Assembly: GCF_001984175.1 (NCBI RefSeq)
Contig: NZ_MTQP01000062.1
Location: 186,001 to 250,000, forward strand
Source: Saccharothrix sp. ALI-22-I
GTDB lineage: Bacteria; Actinomycetota; Actinomycetes; Mycobacteriales; Pseudonocardiaceae
Direction of reading: 5' to 3'
Length of the DNA stretch: 64,000 nucleotides
A model generated the notes under the pieces. That model saw only the letters and a program-made list of their open reading frames with translations. It was not told where the DNA came from and ran no database searches. The position numbers were made by a program, and so were the translations under genes. Below are positions 1 to 64,000 of the stretch, piece after piece (position 1 is the stretch's first letter; the number at the start of each line of letters is the position of its first letter).

Positions 1-426
1 ATCGGCTCGACGGTGACGATCGTGCTGAGCAAGGGCTCCCAGCCCAAACCGGTGCCCAGCGTGACCGGCAAGTCGAAGGACGAGGCGTTCGCCGAGCTCA
101 GCGCGGCCGGGTTCGAGCCGGTCGACGGCGGGGAGGAGTCCTCCGACAAGGTCGGCCCGGGCAAGGTGATCCGCACCGACCCGCCGGCGGGCACGAACAT
201 GCCCCCGAACAACCGGCGGGTGACCGTCGTGGTGTCGGCGAACGTGATCACCGTGCCGCAGGTCGAGGGCAAGCGGGTCAAGGAAGCCAAGGAGATCCTG
301 GAGGACGCGGGCTTCAAGGTCGAGGTGCAGTTCAACGACCGCGACAACGCCCGCGTGATCAACCAGTCGGTGCGGGCCGGTGAGCGCGTGCCGAAGGACA
401 CCAAGATCACGCTGATCGCCGTCTGA
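1..426 (+). CDS. pknL: C-terminal PASTA domains of a membrane Ser/Thr protein kinase (5' end outside window)
   Basis: The reading frame is open from base 1 and ends in TGA at 424-426, leaving 141 residues. Two complete PASTA modules are visible (about residues 18-80 and 82-141), each with the pattern 'VP-V-G----EA---L--AGF' and ending in a hydrophobic strand; the tail of a third precedes them. PASTA modules are extracellular sensors that bind muropeptides or lipid II in PknB-class kinases. The kinase domain and transmembrane helix lie upstream of the window. The pknL name rests on position: in M. tuberculosis pknL lies next to aroG. A strong hairpin follows directly. Confidence 0.85.
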   Translation: MGSTVTIVLSKGSQPKPVPSVTGKSKDEAFAELSAAGFEPVDGGEESSDKVGPGKVIRTDPPAGTNMPPNNRRVTVVVSANVITVPQVEGKRVKEAKEILEDAGFKVEVQFNDRDNARVINQSVRAGERVPKDTKITLIAV

Positions 427-451
427 CCCCGTCCGACCAGCCCTGGAACGG

Positions 452-486
452 CGGTGGCCCCCGACTCGTGGAGTCGGGGGCCACCG
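452..486. terminator. Bidirectional hairpin between pknL and aroG
   Basis: A 16-bp perfect stem (452-467 with 471-486) encloses a 3-nt loop in the gap between two converging genes. It lacks a long T tract, as is common for actinobacterial terminators. Confidence 0.8.
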
Positions 487-506
487 GCCTTCTCAGCGGT
501 GTGCGG

Positions 507-1898
<1,392 letters not shown>

Positions 1899-1958
1899 TT
1901 AAAGATAGCTGTCCACGCAGAGAGACGGGCACGGGTCCGGCTGTGCAGGATGTGGACC

Positions 1959-2978
1959 ATGCGTGACACCCGAATGGATGACGACACGGTGGCCAGGCTG
2001 CTGTCGACGGCGGTGGAGAACATCCGCCGGGACTACCCGACGCACTGGTCGCACGTCGTCACCGATGCCACTGGACTGGTGCCGCAGCGCACCCTGCACC
2101 CGATCTTCGCCGGGTCGTTCGACTGGCACTCGTGCGTGCATCAGACCTGGTTGGCGGCTCGTCTGCTGCGGCTGCGACCGGAGGTCGAGGGCGCGGCGGA
2201 AGCCCGTCGGACGCTCGATTCGTTGATCACCGCGGAGCACGCGGAGACCGAGGCGGCGTTCTTCGCCGGCCCCAGCGGCGGGTTCTGGGAACGCCCATAC
2301 GGGTGGGCCTGGCTGCTGGTCTTGGATGCGGAGCTCCGAACCTGCGGTTCGCCGTGGGCGCAAGCGCTGCGGCCGTTGAGCACGGTCCTGCGTGACCGGT
2401 ATCTCGCCAAGGTGACCAGCGCGCGGCTGCCGATCCGGACCGGCACGCACGGCAACACCGCGTTCGCGACCGGGCTCGTGCTCGACGCGGCGCGCGCCGT
2501 GGGTGACGAGGAGTTGGCCACGGCGTGCGAGGAGGCCGCGCTGCGGTGGCACCGGGAGGACGTCGGGTACGGCGGGTTCGAACCCGACGCGGCCGACTTC
2601 CTGTCGCCCGCGCTGACCGAGGCGGACCTGGTGCGGCGGGTGCTGCCGGCCGACGAGTTCACCGCGTGGTTCGAGGCGTTCCTGCCGAACCTGGAGGAGG
2701 CGCGCTGGAAGGTGCTGTGCGAGCCGGTGCCGGTGGATGACCCGGGCGACGCGTACGGCTCGCACCTGGTGGGCTTGGCGCTGTCGCGGGCGTGGCAGTG
2801 GCGGTCCATCGCGGACGCGCTGCCCGCGGACCACCGTTACGCCCACCTGGCCCGCACGGCCGCCGAGGAGCACCAGGAGACCGGTTGGCGGTACGTGTTC
2901 GGCCACGGCTACTACGCCGAGCACTGGCTGGGCACCTTCGCCGCCTACCTGCACCTCGGTGCGTTCAAGGCGATCTGA
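1959..2978 (+). CDS. DUF2891 family protein
   Basis: 339 residues, cytosolic, no signal peptide. The sequence looks like an alpha/alpha-barrel protein of the DUF2891 group, with a conserved SFDWHSCVHQTW block near residue 52 and a GTHGNTAF block in the middle, both typical of the family; the biochemical role is unknown. ATG 1959 is preferred because an AGGA lies about 8 nt upstream; ATG 1974 is an alternative. It is divergent from aroG, with only 63 bp between the starts. The longer open frame running from 468 is antisense to aroG and not real. Confidence 0.75.
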   Translation: MRDTRMDDDTVARLLSTAVENIRRDYPTHWSHVVTDATGLVPQRTLHPIFAGSFDWHSCVHQTWLAARLLRLRPEVEGAAEARRTLDSLITAEHAETEAAFFAGPSGGFWERPYGWAWLLVLDAELRTCGSPWAQALRPLSTVLRDRYLAKVTSARLPIRTGTHGNTAFATGLVLDAARAVGDEELATACEEAALRWHREDVGYGGFEPDAADFLSPALTEADLVRRVLPADEFTAWFEAFLPNLEEARWKVLCEPVPVDDPGDAYGSHLVGLALSRAWQWRSIADALPADHRYAHLARTAAEEHQETGWRYVFGHGYYAEHWLGTFAAYLHLGAFKAI

Positions 2979-2985
2979 GGCGGTC

Positions 2986-3015
2986 TGAGACCGGTTGAGA
3001 CCAGCTGAGACCGGT
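2986..3015. repeat. Three 10-bp tandem repeats at a convergent junction
   Basis: TGAGACCGGT occurs at 2986-2995 and 3006-3015, with TGAGACCAGC between them, in perfect 10-bp phase. The array fills almost the whole 36-bp gap between the DUF2891 gene and the converging regulator gene, so it may help terminate transcription. Confidence 0.7.
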
Positions 3016-4721
3016 TAGCAGGAGGAGGCGGCGGCCCGGCACCTGCTCTCCTCCAGCGGTCGGCGCATCGCCGCGAACTGCTCGGCCGCCTCCAGGAACA
3101 GCGCCGCCGCCTGGGCGCGCTGGCCTTCGGCGCGCCGCACCTCGGCGCGCACCTCCCACAGCGCGGCCGGCCACGGGCCGCCCTGCCACAGCCCGCTGAT
3201 CCGCTCCGCCTCGGCCAGGTGCAGCCGGGCCCGGCTCGGGTTGCCCGCGCCGGCGCACGACGTCGCCGCCGCGATCCGGAAACCCATGGAGCACGGGTCG
3301 CACACGTGCGGGGCCTCGGCGAGCCAGCGTTCCGCCTCCCGGATCGCGCTGAGCGCCCCGCCGAGGCTCTCCGCGGCGAGCACGCGGACCCCGTGGACGC
3401 GGATCACCAGGTGCGACGGAATCCCGGACGACCGGGCCAGCGGCAACGCGCGGTCGAGGTCGGCGCGGGCGGCGGCGCGGTTGCCTCGTCGGGCCTCGGC
3501 CTCGGCCCGGCGTTCCAGCGCCAGGGACTGCGCCGAGACGCACCCGGCGCGTTCGGCCTCGCTCAGGGACCACCGCAGCGTGGTCACCGCGATGTCGCGA
3601 CGCCCGGACAGCAACGCGAACTCGCCCAGCAGCAGGTACGCCAGCGCACGGCCCGAGGCGGACCCCGCCCGTGACGCGATGTCCAGCAGGTCCCGGCCGA
3701 ACGCCTCGGCGCCCTCGTGCCCCTCCGGTCCGTACAGGTAGAACTCCTGGAAGCACAGGTGGGCGTCGTAGACCTCCGGCCGCGTCTGGTGCCGCACGGA
3801 GTCCGCGAACTCCTCCCGGAACAGCTCGTGCCACGTCCCCCGCGCGTGCGCGACCAGCGCGAGCAGCGTTGACGCCTCCCCCAGCTCGTGCCCGAGGTCC
3901 GCGTCCAGCGCCAGCACCCGCGCCTGCCTCGCCAGCCGCTCGGCTTCGGCGAGGTTGCGCCGCCCGAACGCGACGAGACCGTTGGCCAGCGCCACCGCCG
4001 CCCGCTGCGACGGCGACGGCGGGTCGGCCGCGTCCACGGCCAGCGCCGACTCGTACAGCGCGATGGTCTCCGCGTCGGGCCCGACGCCGATCCGCTCCCG
4101 CAGCGCGTGCCGCAGTCGTTCGAACTGGCGCAGCGCCTCACGGCGGTTGCCGGCGGCCAGGTGCCGGCGCATCACCGCGCGGTGTGCCTCTTCGTCGGTC
4201 TCGTCCAGTTCGAGCACCCGCGTCCAGTCGCCGGCGGCCCGCAGCAGGGCGACGTACCGGCTCTTGGCCTTCTCGTGCGGCTCCGCCACCCAGCACTCGT
4301 AGCGGTCGTCGGCGAGCAGGTCACCGTGGTACTCGGCGGCGGCGAGCGCGCATTTCGTGGCGTCACCCGAGGCCAGCGCTGCGTCGGCGGCCCGCTCGAA
4401 CCGCTCCAGGTCCACGTCGAGGACCCCGGCCGGCCACAGCGTCAGCAGCCGCCCCTCGCACCGGACCGCGTCGGCGCACCCGAGCGCACGCCGTGCGTAG
4501 TACAGCGCCTTGCGCAGGTTCGCCCCCGCCGCTTCCACGGGCAGATCCGGCCACAGCCGGTCCATCACCTGCTCGCGGTGCAGGCGGTGGTCGGGTTCCA
4601 CGGCCAGCAGCTTCACCACGTCGGCCGCCCGCCGGTTCCGCCACACGTTGCCAGGGACGGGTCTGCCGTCGACCGTGACGGAAAACCTGCCCAGAACACG
4701 CACCCGGCAGGTGGCTGGCAT
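3015..4721 (-). CDS. BTAD-domain (SARP-like) transcriptional regulator with TPR-like C-terminus
   Basis: 568 residues. An N-terminal winged helix of the OmpR type (about 5-90, beginning CRVRVLGRFSVTVDG) is followed by a bacterial transcriptional activation domain (about 95-240) and a helical TPR-like remainder ending in Cys. There is no NB-ARC domain, unlike the second regulator at 16.3 kb. ATG 4721 is chosen over the TTG at 4748 because a TATGGT hexamer ends 6 nt upstream (4728-4733), which fits a leaderless transcript. It is divergent from the DUF4242-cupin pair whose promoter carries SARP-like heptamers, so it probably controls that pair; the regulatory link is inference. Confidence 0.85.
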   Translation of the reverse strand: MPATCRVRVLGRFSVTVDGRPVPGNVWRNRRAADVVKLLAVEPDHRLHREQVMDRLWPDLPVEAAGANLRKALYYARRALGCADAVRCEGRLLTLWPAGVLDVDLERFERAADAALASGDATKCALAAAEYHGDLLADDRYECWVAEPHEKAKSRYVALLRAAGDWTRVLELDETDEEAHRAVMRRHLAAGNRREALRQFERLRHALRERIGVGPDAETIALYESALAVDAADPPSPSQRAAVALANGLVAFGRRNLAEAERLARQARVLALDADLGHELGEASTLLALVAHARGTWHELFREEFADSVRHQTRPEVYDAHLCFQEFYLYGPEGHEGAEAFGRDLLDIASRAGSASGRALAYLLLGEFALLSGRRDIAVTTLRWSLSEAERAGCVSAQSLALERRAEAEARRGNRAAARADLDRALPLARSSGIPSHLVIRVHGVRVLAAESLGGALSAIREAERWLAEAPHVCDPCSMGFRIAAATSCAGAGNPSRARLHLAEAERISGLWQGGPWPAALWEVRAEVRRAEGQRAQAAALFLEAAEQFAAMRRPLEESRCRAAASSC

Positions 4722-4757
4722 GGCGGAACCATACGTCCGGCGCGACAAGAACGCTGG

Positions 4758-4792
4758 TGGGAACGCTTTGGGAACACCTCGCCGGCTAGCCT
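4758..4792 (+). promoter_or_regulatory. SARP-like heptamer direct repeats and -10 of the DUF4242-cupin operon
   Basis: The heptamer TGGGAAC occurs at 4758-4764 and 4769-4775, exactly 11 bp apart. A TAGCCT -10 candidate follows at 4787-4792. SARP regulators bind heptamers at 11-bp spacing just upstream of the -10 box; the spacing to the -10 here is 11 nt rather than the usual 8 or so. The divergent gene encodes a BTAD protein. Confidence 0.55.
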
Positions 4793-4824
4793 CCGCCTCT
4801 TACCCCACGTATTAGGAGGACGCC

Positions 4825-5073
4825 ATGTTGTTCATGGACGTGCACAACAGCCTCCCCGAGGGTGCCGGCGCCAAGGACGTGGCCGACGCCCACGCCGCCG
4901 ATCTCCGGACCCAAGAGCAGTACGGCGTCAAGTACCTCCACTACTGGGTCGACGAGAAGGACGGGAAGGTCTTCTGCCTGGTCGAGGCGCCGGACGCGGA
5001 GACGGCGCACCGGGTGCACCGCGAGGCGCACGGCCTCGTGGCGGACGAGATCTACCCCGTCGTGCAGGGCTGA
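4825..5073 (+). CDS. DUF4242 small protein (SCO4226-like)
   Basis: 82 residues with a ferredoxin-like alpha/beta pattern typical of DUF4242; the family includes a Streptomyces protein, SCO4226, reported to bind nickel. Conserved features are the opening FMDVHN, a central YLHYWVDEKDGKVFCLVEAPD strand pair, and a C-terminal EAHGL motif. A strong AGGAGGA Shine-Dalgarno sits at 4813-4819. It is the first gene of a two-gene operon with the cupin 22 nt downstream, divergent from the BTAD regulator. Metal binding in this copy is inferred only from the family. Confidence 0.75.
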   Translation: MLFMDVHNSLPEGAGAKDVADAHAADLRTQEQYGVKYLHYWVDEKDGKVFCLVEAPDAETAHRVHREAHGLVADEIYPVVQG

Positions 5074-5095
5074 CCACGCTGAGAAAGGGATGACG

Positions 5096-5452
5096 ATGTC
5101 TGTACTCGAAGCGAAGAGCTTGACCGAACCGGAAGAGGTGCGGCAGTTCCCGCACGGCCACGTCGACCTGGTCACCGTCGGTGACACCACCGTCGGCAAA
5201 GCCGAGTTCGAACCCGGCTGGAAGTGGTCGAACGACGTGAAGCCGATCGCGGGCACCGACTCGTGTCAGTCCTTCCACACCGGCTACGTCCTGTCCGGCC
5301 GGATGCACGTCGTCATGGACGACGGCAGCGAAGCCGACGCCGGCCCCGGCGACGCCGTCATGATCGAACCCGGCCACGACGCCTGGATCGTCGGCAACGA
5401 ACCCTGCGTAATGGTCGACTTCACCGGCCTACGCGACTACGCCAAGCGCTAA
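5096..5452 (+). CDS. Cupin-domain protein
   Basis: 118 residues forming a single small cupin barrel: FEPGWKWSNDVKPIAG, then SCQSFHTGYVLSGRMHVVMDDG and a second box GPGDAVMIEPGHDAWIVGNEP. Some metal-ligand positions are present (His in the FHTGYVLSG strand, His in PGHDAW). ATG 5096 is preferred to ATG 5090 because the AAGGG ribosome site ends too close to 5090. It is co-transcribed with the DUF4242 gene. Substrate unknown; small solo cupins of this form are usually sensors or binding proteins. Confidence 0.8.
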   Translation: MSVLEAKSLTEPEEVRQFPHGHVDLVTVGDTTVGKAEFEPGWKWSNDVKPIAGTDSCQSFHTGYVLSGRMHVVMDDGSEADAGPGDAVMIEPGHDAWIVGNEPCVMVDFTGLRDYAKR

Positions 5453-5458
5453 CCCCGC

Positions 5459-5540
5459 CCCGCGTGTCCAACCCCCAGAACGCGCGTGTCCAACACTCAG
5501 AACACCCGAGTTCAACGCTCAGAACACCCGCACAAACGTC
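5459..5540. repeat. 22-bp phased ACGT-type array, copy A (three to four units)
   Basis: Cores starting AAC lie at 5470, 5492 and 5514, exactly 22 bp apart, with a fourth AACGTC at 5535. Each is preceded by a word (GTGTCC twice, then GAGTTC) and followed by CAGAAC, except the fourth. The array sits in the convergent gap between the cupin and pfkA genes, directly before a terminator hairpin. The same unit recurs at 8.69 and 19.33 kb. Confidence 0.8.
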
Positions 5541-5572
5541 AGGCGCCCCGAACGCAACGTTCGGGGCGCCTG
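5540..5572. terminator. Hairpin terminator between cupin and pfkA
   Basis: A 15-bp perfect stem with a 3-nt loop (5555-5557) lies in a convergent gap, so it can serve both genes. Confidence 0.8.
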
Positions 5573-5588
5573 GGCGGACAGGTGTCGA

Positions 5589-6614
5589 TCAGCCGAAGAA
5601 GACCTCGGCCTCGGCGTAACGCTCCATCGGAACGGTCTTCAGCTCCGCCGTCGCCTCGGCCAGCTTCACCCGGACGATATCCGTGCCACGCAGCGCGACC
5701 ATGACGCCGAAGTCACCCTCCGCGACCGCGTCCACCGCGTGCAGACCGAACCGGGTCGCGAGCACGCGGTCGTAGGCGGTCGGGATGCCACCGCGCTGGA
5801 CGTGGCCCAGCACGACCGCGCGGGACTCCTTGCCGGTCCGCTCCGCGATCTCCTCGGCCAGCCACGTGCCGATGCCGCCCAGCCGAACGTGGCCGAACGC
5901 GTCCTTCTCACCGGAGTGCAGCACCTCCGCGCCGCCCTCGGGCATGGCGCCCTCGGCGACCACGATGATCGGGGCGAACTGGCGCTCGAAGCGCCGCTCC
6001 ACCCACTCGACCACCTTGTCGACGCTGAACTGCCGCTCCGGCACCAGGATCACGTTCGCGCCGCCGGCCAGACCCGAGTGCAGCGCGATCCAGCCCGCGT
6101 GCCGGCCCATGACCTCGACGACCAGCGCCCGGTGGTGCGACTCGGCCGTCGTGCGCAGCCGGTCGATCGCCTCGGTGGCGATGTGCACGGCGGTGTCGAA
6201 GCCGAACGTGTAGTCGGTCGCGCCCAGGTCGTTGTCGATGGTCTTCGGCACGCCCACGACGCCGATGCCGTCGTCGGTCAGCCGCTTGGCCACACCGAGG
6301 GTGTCCTCGCCGCCGATCGCGATCAGCGCGTCGACCTTGTTAGCCGCGAGGTTCTCGCGGATCCGGTCGACACCGCCCTCGACCTTGTACGGGTTGGTGC
6401 GCGACGAGCCGAGGATGGTGCCGCCCCTGGTGAGGATGTCCTCGACTTCACCGAGCCCGACCGGCTTGGTCAGGTTCTCGATCGGCCCCTGCCATCCGTT
6501 CCGGAACCCCACGATCTCCCAGCCATGGGCCTCGATGCCCTTGCGGACCACAGCGCGGATGACCGCGTTGAGGCCGGGGCAGTCGCCACCGCCGGTGAGC
6601 ACACCAATGCGCAT
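5589..6614 (-). CDS. pfkA: 6-phosphofructokinase, predicted pyrophosphate-dependent
   Basis: 341 residues, the usual length for actinobacterial group III PFK. The nucleotide/phosphate loop GGGDCPGLNAVIR starts at residue 8. Residues 101-105 read GGEDT, placing Asp at 104, and PKTIDND places Lys at 124 and the catalytic Asp at 127. In the PFK family Asp104 with Lys124 marks PPi-dependent enzymes, whereas Gly104 marks ATP enzymes, so a reversible PPi-linked reaction is predicted. ATG 6614 begins the conserved MRIGVLTGG; the longer frame to 6695 has no conserved sequence. Confidence 0.92.
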   Translation of the reverse strand: MRIGVLTGGGDCPGLNAVIRAVVRKGIEAHGWEIVGFRNGWQGPIENLTKPVGLGEVEDILTRGGTILGSSRTNPYKVEGGVDRIRENLAANKVDALIAIGGEDTLGVAKRLTDDGIGVVGVPKTIDNDLGATDYTFGFDTAVHIATEAIDRLRTTAESHHRALVVEVMGRHAGWIALHSGLAGGANVILVPERQFSVDKVVEWVERRFERQFAPIIVVAEGAMPEGGAEVLHSGEKDAFGHVRLGGIGTWLAEEIAERTGKESRAVVLGHVQRGGIPTAYDRVLATRFGLHAVDAVAEGDFGVMVALRGTDIVRVKLAEATAELKTVPMERYAEAEVFFG

Positions 6615-6706
6615 TTGCTTAGCCAATCTCTTCTCGTGGCGTGGGTCACCCAAGACTGACACGCGCTGGATCGGTGCAGCAAGTGAGGGGTCCAATTACC
6701 GGACTG

Positions 6707-7219
6707 TTACCGGAGTGCGAAACCTTTGCGCAGGCGTTCGCTCTCGATCACCTTCCACCGGGCGAGGTTGTGCCGGGCGTCGGCCAACGCGTCGTGCGCG
6801 TCCGAGGGCGCCTGCGGCAGCCGCGGTTTGCCCACGTCCTCCCAGCGTTGGCGCAGGTCGCGGGTGAACCGGGGCAGGCAGCGCGGCAGCGCCGGCATCG
6901 GGCCCCAGAGCTGCGCCAACGCCACGTGGTCGTAGGCCGCGAACCACGCCCACAGCTCGATGTCGTCCCGGTTGGCCTTGGGGCCGCCGAGGAAGTCGAG
7001 CAGGTCGTTGCGGATCCGCTCCCGGCTGCGCCACGCCTGACTGGCCGGCGACGGCAACTGGTTGAGCACGTTGGCGCGCACCCACGGACCGGCCTTGGCC
7101 GGGTCGAACTCGGTGGACACGGCGTAGAACTCGCGGCCTTCCTCGTCGACCACTCCGATGGAGACGAGGTCGATCGTCACCCCGTCCTCGATGAACTCAC
7201 AGTCGTAGAAGAACCGCAC
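6707..7219 (-). CDS. DEDDh 3'-5' exoribonuclease (RNase AS type)
   Basis: 170 residues, matching Rv2179c-type exoribonuclease AS, reported to remove 3' adenylate stretches from RNA. Acidic residues are visible in FYDCEF (D6, E8), in WAWFAAYDHVAL and in the C-terminal DAHDALADARHN block that supplies the general-base His and last Asp. The GTG at 7219 lies 6 nt after TAGGGT (7226-7231, minus strand), indicating a leaderless transcript. The gene order aroG-exoribonuclease-acyltransferase matches M. tuberculosis, although pfkA is inserted here. Confidence 0.85.
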   Translation of the reverse strand: MRFFYDCEFIEDGVTIDLVSIGVVDEEGREFYAVSTEFDPAKAGPWVRANVLNQLPSPASQAWRSRERIRNDLLDFLGGPKANRDDIELWAWFAAYDHVALAQLWGPMPALPRCLPRFTRDLRQRWEDVGKPRLPQAPSDAHDALADARHNLARWKVIESERLRKGFALR

Positions 7220-7241
7220 CCCACCACCCTAGGGTGCTGGA

Positions 7242-7973
7242 TCAGCCCGCCTTCGTCTCGGGCAGCCGATCGACCTCTTTCGCGGGCTGCGGGGCGGCCT
7301 GCACCTCCTTGGCCTTGGCCGCGTACACGTCGACGTACTCCTGGCCGGACAGCTCCATCAGGGCGTACATGATCTCGTCGGTGATGGACCGCAGCACGAA
7401 CCGGTCGCCGGACAGGCCCTCGTAGCGGGAGAAGTCCAACGGCTTGCCGATCTTGATCCGGATCGGGTACGGCTTCCACATCCGCGAGCCGATGGGGTTG
7501 GCCTTGTCCGTGCCGAACATCGCGACCGGGATGACCGGCGCGCCGGACTCCAGCGCGATCCAGGCGACGCCGACCTTGCCCTTGTACAGCCGGCCGTCGG
7601 GCGAGCGGGTGCCCTCGGGGTAGATGCCGAGCAACTTGCCCTCGCGCACGATCCGCACGCCGGTGTCGAGCGCGCCCTGGGCGGCCGACGCGCTGGACCG
7701 GTCGATCGGGACCTGGCCGACGCCGTAGAAGAACCAGCGCTGGAGGGCGCCCTTGAGGCCCGTGCCGGTGAAGTATTCGATCTTGGCGGGGAAGGTGACC
7801 CGGCGGGACAGCTTCAACGGGAGGAAGAACGAGTCGGAGACCGCGAGGTGGTTGCTCGCCAGGATGGCGCCGCCCTCCTTGGGGATGTTCTCCGCGCCCT
7901 CGATGATCCGGGGTCGGAAGAACAGCTTCAGGAGCGGCCCGAGAAAGATGTGTTTCATCAACCAGTAGAGCAC
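7242..7973 (-). CDS. PlsC-type 1-acyl-sn-glycerol-3-phosphate acyltransferase
   Basis: 243 residues. Motif I is NHLAVSDS (the H-x4-D catalytic pair) and motif III is PEGTRS, both diagnostic of lysophosphatidate acyltransferases, which make phosphatidate at the inner membrane face. The N-terminus is hydrophobic (LYWLMKHIFLGPLL). GTG 7973 is chosen: it aligns with the start of the mycobacterial homologue Rv2182c and has AGGAGG at 7985-7990 on the minus strand, although the spacing is long. The TTG at 8036 is unlikely. The gene overlaps nothing and follows a divergent partner at 8176. Confidence 0.85.
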   Translation of the reverse strand: MLYWLMKHIFLGPLLKLFFRPRIIEGAENIPKEGGAILASNHLAVSDSFFLPLKLSRRVTFPAKIEYFTGTGLKGALQRWFFYGVGQVPIDRSSASAAQGALDTGVRIVREGKLLGIYPEGTRSPDGRLYKGKVGVAWIALESGAPVIPVAMFGTDKANPIGSRMWKPYPIRIKIGKPLDFSRYEGLSGDRFVLRSITDEIMYALMELSGQEYVDVYAAKAKEVQAAPQPAKEVDRLPETKAG

Positions 7974-8175
7974 CGCTGGAAGCGCCTCCTCGACGAGCTT
8001 GATCCCCGACGCCAGCCTACGGAGCCGACGGCGCAAGACACAACGAAGACCGGCGCCGAGGCGGTACGGTCCCAGGGTCCACCGGCTGCCGTAATCCGCA
8101 ACACAACGGGCTCGTGGGACGATGGAACCTGGCAGAAGGATTGGCCTTCACGACCTGGAGGGCTGGAGCACGCCG

Positions 8176-8661
8176 ATGAACTCGCGACGCGACTCGACCG
8201 ACGGCCCGGAGGACGTGGACGCGACCTTCGCCGAGATCGTGGCGGGCCTGGAACGCGAAGGCGTGGGCAAGCAGGCCTGGTCGGAGTCGGAAGAGGTCGA
8301 ACCCGACGAAGGCGACGAGGCGGAGCCCGTGCGGCCGGTGCGGCCCGAGGGGCAGCCCGCCGTGGCCACGGTCGAGGACGGGCCGGACGACGATGACGCC
8401 GACTCGGACGACCCGAACGACCACTACGTGCCGCCGGACCCACCGCCGTTGCCCGCGTTGCGGCCGGGGACGATCGCGGCGTTGCTGGTGATCGTGCTGG
8501 GTGTGGTGCTGCTGGTGGCGCCAGGGCTGTTCGGGTTGACCGGCGCGATCGGCACGCCGTTGGCGTTGATCGTGATGTGCTCGGGGGCCGGGTGGCTGGT
8601 GCTGCGGATGCGCAGCGGACCGCCGCCCGACTCCGGCTGGGACGACGGCGCAGTCCTGTAA
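8176..8661 (+). CDS. Acidic two-TM membrane protein of unknown function
   Basis: 161 residues. The first ~95 are strongly acidic and Pro-rich, and residues ~97-140 form two membrane helices (GTIAALLVIVLGVVLLVAPGL, then TPLALIVMCSGAGWLVLRM), leaving a short cytosolic tail. Its place beside the acyltransferase corresponds to Rv2183c in M. tuberculosis. A GGAG ribosome site lies 7 nt before ATG 8176. No catalytic motif is seen. Confidence 0.8.
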   Translation: MNSRRDSTDGPEDVDATFAEIVAGLEREGVGKQAWSESEEVEPDEGDEAEPVRPVRPEGQPAVATVEDGPDDDDADSDDPNDHYVPPDPPPLPALRPGTIAALLVIVLGVVLLVAPGLFGLTGAIGTPLALIVMCSGAGWLVLRMRSGPPPDSGWDDGAVL

Positions 8662-8684
8662 CCACACCCCACCCGCACAACTAG

Positions 8685-8794
8685 CCCGTCCCGAACGTTC
8701 AACTCACCCGTCCCGAACGTTGGACACGCGCGTTCCCAACGTTGGACACGCCCGAGAGTCGTACGTTCAGGTCGCGAGAGTCGTACGTTCGCGG
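8685..8794. repeat. 22-bp phased ACGT-type array, copy B (five units, two orientations)
   Basis: Cores lie at 8694, 8716, 8738 (all AACGTT) and 8762, 8784 (both TACGTT); spacings are 22, 22, 24 and 22 bp. The first three units read in minus orientation (words GAGTTG, GTGTCC, GTGTCC on that strand) and the last two in plus orientation (word GAGAGTCG). The array fills the 172-bp gap between two convergent genes. The rest of the gap is GT-rich and shows no gene. Confidence 0.85.
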
Positions 8795-8833
8795 TCCGGG
8801 GTTCGACTCTCGGGGTCTGGGGGTGGGGTGGGG

Positions 8834-9766
8834 TTAGGGGCCGGCGGTTAGGCGGATGGTGTAGCCGTTGGGGTCTCGGGTCATGGTGACGTTGCGGCAG
8901 GTGCGGTGGGTTAGCCAGAGGCCTACGCCGGCGGTGGCGGTGCGGTTGGTGGGGACCAGGCCGGCGAGGGGGGATTGCGGGCCGTCGCCGTGGTCGGTTA
9001 CGGCGACTACGACGTGGGTCGGGCCGGCCCACGCACGGAGGTGGACTGGCGGTCGGCCGTGGTACTGGGCGTTGGTGACGGCTTCGCTGGCGGCGTAGAC
9101 GATGTCGTCCACTTCGTCCCGGCTCAGATGTGCAGCGCCGCACGCCGTTGTCACCGCACGTCGGGCCTCGGCGGGTGACGGGTCGGTCAGTTCGACCAGG
9201 GGTGGTCCGGTCTCCAGCGAGGTGGGGTCGGCGGACGGCAACGTCCACGCCGAGCTGTAGCGCGGGTTCGGCAGGTGCGTCCCGTCCACCCCGACCACGC
9301 GCGGGTGGGTGCGGAGGACGTCGGCCAGCACGGAGGCAGGCGTAACGCGCAGGTCGTACGGGCACAGGCCCCACAGCGGGAACTCGTCGAAGACCTCGGT
9401 CACCGCCGCCTCGTACCGCGACCACCAGTCCCACGACGCGCCGACGCCGGGGTGCGGCACATCCCCCACCACCCGGATCTGCGCCACGCCCGCGTACGAC
9501 GCGAACAGCTTCCGGTAGGTCAGGATCGCCTCGGTCGGCCGGTCGTAGTGGCCGCCGCCGGTCAGGAAGACGATGCCGGAGACGTCGGCCACCGCGTCCC
9601 GGATCAGCCGCTCGTTGTCCGGTCGGCACGCCACCAGCACCGGTTCGCGGGCCGACACACCACCGTCCAGGAACGGCACCACGATCGACCGGAACTCGTC
9701 GTCACTGCCGTAGAACGCCGTCTCGTGGAAAAAGCCGACATGTCCGCGCGCCGCACCCGTCCTCAT
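8834..9766 (-). CDS. MEDS-domain sensor fused to a HATPase_c_2 anti-sigma-type ATPase
   Basis: 310 residues. The N-terminal ~170 residues (HVGFFHETAFYGSDDEF to LCPYDLR) resemble MEDS sensor domains, and residues ~185-310 form a small GHKL ATPase with an N box SEAVTNAQYHG, a DHGDGP G1 box and GVGLWLTH G2 box. Proteins of this build act as anti-sigma kinases (RsbW-like) in actinobacteria. No partner anti-anti-sigma or sigma gene is adjacent. ATG 9766 gives the expected start. Confidence 0.8.
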   Translation of the reverse strand: MRTGAARGHVGFFHETAFYGSDDEFRSIVVPFLDGGVSAREPVLVACRPDNERLIRDAVADVSGIVFLTGGGHYDRPTEAILTYRKLFASYAGVAQIRVVGDVPHPGVGASWDWWSRYEAAVTEVFDEFPLWGLCPYDLRVTPASVLADVLRTHPRVVGVDGTHLPNPRYSSAWTLPSADPTSLETGPPLVELTDPSPAEARRAVTTACGAAHLSRDEVDDIVYAASEAVTNAQYHGRPPVHLRAWAGPTHVVVAVTDHGDGPQSPLAGLVPTNRTATAGVGLWLTHRTCRNVTMTRDPNGYTIRLTAGP

Positions 9767-9883
9767 CCGGACACCACCGGGTCGATGCAGGGCGCGCGGA
9801 CGTGGTCGTCACGCGGCCCTGACACCCGGTTGGCGACCACGGAGTCGCAGGTCCGCATTCCGCGATGCTACGCGCGACGGGCG

Positions 9884-10852
9884 TCAGCGTCGCCCGTTGC
9901 GGGCCGCCCGCGAGGCCACGTCCCGCGCCAGCGTGGCCACGCCGACGATCCCCGCGTCGTCACCGAGCTGCGCGGTCCGGATGCGGGCCAGCGGCCGCTG
10001 CCCGGCCCCGGTCACCACGGCCGCGTAGTGCTCACGGGCGTCGTCCAGGAACAACGGCGCGGACTCCGACACGCCGCCGCCGATCACCACGACCTCCGGG
10101 TCGTACACGTCGGCGACCAGCGCCAACCCCTCACCCAGCCACCGCGCCAGGTCCGCCATCGCGCGCTGCGCCAACGGGTCACCGTCGCGCGCCGCGCCCG
10201 CCACCCGACGCCCGGTCACCGCCCGCGAGTCACCCAAAGCCTCACGCGCCAGCACCGTGGACAGGCCAGGATGCCGGGCCAACAGCTCGACCGCCGTCGT
10301 GCTCAACGCGGTGCCGCTGCAATACCGCTCCCAGCACCCGTTCTTGCCGCACGGGCACGGCCGCCCGTCCGGCACCAGCCGCAGGTGACCCAGCTCGGGC
10401 GCCACCCCGTACGCGCCGCGGAACACGTGCCCGTCGATCAACAACGCCCCGCCGATCCCGGTCCCGATCGCGATCAGGGCGGCGATCGACGCGCCGCGCG
10501 CCGCGCCGAACCGGTGCTCGGCCAACGCGGCGGCGTTCGCGTCGTGCTCCAGCACCACCGGCATCCCGACGCGTTGCGAGATCCGATCCGCGACGGGCGC
10601 CTGCCGCCAGGCCAGGTGCGGCGCGAACCGCACGGTCCGCCGGTCCGAGGCCACGAACCCGGCCACGGCCAGCCCCACGGCCGACACCCGGTGCCGGGAC
10701 GCCACCTCGGCGACAGCCGCGCAGATGGCCTCCTCCAACGGCTCCTCACCGCTGGGCGTGGCCGCACGCGCCGTGTCGAGCACCGCGCCGTCACCGTCGA
10801 CCACACCCGCACGCACGCTCGTCCCGCCGACGTCGACGCCGACAGTCAGCAC
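9884..10852 (-). CDS. glk: ROK-family glucokinase
   Basis: 322 residues. The phosphate loop VGVDVGGTSVRAG opens the protein; EHDANAAALAE holds the catalytic Asp and PELGHLR the sugar-binding Glu/His. The Cys cluster CPCGKNGCWERYC binds zinc in ROK proteins. Glucose plus ATP gives glucose 6-phosphate, feeding glycolysis. The GTG start at 10852 overlaps the upstream gene by 7 bp, so it is the last gene of a long minus-strand operon. Confidence 0.9.
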   Translation of the reverse strand: MLTVGVDVGGTSVRAGVVDGDGAVLDTARAATPSGEEPLEEAICAAVAEVASRHRVSAVGLAVAGFVASDRRTVRFAPHLAWRQAPVADRISQRVGMPVVLEHDANAAALAEHRFGAARGASIAALIAIGTGIGGALLIDGHVFRGAYGVAPELGHLRLVPDGRPCPCGKNGCWERYCSGTALSTTAVELLARHPGLSTVLAREALGDSRAVTGRRVAGAARDGDPLAQRAMADLARWLGEGLALVADVYDPEVVVIGGGVSESAPLFLDDAREHYAAVVTGAGQRPLARIRTAQLGDDAGIVGVATLARDVASRAARNGRR

Positions 10853-11229
10853 TGCGACCCCTGGCCGCGCCGCACCACCGGGATGTGCTGGACGCGCGGC
10901 TTCTCCGGCCGCGCCCGCTCCTCGCCGACGTCGCCGACGTCACCAAAGGCGCCATCCGCGGCGGACGACGGCTCGGCCAGCGCCGCACGCAACACCGCGA
11001 TCAGCCCCGCCACGTGCTCGGCGGCCTTGGCGGCCAGCTCCGACCGGTCACCGCGCGCCAACGCCACCGCGTTGCACACCGGGCACCAGCCGCACGTTCG
11101 CGTGTCGTGCTCGTCCTCGGTGGCCATCCGGTGCAGCCAGGGCTGCGCCCGCTCGGCGGCGGCGTCGAGCAGCAGGCGCAGCTCCTCGACCAGCTTCGAG
11201 TCGGCAAGCTTGGAGTCCACGTGCCTCAC
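10846..11229 (-). CDS. Small conserved protein (DUF5304-like) with CxxC
   Basis: 127 residues from GTG 11229, which overlaps the ArsA-like stop by GTGA. A helical first half (KLVEELRLLLDAAAERAQPWL) leads to a CGWCPVCNAVALARG motif with three cysteines, then a long helix and a charged tail. The motif CxxCPxCNA resembles a metal- or redox-binding knuckle. It is conserved next to the ArsA-like ATPase in actinobacteria; function unknown. The longer frame upstream is a shadow of the ATPase gene. Confidence 0.75.
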   Translation of the reverse strand: MRHVDSKLADSKLVEELRLLLDAAAERAQPWLHRMATEDEHDTRTCGWCPVCNAVALARGDRSELAAKAAEHVAGLIAVLRAALAEPSSAADGAFGDVGDVGEERARPEKPRVQHIPVVRRGQGSQC

Positions 11230-12428
11230 CGCATCCACAGATCGGGGTCGGGTGCGAACCGCACCGCCAACCCGGTGTCGTCCAGCTCCGCGCCGGTCAC
11301 GAGGCAGCGCTGGAGCAGCGACGGCAACGCGATGAGCCGCCGCCTGCCGTCCACGGTGACGGCCAGGTCGTCCCCCACCCGGGCCAGGTCCAGCGACGAG
11401 TCGCCGACCGGCAACGCGATGCGCAGCGTGTACTCCAGCTCGCCGGTCCGCTCGACCGCCAGCAGCTGCCCGTCGTCGGCGGTGCCGTCCAGCGGGTCCT
11501 GGCCCTGGTAGAGGCCGTCGGCGACATCCAGCAACGCGGTCGTGCCGACCGGTTCGGCGGCCCGGTGCTCGACCGTGCGCACCGACCCGAGGTCGGCCAG
11601 TTCGGCGAGCACGGCGTCCTGCTCGGCACGGCGGGTGCGCAGCCACGCGGCGGCCGGGCCGCGGCCCGCGCCGGGGTGCGGCACGACCCGGTTGGCCACC
11701 ACGCCGTCCACCCGGATGCCCTGCAACGCCAGCGCCGTCACGGTCCGCCGGGTCTCCGCCGCAACCACCCGTTCGGGGGTCAGCACCAGCCGCACGCTGG
11801 TCGTCGGCGAGGTCAGCAGGCCGCGCAGCTGTTCCAGGTTGTCCGCCAGCCTGCCCAGGGCGTCGGCGGTGGCGTCCCACTTCTCCACCGTGCCGTTGCC
11901 CGCGACACCGGCCAGCAGCCCGCGCACCACCCGCCGGTGGGTCGGGAACAGCCGTTCCAGGTAGGAGGCGAACGCCTCGGGCAGCGCCAGCAGGCGCAAC
12001 GTCTCGGCGGTCGGGCCGCAGTCCACGACCACCACTTCCCACGGCCCGCAGCTCGCCAGCCGCTGCACCTCGGACAGCGCCAGCAGCTCCTCGACGCCGG
12101 GCAGGACGGTCAGCTCCTCGGCGTCCAGCTCGTCGACGCCCGCGCCCGCGAGCACCGTGCGCAGGTGTCCGCGCAGGTCGCGCCAGGCGTCGTCGACCAG
12201 CGCGCGCGGGTCGATCTGCGCGGCGTGCAGTGTCGCGGAAGCGGAGCCGACTTCGGTGACGTGCCCGGACAGCGGCACGCCCAGCGCGTCGCCGAGCGAG
12301 TGCGCCGGGTCGGTGGACACGACCAGCGCCTTGCGGCCTCCGGCGGCGAGCGCGGCGGCGGTGGCGGCGGCCAAGGTCGTCTTGCCGACCCCGCCCTTAC
12401 CGGTGAACAGCAGCAGGCGTGCGCTCAT
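11226..12428 (-). CDS. ArsA/GET3-like ATPase
   Basis: 400 residues. A deviant Walker A (GKGGVGKTT, residues 10-18) and the DPAHSLGDALG switch I identify an ArsA/Get3-type P-loop ATPase; VVVDCGPTAETLRLL is the switch II region. The C-terminal ~100 residues form a beta-rich lobe ending DPDLWMR. There is no transmembrane pump nearby and no arsenite Cys triad, so arsenic export is unlikely; a role in targeting or protein handling is inferred. ATG 12428 overlaps the SRPBCC stop by 4 bp. Confidence 0.85.
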   Translation of the reverse strand: MSARLLLFTGKGGVGKTTLAAATAAALAAGGRKALVVSTDPAHSLGDALGVPLSGHVTEVGSASATLHAAQIDPRALVDDAWRDLRGHLRTVLAGAGVDELDAEELTVLPGVEELLALSEVQRLASCGPWEVVVVDCGPTAETLRLLALPEAFASYLERLFPTHRRVVRGLLAGVAGNGTVEKWDATADALGRLADNLEQLRGLLTSPTTSVRLVLTPERVVAAETRRTVTALALQGIRVDGVVANRVVPHPGAGRGPAAAWLRTRRAEQDAVLAELADLGSVRTVEHRAAEPVGTTALLDVADGLYQGQDPLDGTADDGQLLAVERTGELEYTLRIALPVGDSSLDLARVGDDLAVTVDGRRRLIALPSLLQRCLVTGAELDDTGLAVRFAPDPDLWMR

Positions 12429-12862
12429 CCAGCGTTTTCCACCCGCCGCTTGAGCTCCTTGAGCGCGGTGTCCATGATCATCTTCTCGGCTTTGCGGCGG
12501 AACAGGCCGATCATCGGCACGACCAGCTGCACCGAGAGGGTGTAGACGACCTCGGTCGAGTCGCCCTTGGGGACCAGCACGTAGCTGCCCTCCTGCGACT
12601 TCTGCATCTGGCCCTTGACCAGGCGCCACGAGATCCGATCGGTCGACCACGCGTCGTACGCGAGCACGTACTCGTCCTTGATCGGGCCCTGGTCGATGTT
12701 GAACCTGACCTGGGCCGCGCGGCCGTCCGACCCGGTCTCCAGCACCTCGGTCCGCTTCACCCCGTTGGCCCACTCGGGGTAGGCATCGAAATCGGCGATG
12801 ACCGCCAGGATCTCCTCGGGCGTCGCGTCGATGACGATGGACTGGGTGGACTCGTCGGCCAT
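12425..12862 (-). CDS. SRPBCC (START-like) lipid/ligand-binding protein
   Basis: 145 residues with the helix-grip pattern of polyketide cyclase/START-like proteins: IVIDATPEEILAVIADFDAYPEWANGVK at the N-terminus and a long C-terminal helix with many basic residues. It corresponds by position to Rv2185c. A hydrophobic ligand is expected but not identified. It is translationally coupled to the ArsA-like ATPase. Confidence 0.85.
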   Translation of the reverse strand: MADESTQSIVIDATPEEILAVIADFDAYPEWANGVKRTEVLETGSDGRAAQVRFNIDQGPIKDEYVLAYDAWSTDRISWRLVKGQMQKSQEGSYVLVPKGDSTEVVYTLSVQLVVPMIGLFRRKAEKMIMDTALKELKRRVENAG

Positions 12863-12889
12863 GTCGGGGAGGCTACCCGGTAGTTCTGC

Positions 12890-13678
12890 TCACCAATGCA
12901 ACACGTGGGGCGTGCCGCTGCGCTGGAAGTGACCGACGTTGACGCACTCGGTCCAGCCGACCCGCACCCGGCGCACCATCGGCTGGTGCACGTGCCCGAA
13001 CACCGACCACCGGGGCCGGTCGCGCTCGATCACCTTCAGCAACGACGTCGAGCCCAGCTCCGGTCGGCGGGCGACCACGTCGTAGGTCAGCTCGGCCACC
13101 GCGGGCGGCACGTGGGTGCACAGCACGTCCACCTCGCCCAGGCCCGCGAGGGCCGCGCCGAACTCCTCCTCGGTGCGCAGGTAGGGCCGCCACGGGCCGC
13201 GCCTGCTCGGCACGAAACCGGGGTGCAGCAGCGCGCCGCCGGCGAAGCCGAACCGCAGCCCGCCGATCTCGGCCACCTGACCGTCCAGGACGTGCACGCC
13301 GTCGCGGGCGAACATCGGCCACAACTCGGGGCTGTCCACGTTGCCGGGCGTGGCGTAGGTGGGGGCGCTCATCGCGCCGAACAGCGCGGTGTACTGCTCC
13401 ATGATCGCCTCTTGGACGACGTCCTCGGCGTTGTCCAGGCTCTCCCAGAGCGACCGCATGTAGCGGACCGTCTCCGCGCCGAGCGTGCCGCGCCGCAGCC
13501 GGGCGAAGACCTCGACCTTCTCCGCGCCGAACACCCGGCCGAGGATGCCCTTGCCGTGGTCGTAGTAGTCGACGAAGTCGACCAGGTCGCCGAGCACCAC
13601 CAGGGCGTCGGCACCCTCACCGGCGCGGGCCAGGGCCTCCGCGTTGCCGTGGACATCCGAGACGACGTGAACCCGCAC
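12890..13678 (-). CDS. Calcineurin-like metallophosphoesterase
   Basis: 262 residues. The five blocks of the family are present: SDVHGN (residues 7-12), GDLVDF, GNVDS, CTHVPP and GHVHQP, giving a dinuclear metal site. GTG 13678 starts exactly at the conserved first strand; a TAGATT hexamer lies 8 nt upstream and overlaps the stop of the upstream gene. The 13.7-9.9 kb genes overlap or nearly touch, so it belongs to the SRPBCC-ArsA-glk operon. Substrate unknown. Confidence 0.87.
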   Translation of the reverse strand: MRVHVVSDVHGNAEALARAGEGADALVVLGDLVDFVDYYDHGKGILGRVFGAEKVEVFARLRRGTLGAETVRYMRSLWESLDNAEDVVQEAIMEQYTALFGAMSAPTYATPGNVDSPELWPMFARDGVHVLDGQVAEIGGLRFGFAGGALLHPGFVPSRRGPWRPYLRTEEEFGAALAGLGEVDVLCTHVPPAVAELTYDVVARRPELGSTSLLKVIERDRPRWSVFGHVHQPMVRRVRVGWTECVNVGHFQRSGTPHVLHW

Positions 13679-13689
13679 GGGGCTTGAAT

Positions 13690-14088
13690 CTACGGCAGGG
13701 CGGGGGCGATCCCGGGCGGCCGGCCGTCCTCCAAGGTCGATTTCAGGCCCAGGGAGACCTCCTTGGCGGCCAGCTGGCGGCGCCGCACCTCCTGCCGGAC
13801 CCGCTTGTCGGAGGGGTCGCCGGGCAGGTCGGCGCGCAGGAAGTAGTGCAGCAGGGTGCCGTCCAGGACGGGCTCCAGCCACACCTCCATCGTTCCGACC
13901 AACGCGCCCCCGACCGTCCAGCGCAGCCCCTGAGTGCCCCGATCGGCGTAGACGTCGAGGGTCAGGTCGGGCCAGAATTCGGCCCATGCGGAAGGTGGCG
14001 CGAAAGCGGCGGCGACCACCGCCGGAGGCACTGCGAGGAACGTCTCGTCCACCACGTCGACACTGGGCACGGGTGGGAAGAGTGCCAC
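13690..14088 (-). CDS. SRPBCC-like small protein
   Basis: 132 residues resembling a second helix-grip protein: FLAVPPAVVAAAFAPPSAWAEFWPDL, then LRWTVGGALVGTMEVWLEPV and a C-terminal helix after a basic VRQEVRRRQLAAK stretch. It is the first gene of the minus-strand operon and is divergent from fadD15, with 95 bp of promoter DNA between them. It corresponds by position to Rv2186c. The ligand is unknown. Confidence 0.75.
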   Translation of the reverse strand: MALFPPVPSVDVVDETFLAVPPAVVAAAFAPPSAWAEFWPDLTLDVYADRGTQGLRWTVGGALVGTMEVWLEPVLDGTLLHYFLRADLPGDPSDKRVRQEVRRRQLAAKEVSLGLKSTLEDGRPPGIAPALP

Positions 14089-14183
14089 GACACGGTTACG
14101 GAACTACCCACCAGCCTGGTGTATCGCCGGAATCACAGGCTAAGTTTCCCCACCGGTAACAAACAAATCGTCCGGAGGTCGAC

Positions 14184-15992
14184 GTGCGCGAGTTCAGCGT
14201 CCCCGCCACCGCCACTGTGGCTGCCGAGGAGAACCTCACCGACATGGTGTGGGCGAACGCGGAGCGCTTCGGCAACGCCGTCAGCTTCCGCCGCCGCGTG
14301 GACGGGACGTGGGTGGACATCACCGCCCGCGATTTCGCCGCCCAGGTGCTCGCGGTGGCGAAGGGCCTGGTCGCGACGGGTATCCAGCCCGGTGACCGGG
14401 TGGGCCTGATGTCCAAGACCCGCTACGAGTGGACCTTGCTCGACTTCGCCATCTGGCACGCCGGCGGTGTCGTGGTCCCGATCTACGAGACCTCCTCGGC
14501 CGAGCAGGTCGAGTGGATCCTGTCCGACTCCTCGGCCAAGGCCGTGTTCGTGGAGACCTCCGAGCACCGGGCGACGGTGGACTCGGTGGTCGCGGGCCTG
14601 CCCGAGGTGCGGCACGTGTGGCAGATCGACGGGCCCTCCGGTGACGCGGCGGGCGCGATCGACGAGTTGACCGCGCTGGGCGCCTCGGTGTCCGACGACG
14701 ACGCGCGGGCCCGGCGCAAGGAGGTCGGCGCGGACGACACCGCGACCATCGTCTACACCTCCGGCACCACCGGCCGCCCCAAGGGCTGCGAGCTCACCCA
14801 CCGCAACCTGCTGTCCGAGATCCGCGGCGCGAACGTCGCGTTCCCGCAGCTCATGCAGGCGGGCAACTCGCTGCTGGTGTTCCTGCCGCTGGCGCACATC
14901 CTGGCCCGCGCGCTGTCGGTGTGCGGTCTGTACAACCGGGTCACCATGGGCCACACGTCGGACGTGAAGACCCTGGTCGAGGACCTGCAGTCGTTCCGGC
15001 CCACGTTCGTGGTGGCCGTGCCGCGGGTGTTCGAGAAGGTCTACAACGGCGCGAAGCAGAAGGCGCACGCGGCGGGCAAGGGCAAGATCTTCGACGCCGC
15101 CGAGGCGACCGCGGTGGCCTACAGCCAGGCGCTGGACACCGGTGGCGCGGGCATCGGGCTCAAGGTCAAGCACGCGGTGTTCGGCAAGCTCGTCTACAGC
15201 AAGCTCCAGGCGGCGCTCGGCGGCCGGGCCATCGCGGCGATCTCCGGCGGCGCGCCGCTCGGCGAACGGCTGGCGCACTTCTTCCGCGGCGTCGGCGTGC
15301 CGGTGCTGGAGGGCTACGGCCTGACCGAGACCAGCGCGGCGGCGTGCGTGAACACCGAGGCCGCGTTCCGGGTCGGCACGGTGGGCCGTCCGGTGATCGG
15401 CACCTCGGTGCGCATCGCCGAGGACGGCGAGATCCTGATCAAGGGCGACATCGTGTTCCGCAGCTACTGGAACAACGCCCAGGCCACGGCGGAGTCGCTG
15501 GAGGACGGCTGGTTCCACTCCGGCGACATCGGCGAACTGGACGACGACGGCTTCCTGCGGATCACCGGCCGCAAGAAGGAGATCATCGTCACCGCCGGCG
15601 GCAAGAACGTCTCGCCCGCCGTGCTGGAGGACCGCCTCCGGGCCCACCCGCTGATCAGCCAGTGCATGGTGGTCGGCGACGCGCAGCCGTTCATCGGCGC
15701 GCTGATCACGATCGACCCGGAGTTCTTCCCGGCGTGGAAGGAGCAGAACGGCAAGCCGGCGTCGGCGACCGTGTCCGAGATGGTGGACGACGAGACGCTC
15801 CGCGGCGTGATCCAGGCAGCCGTCGACGAGGCCAACCAGGCGGTGTCCAAGGCGGAGGCGATCAAGAAGTTCCGCATCCTGCCGGTGGACTTCACCGAGG
15901 CGGGCGGCGAGATGACCCCGAGCCTGAAGCTGCGCCGATCCGTCGTGGCCTCGACCTACAAGCAGGACATCGAAGCCATCTACGCAGGCTGA
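14184..15992 (+). CDS. fadD15: Long-chain acyl-CoA synthetase (FadD15 type)
   Basis: 602 residues. The AMP-binding P-loop is YTSGTTGRPKG (about residues 191-201); GYGLTETSAA, WFHSGDIG and a C-terminal TGRKKEIIVTAGGKNVSP follow in the order of long-chain fatty acyl-CoA ligases. It activates fatty acids via acyl-adenylates to acyl-CoA, acting at the membrane. A GGAGG site at 14174-14178 precedes GTG 14184. The gene neighbourhood (then PimB') matches M. tuberculosis fadD15-pimB'. Confidence 0.93.
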   Translation: MREFSVPATATVAAEENLTDMVWANAERFGNAVSFRRRVDGTWVDITARDFAAQVLAVAKGLVATGIQPGDRVGLMSKTRYEWTLLDFAIWHAGGVVVPIYETSSAEQVEWILSDSSAKAVFVETSEHRATVDSVVAGLPEVRHVWQIDGPSGDAAGAIDELTALGASVSDDDARARRKEVGADDTATIVYTSGTTGRPKGCELTHRNLLSEIRGANVAFPQLMQAGNSLLVFLPLAHILARALSVCGLYNRVTMGHTSDVKTLVEDLQSFRPTFVVAVPRVFEKVYNGAKQKAHAAGKGKIFDAAEATAVAYSQALDTGGAGIGLKVKHAVFGKLVYSKLQAALGGRAIAAISGGAPLGERLAHFFRGVGVPVLEGYGLTETSAAACVNTEAAFRVGTVGRPVIGTSVRIAEDGEILIKGDIVFRSYWNNAQATAESLEDGWFHSGDIGELDDDGFLRITGRKKEIIVTAGGKNVSPAVLEDRLRAHPLISQCMVVGDAQPFIGALITIDPEFFPAWKEQNGKPASATVSEMVDDETLRGVIQAAVDEANQAVSKAEAIKKFRILPVDFTEAGGEMTPSLKLRRSVVASTYKQDIEAIYAG

Positions 15993-16029
15993 CCCCCACC
16001 CCTACCCCCACCATGATCTACGCGGGCTA
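15978..16029 (+). repeat. Short direct repeat at the 3' end of fadD15
   Basis: The last codons of fadD15, ATCTACGCAGGCTGA, recur at 16015-16029 as ATCTACGCGGGCTAA with two changes. A C-rich spacer separates them. This looks like a small tail duplication, and the second copy is not part of any gene. Confidence 0.6.
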
Positions 16030-16038
16030 ACCCTCACC

Positions 16039-16080
16039 GCGACCTCGCCCGCCGTCTGCGGAGCAGCGGCCATCCAACAC
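16039..16080 (+). repeat. Solo right end of the 24.7-kb hairpin element
   Basis: 42 bases match 24859-24900 with one change (16071 C versus 24891 A). They contain an imperfect hairpin (16051-16070) and end in ATCCAACAC, the terminal inverted repeat of the larger element. Nothing resembling its left end is found nearby. Confidence 0.8.
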
Positions 16081-16083
16081 AGA

Positions 16084-16117
16084 CGAGTGGCCCGCACCTT
16101 TCGGTGCGGGCCACTCG
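16084..16117 (+). terminator. fadD15 terminator hairpin
   Basis: A 15-bp perfect stem closes a TTTC loop (16099-16102). It is placed 90 nt after the fadD15 stop. Confidence 0.8.
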
Positions 16118-16131
16118 ACCCCCAGTGATCG

Positions 16132-16264
16132 CGTATCCGCTGACGCGGACCCGAGAAGTTGTGTTGTCCCGGTCCCCCAACCGGGACGATCCCAAGAGTG
16201 CCTGAGCGCGCTGTCGTATCGCTGACGCGGCGGTGACTCGGGCCGTCAGCGCCCGTCCTAGGCT
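16132..16264 (+). promoter_or_regulatory. Promoter region of the AfsR-like gene with a direct repeat
   Basis: CGTATCCGCTGACGCGG at 16132-16148 recurs at 16215-16230 with one base missing. A TAGGCT -10 candidate lies at 16259-16264, 36 nt before ATG 16301. The repeats may be operator sites for the gene's own product; this is inference from position. Confidence 0.45.
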
Positions 16265-16300
16265 GTGCCGCGGGGAGGCCGGACGAGGGGACGCAGGCGG

Positions 16301-19294
16301 ATGGGTGCTGGGCCGTGGTTCGGTCTTCTCGGCCCCCTTGACGTGCGCATACAGGGTCAACCGGTACCGGTTCGGGCCGGAAAGCACCGGGCGCTGCTGG
16401 CCGCGTTGTCGCTGCGCGCCGGCCGGGTCGTCTCAATTGGCGAATTAGTTTCGTTTTTGTGGGGTTACGACCCACCGGCCCGCACGCGCGGCACCTTGCA
16501 GACCTACGTCATGCGACTGCGGCAGCTCCTGGGCGACCCGTCGTTGATCCGGACCACTTCGGACGGCTACCGGTTGGTGGTGCCGCCCGAGCACGTGGAC
16601 GTGCACCGGTTCACCACCACGGCGGGCCTCGCCCGGCAGGCCGCGCAGTCCGGGCACCTGGCGGACGCGGCCGAGCTGTACTCGGAGGCGTTGAGCCTGT
16701 GGCGCGGTCCGGCGTTGTCGGACGTGCCGTCGGAGGCGTTGCGCGAGGACGAGGTGCCGAGGCTGGCCGAACGGCTGCTGGTGGTGCACGAGGAGCGCAA
16801 CGACGTCGAGCTGGCGTTGGGCAACCACGAACGGCTGGTGCCGGTGCTGCGGTCGTTGACCACCGACCACCCGTTGCGGGAACGGTTCTGGGCGCAGCTG
16901 ATGGTGGCGCTGTACCGGGGCAGTCGGCAGGCCGAGGCGCTGGAGGCGTTCCGGCTGGTCGACCGGATGCTGAACGAGCAGCTGGGCATCGAGCCGGGGG
17001 TGGCGCTGCGCGAGCTGCACCAGGCGATCCTGGTCGGTGACCCGAGCCTGGCCGCGCCTGCCGAACGGGCCGATCCGGACGTGCCGGACCAGTTGCCGCC
17101 CGACGTGCCGGGGTTCGTCGGGCGGGTCGAGCTGGTGGAGCGGATTTCGCGGCTGATCGCGCCGGACGGGCCTCGCACCGCCGTGCCGATCGTGGTGCTG
17201 ACCGGCGTGCCGGGGGTGGGCAAGACGGCGTTGGCGGTGCACGTGGCGCACCGGCTGCGGGACCGGTTCCCGGACGGGCGGCTGTACGTGGACATGCGCG
17301 GGTACGGGTCGGGGCCGGTGGTGGAGGTGCTGCCCCGGTTCCTGCGGGCGCTCGGCGTGCCGCCCGAGCAGATCCCGGTGGACTCCGACGAGCAGAGCAC
17401 GTTGTTCCGGTCGTTGCTGACGGGTCGGCGGATGCTGCTGGTGCTGGACAACGCCGCCGCGCCGGACCAGGTGCGGCCGCTGCTGCCGGGCGCGGCGAGC
17501 TGCCCGGTGCTGGTGACCAGCCGGGACGACCTGCGCGGGCTGATCGCCGTCGACGGCGCCCGCCGGGTCGGGCTGGACGTGTTCGAGCCGCACGAGTCGC
17601 TGGCCCTGCTGCGGCGGTCCGGGGAGGCGGCGGAGGAGCTGGCGCGGCGGTGCGGGCACCTGCCGTTGACGTTGGACATCGCGGCGGCGTCGGTGGGCGA
17701 CGGGTCCGTGGGGCGTTATCTGGAACGGTTGGGCGCCCGCCATCCGCTGGACCTCGCGCACGCCTCGCTCACGCCGGGCGCGCGGCGGCTGTTCGGGCTG
17801 CTGAGCGTGGTGCCGGGGCCGGACTTCAGCACCGAGGCGGCGGCGAACGCGGCCGACCTGCCGGTGCCGGAGGCCGCCGCGCTGCTCGACGAGCTGACCG
17901 GGGCGCGGCTGGTGCTGCGGTCCGGGGCGGGGCGGTACTCGTTCCACGACGAGCTGGCGCGGTTCGCCGCCGAGGTGGCCGACGGGAAGGCAGCCGACGC
18001 CGAGCCGGCCTCCGACGTGGACGCGGCGCGGGTACGGGTACTGGAGTTCTACGTGCGGGCGGTGGACCACTGCGCCGAGCTGCTGTACCCGGATCTGATG
18101 CGGTTGCCCGCGCCGGTCGGGCGGGCGGTGCGGCTGCCGCGGATCGAGACGGCGGCGCAGGCGCGGGCGTGGCTGGACGCGGAGCGGGCGAACCTGACCG
18201 CGGCGATCCGTTCGGCGGCCGAACGCGGGCCGGCCGCGGTGTCGTGGCGGCTGGCCGACGCGCTGCGCGGGTACCTGTGGATCGGCAAGCACGTCACCGA
18301 GTGGCTGTCGACCGCGCAGTACGGGTTGGACGCGGCGCACTCGCAGCGTGACGTCGCGGGTGAGGCGGCGATGCACCAGAACCTGGCCACGCTGCACTGG
18401 CGGCTCGGCGACTTCGACACGTCCATCTCGTACTACACGCGGGCCGTGGAGCTGCACCGGATGTCCGGTGACCTGGCGTCGGAGGCAGGGGTGCGCAGCT
18501 ACCTCGGCGTGGTGCGGATGGAGGCGGGCGACCTGGCGGGGGCGCGGAACGACCTGGAGACGTGCCTGGCGTTGAAGCGCGAGTCCGGCGGGCCCCGGTC
18601 GGGTGATGCGGGCGTGCTGACCGGGTTGGGCGTGCTGGCGATCGAGACCGGTGAGCTGACCGAGGCGGTGGACCTGCTGGGCGAAGCGCTGGCGATCAGC
18701 GTGGACCACGGTATGCGCGCCAGCGAGATCACCGCGTTGACCTTGCTGGGCGTGGCGTCGCAGCTCATCGGCGAACCGCAGCGCGCGCTCACCCACCTCT
18801 CCGAGGCGCTGCGCCTGTCGATCGAGGCAGGCTTCCGCGAGGCCGCCGCACGCGCCCTGGAGAGCATCGCTTCCGTGCGCCTGGACCTCGGCGAACACTC
18901 CGAGGCCCTTTTGCTGGCAGACAAGGCGTTGACCGAACTGCGCGAGGACGGCGACCAGCGCATCACCACGAACGTGCTGATCGTCATGGCCTCCGCGAAC
19001 CGCGGCCTGGGCTCCCTCCGAACCGCCGACGAACAGTTCCAACAGGCCCTCACCAAGGCCCGCCGCATCGGCTACCTCCCCGGCGAGGCCCGCGCGCTGG
19101 TCGGCCTATCGGCCGTCCGCAGACTCCTGGGCCAACTCACCGAGGCCAAAGCCCTGGCCACCCAGGCCGTAACCCTCACCACAACCCTGGGCCTCCGCGT
19201 AACCGAACGCTCCGCCCGCACCGAACTAGCCGCCGCCCACCAATCCCCAGCCAACGAAACCACCCAACCCAACCCCCACTCGCACCCCCAGTGA
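16301..19294 (+). CDS. AfsR/SARP-type regulator: winged helix, BTAD, NB-ARC, TPR
   Basis: 997 residues. The order is an OmpR-like winged helix (about 5-90, FGLLGPLDVRIQGQPV), BTAD (about 100-245), an NB-ARC ATPase with Walker A GVPGVGKTA near residue 303 and Walker B RMLLVLDNAAA, and a C-terminal set of TPR repeats (about 690-980). This is the architecture of AfsR, a global activator of secondary metabolism. ATG 16301 has an AGGCGG just upstream; the GTG at 16265 abuts the -10 box and is rejected. No biosynthetic cluster is in the window, so its targets are unknown. Confidence 0.9.
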   Translation: MGAGPWFGLLGPLDVRIQGQPVPVRAGKHRALLAALSLRAGRVVSIGELVSFLWGYDPPARTRGTLQTYVMRLRQLLGDPSLIRTTSDGYRLVVPPEHVDVHRFTTTAGLARQAAQSGHLADAAELYSEALSLWRGPALSDVPSEALREDEVPRLAERLLVVHEERNDVELALGNHERLVPVLRSLTTDHPLRERFWAQLMVALYRGSRQAEALEAFRLVDRMLNEQLGIEPGVALRELHQAILVGDPSLAAPAERADPDVPDQLPPDVPGFVGRVELVERISRLIAPDGPRTAVPIVVLTGVPGVGKTALAVHVAHRLRDRFPDGRLYVDMRGYGSGPVVEVLPRFLRALGVPPEQIPVDSDEQSTLFRSLLTGRRMLLVLDNAAAPDQVRPLLPGAASCPVLVTSRDDLRGLIAVDGARRVGLDVFEPHESLALLRRSGEAAEELARRCGHLPLTLDIAAASVGDGSVGRYLERLGARHPLDLAHASLTPGARRLFGLLSVVPGPDFSTEAAANAADLPVPEAAALLDELTGARLVLRSGAGRYSFHDELARFAAEVADGKAADAEPASDVDAARVRVLEFYVRAVDHCAELLYPDLMRLPAPVGRAVRLPRIETAAQARAWLDAERANLTAAIRSAAERGPAAVSWRLADALRGYLWIGKHVTEWLSTAQYGLDAAHSQRDVAGEAAMHQNLATLHWRLGDFDTSISYYTRAVELHRMSGDLASEAGVRSYLGVVRMEAGDLAGARNDLETCLALKRESGGPRSGDAGVLTGLGVLAIETGELTEAVDLLGEALAISVDHGMRASEITALTLLGVASQLIGEPQRALTHLSEALRLSIEAGFREAAARALESIASVRLDLGEHSEALLLADKALTELREDGDQRITTNVLIVMASANRGLGSLRTADEQFQQALTKARRIGYLPGEARALVGLSAVRRLLGQLTEAKALATQAVTLTTTLGLRVTERSARTELAAAHQSPANETTQPNPHSHPQ

Positions 19295-19324
19295 GAGCGC
19301 TCCCACCCTCACACCCCCATCCCG

Positions 19325-19499
19325 AACGCTCACTTCACCCATTCCCAACGTTGGACACGCGCGTTCTGAACGTTGGACACGCGCGACGCGAACGTAGAAC
19401 TCACCCGTCCCCGACGTTCGAGAGTCGAACACTCAGGCCCCGCGTGTCCAACGTTCAGAACGGGCGTGTCCAACGGTGGGAATGGGTGAGTTGAGCGTT
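19325..19499. repeat. 22-bp phased ACGT-type array, copy C (nine units, outward-pointing halves)
   Basis: Cores at 19325, 19347, 19369, 19391 and 19413 lie exactly 22 bp apart in minus orientation; cores at 19428, 19450, 19472 and 19494 are again 22 bp apart in plus orientation. The halves form an imperfect inverted repeat of about 59 bp (19327-19386 against 19441-19499) with few mismatches. Words are GTGTCC, GAGTTG/GAGTTC and GAGAGTCG. It fills the gap between the convergent AfsR-like and PimB' genes and touches the PimB' stop codon. Confidence 0.85.
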
Positions 19500-20629
19500 C
19501 AGGTGTTGATCAGGGTGGCCAGGCGGTCGGCTAGGGCGTCCCAGCGCCAGTTGGTGGTGACCCATTCGCGGCCGGCGGCGCCCATCTTGGCGGCGGTGCT
19601 GGGGTCGGCCAGGAGGGCGGCGACGGAGTCGGCTACGTCGGAGATCTCGCGGCCGTCCACTACGCGGCCGGTCACGCCGTCGCGCACGGTTTCGGGGGCG
19701 CCTCCGGAGCGGCCGGCGACGACCGGCAGGCCGGTGGCGGACGCCTCCAGGTAGACGATGCCCAGGCCCTCGACGTCGAGGCCGCGACCGCGCGTCCGGC
19801 ACGGCATGGCGAACACGTCACCGGCGTTGTAGTGCGCGGGCAGTTCCTCCCACGGCACGGAGCCGGTCAGCACGACGTGGTCCGACACCCCGACGGAAGC
19901 CGCCAGGCTCTCCAGCGTCTTCCGGTACGGCCCGCCGCCCACCAGCAGCAACGCCGCGTCGGGCACCTGCCGCCGGATCTCCGGCAACGCCCGCACCAGC
20001 ACGTCCTGCCCCTTCCGCGGCACGAGCCGCGACACGCACACCACCACCGGGCGGTCACCCAGGCCGTAACGGGCCCGCAGAGCGGACCGCGCGGAAGCAT
20101 CCGGGGCGAACACCGACGTGTCCACACCGGACGGCAGGTGTTCCAACGCCGCCAGCGGACCGAACGCCGCCGCGAAACGGGACCGCGTGTACCGGCTCAC
20201 GTACGTCACCACGTCCGCATCCGACCCGATGCGCCGCAACGCCTGTCGCGCCCCCGGCAGCATCGACCACCCGACCTCGTGCCCGTGCGTCGACGCCACC
20301 ACCCGCGAAGCGCCCGCCGCCCGCAGTCGGGACGTCATCAACGCCAACGGCGCCGCCGCCCCGAACCACACGGCCTCACAGCGCGCTCCACGCAGGATGT
20401 CCGACGCCCGCCGCACCACGTCCGGCGTAGGCAGCATCAACGTCCCCGGATGCCGCACCACTTCGAACGGCTGCGCCGCGTCGAACGACGGGTGCGAGCC
20501 CGCGGCCGACTCCCACGACGGCGCGTACACCACCAGCGAAGGCAGCCGCACGGCCAACGCGTGCAAGTAGGCCTGGATACCGCCGGGCCGTGGCGGGAAG
20601 TCATTGGTCACCAACAGGGTCCGACGCAC
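19499..20629 (-). CDS. pimB: GT4 glycosyltransferase, phosphatidylinositol mannosyltransferase PimB' type
   Basis: 376 residues, GT-B fold. The N-terminal DFPPRPGGIQAY loop, SHGHEVGW-like THGHEVGWSMLPG, LLVGGGPYRKTLE and the EGLGIVYLEASATGLPVV nucleotide-sugar motif match family GT4. By its position next to fadD15 and the NlpC gene it corresponds to Rv2188c, which adds the second mannose to PIM1 from GDP-mannose on the inner membrane face. GTG 20629 lies 6 nt after TAACGT (20636-20641), so it is probably leaderless. Confidence 0.87.
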   Translation of the reverse strand: MRRTLLVTNDFPPRPGGIQAYLHALAVRLPSLVVYAPSWESAAGSHPSFDAAQPFEVVRHPGTLMLPTPDVVRRASDILRGARCEAVWFGAAAPLALMTSRLRAAGASRVVASTHGHEVGWSMLPGARQALRRIGSDADVVTYVSRYTRSRFAAAFGPLAALEHLPSGVDTSVFAPDASARSALRARYGLGDRPVVVCVSRLVPRKGQDVLVRALPEIRRQVPDAALLLVGGGPYRKTLESLAASVGVSDHVVLTGSVPWEELPAHYNAGDVFAMPCRTRGRGLDVEGLGIVYLEASATGLPVVAGRSGGAPETVRDGVTGRVVDGREISDVADSVAALLADPSTAAKMGAAGREWVTTNWRWDALADRLATLINT

Positions 20630-20654
20630 GCGCCCACGTTACGGGAACGCCGGA

Positions 20655-21923
20655 TCAGGGGAACGTCTGCCGCAGGAAGTCCTGCCACCCCCGCAGCAGC
20701 GCCGCCGTGTCGTCACCGGTGACCTCCACCAGCACGCCGTCCACTTCGGACGCCCGAACCCGCGCCAGCCGCCGGTACAGCTCCACCAGCCGCGGCTCCC
20801 CCAACGACGACGCGAGGTACAGGTTCAACGACCAGGACTGCTGGTAGGCCAACTCCATCGAGCCACCGCGGAAGTCCGCGTCCGACGGCAACGCCGAAGG
20901 TACCCCCTGCCGCACCTGCGCGGCCAGCAACGGCGCGGCCTTGCGCGGCGGCACGTCACTGCGCCGGTAGCCCACGTAGTCCGCGAACCCCTCCAGCACC
21001 CACATGGGCGCGCCGTCCACCGTCGCACCGCGCGCGGCGATGTGCGTGATCTCGTGCCGCAGCAGCACCCGCAACGGCAACGGCGCCAACGCCCCCGCGC
21101 TGTCCGGGTTCAGCACCACCCGTTGTCCACGGGCGGTGTGCGTGTCGGGATCGACCCGATCGGCCACCGCGACGCCCGCGATCGACCCGGTGGCGAAGCC
21201 CGGTCCGACCAACGACACCATCTCTTCCGGGCTCGCCGGGATCAGCACGGCCACCTGGCGCGGCCACGCCTCGCCCCACACCTCGGTCACCGCGGCCACC
21301 GCGCTGTCCAGCTCCGCCAACACCCGCGCGGCCAGCACCTCACCGCCGGGGTGGCTCAGCACGAACCCGCCCGTGCCGACGAGCACGTGGCACGGCCCGA
21401 AGTCCCACGGCCCGCGCCAGGTTCGCCTGCCGACCGGTTCCAGGGCGGTGTCGGAGTTGAGGTACCACTGGTCGCCGCGCCGGGTGAACAGGTACGCCAT
21501 GCCCTGGCTGCTCGGCTCCACGTCCACGCCGCTGAGCCGGTAGGACAGCCGCACGTCCGGCGCCCACACCTCGTCGGCGGCGGGCAGCTGGAGCGTGGAG
21601 AGGTCCGTCTCGCCCTCCACCAGGTAGTCCCACTCGGCCAGCGGCACGGCGGCGAGGTTGCGGAACAGGTCGAGCTGCCGTTGCCGGAAGTCGGCGTCGG
21701 CCAGCGGGTCGAGATCCGCGGTGAACGCCGTCTCGTCGCGTTCCAGCAACGCCCGCGCACGCCGTTCGAGCAGGGATCGCACGGCGTCCGCACGCGTCGA
21801 GGAGACGGTGTCGGCGGACGCCGAAGACGCGGACGGGCTCACCGTGCCCACCACGGCCACACCCAGTCCGGAGAGGAAGGTCACGGCCACCAACGCGGCC
21901 AGTAGGACCCGAAAGCGGCTCAC
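20655..21923 (-). CDS. Exported peptidase-MA-like (HExxH) protein
   Basis: 422 residues. A signal sequence (LLAALVAVTFLSGLGVAVVG, residues 7-26) is followed by a SerAla-rich linker, a ~130-residue NTF2/lipoprotein-like domain, and a gluzincin-type domain with HEITH (290-294) and the third-ligand motif EGFADY (Glu311). It should act outside the membrane. There is no lipobox Cys. GTG 21923 has GGAGG only 3 nt upstream. Substrate unknown; the neighbouring NlpC gene suggests envelope work. Confidence 0.8.
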   Translation of the reverse strand: MSRFRVLLAALVAVTFLSGLGVAVVGTVSPSASSASADTVSSTRADAVRSLLERRARALLERDETAFTADLDPLADADFRQRQLDLFRNLAAVPLAEWDYLVEGETDLSTLQLPAADEVWAPDVRLSYRLSGVDVEPSSQGMAYLFTRRGDQWYLNSDTALEPVGRRTWRGPWDFGPCHVLVGTGGFVLSHPGGEVLAARVLAELDSAVAAVTEVWGEAWPRQVAVLIPASPEEMVSLVGPGFATGSIAGVAVADRVDPDTHTARGQRVVLNPDSAGALAPLPLRVLLRHEITHIAARGATVDGAPMWVLEGFADYVGYRRSDVPPRKAAPLLAAQVRQGVPSALPSDADFRGGSMELAYQQSWSLNLYLASSLGEPRLVELYRRLARVRASEVDGVLVEVTGDDTAALLRGWQDFLRQTFP

Positions 21924-21984
21924 GAGCCTCCAAAGTCATCAGCAGGGCCACCCCGTTCAGGATGGCCCTGCTGGACGACGACTG

Positions 21985-23025
21985 TCAGCCCGCGATGCGG
22001 CGCATCGCGTAGATGGAACCCGGGGACTCCAGCGACACGACCTTGACCGGGACGCCGTCGGTGGAGGCGTGCACGACCCGCCCGTTGTCCACCGCCATGG
22101 CCACGTGGTTGCCGCCGTTGTAGATGATCAGGTCGCCCGGCCCGACCTCGGCCCGGCTGATCGCCCGCCCGGCGCCGGCCTGGCCTCCGGAGGTGCGCGG
22201 GATGGTCACACCCGCCTCCGCGTAGGCCTTCGACGTCAGACCTGAGCAGTCCCAGAAATCCGGACCGGTCGCGCCGTACCGGTACATGTCGCCCTGCTGG
22301 TTCAGGGCGAACCGCAGGGCCTCGCCCGCCGCGCCCGCGGGCGCGGTGACGTTGACCACCTCGCCGACGCTGCGCAGCGTGTTGCGCTCCTGCGCGGTCA
22401 GCCGGTTGAGCTGGTCCTTGACCTCGGTGATCTGGCCTGCCAGCTCGGTCTGCCGCTTCTTGATGTCGTCGGCGATCCGGATCGCCTCGTCGGTCGCGGC
22501 CTGCGCCTTGCCCTGGGCCTCGGCCGCCTTCACGCGCGCGTCCTCGGCTGCGCTGACGGCGCCGGACAGCAGCCCGAGGGCTTCGTTGTTGTCCGCCGCG
22601 AGCACGCCGAGCGCGGACATGCGGTTCAGGAAGTCCTGCTGGGAGTCGGACACCAGCAACGCCGACAGCTGGTTGAACCGGGCGCCCTCGAACGAGGCCT
22701 CGGTGAGCTTGTCGACCTGGACCCGGAAGTTCTCCTCGTCGGTCCTCGCCTGCTCGCCCGCCGTGGTCGCCTGCGCGAGGGCCGCGTTCGCCTCGTTCAG
22801 CACGGCCTGGTTGGCGTCGCGCTGCTCTTCGGCGCGCAGGACCTCTTCGTTGAGCTTGGTGGCCTGCTCGGCCAGTTCGTTGTACTTCTTCAGCGCCTCG
22901 GAGGCGTTCGCGGGGGTGTTCGGCTGAGCTCCGGCGGGTACGGGCATGACGCCCACCGCGGCAGCGGCCACCGCCGTGGCCGCCATCGCCCCGCGCAGGC
23001 CGCGCTTGAGTCGTTGCGACGCCAC
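21985..23025 (-). CDS. Secreted NlpC/P60 peptidoglycan endopeptidase (RipC-like)
   Basis: 346 residues. A signal peptide ending near AGA (about residue 33) precedes a coiled coil (40-215) and a C-terminal NlpC/P60 domain with the catalytic Cys260 (DCSGL), His307 (NHVAM) and third residue His319. The enzyme cleaves stem peptides of peptidoglycan; the coiled coil usually recruits FtsEX. It matches Rv2190c by position. GTG 23025 has GAAGGAG upstream. A long structured leader precedes it. Confidence 0.9.
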   Translation of the reverse strand: MASQRLKRGLRGAMAATAVAAAAVGVMPVPAGAQPNTPANASEALKKYNELAEQATKLNEEVLRAEEQRDANQAVLNEANAALAQATTAGEQARTDEENFRVQVDKLTEASFEGARFNQLSALLVSDSQQDFLNRMSALGVLAADNNEALGLLSGAVSAAEDARVKAAEAQGKAQAATDEAIRIADDIKKRQTELAGQITEVKDQLNRLTAQERNTLRSVGEVVNVTAPAGAAGEALRFALNQQGDMYRYGATGPDFWDCSGLTSKAYAEAGVTIPRTSGGQAGAGRAISRAEVGPGDLIIYNGGNHVAMAVDNGRVVHASTDGVPVKVVSLESPGSIYAMRRIAG

Positions 23026-23029
23026 AGTC

Positions 23030-23225
23030 GCGTGTGTCTCCTTCGTGTGAACCGCCTGCCGACCGGGCGCATGACAATGCCCGGCAGTCCTCTGGTTCGA
23101 GTGTCCGGCTCGGCTCCCCGACAGGCCGATTCGGCGGTGAACCCGCGTCGCGGCCCAGGATGGACCGCTGCCCGCCGCGAGATCTCGGCTAGGTTACGAA
23201 AAGTGAGTCCCTGCGTCCACTAGCG
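23030..23225 (-). ncRNA. Structured 5' leader of the NlpC/P60 gene, possible c-di-AMP (ydaO) riboswitch
   Basis: The ~200-nt leader is GC-rich and forms several stems on the minus strand, including CTGCCG...CGGCAG just before GAAGGAG. The phrases GGGTTCACCGCCGAATCGG and GGCAGGCGG before the ribosome site recall parts of ydaO-type leaders, which control NlpC/P60 hydrolases in actinobacteria. The match is partial: the usual GGTGAATC and CAGCTAACC blocks are not clear. I see no other gene in 23026-23321. Confidence 0.4.
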
Positions 23226-23321
23226 GGGGGCGAAAAACCACCCGGCTCGACGCTCGTTACCGAACGGCCTAGCTGTGACCTGGTCGTGTGACACCCGGTG
23301 GTGTTAAAAACACGATTTGGC

Positions 23322-24665
23322 TCACACCCGGCCCAAGCGGGCCAACAGCACCGCGGACGGCACCGGATGCGCGCCACGCCGCCGAACGGAATCCGCCACC
23401 GCCCGATCGGACGTCACCACGACCACCGGACGGCCCTCCGGTTCGGCCGTCACCAGAGCCCTGATCACGTCGTCCGCCAGCACGCCCGGATCACTGAACA
23501 GCACCCGGACCCCGCGCGGCGCGGACGTCGGCACGGCCACCACGCCCGCGCCGTCGAACACCAGCGTCACCTCCGCGCCGGTGCGTGCCGCCAACACCGC
23601 CAACTGGTGCACCAGGCGGTCCCGCTGATCGGACAGCGACAGCTCCGGGTAACCCGTCTTGGTGACGTTGTAGCCATCCACGATCAGGTGAACGGCGGGC
23701 AGCGCCAACAGTCGGTCCAACGCCGCCGGGTCCTCCACCCGCCCGACCGCGCCCTGCGCCGCGCTGGCGCCCCGCACGAGGTCCGCAGGCCTCGGCCCGG
23801 CCCCACCCAGGGCCAGCTCCCGGCGCAGCCCGTTCACCGCGCCGTCCAGGGTGTCCACGAGCAGGGCCAACCGCACCTCGTCGGCCTGGCGGGCCTCCTT
23901 GGCCGACTGGCGCGCCACCTCGGCGTCCGCCACGGCCCGCTGCGCCTTCGAGCGCTCCTGCTCGGCGCGTTCGCGCTCCCGGTCCCGTTCGGCGGTCAAC
24001 CGGCGCAACTCGGCGTCGGCCTCCGCCCGCGCCCGCTCCATCTCGGCCACCGCCGATTCGGCCCGGTCCTTGGCCTCGCGCAGCCGCACGCCCTGCTCAC
24101 GCAACCGCTTGCGCAGCCGTTCCAGCTCGACTTCGGCCTCTTCGCGGATCTTGTCCGCCGCGCCACCGGCCTGCGCCCGTTCCGCCTTCAACCGCTCCAA
24201 CTCGGCCTCAAGCCGTTCCGCGCGCTGCACCGCGAGATCCCGCTCGGACCGCAGCGACGCGTCCGCCACGCGCCGGCCGACCAGTTCGATGAAGTGGGCC
24301 GCGACATCCTCGCCCTGGAGGATCGCCGCCGCGCCCGCCGCCACCGGGTCCGGCGACGTCACCTCCAGCGCGGCCGGCCGGTTGCGCTCCAGCCACTCCA
24401 CGACGGCGGCGCGGAAGTTCGCCGACGCCTTCAACCCGCCGAGCAACGCGGGCGCCCCCAACCGCGCACGTTTGGTCGGCGCGAACCGCGCCACCGCGCG
24501 CAGGGACTGGGGAACGTCGACCTTCGCCAACTCCCCCAACGCATCCGCGCTCAACTCCGCCAGCCGCACCCGCAACGGCTCGGGCAGGACAGACCAGTCC
24601 ACAGTGGACTCGACGACCTGCTCGGGCCCCTCGGCCACCAGGTCGTCGCCATCGTCCACCGGCAT
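23322..24665 (-). CDS. NYN-domain (YacP-like) putative ribonuclease with coiled coil
   Basis: 447 residues. An N-terminal helical domain (about 10-150) is followed by a long charged coiled coil (about 160-260) and a C-terminal YacP-like NYN domain (about 325-447) beginning LIVDGYNV with the acidic residues D..., LVFDGAG and VVVTSDRAVAD. NYN/YacP domains are PIN-like metal-dependent ribonucleases (RNase M5-associated Rae1). ATG 24665 is chosen because AGGAG lies 6 nt upstream; GTG 24680 is in-frame but overlaps that site. The mobile-like hairpin element lies just upstream. Confidence 0.85.
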   Translation of the reverse strand: MPVDDGDDLVAEGPEQVVESTVDWSVLPEPLRVRLAELSADALGELAKVDVPQSLRAVARFAPTKRARLGAPALLGGLKASANFRAAVVEWLERNRPAALEVTSPDPVAAGAAAILQGEDVAAHFIELVGRRVADASLRSERDLAVQRAERLEAELERLKAERAQAGGAADKIREEAEVELERLRKRLREQGVRLREAKDRAESAVAEMERARAEADAELRRLTAERDRERERAEQERSKAQRAVADAEVARQSAKEARQADEVRLALLVDTLDGAVNGLRRELALGGAGPRPADLVRGASAAQGAVGRVEDPAALDRLLALPAVHLIVDGYNVTKTGYPELSLSDQRDRLVHQLAVLAARTGAEVTLVFDGAGVVAVPTSAPRGVRVLFSDPGVLADDVIRALVTAEPEGRPVVVVTSDRAVADSVRRRGAHPVPSAVLLARLGRV

Positions 24666-24698
24666 GATCGGCTCCTGCACCCATACATGCTACGGCCT

Positions 24699-24900
24699 GT
24701 GTTGGATTATCCAGCGATCCGGTAACACGAGCTAACACGCTCCGCGTCGCCCCCACGTCTCCCGCCCCGCGAGGTCGCGTCGGTCGTTCGTGACTCATTT
24801 TCCGGCGATCGCGCTTTTCGATCGCCGGAAAATGAGTCACGAACGACCGACTTCCCAGGCGACCTCGCCCGCCGTCTGCGGAGCAGCGGCAATCCAACAC
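24699..24900. repeat. Hairpin element with 10-bp inverted ends (MITE-like)
   Basis: The ends are GTGTTGGATT (24699-24708) and its exact complement (24891-24900). Inside is a perfect 33-bp inverted repeat (24779-24811 with 24819-24851) around a 7-nt loop, flanked by a 10-bp pairing (24769-24778 with 24859-24868) and a 7-bp pairing (24739-24745 with 24878-24884). It lies between the divergent NYN and exonuclease genes and contains their promoters or displaces them. No transposase and no clear target duplication are seen. Its right 42 bp recur at 16039-16080. Confidence 0.85.
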
Positions 24901-24930
24901 TGTCGGAGTCGGGAAGTACGGTGCGCGGCG

Positions 24931-26634
24931 ATGACTACTCAGCTCACGTTCGACGAACTGGGCACCCCGCTGCGCGAGATCACGTTCGTCGTGTTCGACC
25001 TGGAGACCACGGGTGGCCGGGCCGACGAGGACTCGATCACCGAGATCGGTGCGGTGAAGGTGCGCGGCGGGCGGGTGATCGGCGAGTTCGGGACCCTCGT
25101 CGACCCCGAGCGCGGCATCCCGCCGCAGGTCGTGGCGTTGACCGGGATCACCCAGCTGATGGTGACCGGCGCGCCGACGCTGGGCACGGTGCTGCCCGCG
25201 TTCCTGGAATTCGCCGCCGGGGCGGTGCTGGTGGCGCACAACTCCGGCTTCGACGTGGGCTTCATCAAGGCCGCCTGCGCCCGCTACGGCTACTCGTGGC
25301 CCAAGCCGACCGTGGTGTGCACGGTGAAGCTGGCGCGCCGGGTGCTGAGCAGGGACGAGGCGCCGAGCTGCCGGCTGTCGGCGTTGGCGGACCTGTTCGG
25401 CGTGTCCGTGCCGCCGAACCACCGGGCGCTGATCGACGCCCGCGCGACCGTCGAGGTGCTGCACCACCTGCTGGAGCGGGTCGGGTCGGTCGGGGTGCAC
25501 TCGCTGGAGGAGCTGGTCGCCTACCTGCCGGAGGTGACGCCGGCGCAACGGCAGAAGCGGACGCTCGCCGCGCACCTGCCGTCCACTCCCGGTGTCTACC
25601 TGTTCCGGGGGCCGTCGGAGGAGGTGCTGTACGTCGGCACGGCGTCCGATCTGCGGCGGCGGGTGCGGCAGTACTTCACCGCCAGTGAGGGGCGGCGGCG
25701 GTTGCGGGAGATGGTCTCGCTGGCCGTGCGGGTGGACGCGGTGGAGTGCGCGCACTCGTTGGAGGCGGAGGTGCGGGAACTGCGGCTGCTGACCGCGCAC
25801 AAGCCCGCCTACAACCGGCGTTCCAAGAATGCCGGGCAGGCCTGGTGGCTCGTGCTGACGGACGAGGCGTTTCCGCGCCTCTCCGTGGTCCGCACGCCTC
25901 GGGAGGGCGCGCTCGGCCCGTTCCGGTCCCGGAGGCTCGCCGAGACGGCTCAGGAGGCGATGCTCGAAGCCGTGCCGCTGCGGGTGTGCTCGATCCGGAT
26001 CTCGGCGCGCAACGCGTCCGCCACGCCGTGCGCGCTGTTCGAGTTGGGCCGGTGCAAGGCGCCGTGCGCGGGACGGCAGTCGGTGGACGAGTACTCCCCC
26101 GCCGCCGACGCGTTCCGGCGGTTGGTGGCCGGGGCGGACGTGGCGCCGTTGCACGGCCTCACCGCGCAGATCGACGCGCTCGCGTCAGCGCACCGCTTCG
26201 AGGACGCCGCCGCCCGCCGTGACCGCATGTCGTCGTTGGTGCGCTCGTTGGACCGGGCGCAACGGCTCGCGGGCCTGGCGGCGTTGCCGGAGGTGGTGGC
26301 GGCGCGCCCCGACGGCTCCGGTGGGTGGGAGTTCGCCGTGGTGCGGCACGGGCGGTTGGCGTCGGCCGGGGTGGCGCGGCGGGGCGTGCGGCCGATGCCG
26401 GTGGTCGACGCGCTGGTGGCGTCGGCGGAGACGGTGATCCCGGGTGAGGGGCCGCTGTTCGGCGCGCCCGCCGAGGAGGTCGGCGTGGTGCTGCGGTGGA
26501 TCGACCAGCCCGGCACCCGACTCGTGCACTGCTCGACGCCGTGGACGTCGCCCGCGTTCGCCGCCGGCGCGTGGCGGGAGTGGGTGACACGCGCCGAGGC
26601 CGGTCGCGACCAGTACCGGGTGGCGGGCCACTAG
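24931..26634 (+). CDS. DnaQ-type exonuclease fused to a UvrC-like GIY-YIG domain
   Basis: 567 residues. Residues ~15-180 form a DEDDh exonuclease: VFDLETTG (D23, E25), HNSGFDVGF and NHRALIDARATVEV. Residues ~215-290 form a GIY-YIG nuclease (PGVYLF, LYVGTASDLRRRV). A Cys-containing segment (PCALFELGRCKAPCAG, residues ~370) and a UVR-like helix pair follow, but the UvrC C-terminal endonuclease and HhH domains are missing. It matches Rv2191. A TACGGT hexamer ends 8 nt before ATG 24931. A DNA repair or processing role is inferred. Confidence 0.9.
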   Translation: MTTQLTFDELGTPLREITFVVFDLETTGGRADEDSITEIGAVKVRGGRVIGEFGTLVDPERGIPPQVVALTGITQLMVTGAPTLGTVLPAFLEFAAGAVLVAHNSGFDVGFIKAACARYGYSWPKPTVVCTVKLARRVLSRDEAPSCRLSALADLFGVSVPPNHRALIDARATVEVLHHLLERVGSVGVHSLEELVAYLPEVTPAQRQKRTLAAHLPSTPGVYLFRGPSEEVLYVGTASDLRRRVRQYFTASEGRRRLREMVSLAVRVDAVECAHSLEAEVRELRLLTAHKPAYNRRSKNAGQAWWLVLTDEAFPRLSVVRTPREGALGPFRSRRLAETAQEAMLEAVPLRVCSIRISARNASATPCALFELGRCKAPCAGRQSVDEYSPAADAFRRLVAGADVAPLHGLTAQIDALASAHRFEDAAARRDRMSSLVRSLDRAQRLAGLAALPEVVAARPDGSGGWEFAVVRHGRLASAGVARRGVRPMPVVDALVASAETVIPGEGPLFGAPAEEVGVVLRWIDQPGTRLVHCSTPWTSPAFAAGAWREWVTRAEAGRDQYRVAGH

Positions 26635-26676
26635 CATGTGGTCGGTCGATACCCCGCCGACTTGTGGAGGACCGCT

Positions 26677-26961
26677 GTGATCACCGCGATCGTGCTGATC
26701 CAGGCCGCCGCCGAGACCATTCCGGACGCGGCGCAGGCGATCGCCGACATCGAGGGCGTCACCGAGGTCTACTCGTGCGCCGGTGACGTCGACCTGATCG
26801 CCCTGGTCAAGGTCGCCCGCCACGAGGACCTGGCCGAACTCGTGCCCGGCCACATCTCCAAGGTCCCCGGCGTCCTCAACACCGACACCCACATCTCGTT
26901 CCGCTCGTACTCGAAGCGCGACACGGACGCGGCGTTCGCCATCGGCCTCGAAGACGCCTGA
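26677..26961 (+). CDS. Stand-alone Lrp/AsnC ligand-binding (RAM) domain protein
   Basis: 94 residues, a single RAM/SAM alpha-beta sandwich without the DNA-binding helix-turn-helix: ITAIVLIQ, ADIEGVTEVYSCAGDVDLIALV, VPGVLNTDTHISF. Such proteins bind amino acids and may pair with full-length Lrp proteins. GTG 26677 has GGAGG 6 nt upstream (26666-26670). It follows the exonuclease gene after 42 bp. Confidence 0.85.
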   Translation: MITAIVLIQAAAETIPDAAQAIADIEGVTEVYSCAGDVDLIALVKVARHEDLAELVPGHISKVPGVLNTDTHISFRSYSKRDTDAAFAIGLEDA

Positions 26962-27033
26962 TCGAGTGACCCGCCAACCGCCCGAAATTGTCGGACCCGG
27001 CCGGCAGAATTAAAACAAGGGCTCCCCTGGGCG

Positions 27034-27060
27034 GGGACCCTCGCGGAGCGCTGAGGTCCG
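27034..27060. terminator. Imperfect hairpin after the Lrp-type gene
   Basis: GGACCCTC (27034-27041) pairs with GAGGTCC (27053-27059) with one bulged base, in a convergent gap. The preceding stretch 26962-27033 is AT-richer than its surroundings. Confidence 0.5.
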
Positions 27061-27061
27061 C

Positions 27062-27507
27062 CTAGTTCGTGGTAGCCGTCTCGTCCGACATGGGCGTCAG
27101 CGGCATGTCGAGTACGGCGAAAGATCGTTTCCAGACTGCATCGGGCCGGGTGGCGGGTCGAACCTCCCAGACGTAGACGCCCGGTTCGAGGGTCAGGCCT
27201 GGAGCGAGGGTGACTGCGATAGTCGCTGTGCCCGGGACGGCGATGCCCTCCTTGCCACGGACTGTCACGTCGACATCTGCTTCGATCTGGCCACCACGAG
27301 GGTCCTGAACCGAATTACCGCATTCATCGACGAGCTTGAGAGTCAGCCGATGAGTGATGTCGATTTCATCCGGCTCGACATCCACAAAGCTATCACCGAA
27401 TGAGCGCCCAACGGTGTACTGGTCGTCGTCCAGCCGACACCAAGAGCGTTGAGCTTGTTGTGTGGGCCCTGCTGCGCGAAGTCTGCCAGCAAGACGTGCA
27501 CATTCAC
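27062..27507 (-). pseudogene. Frameshifted DUF6941-like gene
   Basis: Two minus-strand frames make one protein. Frame A from GTG 27507 reads VNVHVLLADFAQ, KLNALGVGWTTTS and then IAL; frame B continues VDVEPDEIDITHRLTLKLVDECG to the stop at 27062. The switch falls at 27383-27390 (GCTTTG then GTG), where one inserted base would restore the typical pattern 'LLAD-AQ--GKLN-LG-GW ... HRL-L-LVDE-G ... LEPG-Y-WE'. Single-base loss explains it best. An assembly error or a programmed shift cannot be excluded. The gene start overlaps the stop of the ORF upstream by GTGA. Confidence 0.65.
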
Positions 27508-27780
27508 CTGGCAATCCTCATGAAGGAAGACCGCTCCCACGCTTCGTCGATATGGCCGTCCTGGACCGCGCGCCCGGCCGGACCAGTAGGCTTCCTGCCG
27601 AACTTCAGAGCGAGCCGCAGTGGTCCCCGGTTGCCATGCCAACCGAAGTACAGCCGCCACAACTGCACCGGGATTCCCGGGTCACCGCCGAAGTTCCAGC
27701 GAAGCTCGTAGATCATCGGGTTGCGCTGGATGTGCTTGATGTCGACGTAGGGCTTTCAACTCGCCACGCAAGGCCGCCCG
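27504..27780 (-). pseudogene. Remnant of a small gene coupled to the DUF6941-like gene
   Basis: Frame 27716-27504 encodes MIYELRWNFGGDP and on to HIDEAWERSSFMRIAR, ending in TGA that overlaps the next start. Upstream, another frame reads RAALRGELKA and joins the first by one base change near 27757 (GELKA then YVDIKHIQRNP). The reading suggests a small protein broken by a shift. I do not recognise the family; a toxin-like relic is one possibility. Confidence 0.4.
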
Positions 27781-28009
27781 GCCGCCCTCATCAGATTCCT
27801 TGTCTCAGTCTGTCGCAGGTGGAGTGAGCGGCGTTACGCCCTAATCCGACGGCGATGGCGACCAGGGTTGCGGAGTCTACTTTGCCGACACGTGCGTCAG
27901 GACAACGCCGACAACTCGAAGATTTTTCATACGGCCGCACCGACTGAACCCAATTCCACGACGGCAACCAGTTTGACACCTTGGCAATGCGTATTGCCTC
28001 GCATACGAC
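27781..28009. other. Gene-poor, lower-GC stretch
   Basis: No supported gene. A 17-codon minus-strand ORF starting ATGAAAAATCTTCGAG at 27929 and stopping at 27876 is present but unsupported. Base composition is clearly lower in GC than neighbouring genes, consistent with decayed acquired DNA. Confidence 0.6.
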
Positions 28010-28045
28010 AAAGGGCCCCGCACCGGCACTGGTGCGGGGCCCTTT
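28010..28045 (-). terminator. Terminator of the ctaE-qcrCAB operon
   Basis: A 15-bp perfect stem (28010-28024 with 28031-28045) with a 6-nt loop lies 10 nt beyond the qcrB stop; on the minus strand the stem ends in TTT. Confidence 0.85.
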
Positions 28046-28055
28046 CGGTGAACGA

Positions 28056-29726
28056 TCAGTCCTCGGGCTGGGCCGGCTTCCCGGCCAGTTCGCCCGCGGG
28101 CTTGTTCTCGGCGCTGAGGGAGTCGGCCGCGACACCGCGCTCGGCCCGTGCGCGGGCCAGGGCGGCGGTCTCCTCCGGCGCGTCCGGGGTCAGGAAGCTG
28201 CCCGGCACCGGGTGGCCGGCCGAGCCCAGCTTGTTCATCTTCTTCGGCACCGAAGCGCCCTGGTAGGCCAGGGGCAGCGGGTGGCCGTGGTCGTCCACCG
28301 GGCCGAGCGGCTGGTGGACCTCGATGAACTCGCCGTGCGGCAGGCGCTTGATGATGCCCGTCTCCACGCCGTGCTCCAGCACCTCGCGGTCCGCGCGCTG
28401 GAGACCGATGCAGATGCGGTAGGTGATGAAGTAGGCCAGCGGCGGCACGAGGAGCATGCCGATGCGGCCCATCCACGTCATCGCGTTGAGCGAGATGTCG
28501 AACTTCATCGCGATGATGTCGTTGCCGCCCGAGAGCAGCAGCACCATGAAGTACGAGATCGCCATCGCACCCAGCGACGTCCGAACGGGCACGTCACGCG
28601 GGCGCTGGAGCAGGTTGTGGTGCGCGTAGTCCTTGGTCATCTTGCGCTCGATCCACGGGTACACCGCCGCGAGACCGGTCAGCAGCGGCAGACCCAGGAG
28701 GAACGGCAGGAACGGCGCGGGCACCGTGTAGTTGCCCAGGTACAGCTCCCACGCGGGCCACAGCCGGATCAGACCGTCGGTCCAGCCCATGTACCAGTCG
28801 GGCTGCACGCCCGCCGACACCTGCGACGCGTTGTACGGGCCGAAGTTCCAGATCGGGTTGATCTGGAAGATGCCGCCCATGATCGCGGTGACCGCCACGA
28901 CCACCGCGAAGAACCCGCCGCCCTTGGCCGCGAACACCGGCATGATGCGCACGCCGACGACGTTGGTCTCCTTGCGGCCCACGCCCGGGAACTGGGTGTG
29001 CTTCTGGTACCAGACCAGGCCCAGGTGCACCGCGATCAGCGCCAGGATGATGCCCGGGATGACCAGGATGTGCAGCGTGTAGAGCCGCGGGATGATCTCC
29101 GTGCCCGGGAACTCCCCGCCGAAGGCCAGCCAGTTGATCCACGTGCCGACCACCGGGAACGAGATCAGCAGCGCCGCCATCACCCGCAGGCCGGTGCCGG
29201 ACAGCAGGTCGTCGGGCAGCGAGTAGCCGAGGAAGCCCTCGATCGCGCCGAGCATGAACAGCACGATGCCGATGACCCAGTTGATCTCACGCGGACGCCG
29301 GAACGCGCCGGTGAAGAAGATCCGGAACATGTGCACCACGATCGCGCCCATGAACAGCAGCGCGGCCCAGTGGTGGACCTGGCGCACGAACAGACCGCCG
29401 CGCACCTCGAACGAGATGTGCAGGGTCGACTCGAACGCCCGGGACATCTCGATGCCCTGGAGGTTCACGAAGCTGCCCGCGTAGACGACCTCCTCCATGG
29501 AGGGGTCGAAGAACAACGCCAGGTAGGTGCCGGACAGCAGCAGGATGATGAAGCTGTACAGCGCGATCTCGCCGAGCAGGAACGACCAGTGCGTCGGGAA
29601 GACCTTGTTCATCTGGTGCCGGGCGAACTTGGCCATGTGGAACCGGTCGTCAGCCCACTTGGCGGCGCCACCCGCCACGCGGGCGCCGGCGCCCTGCCGC
29701 TTTGTCGGCGTGGTGATGCCGCTCAT
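28056..29726 (-). CDS. qcrB: Cytochrome bc1 (bcc) complex cytochrome b subunit
   Basis: 556 residues with eight or more membrane helices. The two heme b ligand pairs are visible as His in [11 protein letters not shown] and VVHMFRIFF, and in YTLHILVIP and AVHLGLVW. The Qo-site motif is PDWYMGW-like rather than PEWY, as in actinobacteria. QcrB oxidises menaquinol and is the target of bc1 inhibitors in mycobacteria. ATG 29726 overlaps the qcrA stop by 4 bp. A ~120-residue hydrophilic C-terminal tail is typical of actinobacteria. Confidence 0.96.
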
Positions 29727-30847
29727 GACTTACGCTCCCAGAACGCCGGACCCACAGCCTCGATGAAGTCGCTGCGGGCAATCAAGTATCCGTCCTCGTC
29801 CACCGTGATCGGAAGCTGCGGGAGGGCACGGGTCGCCGGGCCGAACCGGGGCTTGCCGTAGTGGAAGACGTCGAACTGCGACTGGTGGCAGGGGCACAGG
29901 AGCAGGCCGGTCTGCTGCTCGTACAGCGAAGTCGGGCACCCGAGGTGGGTGCAGATCTTCGAGTACGCGTAGAAGTCGCCGTAGTTGAAGTCCTCCTGGC
30001 CCGCGCGCTTGGTCACCGCCTGGCCGGGGCGCAGGCGGATGAGCATGACCGGGCTGTCGGCCCGCTTCAACGCGTGGACCAGGGCTTCTTCGTCGTCACG
30101 CTCCGACTCGCGGAACGGGAACACCGTTTCGAAACCACCGGCGTCCAGGTCCTCCGGACGCACCAGCGCGACCTCGTGGAAGTCGCCCGTGTGCCGGCGC
30201 AGGTAGACCTTCTCGCCGTTCTCGGCCTTCCACGCGGTGTGCCACAGGGAGTCCTTCGACTCGCTGTCCGCCCACGGGTTCTTGATCAGACCGCCGAGCG
30301 GCACCGCCAGCACGCCGAGGCCGAACACGCCGGCGCCCAGGCCCGCGGTCCGCTTGATGAGCGACCGGCGGCCCAGCGTGGCCCGCTCGCCCGTGTCGGC
30401 CAGTCCCGCCAGGATCGTGGCCTTGTCCACCTCGGACGACCCGCCGTCGTGGCGCTGCTGGACGGCCAGCTCCTCCGGGATGAACTTCTTCGTGTACAGC
30501 AGCGCGCCGACGCCGAGACCGAGCACGGCCACGCCGAGCGTGAGGCCGATGATCGGCGTGTACAGGCTGTACAGGATGTGGTCGGTGGAGTGCGGAGCCT
30601 CGTACTTCCACGGCCACCAGATGAACGCGACCAGGAACGCGACGCCGGCGAGCGCGGCGATGGTGAACCACAGGGCCACCAAGCGCTCGGCACGCCGCTC
30701 CGCGCGGGTGCCCTTGATCGGCCAGCGGTCCTCGTAGTGGACGATCTCGACGCCGTCCAACGACGTCCCGAGCTTGACCAGCTCGTCCCGGCTCATCCCG
30801 GCGAGTTCCGCCTCGTCGGGCACATCATTCGGCTTCACGCCGCTCAT
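29723..30847 (-). CDS. qcrA: Cytochrome bc1 complex Rieske iron-sulfur subunit
   Basis: 374 residues. Three membrane helices precede the C-terminal Rieske domain, whose [2Fe-2S] ligands are Cys299, His301, Cys318 and His321 (CTHLGC ... CPCHQS), with Cys304 and Cys320 for the disulfide. Long N-terminus with three helices is typical of actinobacteria. Electrons pass from menaquinol to the cluster and then to the QcrC hemes. Coupled by 4-bp overlaps to qcrC and qcrB. Confidence 0.96.
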
Positions 30848-31653
30848 GCCTTGGCTCCGATCCAGAGGGCCACGCCGATCAGACCGGCGATACCCACGAT
30901 GAACGCGATCAGACCCTCCGATACCGGCCCGAGGCCGCCGAGGGGGGCACCGCCGGGGTTGTTGTTCCCGTCGGTCACCGACTTGATGTACGCGATGATG
31001 TCTTCCTTCTCCTCCGGCGTGAGCTGCCGGTCGGAGAACTTAGGCATGTTCTGCGGGCCCGTGAGCATCGCGGTGTACAGCTGCTCTTCGGTCACGCCGT
31101 CGAGCTCGGGCGCGAACTTGCCGGACGACAGCGCCCCGCCGCGGCCGGTGAAGTTGTGGCACGCCGAGCAGTTGAGCCGGAACAGCTCGCCGCCGCGGGC
31201 CGGATCCTCGCCGCGCAGCGCCTCGCCGCGCTCCTCGGGGGTCTGCGGACCGCCGCCGCGGGACTGGATGAACGCGCCGAGCGCGTCCACCTCCTCCGGC
31301 GTGAACTTGGCGGGCTTGCGCTGGGCCTGCGCCTCCTGCCGGGCCATCGGCATGCGGCCGGAGGACACCTGGAAGTACACGGCGGCCTCGCCAACGCCGA
31401 TCAGGCTGGGGCCGCGGTCCTGGACGCCGTCCAGGTTCTTGCCGTGGCAGCTGATGCAGGTGTTGTTGTAGAGCTGCTCGCCCAGTCGCACCTGCGCCGG
31501 GTCGTCCTGCGCCGTCGCGGTCTGCGGCTGCGGCGCGAGGGCGCTGAACAAGAAGCCCGCGGCCAGCAGCGCGAAGCCCAGCGCGAGCAGGCCCGAGATC
31601 CGCCTGCGCAGCTTGGTGCCGCGCTTCCGGGCCCGTGTGGTGTTGGTGGTCAT
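30844..31653 (-). CDS. qcrC: Diheme cytochrome c subunit of the bcc complex
   Basis: 269 residues with a basic N-terminus, a membrane anchor (about 20-40), two c-type heme motifs CISCH (66-70) and CSACH (162-166), and a C-terminal helix. The diheme QcrC replaces soluble cytochrome c and passes electrons directly to CtaC in the bcc-aa3 supercomplex. It follows ctaE after 44 nt. Confidence 0.96.
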
Positions 31654-31697
31654 GTGTGCGGCAACCCTTGCTGGTGTGAGTTCGGGGTTCGAGCTGG

Positions 31698-32306
31698 TCA
31701 GGGCACGATGTAGATGACGGCGAACAAGCCGATCCAGACGACGTCGACGAAGTGCCAGTAGTACGACACGACGATCGCGGAGGTCGCCTGCGCGGGCGTG
31801 AACTTGCTCAGCTTCGTGCGGACCAGCAGGTAGCCGAACGCGATCAGACCACCGATCACGTGCAGGCCGTGGAAGCCGGTCGTCAGGTAGAAGACGGTGC
31901 CGTAGGCCGAGCCGGGGATCGTGGTGCCCTCGTGCACGAGGTTGATGTACTCACCGGCCTGGCCGCCCACGAAGATCGCACCCATGATCAACGTCACGAC
32001 GTACCACCGACGCAGGCCGAACACGTCACCGCGCTCGGCGGCGAACACGCCCATCTGGCACGTGAACGACGAAGCCACCAGGATGACCGTGAAGAACAGT
32101 GCGTAGGGCACGTTCAGGTGGGTCGGGGCTGGTGGCCAGGGTCCTTCGTTCTGAGCCTTCACCGTGAAGAACATGGCGAAGAGCCCGGCGAAGAACATGA
32201 GCTCACTGGACAGCCAGACGATCGTGCCGACGCTGACCATGTTCGGGCGGTTCAGCGAGTGCACGCGCTGGCCGATTGAGGGCGCTGCCGTTGTCACACG
32301 ACGCAT
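31698..32306 (-). CDS. ctaE: Cytochrome c oxidase subunit III
   Basis: 202 residues with five membrane helices, the compact actinobacterial form. Signatures are [10 protein letters not shown] near the C-terminus and the final [19 protein letters not shown] segment. It is part of the aa3 oxidase, which accepts electrons from QcrC. It is first in the ctaE-qcrCAB operon. The upstream 83-bp divergent gap to 32390 holds its promoter, which I could not place exactly. Confidence 0.95.
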
Positions 32307-32389
32307 TATTGCTTGCAGGTTTTCGGTCCGCCCATCGGGTCCAGGGCGCGTCCGCAGGTCATCTGGGTCACACGCGCGGTGAGGACGTC

Positions 32390-32782
32390 ATGAGCTTGTT
32401 GAGCCGGTTGCGTGATCGATGCGCGCGGCGGGGTGTACCCGCACTGGAGATCGATTCACCGGGTCTGGCGGTGGTGGTGGAGGCGTTCGACATCGCGGAG
32501 GCCGACTCGGCCGCGCTGGCCAGGTCGCCGCGGTGGCGGCCCGATCGGCCCGCGGTGCTGCGACACCACCTCGTACTGCCGCCTGACCAGGTAGAACGCG
32601 CGCGCGAACTACTCGCGCCGGACGGCTGGGAGTTGCGCGGCGACGGCCCGCTGCACGCGTTGCGGGTGCAGCGGCTGGACGCGCTGCACTGCGCGCAGGA
32701 GCGGGCCCGGATGGCGAGCCTGGCCCAGCGGCTGGGCGGCGACTGGATCGGGTGGGACGCACTGCAAGTCGCGGGACGTTAG
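32390..32782 (+). CDS. Conserved hypothetical protein
   Basis: 130 residues, soluble. The pattern LRDRCARRGVPALEID, VLRHHLVLPPDQVERARELLAPDGWELR, and a C-terminal alpha helix with QERARMASLAQRLGGDWIGWDALQ suggests an alpha/beta fold resembling small regulatory or DUF-type proteins. I do not recognise the family. ATG 32390 has GAGG 5 nt upstream. It is divergent from ctaE and 54 nt before the receiver-like gene. Confidence 0.75.
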   Translation: MSLLSRLRDRCARRGVPALEIDSPGLAVVVEAFDIAEADSAALARSPRWRPDRPAVLRHHLVLPPDQVERARELLAPDGWELRGDGPLHALRVQRLDALHCAQERARMASLAQRLGGDWIGWDALQVAGR

Positions 32783-32836
32783 CCAGATAACATTCGGGAT
32801 CACCTGGCACCCGACCCCCGCCGGAGGATCGCGCAG

Positions 32837-33247
32837 ATGAGCACGCAGACGACCAGGATCCTGGTGTTCAGCCACCGCCCCGAGGTGCGTGAGACGATCA
32901 TCACTGCGGTGGGCCGCCGTCCCGCGCCGGATCTGGGGCGCGTCGAGTACGTCGAGGTGGGTTCGATCGCCGACGTCCTGTACGAGATGGACAACGGTGG
33001 TGTCGACCTGGCGATCCTGGACGGCGAGGCGCAGCCGACCGGTGGCATGGGCCTGTCCCGGCAGCTGAAGAACGAGATCACCGACTGCCCGCCGATCGTC
33101 GTCGCGGTGCGCCGCAAGGACGACCGGTGGCTGGCGACGTGGTCGCAGGCGGACGCGGTGCTGGTGCACCCGCTCGACCCGCTGGCCGCCGCCGAGACCG
33201 TGGCCGAGGTGCTGCGCTCGACGGCCCTGCCCGTCGTCCGGGGCTGA
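32837..33247 (+). CDS. Solitary pseudo-receiver domain protein
   Basis: 136 residues of a CheY-like fold ([21 protein letters not shown] with Asp62, LVHPLDP). The Asp at the phosphorylation position is kept, but the usual acidic pair near residues 12-14 is His-Arg here and the conserved Lys after the fifth strand is His. So it may not be phosphorylated in the normal way. There is no output domain. It lies 8 nt before trpD. An AGGA precedes the start. Confidence 0.8.
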
Positions 33248-33255
33248 TCGGCCCG

Positions 33256-34317
33256 ATGAGCGCCGTGGAACGCACCTGGCCGTTGCTGCTGAACCAGCTC
33301 ATCGACCGCGTCGACCTGACCGAGGACGACACGGGTTGGGCGATGGACCAAGTGATGTCCGGCGCCGCGACACCGGCGCAGATCGCCGCGTTCGCGGTCG
33401 CGTTGCGGGCGAAGGGCGAGACGCCGGAGGAAGTCGACGGCCTGGCCAGGATGATGCTCCAGCACGCCCGCCGGTTCACGGTGGAGGGGCGTGCGGCGGA
33501 CATCGTCGGCACGGGCGGTGACAGCTCCGGGTCGGTGAACATCTCGACCATGGCCACGATCGTCGCCGCCGCCGCCGGTGTCCCGGTGGTGAAGCACGGC
33601 AACCGCGCGGCGTCGTCGAAGTGCGGCACGGCGGACGTGCTGGAGGCGTTGGGCGTGGCCATCGACCTGCCGCCGTTGGGCGTGCAGCAGACGGTGCGGG
33701 AGTTGGGGATCGGCTTCTGCTTCGCGCCGGTGTTCCACCCCGGTTTCCGGCACGCGGGCGCGCCGCGCCGGGAGATCGGTATCCCTACGTCGTTCAACCT
33801 GCTCGGACCGCTGACCAACCCGGCCCAGCCGAAGGTGGGCCTGGTCGGCTGCGCCCGTGCCGCGGCGGCACCGTTGATCGCGGGTGTTTTCGCACGTCGG
33901 GGCAGCACGGCGCTGGTCGTGCGCGGTGACGACGGGTTGGACGAGATCACCACGACCACCACGACATCGGTGTGGGTGGCCGACGGCGGACTGGTGCGGA
34001 CCGACCGGATCGACCCCTCGGCGCTGGGCATCGACACGGCATTGCCGGACGACCTCAAGGGCGGCGACGCGTCGGTCAACGCGGAGGTCGTGCGCGAGCT
34101 GGTGGCCGGCAAGACCGGTGCGGTGCGTGACGCGGTGCTGCTCAACGCGGCCGGCGCGCTCGCGGCGCACGGCGGGCTGTCGGGCGACCTGCACACCGAC
34201 ATCGCCAACGCGATGGGCCGGGCCGCCGAGGCGATCGACTCCGGCGCGGCGGCGGACCTGCTGCGGCGGTGGGCGGCGCGGTCGACGGAACTGAAGGCCA
34301 CCCTCCGCGACGTCTGA
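33256..34317 (+). CDS. trpD: Anthranilate phosphoribosyltransferase
   Basis: 353 residues. [15 protein letters not shown] is the PRPP-binding motif, and [21 protein letters not shown] and [13 protein letters not shown] are diagnostic of TrpD. It transfers phosphoribosyl to anthranilate in tryptophan synthesis. ATG 33256 follows the receiver-like gene by 8 nt. trp genes are scattered in actinobacteria, so the lack of trp neighbours is normal. Confidence 0.95.
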
Positions 34318-34319
34318 CC

Positions 34320-34443
34320 GACACAAACGGCCCCTGCCGACGCCCGACCGGCGACAAACGGCTTCCGGCGAGGGCTGAGCGACGACAAACGGCTTCCGAC
34401 GACGGACGGCCGGCAACAAACCGCCTCGCCGACGCCCCCGCAA
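34320..34443. repeat. Four 31-bp tandem repeats after trpD
   Basis: ACAAACGG-type cores lie at 34323, 34354, 34385 and 34416, exactly 31 bp apart. The units are imperfect; units 2 and 3 share GACAAACGGCTTCCG. The array starts directly after the trpD stop and holds no gene. The rest of the gap to 34515 is GC-rich and featureless. Confidence 0.85.
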
Positions 34444-34515
34444 CCACGCCCCCTGGAACCACGCCGGAGACGACGGCCACCTTTTCACCGCCGGGTAACA
34501 GCGGCCGGTCATGCT

Positions 34516-35187
34516 ATGACCATGCTCTACACGGTGATGAAGCGAGTGGTGGCGCCCACGGCGCGGCTGGTCTACCGGCCGAGGGTCGAGGGCCTGGAGA
34601 ACGTGCCCACCGACGGTCCGGTGATCCTCGCGCCGAACCACTTGTCGTTCATCGACAGCATCGTCATCCCGATGGTGGTGCCGCGCCGCGTCGCGTTCCT
34701 GGCGAAGGCGGAGTACTTCGAGGGCAAGGGCGTCAAGGGCGCTCTCTCCCGCTACTTCTTCGGCTCCCTGGGCCACGTCCCCGTGCACCGCGGCCTCGGT
34801 CGGGCCGCCAGGGCCTCGCTGGACACCGCCAAGGCCATCCTGGCCGACGGCGGCGCGTTCGCCATCTACCCCGAGGGCACCCGCTCGCTGGACGGCCGCC
34901 TGCACCGCGGCCGCACGGGCGTGGCCCGGATGGCGCTGGAGTCCGGCGCGCCGGTCGTCCCGGTCGGTCTCATCGGCACCGACGAGGTGCAGCCGGTGGA
35001 CCGCAGACTGCCCCGCGTCCGCCCGGTCACCATCCGGTTCGGCAAGCCGCTGCGCTTCGACCGCTACGCGGGCATGCACGAGTCGCTGCCGGTGCTCCGC
35101 TCGGTCACCGACGAGATCGTCTACCGCATCCTGGAACTGTCCGAACAGGAATACGTGGACAACTACCAGAGCTCGAACGCGGCCTGA
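34516..35187 (+). CDS. PlsC-type acyltransferase (second copy)
   Basis: 223 residues with NHLSFIDS (H-x4-D) and YPEGTRS motifs. It is close in sequence to the 7.2-kb acyltransferase (both open with LY--MK----P------RP---EG-EN-P) and ends SEQEYVD similarly, so the two are paralogues. Likely transfers acyl chains to lysophosphatidate or a PIM-type acceptor. The start is uncertain among ATG 34516, 34522 and 34537; 34516 is shown. Confidence 0.87.
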   Translation: MTMLYTVMKRVVAPTARLVYRPRVEGLENVPTDGPVILAPNHLSFIDSIVIPMVVPRRVAFLAKAEYFEGKGVKGALSRYFFGSLGHVPVHRGLGRAARASLDTAKAILADGGAFAIYPEGTRSLDGRLHRGRTGVARMALESGAPVVPVGLIGTDEVQPVDRRLPRVRPVTIRFGKPLRFDRYAGMHESLPVLRSVTDEIVYRILELSEQEYVDNYQSSNAA

Positions 35188-35206
35188 AACACACGAACAC
35201 GAAAAA

Positions 35207-35232
35207 GGGGGCCACCCCGAAAGGTGGCCCCC
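35207..35232. terminator. Terminator between the acyltransferase and ctaF
   Basis: A 10-bp perfect stem with a CCGAAA loop, preceded by AAAAA and followed by AAAA, serves both converging genes. Confidence 0.8.
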
Positions 35233-35242
35233 GAAAACCGGC

Positions 35243-35659
35243 TCAGTCGTGGCTCGGACCGGTGTGGTACTCGAACACGAGACCGCCGACGGCGATCAGC
35301 ACCAGCACGACCGCGATCACCAGCAGCCAGACGTGCCAGAACGCCAGCGCCACCCCGCCCGTCGCCGCAGCCGCCGCCAGACCGATCGGCCAGTAGCTGC
35401 CGGGGCTGAAGAAGCCCAGCTCACCGGCACCGTCGCTGATCTCGGCGTCCGCGTTGTCCTCGGGCCGCACCTCGATGCGCCGGGCGACGAACCGGAAGTA
35501 CGTGCCGACGATCAGCGCCAACCCGCCGGTCAGCGCGAGCGCCACCGTCCCGGTCGGCTCCACGGCGCCGGTGTCCGCCCACGTCCAGTAGCCGTACACG
35601 ACGGCCATCAGGAACGAGAACGCCATCACCAAGTCAAAAATGCGCGCTTCGACCTTCAT
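35243..35659 (-). CDS. ctaF: Cytochrome c oxidase subunit IV (actinobacterial)
   Basis: 138 residues with four membrane helices and the PGSYWPIGLAAAAA segment typical of actinobacterial CtaF. It is an accessory subunit of the aa3 oxidase. It follows ctaC after 12 nt. Confidence 0.93.
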   Translation of the reverse strand: MKVEARIFDLVMAFSFLMAVVYGYWTWADTGAVEPTGTVALALTGGLALIVGTYFRFVARRIEVRPEDNADAEISDGAGELGFFSPGSYWPIGLAAAAATGGVALAFWHVWLLVIAVVLVLIAVGGLVFEYHTGPSHD

Positions 35660-35671
35660 CGCAGCGTCCTC

Positions 35672-36604
35672 CTACTTCCCGCCGCCGGACGCCTCGCGGA
35701 CAGTCCGGTCGGTGTCGAAGGGCTTGGTCGTCACCGCGTGCGGCGTGCACAGCTCACCGCAGTCCACCTCGGTCAGCGCCTCGGCGGCCGTGTACGGCTG
35801 CCCGGTGGCCCGGTTCGTCTGCTGCCGCAGGTACATGTACCGGTCGAAGTCACCCGGCGTCAGCGCCCTGACCTCGAAGTTCATCACCGCGTGGTAGGTG
35901 CCGCACAGCTCGGCGCAGCGCCCGACGAACGACCCGGTCCGGTCGATCTGGTCGATCTGGAACGCGTTGTCCTGGTTGTTCTTCTCGGGCTCGGGGAAGA
36001 CGTCCCGCTTGAAGTGGAACTCCGGCACGTAGAACGAGTGGATGACGTCGGTCGACCGCAGGTTGAAGCGGATCGACCGGCCCTGCGGCACCACCAGGAG
36101 CGGGATCTCGCCGGACGAGCCGACGGTGCTCACCGGCAGCTGGGCGTCATTGGTCTTGAACTGGGGGTACTGGAACTCCCAGTTCCACTGGAACGCGATC
36201 ACGTCGACCGTCACGTCGGGCGTCTTGCTCTTGTCCGTGACGTAGTTCTGCGTCACGGCGGTGAAGTAGAACAACACCGCGACGATGATCGTCGGCACGA
36301 CCAGCAGCACGAGCTCCAGCGGCAGGTTGTAGGCGACCTGGCGGGGCAGCTCCTCGCTCTTCTTGCGGTGGAACGCGATCGACCAGAGGATCAGGCCCCA
36401 CACGATCACACCGACCGCGAGAGCCGCGACGACCGACCAGGTCCACAGCTCGCGCATCGACTCGGCCTGCGGCGTCACGGCCACCGGCCAACCGAAGCGC
36501 AGCACCTCTTCCGTGGAGCAACCCGTGGCCCCGACGCCGACCAGGCCGACCAGCCCGCCGACCTTCGCCAGCCGGGCTGCCCTGGTGCCCTCCTTCAGGC
36601 CCAC
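35672..36604 (-). CDS. ctaC: Cytochrome c oxidase subunit II, lipoprotein form
   Basis: 310 residues. A lipobox-like VGATGC gives Cys29, then two membrane helices (about 55-75 and 95-118) and a cupredoxin domain with the dinuclear CuA motif CAELCGTYHAVM. CuA takes electrons from QcrC. ctaD (subunit I) is not in the window. ctaC and ctaF form an operon facing away from asnB. Confidence 0.95.
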   Translation of the reverse strand: MGLKEGTRAARLAKVGGLVGLVGVGATGCSTEEVLRFGWPVAVTPQAESMRELWTWSVVAALAVGVIVWGLILWSIAFHRKKSEELPRQVAYNLPLELVLLVVPTIIVAVLFYFTAVTQNYVTDKSKTPDVTVDVIAFQWNWEFQYPQFKTNDAQLPVSTVGSSGEIPLLVVPQGRSIRFNLRSTDVIHSFYVPEFHFKRDVFPEPEKNNQDNAFQIDQIDRTGSFVGRCAELCGTYHAVMNFEVRALTPGDFDRYMYLRQQTNRATGQPYTAAEALTEVDCGELCTPHAVTTKPFDTDRTVREASGGGK

Positions 36605-36812
36605 TGCTCGCCGCCTCCTCAGTCGCCCTCAACCGCTACACAAGTTCGCAGGCACGGGCGCAATTACGCGCCATGCCGGATCATGCGGGAGCGTAGCCCA
36701 GCGCATGGCACGTCACCCGTCGGGGGCCGCACCCGTGCGGTGCAGTTTCGGTCACACACCGACCCCCCGGCATACTGGACTCTTCTCCACACGACTCGAA
36801 AGGTGTTACCGC

Positions 36813-38741
36813 GTGTGTGGCCTGGTAGGACTGGTTTGCCCTGGCGAGAACGACGCCCAGCGAGCGCGCTCGGCGGTGGCGGGGGCCCTGCGCTGCCAGC
36901 GGCACCGCGGCCCCGACGAGAGCGGCACCTGGCAGGGCGGTGAGGTCGTCTTCGGCTTCAACCGCCTGTCCATCATCGACATCGAGCACTCGCACCAACC
37001 CCTGCACTGGGGTCCGCACGACCAGCAGGGTCGGTACGCGATCCTGTTCAACGGCGAGATCTACAACTACGTGGAGCTGCGCGCGGAGCTGACCAAGCAG
37101 TTCGGCGCGGTGTTCGCCACGGACGGCGACACCGAGACCATCGTGGCGGCCTACCACTACTGGGGCCCGTCCGCGGTGGCGAAGCTGCGCGGCATGTTCG
37201 CGTTCATGATCTGGGACAAGGCGCGCCGGGTGGTGTTCGGCGCGCGCGACCCGTTCGGCATCAAGCCGCTGTACTACGCGGTCGGTCCGGGCGGTGTGGC
37301 GTTCTCCAGCGAGAAGAAGTCGGTGCTGGAGCTGGCGCCCACGATCGGCATCACGCCGAAGGTGGACGAGAAGGCGCTCCAGCACTACCTGATCCTGCAG
37401 TACGTGCCGGAGCCGGAGTCGTTGCACGGCGAGATCCACCGGCTGGAGTCCGGGACGTCGTTCACGCTCACGCCGGGTGGCAAGCCGGTGATGGAGCGGT
37501 ACTTCCCGGCCACGTTCCGGCCGCGCGTGGTGCACGGCGAGGCGGACGCGAACCGGCTGTACGACGAGATCACCGAGGCGCTGCGCGACTCGGTGGCCAA
37601 GCACATGCGCGCGGACGTGACGGTCGGCTCGTTCCTGTCCGGCGGCATCGACTCGACGGTGGTCGCGGCGCTGGCCAAGGAGCACAACCCGGACCTGATC
37701 ACGTTCACCACCGGGTTCGAGCGGCAGGGCTTCTCGGAGATCGACGTGGCCGCCGAGTCGGCCGCCGCGATCGGGGTGAAGCACGTGGTCAAGGCGGTGA
37801 CGGCGCAGGAGATGATGGATTCCCTGCCGCTGATCACCTGGTACCTGGACGACCCGGTGGCGGACCCGGCGCTGGTGCCGCTGTGGTTCATCGCCCGCGA
37901 GGCGCGCGAGCACGTGAAGGTCGTGCTGTCGGGTGAGGGCGCGGACGAGCTGTTCGGCGGCTACACGATCTACCGCGAGCCGCTGTCGCTGGCGCCGTTC
38001 GACAAGGTGCCGGACACGCTGCGCAAGGTCATGGGCAGGGTGTCCACGAAGATCCCGCAAGGTGTGCGCGGCAAGGACCTGCTGCGGCGGGGCGCGCTCA
38101 CGCTGGAGGAGCGCTACTACGGCAACGCGCGGATCTTCATGGACGACCAGGTCCGGCAGGTGCTGCGCACGTACGACCCGAACGTGTCGCACAAGGACGT
38201 GACGGCGCACGTGTACCGGGAGTCCGAGGGCTGGGACCCGGTGACGCGGATGCAGCACGTGGACCTGTTCACCTGGCTGCGCGGCGACATCCTGGTCAAG
38301 GCCGACAAGATGACCATGGCGAACTCGCTGGAGCTGCGGGTGCCGTTCCTGGACCCGGAGGTGTTCCGGATCGCGTCGCAGGTGCCCTCGGAGTTGAAGC
38401 TGACCCGGGAGACCACCAAGCACGCGTTGCGCCGGGCGATCCGCGACATCGTGCCCGCGCACGTGCTCAACCGGCGCAAGCTGGGCTTCCCGGTGCCGAT
38501 CCGGCACTGGCTGAAGGACGAGATGCACGACTGGGCGGTGGAGAACGTGCGCCAGTCGCAGACCGACCAGTACATCGACAAGGGCGCCGTGCTGCGGGTC
38601 ATCGAGGAGCACCGGTCCGGCGTCGCCGACCACAGCCGGCGGATCTGGGCGCTGCTGGTGTTCATGATCTGGCACGGCATCTTCGTGGAGGGCCGGATTC
38701 GCCCGGTCGTCCCGGAGCCGACCTACCCGGTCAAGCTCTAA
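36813..38741 (+). CDS. asnB: Glutamine-hydrolysing asparagine synthetase
   Basis: 642 residues. Cys2 after the GTG start is the N-terminal amidotransferase nucleophile. RCQRHRGPDESG and FNGEIYNY define the glutaminase domain. SGGIDSTVVAALA is the ATP-pyrophosphatase loop, followed by GEGADELFGGY. Start GTG 36813 is fixed by the required Cys2. A AAAGG site lies about 10 nt upstream. Confidence 0.95.
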   Translation: MCGLVGLVCPGENDAQRARSAVAGALRCQRHRGPDESGTWQGGEVVFGFNRLSIIDIEHSHQPLHWGPHDQQGRYAILFNGEIYNYVELRAELTKQFGAVFATDGDTETIVAAYHYWGPSAVAKLRGMFAFMIWDKARRVVFGARDPFGIKPLYYAVGPGGVAFSSEKKSVLELAPTIGITPKVDEKALQHYLILQYVPEPESLHGEIHRLESGTSFTLTPGGKPVMERYFPATFRPRVVHGEADANRLYDEITEALRDSVAKHMRADVTVGSFLSGGIDSTVVAALAKEHNPDLITFTTGFERQGFSEIDVAAESAAAIGVKHVVKAVTAQEMMDSLPLITWYLDDPVADPALVPLWFIAREAREHVKVVLSGEGADELFGGYTIYREPLSLAPFDKVPDTLRKVMGRVSTKIPQGVRGKDLLRRGALTLEERYYGNARIFMDDQVRQVLRTYDPNVSHKDVTAHVYRESEGWDPVTRMQHVDLFTWLRGDILVKADKMTMANSLELRVPFLDPEVFRIASQVPSELKLTRETTKHALRRAIRDIVPAHVLNRRKLGFPVPIRHWLKDEMHDWAVENVRQSQTDQYIDKGAVLRVIEEHRSGVADHSRRIWALLVFMIWHGIFVEGRIRPVVPEPTYPVKL

Positions 38742-38749
38742 GGCTGTGC

Positions 38750-38791
38750 ACGACGAAGGTCCCCGGCGAGCGTGCCGGGGACCTTCGTCGT
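38750..38791. terminator. Terminator between asnB and the MerR gene
   Basis: An 18-bp perfect stem with a short loop lies 9 nt after the asnB stop, in a convergent gap. Confidence 0.85.
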
Positions 38792-38816
38792 TCGTGGAGA
38801 AGTCGGGTGTGGACGC

Positions 38817-39284
38817 TCAGCCGGCTTTCTCGACCTGCTCGATCTGCTCGGCCTGGTCCGCGCCGCGGCGGGCCGCGCCCTGGCAGTCGGCGACGATCTT
38901 CGTGCCGACCTTGGTCTCCAGGATTCGGGTCACGTCGCCGACCAGCTTGCCCAGGTGGGCCTTGCTTCGGGTGAGCTGCTCGATGCGGGCGTCGATGGAG
39001 GCCAGCTCCTCGGTCAGCATCTCCAGCAGCGGCACGCAGCCCGCCTCGTCCTCGGGCAGCTCGACGTCCTGGTCGAACGCGTGCGCGAGCACCAGCCGCG
39101 CCAGCCGCACGTTCAGGCCGGAGTTGATGAGGCAGCGCACGCTGCGCACGCGTTCCACATCGGACTCGTCGTAGACGCGGTAACGGCTGTCCGTGCGCTG
39201 CGGGGTCAGCAGTCCCTGCTGGTCGTAGTAGCGCAGCATGCGCACCGTGGCGCCGGTCTTCTCCGCGAGTTCACCGATCAGCAC
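38817..39284 (-). CDS. MerR-family transcriptional regulator
   Basis: 155 residues. The winged helix-turn-helix opens IGELAEKTGATVRMLRYYDQQGLL, then RYRVYDESDVERV, a long dimerisation helix, and a C-terminal helix with one Cys (IVADCQG). A second Cys, GCVPL, lies in the middle, but the CPxC metal motif is absent, so an organic ligand is more likely than a metal. Divergent from an MFS exporter and probably controls it through the operator at 39327-39348. Confidence 0.9.
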   Translation of the reverse strand: MLIGELAEKTGATVRMLRYYDQQGLLTPQRTDSRYRVYDESDVERVRSVRCLINSGLNVRLARLVLAHAFDQDVELPEDEAGCVPLLEMLTEELASIDARIEQLTRSKAHLGKLVGDVTRILETKVGTKIVADCQGAARRGADQAEQIEQVEKAG

Positions 39285-39326
39285 TTATTCCCACTCCCGC
39301 CGAAAAGAGCGCTCGGTCACGCAACC

Positions 39327-39358
39327 TTGACCCTGACGTCAGTGTCACACTTTACCGT
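39327..39358 (+). promoter_or_regulatory. MerR-type operator inside a 20-bp promoter spacer
   Basis: A -35 TTGACC (39327-39332) and -10 TACCGT (39353-39358) lie 20 bp apart, the over-long spacing typical of MerR-regulated promoters. An 11+11 bp dyad (9 of 11 matched), 39327-39348, is centred on CTGACGTCAG and lies mostly in the spacer. The -10 ends 7 nt before the MFS start codon. Confidence 0.75.
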
Positions 39359-39365
39359 CGTCCCC

Positions 39366-40544
39366 GTGATCGCCTTCATCCTGATGCTCAGCGCTTTCGC
39401 TGTGGGGACATCCGAGTTCATCATCGTCGGCGTACTCCCCGAGGTCGCCGCCGACCTCGGTGTGGACGTGCCGACCGCAGGCCTGCTGGTGACCGCTTAC
39501 GCCGTTTCGGTCGCCATCGGCGGTCCGGTGCTCACCGTGTTCACCGGGCGCATCGCGCGCCGCAAGCTCCTGATCTCCGTCATGGCGCTGGCCCTGCTCG
39601 CCTCCCTGGGCAGTGCCCTGGCCGACGACTACACCCTGCTCATGGTGGCGCGCATGGTCGCCGCGCTGGCCCAGGGCCTGTTCTTCGCGGTGGCCTCCCA
39701 GGTCGCCATCTCCGCCGCGCCGCCGGAGAAGCAGACCGCGGCCATCGCCAAGGTCGTCAACGGTGTCGCGCTGTCCACCATCCTGGGCATCCCGCTCGGC
39801 ACGCTGATCGGCCAGAACTACGGCTGGCGGGCGTCGTTCGTGCTGGTCAGCGCGTTGACCGCGATCGGGCTGGTCGGGGTCGTGCTGGGCACGCCGAAGG
39901 TCGCGCACGAGCCCGACCCTGGTGTGCGGGCCAGCCTGTTCGCGTTCGGCAAGCGGACCGTGCTGCTCGGCCTGACCACCACGATCCTGTCGTTCACCGG
40001 GCTGATCACCGCGTTCACGTACGTCGCGCCCGCGTTGCGGGACGTGAGCGGGTTCGAGCCGGGTTGGGTGACCGGTGTGCTGCTCGTGTACGGCCTGGGC
40101 ACGCTCGTCGGCAGCACGCTGGCGGGCAGGGTGCCCATGCACAACATCGCGCGCGTCCTGCCGATCCCGCTGGGGGTGCTCGGCGTGATGCTGCTCGCCC
40201 AGGGACTGATGCTGGAGAGCAAGGTGGCCGCCGTGGTGAGCGTGTTCGTGCTGGGCGCGAGTGCCTTCACCGCCGGTCCGCTGATCCACACCTACCTGAT
40301 GGGTCAGGCGGGTTCGGCGTCCGGACTGGTCGCCTCCGTGAACATCTCCGCGTTCAACGTGGCCGCGGCGCTGGGCCCGATGCTCGGCGGCGTGGTGCTG
40401 ACCAGCGGACTCGGCCTCCAGTGGGTCGGCACCGTCGGCGGCGTGTCGACCATCCTCGGCGTGGGGGTGGCCCTGGTGGTCGGCAAGGTGACCGCGCGCT
40501 CAGCCGCTCCGACGGCACCCGCGCCGCTGGTCGCGCACGCGTGA
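39366..40544 (+). CDS. MFS drug-efflux transporter (DHA1-like)
   Basis: 392 residues with twelve membrane helices. MLSAFAVGTSEFIIVGVLPEVAADL begins the first helix, and GRIARRKLL is the MFS A-motif variant. Sugar-efflux/chloramphenicol-efflux transporters share this start. GTG 39366 is chosen as it lies 7 nt after the -10 box, giving a leaderless transcript under MerR control. No strong Shine-Dalgarno site is seen. Substrate unknown. Confidence 0.9.
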   Translation: MIAFILMLSAFAVGTSEFIIVGVLPEVAADLGVDVPTAGLLVTAYAVSVAIGGPVLTVFTGRIARRKLLISVMALALLASLGSALADDYTLLMVARMVAALAQGLFFAVASQVAISAAPPEKQTAAIAKVVNGVALSTILGIPLGTLIGQNYGWRASFVLVSALTAIGLVGVVLGTPKVAHEPDPGVRASLFAFGKRTVLLGLTTTILSFTGLITAFTYVAPALRDVSGFEPGWVTGVLLVYGLGTLVGSTLAGRVPMHNIARVLPIPLGVLGVMLLAQGLMLESKVAAVVSVFVLGASAFTAGPLIHTYLMGQAGSASGLVASVNISAFNVAAALGPMLGGVVLTSGLGLQWVGTVGGVSTILGVGVALVVGKVTARSAAPTAPAPLVAHA

Positions 40545-40550
40545 GATGAC

Positions 40551-40585
40551 GCCCTACCGGACAGCTACCGTCCGGTAGGGCTTTT
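40551..40585 (+). terminator. MFS gene terminator with T tract
   Basis: An 11-bp stem (40551-40561 with 40571-40581) is followed by TTTT, the classical intrinsic form. Confidence 0.85.
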
Positions 40586-40617
40586 GTCAACCCATTTGCC
40601 CGCATACGGTCGCGGTT

Positions 40618-40788
40618 GTGAGGAACAACGAGGCGGACACGCTGGACCAGCTGATCGAGGACTGCACCGAACTGCCGCAGGAGCTGCGCAGCACGGCCAG
40701 GTCCCTCCCCGAGCCGCGGGCCGCGGTGCCGTGGCAGGTCGACGACGCCAACTACGCCCAGGTCGCCGACCTGGACGCCTACGTCTGA
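40618..40788 (+). CDS. Short hypothetical protein, probably leaderless
   Basis: 56 residues: RNNEADTLDQLIEDC, then a Pro-rich middle (LPEPRAAVPWQV), ending DDANYAQVADLDAYV. It is acidic, with one Cys. A TACGGT hexamer (40605-40610) ends 7 nt before the GTG, and a hairpin at 40802-40823 follows the stop, so the gene has its own transcription unit. Codon use has the strong G/C third-position bias of real genes here. I do not recognise a family. Confidence 0.65.
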   Translation: MRNNEADTLDQLIEDCTELPQELRSTARSLPEPRAAVPWQVDDANYAQVADLDAYV

Positions 40789-40801
40789 CCCCAGCCGTCG
40801 A

Positions 40802-40888
40802 AGCCCCCGCCCCGGCGGGGGCTTTTCACTGCCCGGCGTCAGGCGTAAACGGGAAGGGCCCCCGCCGTGTGGCGAGGGCCCTTCCCGT
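40802..40888. terminator. Paired terminators between the short gene and erpA
   Basis: Two hairpins sit in tandem: 40802-40823, followed by TTTT on the plus strand, and a longer one at 40849-40888 with a 12-bp outer stem and an inner CGCC/GGCG stem. The latter faces the converging erpA gene. Confidence 0.8.
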
Positions 40889-40914
40889 GGTTACTGCGGT
40901 TCCAGCGGGGTCGA

Positions 40915-41289
40915 TCAGTGGAACGAGTCGCCGCAGGCGCACGAGCCGCCGGCGTTCGGGTTGTCGATGGTGAAACCCTGCTTCTCGATCGTGTCCACGA
41001 AGTCGATCACGGCACCCTCGACGTACGGGGCGCTCATGCGGTCGACGGCGACCTTCATGCCGCCGAAGTCGCGCAGGGCGTCACCGTCGAGCGTGCGCTC
41101 GTCGAAGAACAGCTGGTAACGCAGCCCCGCGCAACCACCGGGCTGGACGGCGATGCGCAGGTGCATGTCGTCGCGCCCCTCCTGGTCGAGCAGCGCCTTG
41201 GCCTTCGAGGCCGCCGCGTCGGTCAGCGTCACGCCATGGGTGGGCGGGGCGTCAGGAGTCGAGGTGACTGCGTCCTGAGCGGTCGTCAT
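40915..41289 (-). CDS. erpA: A-type iron-sulfur insertion protein
   Basis: 124 residues. The three conserved Cys are Cys53 (GGCAG), Cys117 and Cys119 (SCAC), the A-type carrier signature. It delivers Fe-S clusters to targets such as IspG/IspH or the lipoate synthase LipA. A GGGAG site precedes ATG 41289. It corresponds to Rv2204c and lies downstream of glycerate kinase on the same strand. Confidence 0.93.
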   Translation of the reverse strand: MTTAQDAVTSTPDAPPTHGVTLTDAAASKAKALLDQEGRDDMHLRIAVQPGGCAGLRYQLFFDERTLDGDALRDFGGMKVAVDRMSAPYVEGAVIDFVDTIEKQGFTIDNPNAGGSCACGDSFH

Positions 41290-41378
41290 GGCTCTCCCTC
41301 AGAGGTCCTTTGCGGGCATCTATTCCGAGCAACACGGGTAGTACCCGCTTTGTTCCTGTCCCCATGGTCGCACAGCCG

Positions 41379-42392
41379 TCAGGTGCGGGGGTGTGACCAC
41401 TGCCTCGCCACCTCCGCGGCGAGGTCGGCCAGCGTGCCCGCCGGGTCGGCCATGCTCCGCTCCACCGATCCGGCGTGCTCGGCCACCGCGTACGACTCCT
41501 GCACGCCCGCCGCCGCGGCCTCACGCTTACCCACCGTGACCTGGCCCGCGAGGACCACGCACGGCAGGCCGCGTTCCGCCGAGCCGGCGGCCACCGCGGT
41601 CACGAGCTTGCCGCGCAGCGACTGCCAGTCGAAGCTGCCCTCACCGGTGACGGCCAGGTCGGCGTGGTCGAGCGCGTCGTCCAGCCTGGTCAGCTCGCGG
41701 ACCATCCCCGCGCCGGACGCGACGGTCGCGCCCAGGGCCATCAGTGCGGCTCCGAGGCCTCCGGCGGCACCCGCGCCGGGCAGGTCGCGGACGTCGGCCA
41801 GCTCGTCCATCGCGGCCAGCCGCGCCTCCAGCCGTTGCACCGCTTCGGGTGACGCGCCCTTCTGCGGGCCGAACGTGCGTGCGGCTCCGTGCGGACCCAG
41901 CAGGGGGTTCTCCACGTCGGCGGCGGCCACTAGGCGGGCGGTGACGGGCTGGACGGTCTCCCGCAGGCCCGCGCCGCCGTCCGTGGTGCCCGAACCGCCC
42001 AGGCCGACCACGATCGTGTGGGCGTCCCGCGCGGCGTTGACGAGTTCGCCGACGCCCCTGGTGGTGGCGGTCTCGGCGGTCCGCGGGCGCTGGTCGGACG
42101 GGATCAGGTGCAGGCCACAGGCCTGGGCGGACTCGATGTACGCACACCCGTCGTGCTCCAGCCAGCGCGCTTGGACGGGCGTGCCGAGCGGTCCGGTGAC
42201 GGTCGTCGTGTGGAGGGTGCCGCCCAGGGCGGCGTGCAGGACGTCCACGAATCCCGGGCCGCCGTCGGCCAGCGGACGCAGGTGCAGCTCGTCGTCGGGA
42301 GCGGTTCGGCGCCAGCCCTCGGCTACGGCCTCGGCGACTTCCCGCGCGGTCAGGGTTCCGCCGAAGCAGTCCGGCGCAATAACAACTCGCAC
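41379..42392 (-). CDS. Glycerate kinase
   Basis: 337 residues. VIAPDCFGGTLTA at the N-terminus, GVGELVNAA, GLGGSGTTDGGAG and TGEGSFDWQS are typical of glycerate 2-kinases (GlxK family). It converts glycerate to a phosphoglycerate. GTG 42392 lies 7 nt after TACTGT (42400-42405, minus strand), so it is probably leaderless. The long frame running to 44114 is shadow. The gene matches Rv2205c by position. Confidence 0.9.
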   Translation of the reverse strand: MRVVIAPDCFGGTLTAREVAEAVAEGWRRTAPDDELHLRPLADGGPGFVDVLHAALGGTLHTTTVTGPLGTPVQARWLEHDGCAYIESAQACGLHLIPSDQRPRTAETATTRGVGELVNAARDAHTIVVGLGGSGTTDGGAGLRETVQPVTARLVAAADVENPLLGPHGAARTFGPQKGASPEAVQRLEARLAAMDELADVRDLPGAGAAGGLGAALMALGATVASGAGMVRELTRLDDALDHADLAVTGEGSFDWQSLRGKLVTAVAAGSAERGLPCVVLAGQVTVGKREAAAAGVQESYAVAEHAGSVERSMADPAGTLADLAAEVARQWSHPRT

Positions 42393-42399
42393 CTGGCGA

Positions 42400-42428
42400 A
42401 CAGTACTTATCGGGGCATCTCCTACTCT
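42400..42428. promoter_or_regulatory. Overlapping divergent leaderless promoters
   Basis: TACTGT on the minus strand (42405-42400) and TACTCT on the plus strand (42423-42428) point outward. They end 7 and 6 nt before the glycerate kinase and DUF3043 start codons. Only 42 bp separate the two start codons, so the -35 region of each overlaps the other promoter. Confidence 0.65.
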
Positions 42429-42434
42429 GGTGCG

Positions 42435-43067
42435 GTGAGGTTCCTGCGCCGCAACGCCGACGAAGCCGCTGAGACCACCGCCGAGGACACCGCGGCGGAG
42501 GTGAACCCGGCCGATCCGTCGCGCACCCCCGCCAAGGGCCGACCCACACCGAAGCGGCGTGAGGCGGAGGGCAAGCGGCGCGGCCCCGTGCCGCCACCGC
42601 CGAGGACGCAGCGCGAGGCGTTGAAGCGGGCACGCGGGAGCAAGGTGTCCAAGGAAGAGCGCCGCGCGGCGGCGGTCGAGCGGCGACAGCGGATGATGGC
42701 AGGCGACGACAAGTACCTGCTGCCCCGCGACCGCGGCCCGGTGAAGGCCTACATCCGCGACGTGGTCGACTCGCGCCGCAACCTCATGGGCCTGTTCATG
42801 CCGCTGGCCATCCTGGTGTTCGTGGCGCTGATCGTGCCGATGCCGGCGGTCCAGCAGTACGCGACGCTGCTGACCACGTTCATGCTGCTGGCGATGATCG
42901 TGGAGGGCTTCGTGCTCGGCCGGCTGGTCATCAAGCGGGTGCGGCTGAAGTTCCCGACCGACACCAGCCGCGGCCTGTCCATCGGCTGGTACTCGTTCAT
43001 CCGCGCCAGCCAACTGCGCCGCCTTCGCGTCCCCAAGCCCCGCGTCAGCCCCGGCGACAAGGTCTGA
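42435..43067 (+). CDS. DUF3043 membrane protein
   Basis: 210 residues. A long, highly charged cytosolic N-terminus (about 1-115) is followed by two membrane helices (LMGLFMPLAILVFVALIVPM and YATLLTTFMLLAMIVEGFVLG) and a basic C-terminus. Corresponds to Rv2206, conserved in actinobacteria; function unknown. Start GTG 42435 is 6 nt after TACTCT, a leaderless arrangement. Confidence 0.88.
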   Translation: MRFLRRNADEAAETTAEDTAAEVNPADPSRTPAKGRPTPKRREAEGKRRGPVPPPPRTQREALKRARGSKVSKEERRAAAVERRQRMMAGDDKYLLPRDRGPVKAYIRDVVDSRRNLMGLFMPLAILVFVALIVPMPAVQQYATLLTTFMLLAMIVEGFVLGRLVIKRVRLKFPTDTSRGLSIGWYSFIRASQLRRLRVPKPRVSPGDKV

Positions 43068-43121
43068 CCGCCACCGGTAGTTCATTAGCTTGCCGAACGA
43101 GTTCTCACTAGACTCCGCGCC

Positions 43122-44108
43122 ATGGAGTTCCGACGCCTCGGCCGCAGTGGCCTGAACATCAGCGAGATCTCGTACGGCAACTGGCTCACCCACGGTTCCC
43201 AGGTCGAGGAGGACCAGGCGACGGCCTGCGTCCGGGCGGCGCTGGACGCGGGCATCACGACGTTCGACACCGCGGACGTCTACGCCAACACGAAGGCCGA
43301 GTCCGTCCTCGGCCGGGCGCTGGCCGGTGAGCGCCGCGAGTCGCTGGAGATCTTCACCAAGGTCTTCTGGCCGACCGGCCCCGGCGGCCCGAACGACAAG
43401 GGCCTGGGTCGCAAGCACATCATGGAGTCGATCGACGGCTCGCTCAAGCGGCTCCAGACCGACTACGTGGACCTCTACCAGGCGCACCGGTTCGACAAGA
43501 CCGTGCCGCTGGAGGAGACCATGCTGGCCTTCGCCGACGTGGTGCGGCAGGGCAAGGCGCTCTACATCGGCGTCTCGGAGTGGAACGCCGACCAGATCGC
43601 CCGCGGCGCGGCGCTCGCGCGTGAGCTGAAGGTGCCGTTCATCTCCAACCAGCCGCAGTACTCGATGCTGTGGCGGGTGATCGAGGCGCAGGTCGTGCCG
43701 ACCTCCGAGCGCGAGGGCATCAGCCAGATCGTCTGGTCCCCCATCGGCCAGGGGGTGCTGACCGGCAAGTACCTGCCTGGTCAGCCGGTGCCGCAGGGGT
43801 CGCGCGCGACCGACGAGAACGGCGCGAAGTTCATCCAGCGCTTCCTGCGCGACGAGGTGCTGGAGAAGGTGCAGCTGCTCAAGCCGCTGGCGGACGAGGC
43901 GGGACTGTCGCTCGCCCAGCTCGCGGTGGCCTGGACGTTGCAGAACCCGAACGTGGCGAGCGCGATCATCGGCGCGTCCCGCCCCGAGCAGGTGCACGAG
44001 AACGTCAAGGCCGCCGGCGTGAAGCTGGACGAGGACCTGATGAAGAAGATCGACGACGTGCTCGAAGGCGTCGTCGAGAACGACCCGCGGTTCACCGTCA
44101 CGCCCTGA
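43122..44108 (+). CDS. Aldo-keto reductase (Kv-beta/YghZ-like)
   Basis: 328 residues, the TIM-barrel AKR pattern. The catalytic tetrad is D49, Y54, K80 and H122 (FDTADVY, FTKVFW, YQAHRFD). The C-terminal GASRPEQVHENVKAA motif binds NADPH. A TAGACT hexamer ends 7 nt before ATG 43122. Substrate probably carbonyl compounds or methylglyoxal, by family only. Confidence 0.92.
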   Translation: MEFRRLGRSGLNISEISYGNWLTHGSQVEEDQATACVRAALDAGITTFDTADVYANTKAESVLGRALAGERRESLEIFTKVFWPTGPGGPNDKGLGRKHIMESIDGSLKRLQTDYVDLYQAHRFDKTVPLEETMLAFADVVRQGKALYIGVSEWNADQIARGAALARELKVPFISNQPQYSMLWRVIEAQVVPTSEREGISQIVWSPIGQGVLTGKYLPGQPVPQGSRATDENGAKFIQRFLRDEVLEKVQLLKPLADEAGLSLAQLAVAWTLQNPNVASAIIGASRPEQVHENVKAAGVKLDEDLMKKIDDVLEGVVENDPRFTVTP

Positions 44109-44123
44109 CCACACGCCCGGACC

Positions 44124-44151
44124 CGGCCCCCGTCGACTCCGGCGGGGGCCG
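44124..44151. terminator. Terminator after the aldo-keto reductase gene
   Basis: A 9-bp G+C stem, extendable by a G-U pair and one more pair to 11, sits in a convergent gap. Confidence 0.75.
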
Positions 44152-44159
44152 TTCAGCGC

Positions 44160-44408
44160 TCAGACAACCGTGCAGCTCGTCTCGCCGCGAAGCTCGTTCC
44201 GGGAAGCGATGGAGACGTCTCCCGAGGATCGAACCGTGACCGACTGGAACTCGACCTGTGCGGTCTTCGCGGCGGCGTACGCGGCTTCGCACATCGGCAA
44301 GGCGTCCGCTCCCCTCTCCTTCGGGAGGGTGCTCCGCACGATCACGGCCTTGCCGTCGAGTTGGATGCGGGCAAGGTTCGACGCATGATCGGGAAATCTA
44401 CGGCGCAC
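44160..44408 (-). CDS. Small hypothetical protein
   Basis: 82 residues from GTG 44408: RFPDHASNLARIQLDGKAVIVRST, then a central helix (MCEAAYAAAKTAQVEF) and a beta C-terminus ending ELRGETSCTVV. Coding-like third-position bias is weaker than in the neighbours. It follows the 66-residue gene by 10 nt on the same strand. Not recognised. Confidence 0.5.
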   Translation of the reverse strand: MRRRFPDHASNLARIQLDGKAVIVRSTLPKERGADALPMCEAAYAAAKTAQVEFQSVTVRSSGDVSIASRNELRGETSCTVV

Positions 44409-44418
44409 TCGCGCCGGT

Positions 44419-44619
44419 CTACTCGGCCGGGGCGAGGGACATCGGGCCGTAGACCTCGGACTCGCTGCGCAGCAGCGTCACCTGGGCGACGCCCGCCTCC
44501 CGCAACTCGACCCACGCCGAGCCGAACCAGTCCTCTGCCGCGGTCTGGTCGTCGAAGGCGATGTGCGGTCCCTCGACCTCATGGCCCTGATCGTCCTGAT
44601 AGCGCCACCGGTACTCCAC
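44419..44619 (-). CDS. Small conserved hypothetical protein
   Basis: 66 residues from GTG 44619: EYRWRYQDDQGHEVEGPHIAFDDQTAAEDWFGSAWVEL, then VTLLRSESEVYGPMSLAPAE. AGGAGG lies 5 nt before the start (44625-44630), so the GTG is well supported; the longer frame to 44712 would overlap cobU. It resembles short actinobacterial proteins of unknown role. Confidence 0.7.
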   Translation of the reverse strand: MEYRWRYQDDQGHEVEGPHIAFDDQTAAEDWFGSAWVELREAGVAQVTLLRSESEVYGPMSLAPAE

Positions 44620-44696
44620 GACGGCCTCCTCACGATGTGCCGGCCAGGTAACGTTCCCGGTCAGGGTATGTCCTTCTGGAACAGATGGAGTGCGGT

Positions 44697-45254
44697 GTGA
44701 CGCGTCGGACACTGGTGCTGGGCGGCGCGCGTTCGGGCAAGTCGGCGCACGCCGAGGGGCTGCTGATCGACGACGTCGTGACCTACGCCGCCACGGCCCG
44801 GCGCTACCCGGACGACGCGGACTGGGAGCTGCGGATCGCCCAGCACGTGGCCCGCCGACCCGACACGTGGATCACCGTGGAGGCGCCCGCGCCGAGCGAT
44901 CTGATCAACCTGCTCACCGCGGCCCGCGACACCGACCCGCCGATCCTGGTCGACGACGTGGCCACCTGGCTCAACGGCGTGTTGGACGACGCGGGCGCGT
45001 GGGAGGGCCACGGCATCGGGCAGGTCGAGAACGAGTGCACGGCACTGGTCCGCGCGGTGGCACGGACGCGCGCCCGCCTGGTCCTCGTGTCGGCCGAGGT
45101 CGGCCTCGGCGTCGTGCCCAGCACCCACTCTGGCAGGCTCTTCCGAGATCACCTCGGTTCGCTCAACGCGCGGCTGGCCGAGGTCTGCGACGAGGTGCTG
45201 CTGGTCGTCGCCGGAATCCCACTGCGATTGCGCGAACCCGGAGGTAGTCGGTGA
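44697..45254 (+). CDS. cobU: Adenosylcobinamide kinase / guanylyltransferase
   Basis: 185 residues. The P-loop is GGARSGKS (residues 9-16), then TYAATARR and [10 protein letters not shown]. CobU phosphorylates adenosylcobinamide and adds GMP. GTG 44697 is selected because GGAG lies 6 nt upstream; ATG 44685 has no ribosome site. First gene of the cobUTS operon. Confidence 0.92.
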
Positions 45255-46288
45255 CCATCGAGTTCCCGCCCGTCGAGCCCCCGAGCGAGGACGCCCGCAG
45301 CCAGGCGATCGCCCGGCACGGCGTGCTCACCAAGCCCGCCGGGTCGCTGGGCAAGCTGGAGGAGCTTGGCGTCTGGGTGGCCGCGTGCCAGGACAAGTGC
45401 CCCCCGCGCCCGTTCACCCGCCCTCGCGTGGTGGTGTTCGCGGGCGACCACGGCGTGGCCAAGCACGGCGTGTCGGCGTACCCGCCCGAGGTCACCGGCC
45501 AGATGGTGGCCAACTTCCTGGCCGGCGGCGCGGCGGTGAACGTGCTGGCCAACGTAGCCGGCGCGACCGTGCGCGTAGTGGACCTGGCAGTGGACTCCGA
45601 GACCTCGGTAGGCGACTTCAAGGTGCGCCGAAGCTCCGGCTCCATCGACCGCGAGGACGCTCTGAGCCTCGAAGAGGCCGAACAGGCCATCGAGATCGGC
45701 CGCAAACTGGTCGACGACGAGGTCGACGGCGGCGCGGACCTGCTCATCGCCGGCGACATGGGCATCGGCAACACGACACCGGCAGCCGTGCTCATCGCCG
45801 CACTGACCGGCTCCGAGCCCGTGGCCGTGGTCGGCCGCGGCACCGGCATCGACGACCAGGCCTGGATGCGCAAGACCGCCGCCATCCGGGACGCCCTGCG
45901 CCGCGCCCGCCCGGTCATCAACAACCCAGTGGCCCTGCTAGCCGCCGCGTCCGGCGCCGACATCGCCGCAATGGCCGGTTTCCTGGCCCAGGCAGCGGTC
46001 CGGAAGACCCCGGTGATCCTGGACGGCGTAGTGGTCGGCGCGGCGGCCGTCGTCGCCGAGGAATTGGCACCCGGCGCCCGCGAGTGGTGGGTGGCCGGAC
46101 ACCGTTCCGTCGAGCCCGCACACGCATTGGCACTGGGCCACCTGAGCCTGGAGCCGTTGCTGGAGTTCGACATGCGACTAGGCGAGGGCTCCGGCGCCGT
46201 AGCGGCGCTGCCCCTAGTGGTGATGGCGACCCGCATCCTGGCCGAAATGGCGACCTTCGACAGCGCAGGCGTCTCCGGACCCGCCTGA
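45251..46288 (+). CDS. cobT: Nicotinate-nucleotide dimethylbenzimidazole phosphoribosyltransferase
   Basis: 345 residues. [20 protein letters not shown] at the start, [33 protein letters not shown] and the C-terminal [12 protein letters not shown] are diagnostic. It activates the lower ligand of cobalamin. GTG 45251 overlaps the cobU stop by GTGA. Confidence 0.95.
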
Positions 46289-47025
46289 TGCGGTTGGCGC
46301 TGTCCTGGCTGACGGTCCTACCCGTCCGCGTCGGCCCCAGCGAGGTCGACGCGCGCGCGGCACGCCGTGCCATCGCCTTCGCGCCCCTAGTGGGCTTGTT
46401 GTTGGGCGGCGCGGTAGTCGGACTCCTCGCACTCCTCAGCCTGCCGGCCCTGACTACGCCCAACCCGACCCTGCCCGACCTTTTGGCAGGCTTCCTGGTC
46501 GTCGGCTTCCTGGCACTGGCCACCCGGGGCATGCACCTCGACGGCCTTGCCGACACCGCCGACGGCCTGGGGTGCTACGGACCTCCCGAACGCGCGCTCG
46601 CCGTGATGAAGGACGGCGGCGCGGGCCCGTTCGCCGTAGTGGCATTGATCGTGGTGCTGGGCGCCGAGGCCGCCGCGTTCCCCACCGTCCACTGGGGAGC
46701 AGTGCTACTGGCCACCACGGCCGGCCGCGCCGCATTCGTCCTGTGCTGCCTAAAAAATGTCCCCGCCGCACGCCCCGAAGGCCTGGGCGCGTTGGTAGCG
46801 GGCAGCCAGCCCCTATGGATAGCCGCAACATGGTGGGCAGCCCTGGCCGTAGCCGGTTTCTTCGTGCACCCATGGCAAGGCCCAGCCGCCGTCGCCCTAG
46901 CAGCGGCCCTGGTCCTGCTACTGATCCGCCACACCCGCAAGCGTTTCGGCGGCATCACCGGCGACGTCCTGGGCGCAGCCTGCGAAACCGCCACCCTCAC
47001 GGTGCTGATCATCACCGCGCTGTAA
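46288..47025 (+). CDS. cobS: Cobalamin synthase (adenosylcobinamide-GDP ribazoletransferase)
   Basis: 245 residues with six or more membrane helices. GMHLDGLADTADGLG is the metal-binding motif of CobS. It joins the lower ligand to the corrin ring at the membrane. ATG 46288 overlaps the cobT stop (TGATG). The later codons use rarer synonyms than the start of the operon. Confidence 0.93.
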   Translation: MRLALSWLTVLPVRVGPSEVDARAARRAIAFAPLVGLLLGGAVVGLLALLSLPALTTPNPTLPDLLAGFLVVGFLALATRGMHLDGLADTADGLGCYGPPERALAVMKDGGAGPFAVVALIVVLGAEAAAFPTVHWGAVLLATTAGRAAFVLCCLKNVPAARPEGLGALVAGSQPLWIAATWWAALAVAGFFVHPWQGPAAVALAAALVLLLIRHTRKRFGGITGDVLGAACETATLTVLIITAL

Positions 47026-47059
47026 AAGCGACCCACAACCAACCGCAGGTGGGCGACGA

Positions 47060-47144
47060 GGCTCGATTTGACATGGGTTCGGGTGCCATAGGCTGGTCGT
47101 AGCCTGCCTTCGGTGCCCGTAAGGGCCCCATGTCAAATCGAGCC
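47060..47144. repeat. 85-bp inverted repeat at the cobS/ilvE junction
   Basis: An 18-bp perfect stem (47060-47077 with 47127-47144) carries an inner hairpin at 47090-47105 (AGGCT/AGCCT). The 47026-47196 gap contains no gene. The size and the structured centre exceed an ordinary terminator and recall small mobile or cruciform elements, but it can also act as a two-way terminator. Confidence 0.8.
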
Positions 47145-47196
47145 GGACCCAACCCAAGAGCTTCAGCCTTCAGCGCAAACCGGCGTCAACCCAAGC

Positions 47197-48297
47197 CTAA
47201 TTGATCTTCATCATCCAGCCGTGCGGGTCCTCGACCAGCCCCTGCTGGATGCTCGTCAGGTGGTTGCGCAGCTTCATGGTCACCTCACCCGTGCGACCAC
47301 CGGACACGCTGAACTCCCCGTCGGCGTGCTTCACATGCCCAACCGGCGTGATCACCGCAGCCGTGCCGCAGGCGAACACCTCGGTCAGCTCCCCCGACCC
47401 GGCCTTCTTCTCCCACTCCTCAGTGGAAATCCGCCGCTCCTCCACCGCGTACCCGAAGTCCGACGCCAGCCGCAACAGCGAGTCACGCGTGATCCCCGGC
47501 AGCAACGCGCCAGACAGCTCCGGCGTCACCACACGCGCGTCGGCACCCGAGCCCAGGACGAAGAACAGGTTCATCCCACCCATCTCCTCGACCCACCGCC
47601 GCTCCACCGCGTCCAGCCACACGACCTGGTCACAGCCCTCGTCCGCCGCCTGCGCCTGCGCCACCAGCGACGCCGCGTAGTTGCCCGCGAACTTCGCCGC
47701 CCCCGTGCCGCCAGGCGCCGCACGCACGTACTCGGTAGACAGCCACACCGTCACCGGCTTCAACCCGCCGGCAAAGTACGACCCCGCGGGCGACGCGATG
47801 AGCACGTACAGGTACTCCTTCGCCGGCCGCACCCCCAGCCCCTTCTCGGTGGCGTACAGGAACGGCCGCAGGTACAGCGACTCCTCGGGAATCGCCGGCA
47901 CCCACCGCTCATCGACAGCCAGCAGTTCCCGGATCGACCCCAGGAACAGCTCGTCGGGCAGTTCGGGCATCGCCAGCCGACGCGCCGACGCGCGAAAGCG
48001 CGAGGCGTTCGCCTCGGGGCGGAAGGACGCGATCGTGCCGTCGGGCTGGCGGTACGCCTTGAGCCCTTCGAAGATCGCCTGGCCGTAGTGCAGCACCATG
48101 GCCGCCGGGTCCAACTCCAGCGAGTGGTAGGGCTCGACGACGGCGTCGTGCCAGCCCTGTTCGCTGTTCCAGCGGATCGTCACCATGTGGTCGGTGAAGT
48201 GCTGCCCGAAGCCCGGTTCGGCAAGTACCTGCGCAACGCGCTCCGGGGTCGCCGGCTGCGGGCTGGGGGTCCGGGTGAAAGGCAACGCGGTCGTCAT
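47197..48297 (-). CDS. ilvE: Branched-chain amino acid aminotransferase
   Basis: 366 residues, fold-type IV PLP enzyme. [38 protein letters not shown] with the PLP-binding Lys, and [13 protein letters not shown] match BCAT II. It interconverts Leu, Ile and Val with their keto acids. ATG 48297 lies 6 nt after TATCGT (48304-48309), so it is probably leaderless. Confidence 0.95.
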
Positions 48298-48405
48298 GGC
48301 AGCACGATAGCTGCCACTGGGACATCGGAAAATCGCTGTCCCGACGCTCGGACATCCGACCATCCGGTCGGATCAACCCCGAATCGGCCCCGAATCGGCC
48401 TCAGC

Positions 48406-49662
48406 TCAGCCGACGGCCTGCCGTACTCCACCCAGCGCGAGCAGTCCGGTACCCACCGCGAGCCCGACACCAGTGAGAAGCAGAGCGTCCACGGGCGCGC
48501 TCATGGCCAGCAGAACCGACAGCCCCAACCCCAGGCAGGCCGTCCGCATCGGCCACGTCCGGTCCTCTTGCAACAGCACGCGCGCCGACGCGTTGGTGAA
48601 GCCGTAGTAGAACGCCGTGCCGCACGCGCCCACCGCCAACGCGGTCGACGGCGACAACGCCAGCACGCCAAGAACGGCCAGCACCGCGCTCACCACCTCC
48701 AGCGGCCAACCCGCCCGGATCGCCGGCAGGTCGCCCGTCTCGGTCATGCCGACGAGCGTGCGCCGCACCGACGCGAACACGAAGAACAGCGACGACACCG
48801 CCGCCACCGCCGCACCGAACCCGAGCACCGGCAGCAGCCAACGGCCATCGGCCACGATCAACGCATCCCGCAACGGAGCACGCGAGAGCGCCAGCCGAGC
48901 CGACCCCAACTGCCGCAGCACCGCCGCACCGACCCCAACCATCACCAGCAGCACGACACCGATCACCACCGGCACCGCAAAATGCAACACCCGCGCCGAA
49001 AACACCCGGTCACCACGTTGCGGCGCAGTGACCCGCTCAAAACCGACGAACGCCGCGAACATCAACAACGACGCGCCCATCACCCCGTCGAAGCCCGGCC
49101 CGCCCGCCACGCCCGACCCGTCCAGCCCGGCCGACCCATCCGACCCGTCCGCCCCGGCACCCACGATCGGGTTATCCGGCGGTGCGACCGAGAAACACAC
49201 CAGCACCACCAGCGCCAGCACGCCGAGCACCACGGCCACCGCCGCCACACTCATCCGGACACTCCACTTGACACCCACCGCGCCAAGCACCGCCGTCACC
49301 ACGATCAGCCCCACCGCCCCCACCACCCGGTGTTCGGGCACCACATACGCACCGAACATCCCGGCCAACGCGGCGGCCATGCCCGCTCTGCCGACCAGAT
49401 GAGAGCTCCCGCCGATGCGCGCGGGCCAACGCCCGAGCTGGTTGCGGATGTAGGCGTAGCCACCGGGAGCGTCCGGGTAGGCGCGGTGCTGGTCGGCGGT
49501 GGAGAACGCGCAGCACAGCGCGGCCACCGCGGCCAGGACCAGCCCAAGAAGGAACCACGGGCCCGCAACAGCGGCGGCAGGGGCGAAGCCGGTGAACACA
49601 CCGGCCCCCAGCGTCGCACCAAGAGCGAGCACCACGGCCCCGGCACGGGACGAGAATGTCAC
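48406..49662 (-). CDS. APC-superfamily amino acid permease
   Basis: 418 residues with about twelve membrane helices. The first helix reads AVVLALGATLGAGVFTGFAPAAA, containing the unwound G-(A/S)-G segment of APC transporters. A GlySer/Asp-rich stretch of about 30 residues (GADGSDGSAGLDGSG) forms an unusual external or internal loop. GTG 49662 is inferred; ATG 49716 gives an N-terminal extension without features. It replaces gcvT found here in M. tuberculosis. Substrate unknown. Confidence 0.82.
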   Translation of the reverse strand: MTFSSRAGAVVLALGATLGAGVFTGFAPAAAVAGPWFLLGLVLAAVAALCCAFSTADQHRAYPDAPGGYAYIRNQLGRWPARIGGSSHLVGRAGMAAALAGMFGAYVVPEHRVVGAVGLIVVTAVLGAVGVKWSVRMSVAAVAVVLGVLALVVLVCFSVAPPDNPIVGAGADGSDGSAGLDGSGVAGGPGFDGVMGASLLMFAAFVGFERVTAPQRGDRVFSARVLHFAVPVVIGVVLLVMVGVGAAVLRQLGSARLALSRAPLRDALIVADGRWLLPVLGFGAAVAAVSSLFFVFASVRRTLVGMTETGDLPAIRAGWPLEVVSAVLAVLGVLALSPSTALAVGACGTAFYYGFTNASARVLLQEDRTWPMRTACLGLGLSVLLAMSAPVDALLLTGVGLAVGTGLLALGGVRQAVG

Positions 49663-49857
49663 CTGTCCACAGTCCCAGATGTACTGAGCAACTGCGAACG
49701 TCCACCCGGTGGACACCCATTCGTGTTAATTGTTACTCCATGTTATCGAAGGTGCGGCCGCCGACTGTGTCAACGGGACCTTTAGCATTCGTCAGGATCC
49801 ACCCCGATCCCGCCGCACGACCAGGAAGCGCCGGGAGGACACCGTCAAGGAGCCGCA

Positions 49858-51354
49858 GTGACCGCGCCGAAATTGGTCATCACCGACAGTGACCTGAGCA
49901 GCATCACCGCCGACGCCGTGGTGGTGGGCACACTCCAGGCCCCGGACGGCCTGGCCCTCGCGGGCGCGTCCGAAGCGGTGAACGCCGCGTTCGACGGCGC
50001 GCTGCTCGACGTGCTCGAAGCCGTCGGCGCCACCGGCAAGGCCGACGAGGTCGTCACCCTGCCCACGCTGGGCAAGCTGGGTGCGCCCGTCGTGCTCGCC
50101 GTCGGCCTCGGCAAGCCCGCCGACGACGGCACCGTCACCGAGGACCAGGTCCGCCGCGCGTCCGGCGCCGCCGCCCGCGCGCTGGGCGGCAAGAAGCGCG
50201 CCATCACCACGCTGTCCGCCCTGCACCTCGGCCCTGCCGTCGAGGGCACCGTGATGGGCGCGTACTCGTTCACCACCTACAAGTCCGACAAGGGCAACGG
50301 CCCGGTCGCGCGCGTCGACCTCGTCGCGCCGGCCGAGGGCAACGTCCGGGCGCACCGCGCGACGCTCAAGGCGTCCACCGCGATCGCCGAGGCCGTCACC
50401 GCGACCCGCGATTTCATCAACACCCCGCCGAACGACCTGTTCCCGGCGTCGTTCGCGGACCGCGCCGCCGCCCTGGCCAAGGCCGAAGGGCTGGAGGTCG
50501 AGGTGCTGGACGAGAAGGCGCTGCGCAAGCAGGGCTTCGGCGGCATCGTCGGCGTCGGCGTCGGCTCCAGCCGTCCGCCGCGCCTGGTCCGGATCACCTA
50601 CCGGGGCCCGAAGGCGGGCAAGAAGGTGGCGCTGGTCGGCAAGGGCATCACCTTCGACACCGGCGGCATCTCCATCAAGCCCGCCGCGAACATGGACGAG
50701 ATGACCTCGGACATGAGCGGCGCGGCGGCCGTGATCGCGACCGTCGTGCTGGCCTCGAAGCTGAAGTTCCCGCTGGAGGTGACCGCGTGGGCGCCGATGG
50801 CGGAGAACATGCCGTCCGGCACCGCCTACCGGCCCGGCGACGTGCTCACCATGTACGGCGGCAAGACCGTCGAGGTGCTCAACACCGACGCCGAGGGCAG
50901 GCTGATCCTGTCCGACGCGATCACCCGGGCCTGCGAGGACGCGCCCGACTACCTGATCGAGACGTCCACGCTGACCGGCGCGCAGGTCGTGTCGCTCGGC
51001 AAGCGGACCGCCGGGGTCATGGGCACGGAGGAGTTCCGCGACCGCGTCGCCTCGCTGGGGCGTGCGGTGGGCGAGCAGGCGTGGGCCATGCCGTTGCCGG
51101 ACGAGCTGCGCGGTGACCTGGACTCGCGGGTGGCCGATATCGCGAACGTCGCCGGGCACCGGTTCGGCGGCATGCTCACCGCGGGCGTGTTCCTGCGCGA
51201 GTTCGTGGCCGAGGGCGTGACCTGGGCGCACATCGACATCGCCGGGCCGTCGTTCCACACCGGCGCCCCGTACGGGTACACCACCAAGGGCGGCACCGGC
51301 GTCCCGGTGCGCACCCTCGCGGCGGTGTTGGCCGACATCGCGGCCAACGGCTAG
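49858..51354 (+). CDS. pepA: Leucyl aminopeptidase (M17)
   Basis: 498 residues. The C-terminal catalytic domain carries [13 protein letters not shown] and [10 protein letters not shown], which supply the dinuclear metal ligands; K and R of the active site lie in KGITFDTGG and NTDAEGRL. The N-terminal domain (1-170) is typical of M17. AGGAG precedes GTG 49858. Corresponds to Rv2213. Confidence 0.95.
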
Positions 51355-51387
51355 TTCCCGCCCTGATCCCACACAGTCGATCAGCCG

Positions 51388-51520
51388 CTAGTCGGCCAGG
51401 CTGATCGCCTTCCCCACGGTCGCCGGGTCGGCCAGGCAGCGCAGCACCAGCGCCGCCAGGTCGGCCCGGGACACCGTCATCCCGCCGCGCACGTTGGTGT
51501 CCACCCGCAAACGCTCGCGC
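51388..51520 (-). pseudogene. C-terminal tail of a lost NAD(P)-binding oxidoreductase
   Basis: On the minus strand the last ~45 codons read ERLRVDTNVRGG, TVSRADLAALVLRCLADPATVGKAISLAD and stop. This is the tail of an atypical SDR/NmrA-like protein. No start or upstream domain exists; the frame runs into the tail of another gene. Confidence 0.7.
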
Positions 51521-51693
51521 GGTACCTGGAGGTGGAACGGGCGCTCGGCCGGCTACCTGCCGACGTCGACCCGCGATCGGCCGCGGACCTGCTGCTGGGC
51601 GCGTGCCACTACCACGCGTTCCTCGGCTTCTTCACCGACTGGAGCACCGACCCGGAAGCGCTGGTCACGACGCTGTGGGACGGGCTCGACTGA
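51490..51693 (+). pseudogene. C-terminal tail of a lost TetR-family regulator
   Basis: On the plus strand ~60 codons read TLARYLEVERALGRL, DPRSAADLLLGACHYHAFLGFFTDW and ALVTTLWDGL, then stop. This is the C-terminal helical end of a TetR regulator; its DNA-binding domain is missing. With the preceding entry it marks the ends of two formerly divergent genes fused by a deletion near 51480-51520. Confidence 0.7.
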
Positions 51694-51708
51694 GTGCGAC
51701 GGGCTCGG

Positions 51709-52026
51709 CTAACCCTGGTTCTTGCGGCGCGAGTACTCGCGCATCCGCTTCGGGTAGCCGACGATGCCCGCGTCGTAGATCGGGATCGCCAGCTTCTTCG
51801 CCAGCCGCTTCGCGCCGTCCGTGCCGTCGATCCGGCGCCGCGTCCACTCACCGTCGTGCGCGACGAGCACGACCGTGGTCTCGGTCACGGTCGTCTTCGG
51901 CTCGACGTAGGCCTCCACACCCCGGCGCGCGGCGGCCCACTGCTCCAGGTGGCCGGTGTCCGTGGACGAGGCCGAACGCAGCACGCCGGGGCGCTGCTTC
52001 CTGCGAAAACGGTCGAACAGGCCCAC
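51709..52026 (-). CDS. Small conserved protein of unknown function
   Basis: 105 residues from GTG 52026, supported by AGGAGG a few nt upstream. After a basic N-terminus (GLFDRFRRKQRPG) it has an alpha/beta body: VTETTVVLVAHDGEWTRRRI, then DGAKRLAKKLAIPIYDAGIVGYPKRMREYSRRKNQG. Often annotated oxidoreductase without evidence. It is divergent from lpdA; function unknown. Confidence 0.78.
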   Translation of the reverse strand: MGLFDRFRRKQRPGVLRSASSTDTGHLEQWAAARRGVEAYVEPKTTVTETTVVLVAHDGEWTRRRIDGTDGAKRLAKKLAIPIYDAGIVGYPKRMREYSRRKNQG

Positions 52027-52201
52027 CGGGCCACCTCCTGCCGGGACATCTGGTGACCATGGTGCCGGCGCACGTGTGAAGGTGGGGCCAAATCCTCCCA
52101 ACAGGACACCGCGTCGCCGGCGTTCTCACGGTAGTGACAAGATGGCAACTACACGCGCGCACCCGCGCGGAGTAAGGCATCAAGCTCTCCAGGGAGATTC
52201 C

Positions 52202-53572
52202 GTGACCGACACCTCCGCCGACCTTGTGATCCTCGGTGGCGGCTCGGGCGGCTACGCCTGCGCGTTCCGCGCGGCCGAGCTCGGCCTGTCCGTCATCCTG
52301 GTCGAGAAGGACAAGCTGGGGGGCACCTGCCTGCACCGCGGTTGCATCCCCACCAAGGCGCTGCTGCACGCGGCGGAGGTTGCGGACAACGCTCGCGAGG
52401 GTGACCAGTTCGGCGTGAAGTCGTCGCTGGAGGGCATCGACATCGCGGGCGTCAACTCCTACAAGGACGGCGTGGTCAGCCGGCTCTACAAGGGTCTGCA
52501 GGGTCTGGTCAAGGCCAACAAGGTAACCCTGGTGGAGGGCGCGGGCACGTTCGTCGGCCCGAACACCGTCGAGGTGGACGGTCAGCGGTACACCGGCAAG
52601 AACGTCGTCCTGGCGACCGGTTCGTACGCCCGCAGCCTGCCCGGGCTGGAGATCGGCGGCCGGATCATCACCAGCGACCAGGCGCTCAACCTGGACTTCA
52701 TCCCGGAGAAGGTCGTCGTGCTCGGCGGCGGCGTCATCGGCGTCGAGTTCGCCAGCGTGTGGGCCTCCTTCGGTGCCGAGGTGACCATCGTCGAGGCGCT
52801 GCCCCGCCTGGTCCCGGCCGAGGACGAGTACGCGTCCAAGCAGCTGGAGCGCGCGTTCCGCCGGCGTGGCATCAAGTTCAAGACCGGCGTGAAGTTCACC
52901 GGCGCCACCCAGACCGAGTCGACCGTGTCGATCACGCTGGAGTCCGGCGACGTGCTGGACGCCGACCTGCTGCTGGTCGCCGTCGGCCGCGGCCCGAACA
53001 CCGCCGGCCACGGCTACGAGGAGGCCGGCGTCAAGACCGAGCGCGGCTTCGTCATCACCGACGAGCGGCTGCGCACCAACCTGCCCAACGTGTACGCCGT
53101 CGGCGACATCGTGCCCGGCTTGCAACTCGCGCACCGCGGCTTCCAGCAGGGCATCTTCGTCGCCGAGCAGATCGCCGGGCAGAACCCGAAGGTCATCGAC
53201 GAGGCGGGCATCCCGCGGGTCACCTACTGCAAGCCCGAGGTCGCCTCGGTCGGCCTGTCCGAGGCCGCGGCCAAGGAGAAGTACGGCTCCGTGGAGACGT
53301 TCGTCTACGACCTCGCGGGCAACGGCAAGAGCCAGATCCTCAAGACCGCCGGTGGTGTCAAGCTCGTCAAGGCGCCCGATGGCCCGGTGGTCGGTGTCAC
53401 CATGGTCGGCGAGCGGGTCGGCGAGCTGATCGGAGAGGCCCAGCTCATCTACAGCTGGGAGGCTTACCCCGAGGACGTGGCTCCGCTGATCCACGCCCAC
53501 CCGACCCAGACAGAAGCCCTCGGCGAGGCTTTCCTCGCCTTGGCCGGCAAGCCGCTGCACGTGCACGGCTGA
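52202..53572 (+). CDS. lpdA: Dihydrolipoamide dehydrogenase (E3)
   Basis: 456 residues. VILGGGSGGYACA binds FAD; GGTCLHRGCIP gives the redox Cys43 and Cys48; VLGGGVIGVEFASVW binds NAD; and HPTQTEALGEAF holds the catalytic His-Glu pair. It reoxidises dihydrolipoyl groups of the 2-oxoacid dehydrogenases. AGGGAG 5 nt before GTG 52202. Operonic with the E2 gene 54 nt downstream. Confidence 0.95.
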   Translation: MTDTSADLVILGGGSGGYACAFRAAELGLSVILVEKDKLGGTCLHRGCIPTKALLHAAEVADNAREGDQFGVKSSLEGIDIAGVNSYKDGVVSRLYKGLQGLVKANKVTLVEGAGTFVGPNTVEVDGQRYTGKNVVLATGSYARSLPGLEIGGRIITSDQALNLDFIPEKVVVLGGGVIGVEFASVWASFGAEVTIVEALPRLVPAEDEYASKQLERAFRRRGIKFKTGVKFTGATQTESTVSITLESGDVLDADLLLVAVGRGPNTAGHGYEEAGVKTERGFVITDERLRTNLPNVYAVGDIVPGLQLAHRGFQQGIFVAEQIAGQNPKVIDEAGIPRVTYCKPEVASVGLSEAAAKEKYGSVETFVYDLAGNGKSQILKTAGGVKLVKAPDGPVVGVTMVGERVGELIGEAQLIYSWEAYPEDVAPLIHAHPTQTEALGEAFLALAGKPLHVHG

Positions 53573-53626
53573 CCGTCGCACCCCAGTCAGCCGATCCCCG
53601 ACTTACGCACGAGGAGTCAGCGAACG

Positions 53627-55369
53627 ATGGCCTTCTCCGTCCAAATGCCCGCACTCGGCGAGAGCGTCACCGAGGGCACGGTCACCCGGTGGTTGAAGCA
53701 GGAGGGTGACCGCGTCGAGGTCGACGAGCCCTTGCTGGAGGTGTCCACCGACAAGGTCGACACCGAGATCCCCTCCCCCGCGGCGGGTGTGCTCCAGAAG
53801 ATCGTCGCCCAGGAGGACGAGACCGTCGAGGTCGGCGCCGAACTGGCCGTCATCGGCGACGGCTCCGACTCCGGGTCCTCCGCCCCGGCTCCGGTCGAGG
53901 AGTCGGCGCCCGAGCCGACGCCCGAGGCCGCGCCCGCCCCTGCGGCTGCGCCCGCGCCACAGGCCGAGGCCGCTCCGGCTGAGGCTCCGGCTTCGTCCGG
54001 TGGTCCGGCCGAGGGCACCCCGGTGACCATGCCCGCGTTGGGCGAGAGCGTCACCGAGGGCACCGTGACCCGTTGGCTCAAGGCCGTCGGCGACTCGGTC
54101 GAGGTCGACGAGCCGCTGCTGGAGGTGTCCACCGACAAGGTCGACACCGAGATCCCGTCGCCGGTGGCGGGCACCCTGCTGGAGATCAGCGCGGGTGAGG
54201 ACGAGACCGTCGAGGTCGGCGGTCAGCTCGCGGTGATCGGCTCGGGTTCGCCCGCGCCCGCCGCGCAGGAGGCACCCAAGCCGGCACCCGCTCCGGCCGC
54301 CGCGCCCGCTCCGGCTCCCGCCGCTGCCGCTCCGGCCCCCGCTGCCCCGGCTCCCGCTCCGGCCGCTCCGGCTCCCGCTCCCGTGCAGGAGGCTCCGAAG
54401 CCGGAAGCCCCGGCCGAGGAGTCGGCCAACGGCGCGCCGTACGTGACGCCGCTGGTGCGCAAGCTGGCGTCGGAGAACGGCATCGACCTGGCCACGTTGA
54501 AGGGCACCGGCGTCGGTGGCCGAATCCGCAAGCAGGACGTGCTGGCCGCGGTCGAGGCCGCCAAGGCCCCGAAGCCGGAGGCGCCCAAGCCCGCCGCCGC
54601 GTCCGCGCCCGCCCAGCGGGTCGCTTCCGCGCCGGTGGACAGCAGCGGCAAGCGCGGCACGGTGCAGAAGCTGCCCCGGCTGCGGTCGATCGTCGCCCAG
54701 CGCACGCGTGAGTCGTTGCAGGTCTCGGCGCAGCTGACCCAGGTGTTCGAGGTGGACGTCACCAAGATCGCCCGGCTGCGGAACAAGGCCAAGGCGGCGT
54801 TCGAGCAGCGCGAGGGCTCGAAGCTGACGTTCCTGCCGTTCTTCGCCAAGGCGGCGGTCGAGGCGCTCAAGCAGCACCCGGTGCTGAACGCGTCGATCGA
54901 CGAGGAGAAGAAGGAGATCGTGTACCACGGTGCCGAGCACCTGGGTATCGCGATCGACACCGAGCGGGGCCTGCTGAACGCGGTCATCGCGAACGCGGGC
55001 GACCTGAACCTGGCCGGCCTGTCGCACAAGATCGGCGACCTGGCGGCGCGGGCGCGGGCCAACAAGCTCACGCCCGACGAGCTGACCGGCGGCACGTTCT
55101 CGCTGACCAACCTGGGCAGCAACGGCGCTCTGTTCGACACGCCGATCATCCAGCAGCCGCAGGTCGGCATCCTGGGCGTCGGCGTGGTCAAGAAGCGCCC
55201 GGTGGTGATCACGGACGAGAACGGCGACACCATCGCCATCCGCTCCATGGCCTACCTGGCCCTGACCTACGACCACCGCCTGGTCGACGGCGCCGACGCG
55301 GGCCGCTTCCTCACCACCGTCAAGAACCGCCTCGAAGAGGGCTCGTTCGAGGCCGACCTCGGCCTCTGA
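53627..55369 (+). CDS. sucB: Dihydrolipoamide acyltransferase (E2) with two lipoyl domains
   Basis: 580 residues. Two nearly identical lipoyl domains carry lipoyl-Lys43 and Lys171, joined by long Ala-Pro linkers (about 85-130 and 215-270). A peripheral-subunit-binding domain follows ([17 protein letters not shown], about 278-312), then the catalytic domain with DHRLVDG (His550, Asp554). In actinobacteria this DlaT/SucB protein serves pyruvate dehydrogenase and the antioxidant peroxiredoxin complex. Depends on lipB/lipA encoded 3-9 kb further on. Confidence 0.95.
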
Positions 55370-55387
55370 GTTCTCCAGTTCGTCCGC

Positions 55388-55425
55388 CGAAGGCCGCTCC
55401 CCGGTTCGCCGGGGGGCGGCCTTCG
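55388..55425 (+). terminator. sucB terminator
   Basis: A 17-bp stem with one G-U pair closes on a UUCG tetraloop 18 nt after the stop codon. Confidence 0.85.
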
Positions 55426-55580
55426 CCGTCTGACGCTCGGGCGGCAGTTGTCCACAGGCCGGCGCTGAACGTCCGAGGTTTGTCGGGCCCTTCTGGCATG
55501 ATCAAGATCAGGGGTTCCCCCGGCGGGGGGACTTCTGCGAAAGCATGATCGTTCGCCTCGCAGGCGACTGGAGCGGCGCG

Positions 55581-56297
55581 ATGACGACACACCACGGTTC
55601 GTTGAACTCGTTCTGCTGGATGGACCTCAAGACCCACGACGTCCCCGGCACCGCTGCCTTCTTCTCGGCAGTCCTGGGCTGGCGTTTCGCGGTGGACGAG
55701 GACGACTGGCGTCGAGCGACGAAGATCACCGCCGGCGGTTACCGGATCGGCGGTGTCAGCGACCTCGCGAACCCGGTCTACCCCCTCGGCACTCCCCCGC
55801 ACATCGCCTTCTACATCGCGGTCGATGATGTCGAACGTCGTACCGAGGCGGCGGTGGCGAACGGCGCGCAGCTCATCGTCGCCCCCTTCAGCGCGGGCGA
55901 TCAAGGCCGCCTGGCAACCCTGATCGATCCGGTCGGCGCGGCCTTTTCACTGTGGCAAGCGCACGAGTTCAGCGGATGGGCGTTCCCCCCGGACTTGACG
56001 TTCACGCCGCAAAGCATGGTTCTCGCCTGTGATCAGCCCGACCAAGCTCGACTCTTCTACCGCGACACGCTGGGGACCGACCTCGGTTTCGCCGAGTTCG
56101 TCCCGGCACGCGGGCCTGGCGCACCCGTCTCTCGCTGGGAACTCGTCGTCGGCGTCGACGACCCGGAAAGCGTGGCCGCCCTCGCGCGCGATCACGGCCA
56201 AGAGCCGGCCACCGGGTCCACCTACGCCGACCGCTCGTCAGTGCGTCTGAGCAGCCCGGAGAGATTGACCTTTCAGGCTCGCGCCCTCGGTCGGTGA
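55581..56297 (+). CDS. VOC-family (glyoxalase/bleomycin-resistance fold) protein, two modules
   Basis: 238 residues forming two beta-alpha-beta-beta-beta modules (about 8-120 and 130-238): HGSLNSFCWMDLKTHDVPGTAAFF, HIAFYIAVDDVERRT, then FTPQSMVLACDQPDQARLFYRDTLG. GGAG lies 7 nt before ATG 55581. Third-codon G/C is a little lower than in the neighbours, hinting at later acquisition. Substrate unknown; it could be an extradiol-like or resistance protein. Confidence 0.82.
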   Translation: MTTHHGSLNSFCWMDLKTHDVPGTAAFFSAVLGWRFAVDEDDWRRATKITAGGYRIGGVSDLANPVYPLGTPPHIAFYIAVDDVERRTEAAVANGAQLIVAPFSAGDQGRLATLIDPVGAAFSLWQAHEFSGWAFPPDLTFTPQSMVLACDQPDQARLFYRDTLGTDLGFAEFVPARGPGAPVSRWELVVGVDDPESVAALARDHGQEPATGSTYADRSSVRLSSPERLTFQARALGR

Positions 56298-56410
56298 GGA
56301 ACTGCCGGCAGGAACGTCAGCCCCACGTGTGGTCCGCGCTGCCCAGTGGGTGGTGTGCGTGACACCTCGGCCGCTGTGCAACCGCACCCCTGCTGCGAGA
56401 CGATCAACCC

Positions 56411-57295
56411 ATGCGGGTTGTGATCGCGGGGTCTTCCGGGTTGATCGGCACCAGTCTGGTGGCCGCGTTGCGCGGTGCCGAGCACGAGGTCTTGCGGTTG
56501 GTGCGGCGGCGGCCGGGGGCGCCGGATGAGCGGGAGTGGGACCCGCCGGCCGGGCGGATCGACGCCGGCGCGTTGGACGGCGTGGACGCGGTGGTCAACC
56601 TGTGCGGCGCGGGTATCGGGGACAAGCGGTGGAGTGACGCGCGCAAGCAGGTGTTGCTGGACAGCCGCACGGTGCCGACCGAGGTGTTGGCCGCGGCCGT
56701 CGCCGAGCGCGGCGTCCCGGTGCTGGTCAACGCGAGTGCCATCGGCTACTACGGCGACACGGGTGACGAGATCGTCGACGAGTCGAGCCCGTCGGGCACC
56801 GGGTTCCTGGCCGGTCTCTGCCGCCAGTGGGAGGCCGCGACCGCGCCCGCCGACGAGCACGCCCGCGTCGTCCGACTGCGCACGAGCCCGGTCATCAGCC
56901 CGTCCGGTGGCATGTTCGGCAAGATAAGACCGCTGTTCTCCTTGTTCCTCGGCGGACGTCTCGGCGACGGCCGCCAGTACATGCCGTGGATCTCGCTGGA
57001 CGACGCCATCGCGGCCATCCGGTTCGTGATCGAGCACGACGTCGCCGGCCCGGTGAACATCACCGCGCCCAGCCCGGTCACCAACGCCGAGTTCACCCGC
57101 ACGATCGGGCACGCGGTGCGCCGGCCGACGCCGTGGGTGGCGCCCGCGTTCGCGTTGAAGGCCGTGCTCGGCGAGATGGCCGAGGAAGGTCTCCTCGGCG
57201 GTCAACGGGCGGTACCGCGGGTGCTCGAACACCGCGGCTTCCAGTTCCTGCACCCCGCCCTCGGGGCCGCCGTGGCGGCGGCCCTCGCCGGGTGA
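56411..57295 (+). CDS. TIGR01777-type NAD(P)-binding epimerase (SulA/YfcH-like)
   Basis: 294 residues. IAGSSGLIGTSLVAAL is the Rossmann loop, then VVNLCGAGIGDKRWSDARKQ and NASAIGYYGDTGDE, signatures of the TIGR01777 family. Corresponds to Rv2216 and always lies beside lipB. Function unknown. It overlaps the PAP2 gene start by one base (TGATG). Confidence 0.9.
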   Translation: MRVVIAGSSGLIGTSLVAALRGAEHEVLRLVRRRPGAPDEREWDPPAGRIDAGALDGVDAVVNLCGAGIGDKRWSDARKQVLLDSRTVPTEVLAAAVAERGVPVLVNASAIGYYGDTGDEIVDESSPSGTGFLAGLCRQWEAATAPADEHARVVRLRTSPVISPSGGMFGKIRPLFSLFLGGRLGDGRQYMPWISLDDAIAAIRFVIEHDVAGPVNITAPSPVTNAEFTRTIGHAVRRPTPWVAPAFALKAVLGEMAEEGLLGGQRAVPRVLEHRGFQFLHPALGAAVAAALAG

Positions 57296-57891
57296 TGGGC
57301 GCGATGGTCGGCGCCGTGCTGGCGCTGGCGTCCATGGTCCTCGGGCTGCGGGTGCGCGACGAGCCCCCGGTGCTGGACCAGGGGTTGCGCCTGGCCGCGG
57401 TGGACCTGGGGCCGGGTTTCGAGCACTCGGCGGCGGTGGTGAGCTTCGTGCTCAGCCCGGGGTTGGCGACGATCGCGCTGCTGTCGTTGGGTTTACGGGC
57501 GTTGCTGGCCAAGGACCTGCTGCTGGTGCGGGCCGCCGTGCTGCTCGCGGCCTGCTGGTCCACGCTGCTCGCCCGGTACGGCTACCAGCGGCTCCGGCCG
57601 ATCGACTACCCGAAGTGGGCCTACCCGAGCGGGCACGTCACGGCGGTCACGTCGGTCGCGTTCACCGGCGTGGTGTTGTGCGCGTGGTTGGCGCGGCGGT
57701 ACCTCAAGCACGCGATCGCGCTGGCCTGCACGGCGGTCGTGCTCACGGCGGCCAGTCGGGTCGTGCTGGAGATGCACTGGTTCACCGACACGGTCGGCGC
57801 GGTCCTGGCCGTGGTCGGGGTCGGGCTGGTCGTCGCCCGTGCCCTGCGGCTGCTACCCGTGGGCGTAATGTCGAGACGTGAGCAGTCCTGA
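57295..57891 (+). CDS. PAP2-type membrane phosphatase
   Basis: 198 residues with five or six membrane helices. [19 protein letters not shown] and [16 protein letters not shown] are the three phosphatidic acid phosphatase type 2 motifs. Substrates are lipid phosphates such as undecaprenyl diphosphate. The gene overlaps lipB by 14 bp, so the three genes form an operon. Confidence 0.87.
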
Positions 57892-58621
57892 CCTCTCTTG
57901 CCGCGCCTCGACGGACCCGATCGACGTGCGTGAGCTGGGCACCATCGACTACCTGGCCGCGTGGGACCTGCAACGCGAACTCGCCGAGGCACGCGCGGAC
58001 GGCGCGATCGGCGACACGATGCTGTTGCTGGAGCACCCACCCGTCTACACCTGCGGGCGGCGCACCCAACCCGAGGAGCGCCCCAAGGGTGGCGACATCC
58101 CGGTCATCGACGTGGACCGGGGCGGCAAGATCACCTGGCACGGCCCCGGCCAGCTGGTCGGCTACCCGATCGTGGCGCTGGACGAGCCGCTGGACGTGGT
58201 CCAGTACGTCCGCCGCCTGGAGCAGGCCCTGATCCACGTGTGCGATCAGCTCGGCGTGCGCACCGGTCGGGTCGAGGGCCGCAGCGGCGTGTGGCTCCCG
58301 GCCGACGACAAGGGCGGGGAGCGCAAGATCGCCGCCATCGGGATCCGGGTGCAGCGCGGCGTCACCATGCACGGGTTCGAGATCAACTGCAACGCCGACC
58401 TGGGCGCGTTCGGCGACATCATCCCGTGCGGTATCCGGGACGCCGGGGTGGCGTCGCTGTCGCACGAGCTGGACCGGGACGTGACGGTGGCGGAGGTGCT
58501 GCCGCTGGCCCGCCAGGCGGTGATCGACGCGTTGAACGGTGACCTGCCGCTGGCCGACCGCGCGCTGGTCCGGGACCGGCCGATCGCCGCCGGCGTGACG
58601 TTCGCCGTCCAGACGGGCTGA
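57878..58621 (+). CDS. lipB: Octanoyl-[ACP]:protein octanoyltransferase
   Basis: 247 residues. [18 protein letters not shown] is the conserved core, and IPCGI contains the acyl-thioester Cys paired with the Lys of GERKIAAIG. It transfers octanoate to lipoyl domains, the step before LipA. GTG 57878 begins within the PAP2 gene. The lpdA-sucB targets lie 4-5 kb upstream. Confidence 0.95.
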
Positions 58622-58722
58622 CGCCGACGACCTGACGGGCGGAGGCCGGCAAACCGGCTGACAACCACGACCCCTCCCCTCTAGTATTCCGGAATTACGG
58701 ACTACCAGAGGGGAGTTTCGTC

Positions 58723-59730
58723 GTGCTCCTGACCCGACGGCACCTGTTGCTCGCCTGCGGGGCGGCGGGCGCGGCCGCGCTGCTGCCGGTCGCGCCGGCC
58801 AGTGCCATCTCTCAGCCGGACGACTGGCCGGCGTGGTTCCGGGCCAACCCGCAGCACGTCGCCGTGGTGTTGGACGACGGCCGGGGTGGCCGGGTCTCAC
58901 ACCGCGCGCACGAGCGCCAGCCGTTGGCGTCGGCGGTGAAGGTCGTGCACCTGGCCGCGTACGCGAAGGCCGTGGAGACCGGTCTGGTGCGGCCGGACGA
59001 GAAGGTGCGCGTCGGTGAGTGGGAGCAGTACTACCTGGGCCTGGACGGCGGCGCGCACCAGGCGTCCCTGCGTGCTCTGGGCATCCCGTCCGCCAACGGC
59101 GTCACCGCCGACGACCCGCACCGGTTCGTCACCCTGGACGACCTGGCCGCGGTGATGATCCGGTACAGCGACAACGCCGCGACGGACTTCCTGCGCTACC
59201 GGTTGGGCGACGCGCTGATCCAGGCCACCGCGGCCCGGTGGCCGGTCCTGGAAGTCCCGGAGATCCTCGGCGAAGTGCTGAACTTCATCCTCGAGCGCCG
59301 GGTGGACGTGCAGCAGTACCTGCACGACCCGCAGTTGCAGCTTGAGGTGATCGGGAAGTTCCCGCACATCCCGAAAACCTACGAAGGCCAACGGCCCTGG
59401 GCGCGCGGCACGTGGTCGGGCACGGCGGCGGCGCTGAACCGGGCACACCGGGTGATGACCGACGTGCCGATCGCCCGCGCCCACCTCGAACACGGTCACG
59501 AACCGCCGCCGGGTGTAGTGGGCATCGGGTTCAAGGGCGGGTCGCTACCGGGCATCATCACGGTCGGCTTCGGCGTGCGCTGGGCGGACGGGCGGATCGG
59601 CAGCGCGGCGGTGTTGACCGAGGAAGTCGACGAGCAGTGGTACGGCCGGGCCGCCGAGCTGGTGGCGTTGACGCGAAAGGCCCTGCTGGAGCCCGCTGTA
59701 CTGCGAGAATTCCAAGTCAGCCTCTCGTAG
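58723..59730 (+). CDS. Exported serine hydrolase of the class A beta-lactamase fold
   Basis: 335 residues with a Tat-like signal (RRHLLLACGAAGAAAL, then VAPASA). S70-x-x-K73, S149-D150-N151 and K271-G-G form the SxxK, SDN and KTG-like triad, so the penicillin-binding fold is complete. The omega-loop Glu of true beta-lactamases is not evident. An AGGGGAG site precedes GTG 58723. Either a DD-peptidase-like enzyme or a beta-lactamase; I cannot separate them by sequence alone. Confidence 0.85.
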   Translation: MLLTRRHLLLACGAAGAAALLPVAPASAISQPDDWPAWFRANPQHVAVVLDDGRGGRVSHRAHERQPLASAVKVVHLAAYAKAVETGLVRPDEKVRVGEWEQYYLGLDGGAHQASLRALGIPSANGVTADDPHRFVTLDDLAAVMIRYSDNAATDFLRYRLGDALIQATAARWPVLEVPEILGEVLNFILERRVDVQQYLHDPQLQLEVIGKFPHIPKTYEGQRPWARGTWSGTAAALNRAHRVMTDVPIARAHLEHGHEPPPGVVGIGFKGGSLPGIITVGFGVRWADGRIGSAAVLTEEVDEQWYGRAAELVALTRKALLEPAVLREFQVSLS

Positions 59731-59731
59731 G

Positions 59732-60274
59732 ATGGCAGCGGTGGACCTGGTGCAGCGACTTGCCGAGCTGGAACAGCGCGTGGCGGCGCTGGAGGGCGAC
59801 GACGAGCGGGAGACGGTCGAGCTGCCCGGAACCGGGGACGCGCCCCGGACGGGGAACGTGCCCAAAACCGAGAGCACGCCCAAGACGGAGAGCAGCACCG
59901 GCGCGTTCGGCTACGGCGGTCGGGTGGCGCTGGGCGACGGCCGGTTCACGTGGCGGATCGACGTGACGCCGGAGCGCGCGCTGTCGTTGGCGGACCGGCC
60001 CCGGATCGAGGTGCTGTCCGCGTTGGCGCACCCGGTGCGGGTGGAGATCGTGCGCACCCTGCTCGAACACGGCGGCCAGCCCGCCACGGCGTTGCAGGAG
60101 GCGGCCGGGCTCGGGTCGACCGGCCAGCTGTACCACCACCTGAAGGCGTTGACGGCGTCCGGCGTGGTGGAGCAGGACAAGCGCGGGAGCTACCGGCTGC
60201 GGTCCGCGGCCACCATCCCCGTGCTCGTCCTGCTCACCGCCGCGTCGGACGTGGCCGGTCAGCTGCGCAGCTGA
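59732..60274 (+). CDS. ArsR-like winged-helix regulator
   Basis: 180 residues. A coiled-coil N-terminus (LAELEQRVAALEGDD), then a Thr/Pro-rich stretch (about 28-60) and a C-terminal winged helix (LSALAHPVRVEIVRTLLEHGGQPATALQEAAGLGSTGQLYHHLKALTASGVV). No ArsR metal-binding ELCVC motif. ATG 59732 overlaps the preceding stop region; GTG 59741 has a better-spaced AGGA and is a real alternative. Confidence 0.83.
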   Translation: MAAVDLVQRLAELEQRVAALEGDDERETVELPGTGDAPRTGNVPKTESTPKTESSTGAFGYGGRVALGDGRFTWRIDVTPERALSLADRPRIEVLSALAHPVRVEIVRTLLEHGGQPATALQEAAGLGSTGQLYHHLKALTASGVVEQDKRGSYRLRSAATIPVLVLLTAASDVAGQLRS

Positions 60275-61191
60275 GGCGCGACCGAACTCGCGACCAGCTC
60301 CACGTGGTCCAGGTCGGCCAGGTCGAGCACCTGGAGGTAGACCCGGCTGATGCCGGTCTTCTCGCGCCACGTGCCGAGCTTGTCCACGACCTCGGCGGGC
60401 GTGCCGGTGAGGCCGCTCTGGCGCAGTTCGTCCACCTCGCGGCCGATGGCGGCGGCCCGGCGTGCGACCTCCGCGTCGTCACGTCCGACGCACACCACCA
60501 GCGCCACCGACCGGGAGATCTCGGCGGGGTCGCGGCCGATCGCCGTGCAGGCCGCGTCGACCCGGGCGAGCAGCTCGACGGCGGCGTCCACGTTCTGGAA
60601 CGGCAGGTTGAACTCGTCGGCGAACTTCGCCGCCAGCGCGGGCGTGCGCTTGCGGCCCGTGCCGCCGACCAGGATCGGGATCTTGTGCGCGGGCTTGGGC
60701 AGCGCGGGTGAGTCGGCCAGCTCGTAGTGCTTGCCCGCGAAGGCGTACGTCTCGCCGACCGGCGTGTTCCACAGGCCGGTGACGATCTCCAACTGCTCCG
60801 CGTACCGCTCGAAACGCTCCACAGTGGACGGGAACGGCAGCCCGTACGCGGTGTGCTCGGCCTCGAACCAGCCCGCGCCCAGGCCGAACTCGACCCGGCC
60901 GCCGGACATCTGGTCCACCTGCGCCACGCCGATCGCCAGCGGGCCGGGGTGGCGGAACGTCGCGGCGGTCATCAGCGTGCCGAGCCGGATGGTCTCGGTG
61001 TCGCGGGCCAGGCCGGCGAGGGTGATCCAGGCGTCGGTCGGTCCGGGCAGACCGTCGCCGTCGCCCATCTTGAGGTAGTGGTCGGAACGGAAGAACGCGC
61101 CGTAGCCCGCGGCCTCGGCCGTGCGCGCCACCGTCAGCAGCTCGTCGTAAGAGGCCCCTTGCTGGGGCTCGGTGAAGATCCGGAGTTCCAC
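60259..61191 (-). CDS. LLM-class F420/FMN-dependent oxidoreductase
   Basis: 310 residues, TIM barrel of luciferase-like enzymes. FRSDHYLKMGDGDG and LGTLMTAATFRHPGPLA mark the F420-binding LLM group, and VGGTGRKRTPALAAKFADEFN the C-terminal nucleotide motif. GTG 61191 is preferred: it is 7 nt after TAGCGT (61199-61204, minus strand) and starts the conserved ELRIFTEPQQG. The 3' end overlaps the ArsR-like gene by 16 bp in the opposite direction. Confidence 0.9.
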   Translation of the reverse strand: MELRIFTEPQQGASYDELLTVARTAEAAGYGAFFRSDHYLKMGDGDGLPGPTDAWITLAGLARDTETIRLGTLMTAATFRHPGPLAIGVAQVDQMSGGRVEFGLGAGWFEAEHTAYGLPFPSTVERFERYAEQLEIVTGLWNTPVGETYAFAGKHYELADSPALPKPAHKIPILVGGTGRKRTPALAAKFADEFNLPFQNVDAAVELLARVDAACTAIGRDPAEISRSVALVVCVGRDDAEVARRAAAIGREVDELRQSGLTGTPAEVVDKLGTWREKTGISRVYLQVLDLADLDHVELVASSVAPQLRS

Positions 61192-61247
61192 CGCCGTCAC
61201 GCTAGTCGCCCCGGCGACGGCGCCGCGATCCCGCGTCTCGAACGCCA

Positions 61248-61904
61248 CTACCGGCGACGGGCGCGCGACCGCTTCTCCTCCGGTGGCACGGTGTTCGGTG
61301 CGTCCGGGCGGACCCGGAGCCCTTCGACCACCCGGACAATCGTCCGTTCCACCTCGGCGCTGGCCTTGCGCGGATCGGACGCGCCCGCGATCGTGCTCGC
61401 GCCCGCCGACAGCGCGCCGAACAGCAGCCTGCTCATCGTCTCCACCGGCAACTGCTCCAGCACGCCCGAGGTGACCAGGACCTCGATGGTGCCGCGCAGC
61501 AGGCCGTAGCTGAACTGCTCCTCGGCCTCGCGCCAGCGTTCCCAGCCCATCACCACCGGCGCCTCGTGGATCACGATCCGCTGGTAGGCGGGCTCCAGGC
61601 AGACCCGGACGTACGCGCGCAGGCCCGCGATGGCCGTGTCCCACGGGTCGCCGGGCGCGCTGACGATCTCGCCGAGCTTGCGCATGAACGTGTTCTCGAC
61701 CGAGTCGAAGGCGGCCTCGAACAGCGCCTGCTTGCCGCTGAAGTGGTGGTAGAGCGCGCCCTTGGTGAGCCGCGCCCGCTTGGCCACCTCGTCCAGCGAG
61801 GTGCCCGCGTACCCCCGTTTGGTGAACAGCTCGACGGCACTGTCCACGAGGGCCTGCCTCGTCGACTCCGAGTACTCCAACCGCCTGGATCGCACTGTCA
61901 CCAC
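61248..61904 (-). CDS. TetR-family transcriptional regulator
   Basis: 218 residues from GTG 61904, which lies 7 nt after TACGGT (61912-61917). The helix-turn-helix is TSLDEVAKRARLTKGALYHHFSGKQALF, a classical TetR pattern, and the C-terminal half is a ligand-binding helical domain. It is divergent from the 62026 gene, with three operator-like sites in the gap, so it likely represses that gene and itself. Confidence 0.9.
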   Translation of the reverse strand: MVTVRSRRLEYSESTRQALVDSAVELFTKRGYAGTSLDEVAKRARLTKGALYHHFSGKQALFEAAFDSVENTFMRKLGEIVSAPGDPWDTAIAGLRAYVRVCLEPAYQRIVIHEAPVVMGWERWREAEEQFSYGLLRGTIEVLVTSGVLEQLPVETMSRLLFGALSAGASTIAGASDPRKASAEVERTIVRVVEGLRVRPDAPNTVPPEEKRSRARRR

Positions 61905-61920
61905 GTTCACAACCGTACGA

Positions 61921-61977
61921 CATACCGAGAGTACGTACCCGTGGTATGTTCACGGCATCGGCCATACCGACGGTATG
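61921..61977. promoter_or_regulatory. Cluster of three TetR operator-like palindromes
   Basis: CATACCGACGGTATG (61963-61977) is a perfect 15-bp palindrome. CGTACCCGTGGTATG (61934-61948) and CATACCGAGAGTACG (61921-61935) are variants sharing two bases. They lie between the TetR start and the 62026 start codon, covering the promoters of both. Confidence 0.75.
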
Positions 61978-62025
61978 CGAAAGACTTGAGGTATGACGTC
62001 GATCACCCCGTGAGGAGGCGTGATC

Positions 62026-62490
62026 ATGAGTTGGACCGACTTCTACCGACGGCGTGACGCTCTGGACGCCGTGCTCCGCGCCGCGGCCGGGAACCCGGCG
62101 GCACCCTTGACGTTCGACCGCGAGCTGTTCGCCACCGAGGACGAACTGCTCCTGGCCCTGCACTACCGCTGGATGCAGCAGCTCACCGGGCGGCTCGGCA
62201 CGGCGCTGGGGGACAGCGCCGACGACCGCGTGGAGACCGTCACGCGCACGTGGCGCGAGCTGGCCGCCGAGCAGCCGGTGCTGCGCGCCGTGCTCGACGC
62301 GCACCTGACCTCGACCGAGGCCGTCGAGCGCGAGCAGAGCCTGCTGGCGCTCACCGCGGGCCTGGCGGAACTGTCCGAGCCGGGCGCGGAGATCGCCCGC
62401 GTCGGCGCGGCGTTCGCGAGCCTGATCCGCAGCGGGCCCGCTGCCGCCGTCGTCCCCGGCCGGCACCGCAGGCTCGCCAAGAGCGCCTGA
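62026..62490 (+). CDS. Hypothetical protein under TetR control
   Basis: 154 residues, helical and soluble: SWTDFYRRRDALDAVLRAAAGNP, then LTFDRELFATEDELLLALHYRWMQQLTGRLG. GAGGAGG lies 7 nt before ATG 62026, and the perfect operator palindrome lies 48 nt upstream. Its pattern recalls actinobacterial small proteins downstream of TetR repressors. No motif identified. Confidence 0.75.
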   Translation: MSWTDFYRRRDALDAVLRAAAGNPAAPLTFDRELFATEDELLLALHYRWMQQLTGRLGTALGDSADDRVETVTRTWRELAAEQPVLRAVLDAHLTSTEAVEREQSLLALTAGLAELSEPGAEIARVGAAFASLIRSGPAAAVVPGRHRRLAKSA

Positions 62491-62510
62491 TCACCTGTAG
62501 GTATTAGGTC

Positions 62511-63452
62511 ATGCCGAAGTGGACTCCCAGGAAATGGGATACCGCGGACATCCGCGACCAGACCGGGCGGACCGTGCTGGTGACCGGGGCCAACTCGGGC
62601 CTCGGCCTGCGCACCGCGGAAGTGCTGGCGGGCAAGGGCGCGCACGTCCTGCTCGCCTGTCGGTCCGCCGAACGCGGGCGGCGCGCGCTGGAGCGCGTCC
62701 TCGCGACCGGAGGCAAGGCCGAGCTGGTGCCGCTGGACCTGGCCGACCTGTCCTCCGTCCGCGAGGCGGCTTCCCTGGTGCGGGAACGCACCGGTGACGC
62801 GCTGGACGTGCTGGTCAACAACGCCGGCGTGATGGCGGTGCCGCTGGGGCGCACCGCCGACGGCTTCGAGCGCCAGTTCGGCACCAACCACCTCGGCCAC
62901 GCCGCGCTGACGTGGCTGCTGATGCCCGCGTTGCGCACCCGTCCGGGCGCGCGTGTGGTCACCGTCGCCAGCCTGGCCCACCAGGCGGGCCGCGTCGATC
63001 TGGCCGACCCGAACTACGAGGTGCGCCGGTACTCGGCGTGGGGCGCCTACGGGCAGTCGAAACTGGCGAACCTGCTGTTCGCGCGGGAGCTGGGCCGGCG
63101 CACCCGGACCGCGGACGTGGACGTGACGTCCGTCGCTGCCCACCCCGGCCTCACCTCCACCGAGCTGAGCGCCACCATGGCCCGTGCCCAGGGCAACCCA
63201 CTGCTCGGGCTGGGCGCCAGGGTCACCGACTTCTTCTCGCAGTCCGTCGAGACGGGGGCGTTGCCGCAGCTCTACGCGGCGACGTCGCCCGACGCGCGGG
63301 CGGGCGCCTACTACGGGCCGGACGGCTTCCGCGAGATGCGCGGCCACCCCGCCCCCGCGGCGTCCACCACGGCGGCCCGGGACGACCTCGCGGCCAGCCG
63401 GTTGTGGGACTTGACGGCCAAACTCACGGGCGTCGAACCGGACCCCTCGTGA
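62511..63452 (+). CDS. Short-chain dehydrogenase/reductase
   Basis: 313 residues. TGANSGLG (25-32) and NNAGVM, then SLAHQAG and YGQSK catalytic motif, all standard SDR; the size and C-terminus match retinol dehydrogenase-like members. It follows the 62026 gene by 20 nt, so it probably shares the TetR-controlled operon. Confidence 0.9.
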   Translation: MPKWTPRKWDTADIRDQTGRTVLVTGANSGLGLRTAEVLAGKGAHVLLACRSAERGRRALERVLATGGKAELVPLDLADLSSVREAASLVRERTGDALDVLVNNAGVMAVPLGRTADGFERQFGTNHLGHAALTWLLMPALRTRPGARVVTVASLAHQAGRVDLADPNYEVRRYSAWGAYGQSKLANLLFARELGRRTRTADVDVTSVAAHPGLTSTELSATMARAQGNPLLGLGARVTDFFSQSVETGALPQLYAATSPDARAGAYYGPDGFREMRGHPAPAASTTAARDDLAASRLWDLTAKLTGVEPDPS

Positions 63453-63467
63453 CGTAGGGTTGAAGTC

Positions 63468-64000
63468 GTGACCGTCGTACCTGAAGGTCGGAAGCTGCTG
63501 CGGCTGGAAGTTCGCAACAGCCAAACGCCCATCGAGAAGAAGCCCTCGTGGATCAAGACCAAGGCGAAGATGGGCCCCGAGTACCGGGAGCTCAAGGGCC
63601 TGGTCAAACGCGAGGGCTTGCACACGGTGTGCGAAGAAGCCGGTTGTCCCAACATCTACGAGTGCTGGGAAGACCGGGAGGCCACCTTCCTGATCGGTGG
63701 CGAGCAGTGCACGCGTCGGTGCGACTTCTGCCAGATCGACACCGGCAAGCCCGCCGACCTCGACCGCGATGAACCGCGGCGGGTGGCGGAATCCGTGCAG
63801 GCCATGGGTCTGCGGTACTCGACCGTGACCGGTGTGGCGCGCGACGACCTGGAGGACGGCGGCGCGTGGCTGTACGCCGAGACCGTCCGGCTGATCCACG
63901 CGATGAACCCCGGCACCGGCGTCGAGCTGCTGATCCCGGACTTCAACGCGGTGCCCTCGCAGTTGGCGGAGGTGTTCTCGTCGCGGCCCGAGGTGTTGGC
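63468..64000 (+). CDS. lipA: Lipoyl synthase, 3' end outside window
   Basis: The first 177 residues are visible. The auxiliary cluster motif gives Cys55, Cys60 and Cys66 ([12 protein letters not shown]), and the radical-SAM motif CTRRCDFC gives Cys81, Cys85 and Cys88. LipA inserts two sulfurs into octanoyl groups. GTG 63468 lies 7 nt after TAGGGT (63455-63460), so it is probably leaderless, unlinked from lipB by 4.8 kb of inserted genes. Confidence 0.95.

Follow-up and report, generated by a model that had tools for sequence, protein, structure and literature searches.

Phased 22-bp repeat arrays behind stop codons form a dispersed family in a Saccharothrix genome

The Saccharothrix genome analysed here (10.3 Mb) carries a dispersed family of phased repeat arrays, one member of which occupies a gap between converging genes in our window, the 64,000-nucleotide stretch of DNA from which this work began. 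With a 9-bit profile, 44 arrays of at least three units, holding 290 units in total, were found in 1.2 Mb of the genome. Their best explanation, tentatively held and a little short of evenly balanced, is a platform of double-stranded DNA at gene ends on which a protein binds. The hundreds of units at gene ends, with their two-turn period and fixed order of words, suggest a mechanism, for which we found no description, that keeps neighbouring or colliding genes apart; among the open-access papers listed, judged by title or the start of the abstract, none dealt with such an element. Should the arrays be only a selfish repeat, an explanation for their strict phase and the order of their words would be needed all the same.

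The focal array lies between gene A (16457 to 19294, plus strand), a SARP/AfsR-type regulator with BTAD, NB-ARC and TPR domains, and gene B (19499 to 20629, minus strand), a group 1 glycosyltransferase; both genes face it with their 3' ends, so that it does fill a convergent gap, as an earlier, sequence-only reading had stated. That reading had also described nine cores of ACGT type spaced 22 bp apart, the first five minus and the last four plus, and a recount in the gap agrees: minus cores start at 19325, 19347, 19369, 19391 and 19413, and plus cores at 19428, 19450, 19472 and 19494, with seven of the eight intervals being 22 bp and one, between core starts across the inversion, 15 bp. The extent of 19325 to 19499 given there was too short, since whole units span 19315 to 19509. 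On the minus strand these are a degenerate unit at the outer left end, GAAGTG-AGCGTT (19315 to 19336), with its core in phase; GTGTCC-AACGTT at 19337 to 19358 and again at 19359 to 19380, the latter copy identical to the genome consensus, and GAGTTC-TACGTT at 19381 to 19402 (profile match and phased core in all three); and a degenerate central unit, CTCTCG-AACGTC (19403 to 19424), in which the core was found. Both degenerate units are missed at a 6-bit threshold. The plus strand has a start-type unit, GAGTCG-AACACT (19422 to 19443), GTGTCC-AACGTT (19444 to 19465) and GTGTCC-AACGGT (19466 to 19487), each again a profile match with a phased core, and lastly an end-word unit, GAGTTG-AGCGTT (19488 to 19509), which overlaps the minus-strand stop codon of gene B (19499 to 19501). 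The two halves form an 82-nt inverted repeat with 83% complementarity. Self-identity of the gap is 0.53 at lag 22 vs 0.20–0.36 at all other lags from 12 to 33, and its longest in-phase run of five cores was reached in none of 5000 dinucleotide shuffles (shuffle maximum four). The 6-bit profile placed two further arrays in convergent gaps of the window, one of three plus-strand units (5464 to 5529) and one of three minus units and one plus unit (8684 to 8777); no known RNA family was found in the 64-kb window at Rfam gathering scores.

Across the 10.3-Mb genome a strict unit pattern gave 146 matches and its backward control none. The 44 arrays were counted with a 22-column single-unit profile that assumes no spacing and was trained on the same 1.2 Mb on which it was run, namely three contiguous stretches comprising positions 1 to 340000 of the window's own contig (C59), 1 to 640000 of C65 and 100001 to 320000 of C62, the latter two chosen after matches had been seen there; genes were called with our own codon-usage script, not a published caller. 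At 13 bits the profile matched 295 times vs 3 on the reversed sequence, and this ratio, together with the shuffles of the gap, leads us to reject a chance origin for the focal array and its family. At 9 bits there were 71 clusters, of which 27 (26 single units and one pair 98 bp apart) lie inside predicted genes and do not enter the array counts; since the reversed control gave seven matches at this threshold, real remnants may be among them. The unit consensus is GTGTCCAACGTTCAGAACGCGC, in which columns G1, G3, T4, A8, C9, C13, G15 and C18 are at least 0.90 conserved.

The rigid two-turn period suggested by the focal array holds throughout the genome, where 22 bp is the length of every same-direction step but one (210 of 211), the exception being 20 bp, and gives way to 21 bp in some relatives. 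Allowing any spacing from 16 to 28 bp yielded 184 matches, vs 182 at a fixed 22. Neighbouring units share 77% of their bases, with 1074 differing positions in all, and outward inversions have a spacing of 28 in 15 of 19 cases here and in 20 of 24 among the matches listed from relatives' loci. The words GTGTCC and GAGTTG or GAGTTC are present as the sequence-only reading had claimed, but they do not interchange freely; their order within blocks is regular genome-wide. Read in their own direction, blocks of at least three units open with GTGTCC (45 of 65) or GAGTCG (17 of 65), continue with GTGTCC in 114 of 136 middle units, and close in 59 of 65 cases with GAGTTG, GAGTTC, GAATTC or GAATTG (GARTTS), words that account for five of the 136 middle units. 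Of all columns, word columns 2, 5 and 6 depend most strongly on one another (0.43 and 0.41 bits). Outward-pointing halves are not the rule, there being 13 outward, 10 inward, 15 one-directional and six composite arrays. Inward junctions share GAGTTCAACGTTCGGAACGTTGAACTC, a palindrome about one central base in which two end units overlap head to head, seen at C59 136554 to 136713 and at loci L041 and L052, with L032 and L033 close to it.

The arrays sit behind genes. Of the 44, 24 occupy convergent, 19 tandem and one a divergent gap, whereas the gaps of at least 60 bp in the sample (108 convergent, 326 tandem and 188 divergent) would predict 7.6, 23.1 and 13.3 (chi-square p ~6e-11); copies without preference for convergent gaps, which had been proposed as the mark of a chance or degenerate repeat, are hence not what the genome holds. 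Counted per 3' end, two to each convergent gap, the figure is 24 convergent vs 17.1 expected of 43 (p 0.03), so that much of the convergent preference comes from such a gap having two 3' ends and the remaining excess is mild. A bias towards 3' ends thus stands, as does a convergent one of this modest size, but confinement to convergent 3' ends does not: 16 of the 19 tandem-gap arrays lie closer to the upstream stop than to the downstream start. A motif-free search for 44-bp self-repeating windows at lags 14–33 gave 57 convergent, 40 tandem and three divergent windows at lag 22, and at most four, six and three respectively at other lags; a minor excess of 30-bp self-repeats (six windows) was seen in tandem gaps. 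From stop codon to nearest unit the median is 15 bp for sense blocks (n=34) and 17 bp for antisense blocks (n=33), the distance being 66 bp or less in 61 of 67 cases, with some units overlapping the stop. Since blocks lie 34 sense and 33 antisense relative to the gene, they have no RNA polarity, and we rejected a strand-specific RNA site.

In the genus, the 22-bp pattern is found in 15 of 25 genomes and has no match in the other 10, where the element is dispensable or replaced; in the family it occurs in 38 of 390 genomes, spread over 14 of the 46 genera, and the control pattern matches in two of the 390. Other families of the order are at background, 11 of 106 genomes having a match vs five with a control match, and their 12 matches have spacings of 16 to 25, with one at 22 and two at 21. 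There are 23 matching genomes outside the genus, and one locus each was viewed in 15. Lag 22 appears in six (G100, G102, G208, G212, G240 and G242), which is partly built in because loci were fetched with a 22-bp pair, and lag 21 in three (G145, G213 and, weakly, G191). Six have no clear lag; G150 and G181 among them show units, and G097, G103, G104 and G115 show none, their matches probably being due to chance. The nine loci with a lag comprise four convergent, four tandem and one divergent gap. G213, at lag 21, has 22 matches with free spacing vs one at a fixed 22. A 200-kb sample of G145, which belongs to another genus, was taken regardless of matches and also has period 21, with 14 of 16 lag-21 windows convergent, two tandem and none divergent; its loci (L311–L320 and L163) are blocks of at least 10 units at that period, mostly in convergent gaps. 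In 200-kb samples of G004, G017 and G115 no array of the phased-unit kind was found, and what a looser cut added were dissimilar repeats, one of 22 bp in a divergent gap of G017 and two at lag 21 in G004. The corresponding sample of G015 held none, although 173 matches lie elsewhere in that genome, while that of G019 held two lag-22 windows, both tandem, and a 60-kb piece of G150 held two windows at lag 21 and two at lag 15. We gathered at least 99 stretches of relatives' DNA, 94 from Saccharothrix and five from an Actinophytocola MAG; among the matches listed, 462 of the 465 steps no longer than 60 bp measure 22 bp, a figure that, like the word tallies, is partly built in, the search pattern having included a word and one 22-bp pair. 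The conserved phase that the sequence-only reading had asked for is present, at 22 or 21 bp, in several genera. At G063:C1 1208408–1252684, five identical 26-base matches are separated by three intervals of about 4.9 kb and one of 29.6 kb, and are perhaps modules of large genes and not an array.

Individual gaps often keep their arrays between species. Units next to gene B are kept in all 11 species in which its identity is at least 91%, three or more in nine of them, two in G015 and one in G018, with GTGTCC, GAGTCC, GTGTCG or GAGTCG as the leading word. Of fourteen more distant genomes, thirteen hold no unit that the profile recognises; the fourteenth, G019, carries a 22-bp array that has diverged. 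Inspection by eye of the region beside gene B in G004, G006, G007, G012, G014 and G024 suggests that gene A is absent there; it also shows a strong GC-rich hairpin adjoining gene B in these six and, in four, the end of an acyl-CoA synthetase-like gene. More generally, 83 relatives' arrays among the matches listed had flanks long enough to map on the 1.2-Mb sample and 17 of them could be placed by both flanks; 12 of the 17 (11 of 16 sites) meet an array in the same gap of our genome and five do not, compared with a baseline occupancy of 24 of 108 convergent and 19 of 326 tandem gaps. Words and unit numbers in these shared gaps have changed between species.

On the protein-platform reading, each unit of 21–22 bp would be one protein site with the skeleton G-W-G-T-Y-N-N-A-C-G-T-T-C-N-G, and spacing of two helical turns would align the protomers of one protein on one face for cooperative loading, in a directional block closed by a special end unit. 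The coated strip, mostly within about 65 bp of the stop codon, would meet transcription from either side and might act as a roadblock or insulator, or handle local torsion. Protein binding, cooperativity and any effect on RNA polymerase or supercoiling are what we infer. The fixed period, the tolerance of substitution, the distinct last unit and the indifference to gene direction fit sites for a protein on double-stranded DNA better than they fit an RNA structure; steps of 22 bp have held despite all the differences between neighbours, and the same gap is occupied in most of the placed arrays listed. A role at gene ends would account for the placement behind stops and the scarcity in divergent gaps, but so would a repeat that is merely tolerated there. 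Against the platform, tandem duplication too produces exact phase, and the count of substitutions is inflated by the mixing of old unit types; the element is patchy within the genus, five of the 17 placed arrays listed have no counterpart, inverted arrays fold stably as RNA, 27 clusters lie inside predicted genes and convergent gaps are only mildly favoured. A more specific version, possible if somewhat unlikely, is an insulator system of Pseudonocardiaceae gene ends, in which a putative protein would coat sites spaced two turns apart behind stop codons and, acting from both sides, terminate transcription units or keep them apart, its recognition word drifting by species along with its sites. 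The arrays would be ready bait for the candidate protein and a natural experiment in a protein and its sites changing together.

Alternatively, units may be selfish or neutral, spreading by conversion or copying between arrays and surviving harmlessly behind stop codons. We consider this unlikely, though it deserves weight: the main word differs between species (one set of tallies being skewed by the way loci were retrieved), some arrays contain recent identical tandem copies, such as five identical units at C65 117904, and the family is patchy in genus and family and almost absent from divergent gaps. Ordered words with an end unit, a period of 21 or 22 in several genera and occupation of the same gaps in other species speak against it, as does the absence of a transposase beside arrays in a search confined to Y1_Tnp. 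The two Y1_Tnp genes in the genome (open frames of 133 and 152 aa) have no array in their 3.4-kb loci, one of which has no unit and the other (L337) a single 11-bit unit.

A second alternative, to which we give a distinctly low probability, places the function in RNA: read-through transcripts of inverted arrays would form one long hairpin and thereby terminate or shield both transcripts, a bidirectional terminator or 3'-end stabiliser. The arrays are placed as terminators would be, the focal array is itself a long inverted repeat, and the 29 inverted arrays have strong predicted folds (mean z -9.6, about -0.56 kcal/mol per nt, 25 mononucleotide shuffles each); an RNA effect may exist, since every inverted array folds well by its build. 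The 15 one-directional arrays, however, fold weakly (mean z -2.3), and the arms of inverted ones are often unequal in length. Arm matching is 0.695 within vs 0.726 between outward arrays (1971 of 2000 shuffles at or above the observed value) and 0.731 vs 0.733 for inward arrays (1123 of 2000); arms that match no better within than between arrays argue against a selected hairpin. The inner palindrome of the unit is imperfect and 11 bp long, its five pairs being Watson-Crick in 0.53–0.85 of cases with covariation of at most 0.017 bits (z up to 3.5), and a selected hairpin or cruciform is not clearly supported. Strong hairpins outside the array occur in four of 24 array gaps vs 43 of 84 array-free convergent gaps, but a length-matched control expects 2.1; no hairpin avoidance beside arrays is seen in that comparison, and we dropped the statistical claim that arrays replace terminators. 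Ordinary terminator-like hairpins were seen by eye behind some arrays, for example at C65 57382 and 86512, and no U-run after a stem was obvious in the arrays inspected. Like intrinsic terminators, the arrays lie behind stop codons and the inverted ones can fold; unlike them, they include one-directional forms and have arms not matched to each other.

Among known systems, mammalian rDNA terminator repeats (Sal boxes) are bound by TTF-I, and resemble the arrays in offering several sites, here putative ones, behind a gene end that could stop a polymerase; our arrays are bacterial, genome-wide, of other sequence, indifferent to gene orientation and known here from their sequence. BIMEs have mixed orientations and bind gyrase. 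REP and BIME elements are described as dispersed intergenic repeats found mainly between convergent and unidirectional genes, with a GTAG or CGTC tag at one end defining the REP (PMC3733652). The arrays share that preference for convergent and unidirectional gaps, but three of four features fail, and we rejected REP membership: there is only the imperfect inner palindrome and none of 20–40 bp, GTGTCCAACGTTCAGAACGCGC carries neither a GTAG nor a CGTC tag, and the search gave no RAYT flanked by arrays, the genome's Y1_Tnp matches being the two above; the units are moreover phased at 21–22 bp with ordered words. BldC is reported to form head-to-tail oligomers that bind cooperatively to direct repeats, its sites being 9-bp AATTXXXX(C) repeats in promoters (PMC5859096). 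Comparable cooperative binding by a small actinobacterial protein to directional repeats would give polar blocks such as ours, which differ from BldC sites in their period of 21–22 bp, AACGTT core and position at 3' ends. Last, a gyrase or nucleoid-protein site handling supercoils between converging genes, as proposed for Escherichia coli BIMEs, is very unlikely, the unit not being a palindrome and 19 of 44 arrays lying in tandem gaps, although 3'-end placement, a tandem multi-site build and the distribution in G015 speak for it: in that single-contig genome, taken as a circle, the half around dnaA holds 139 of the 173 matches and the opposite half 34.
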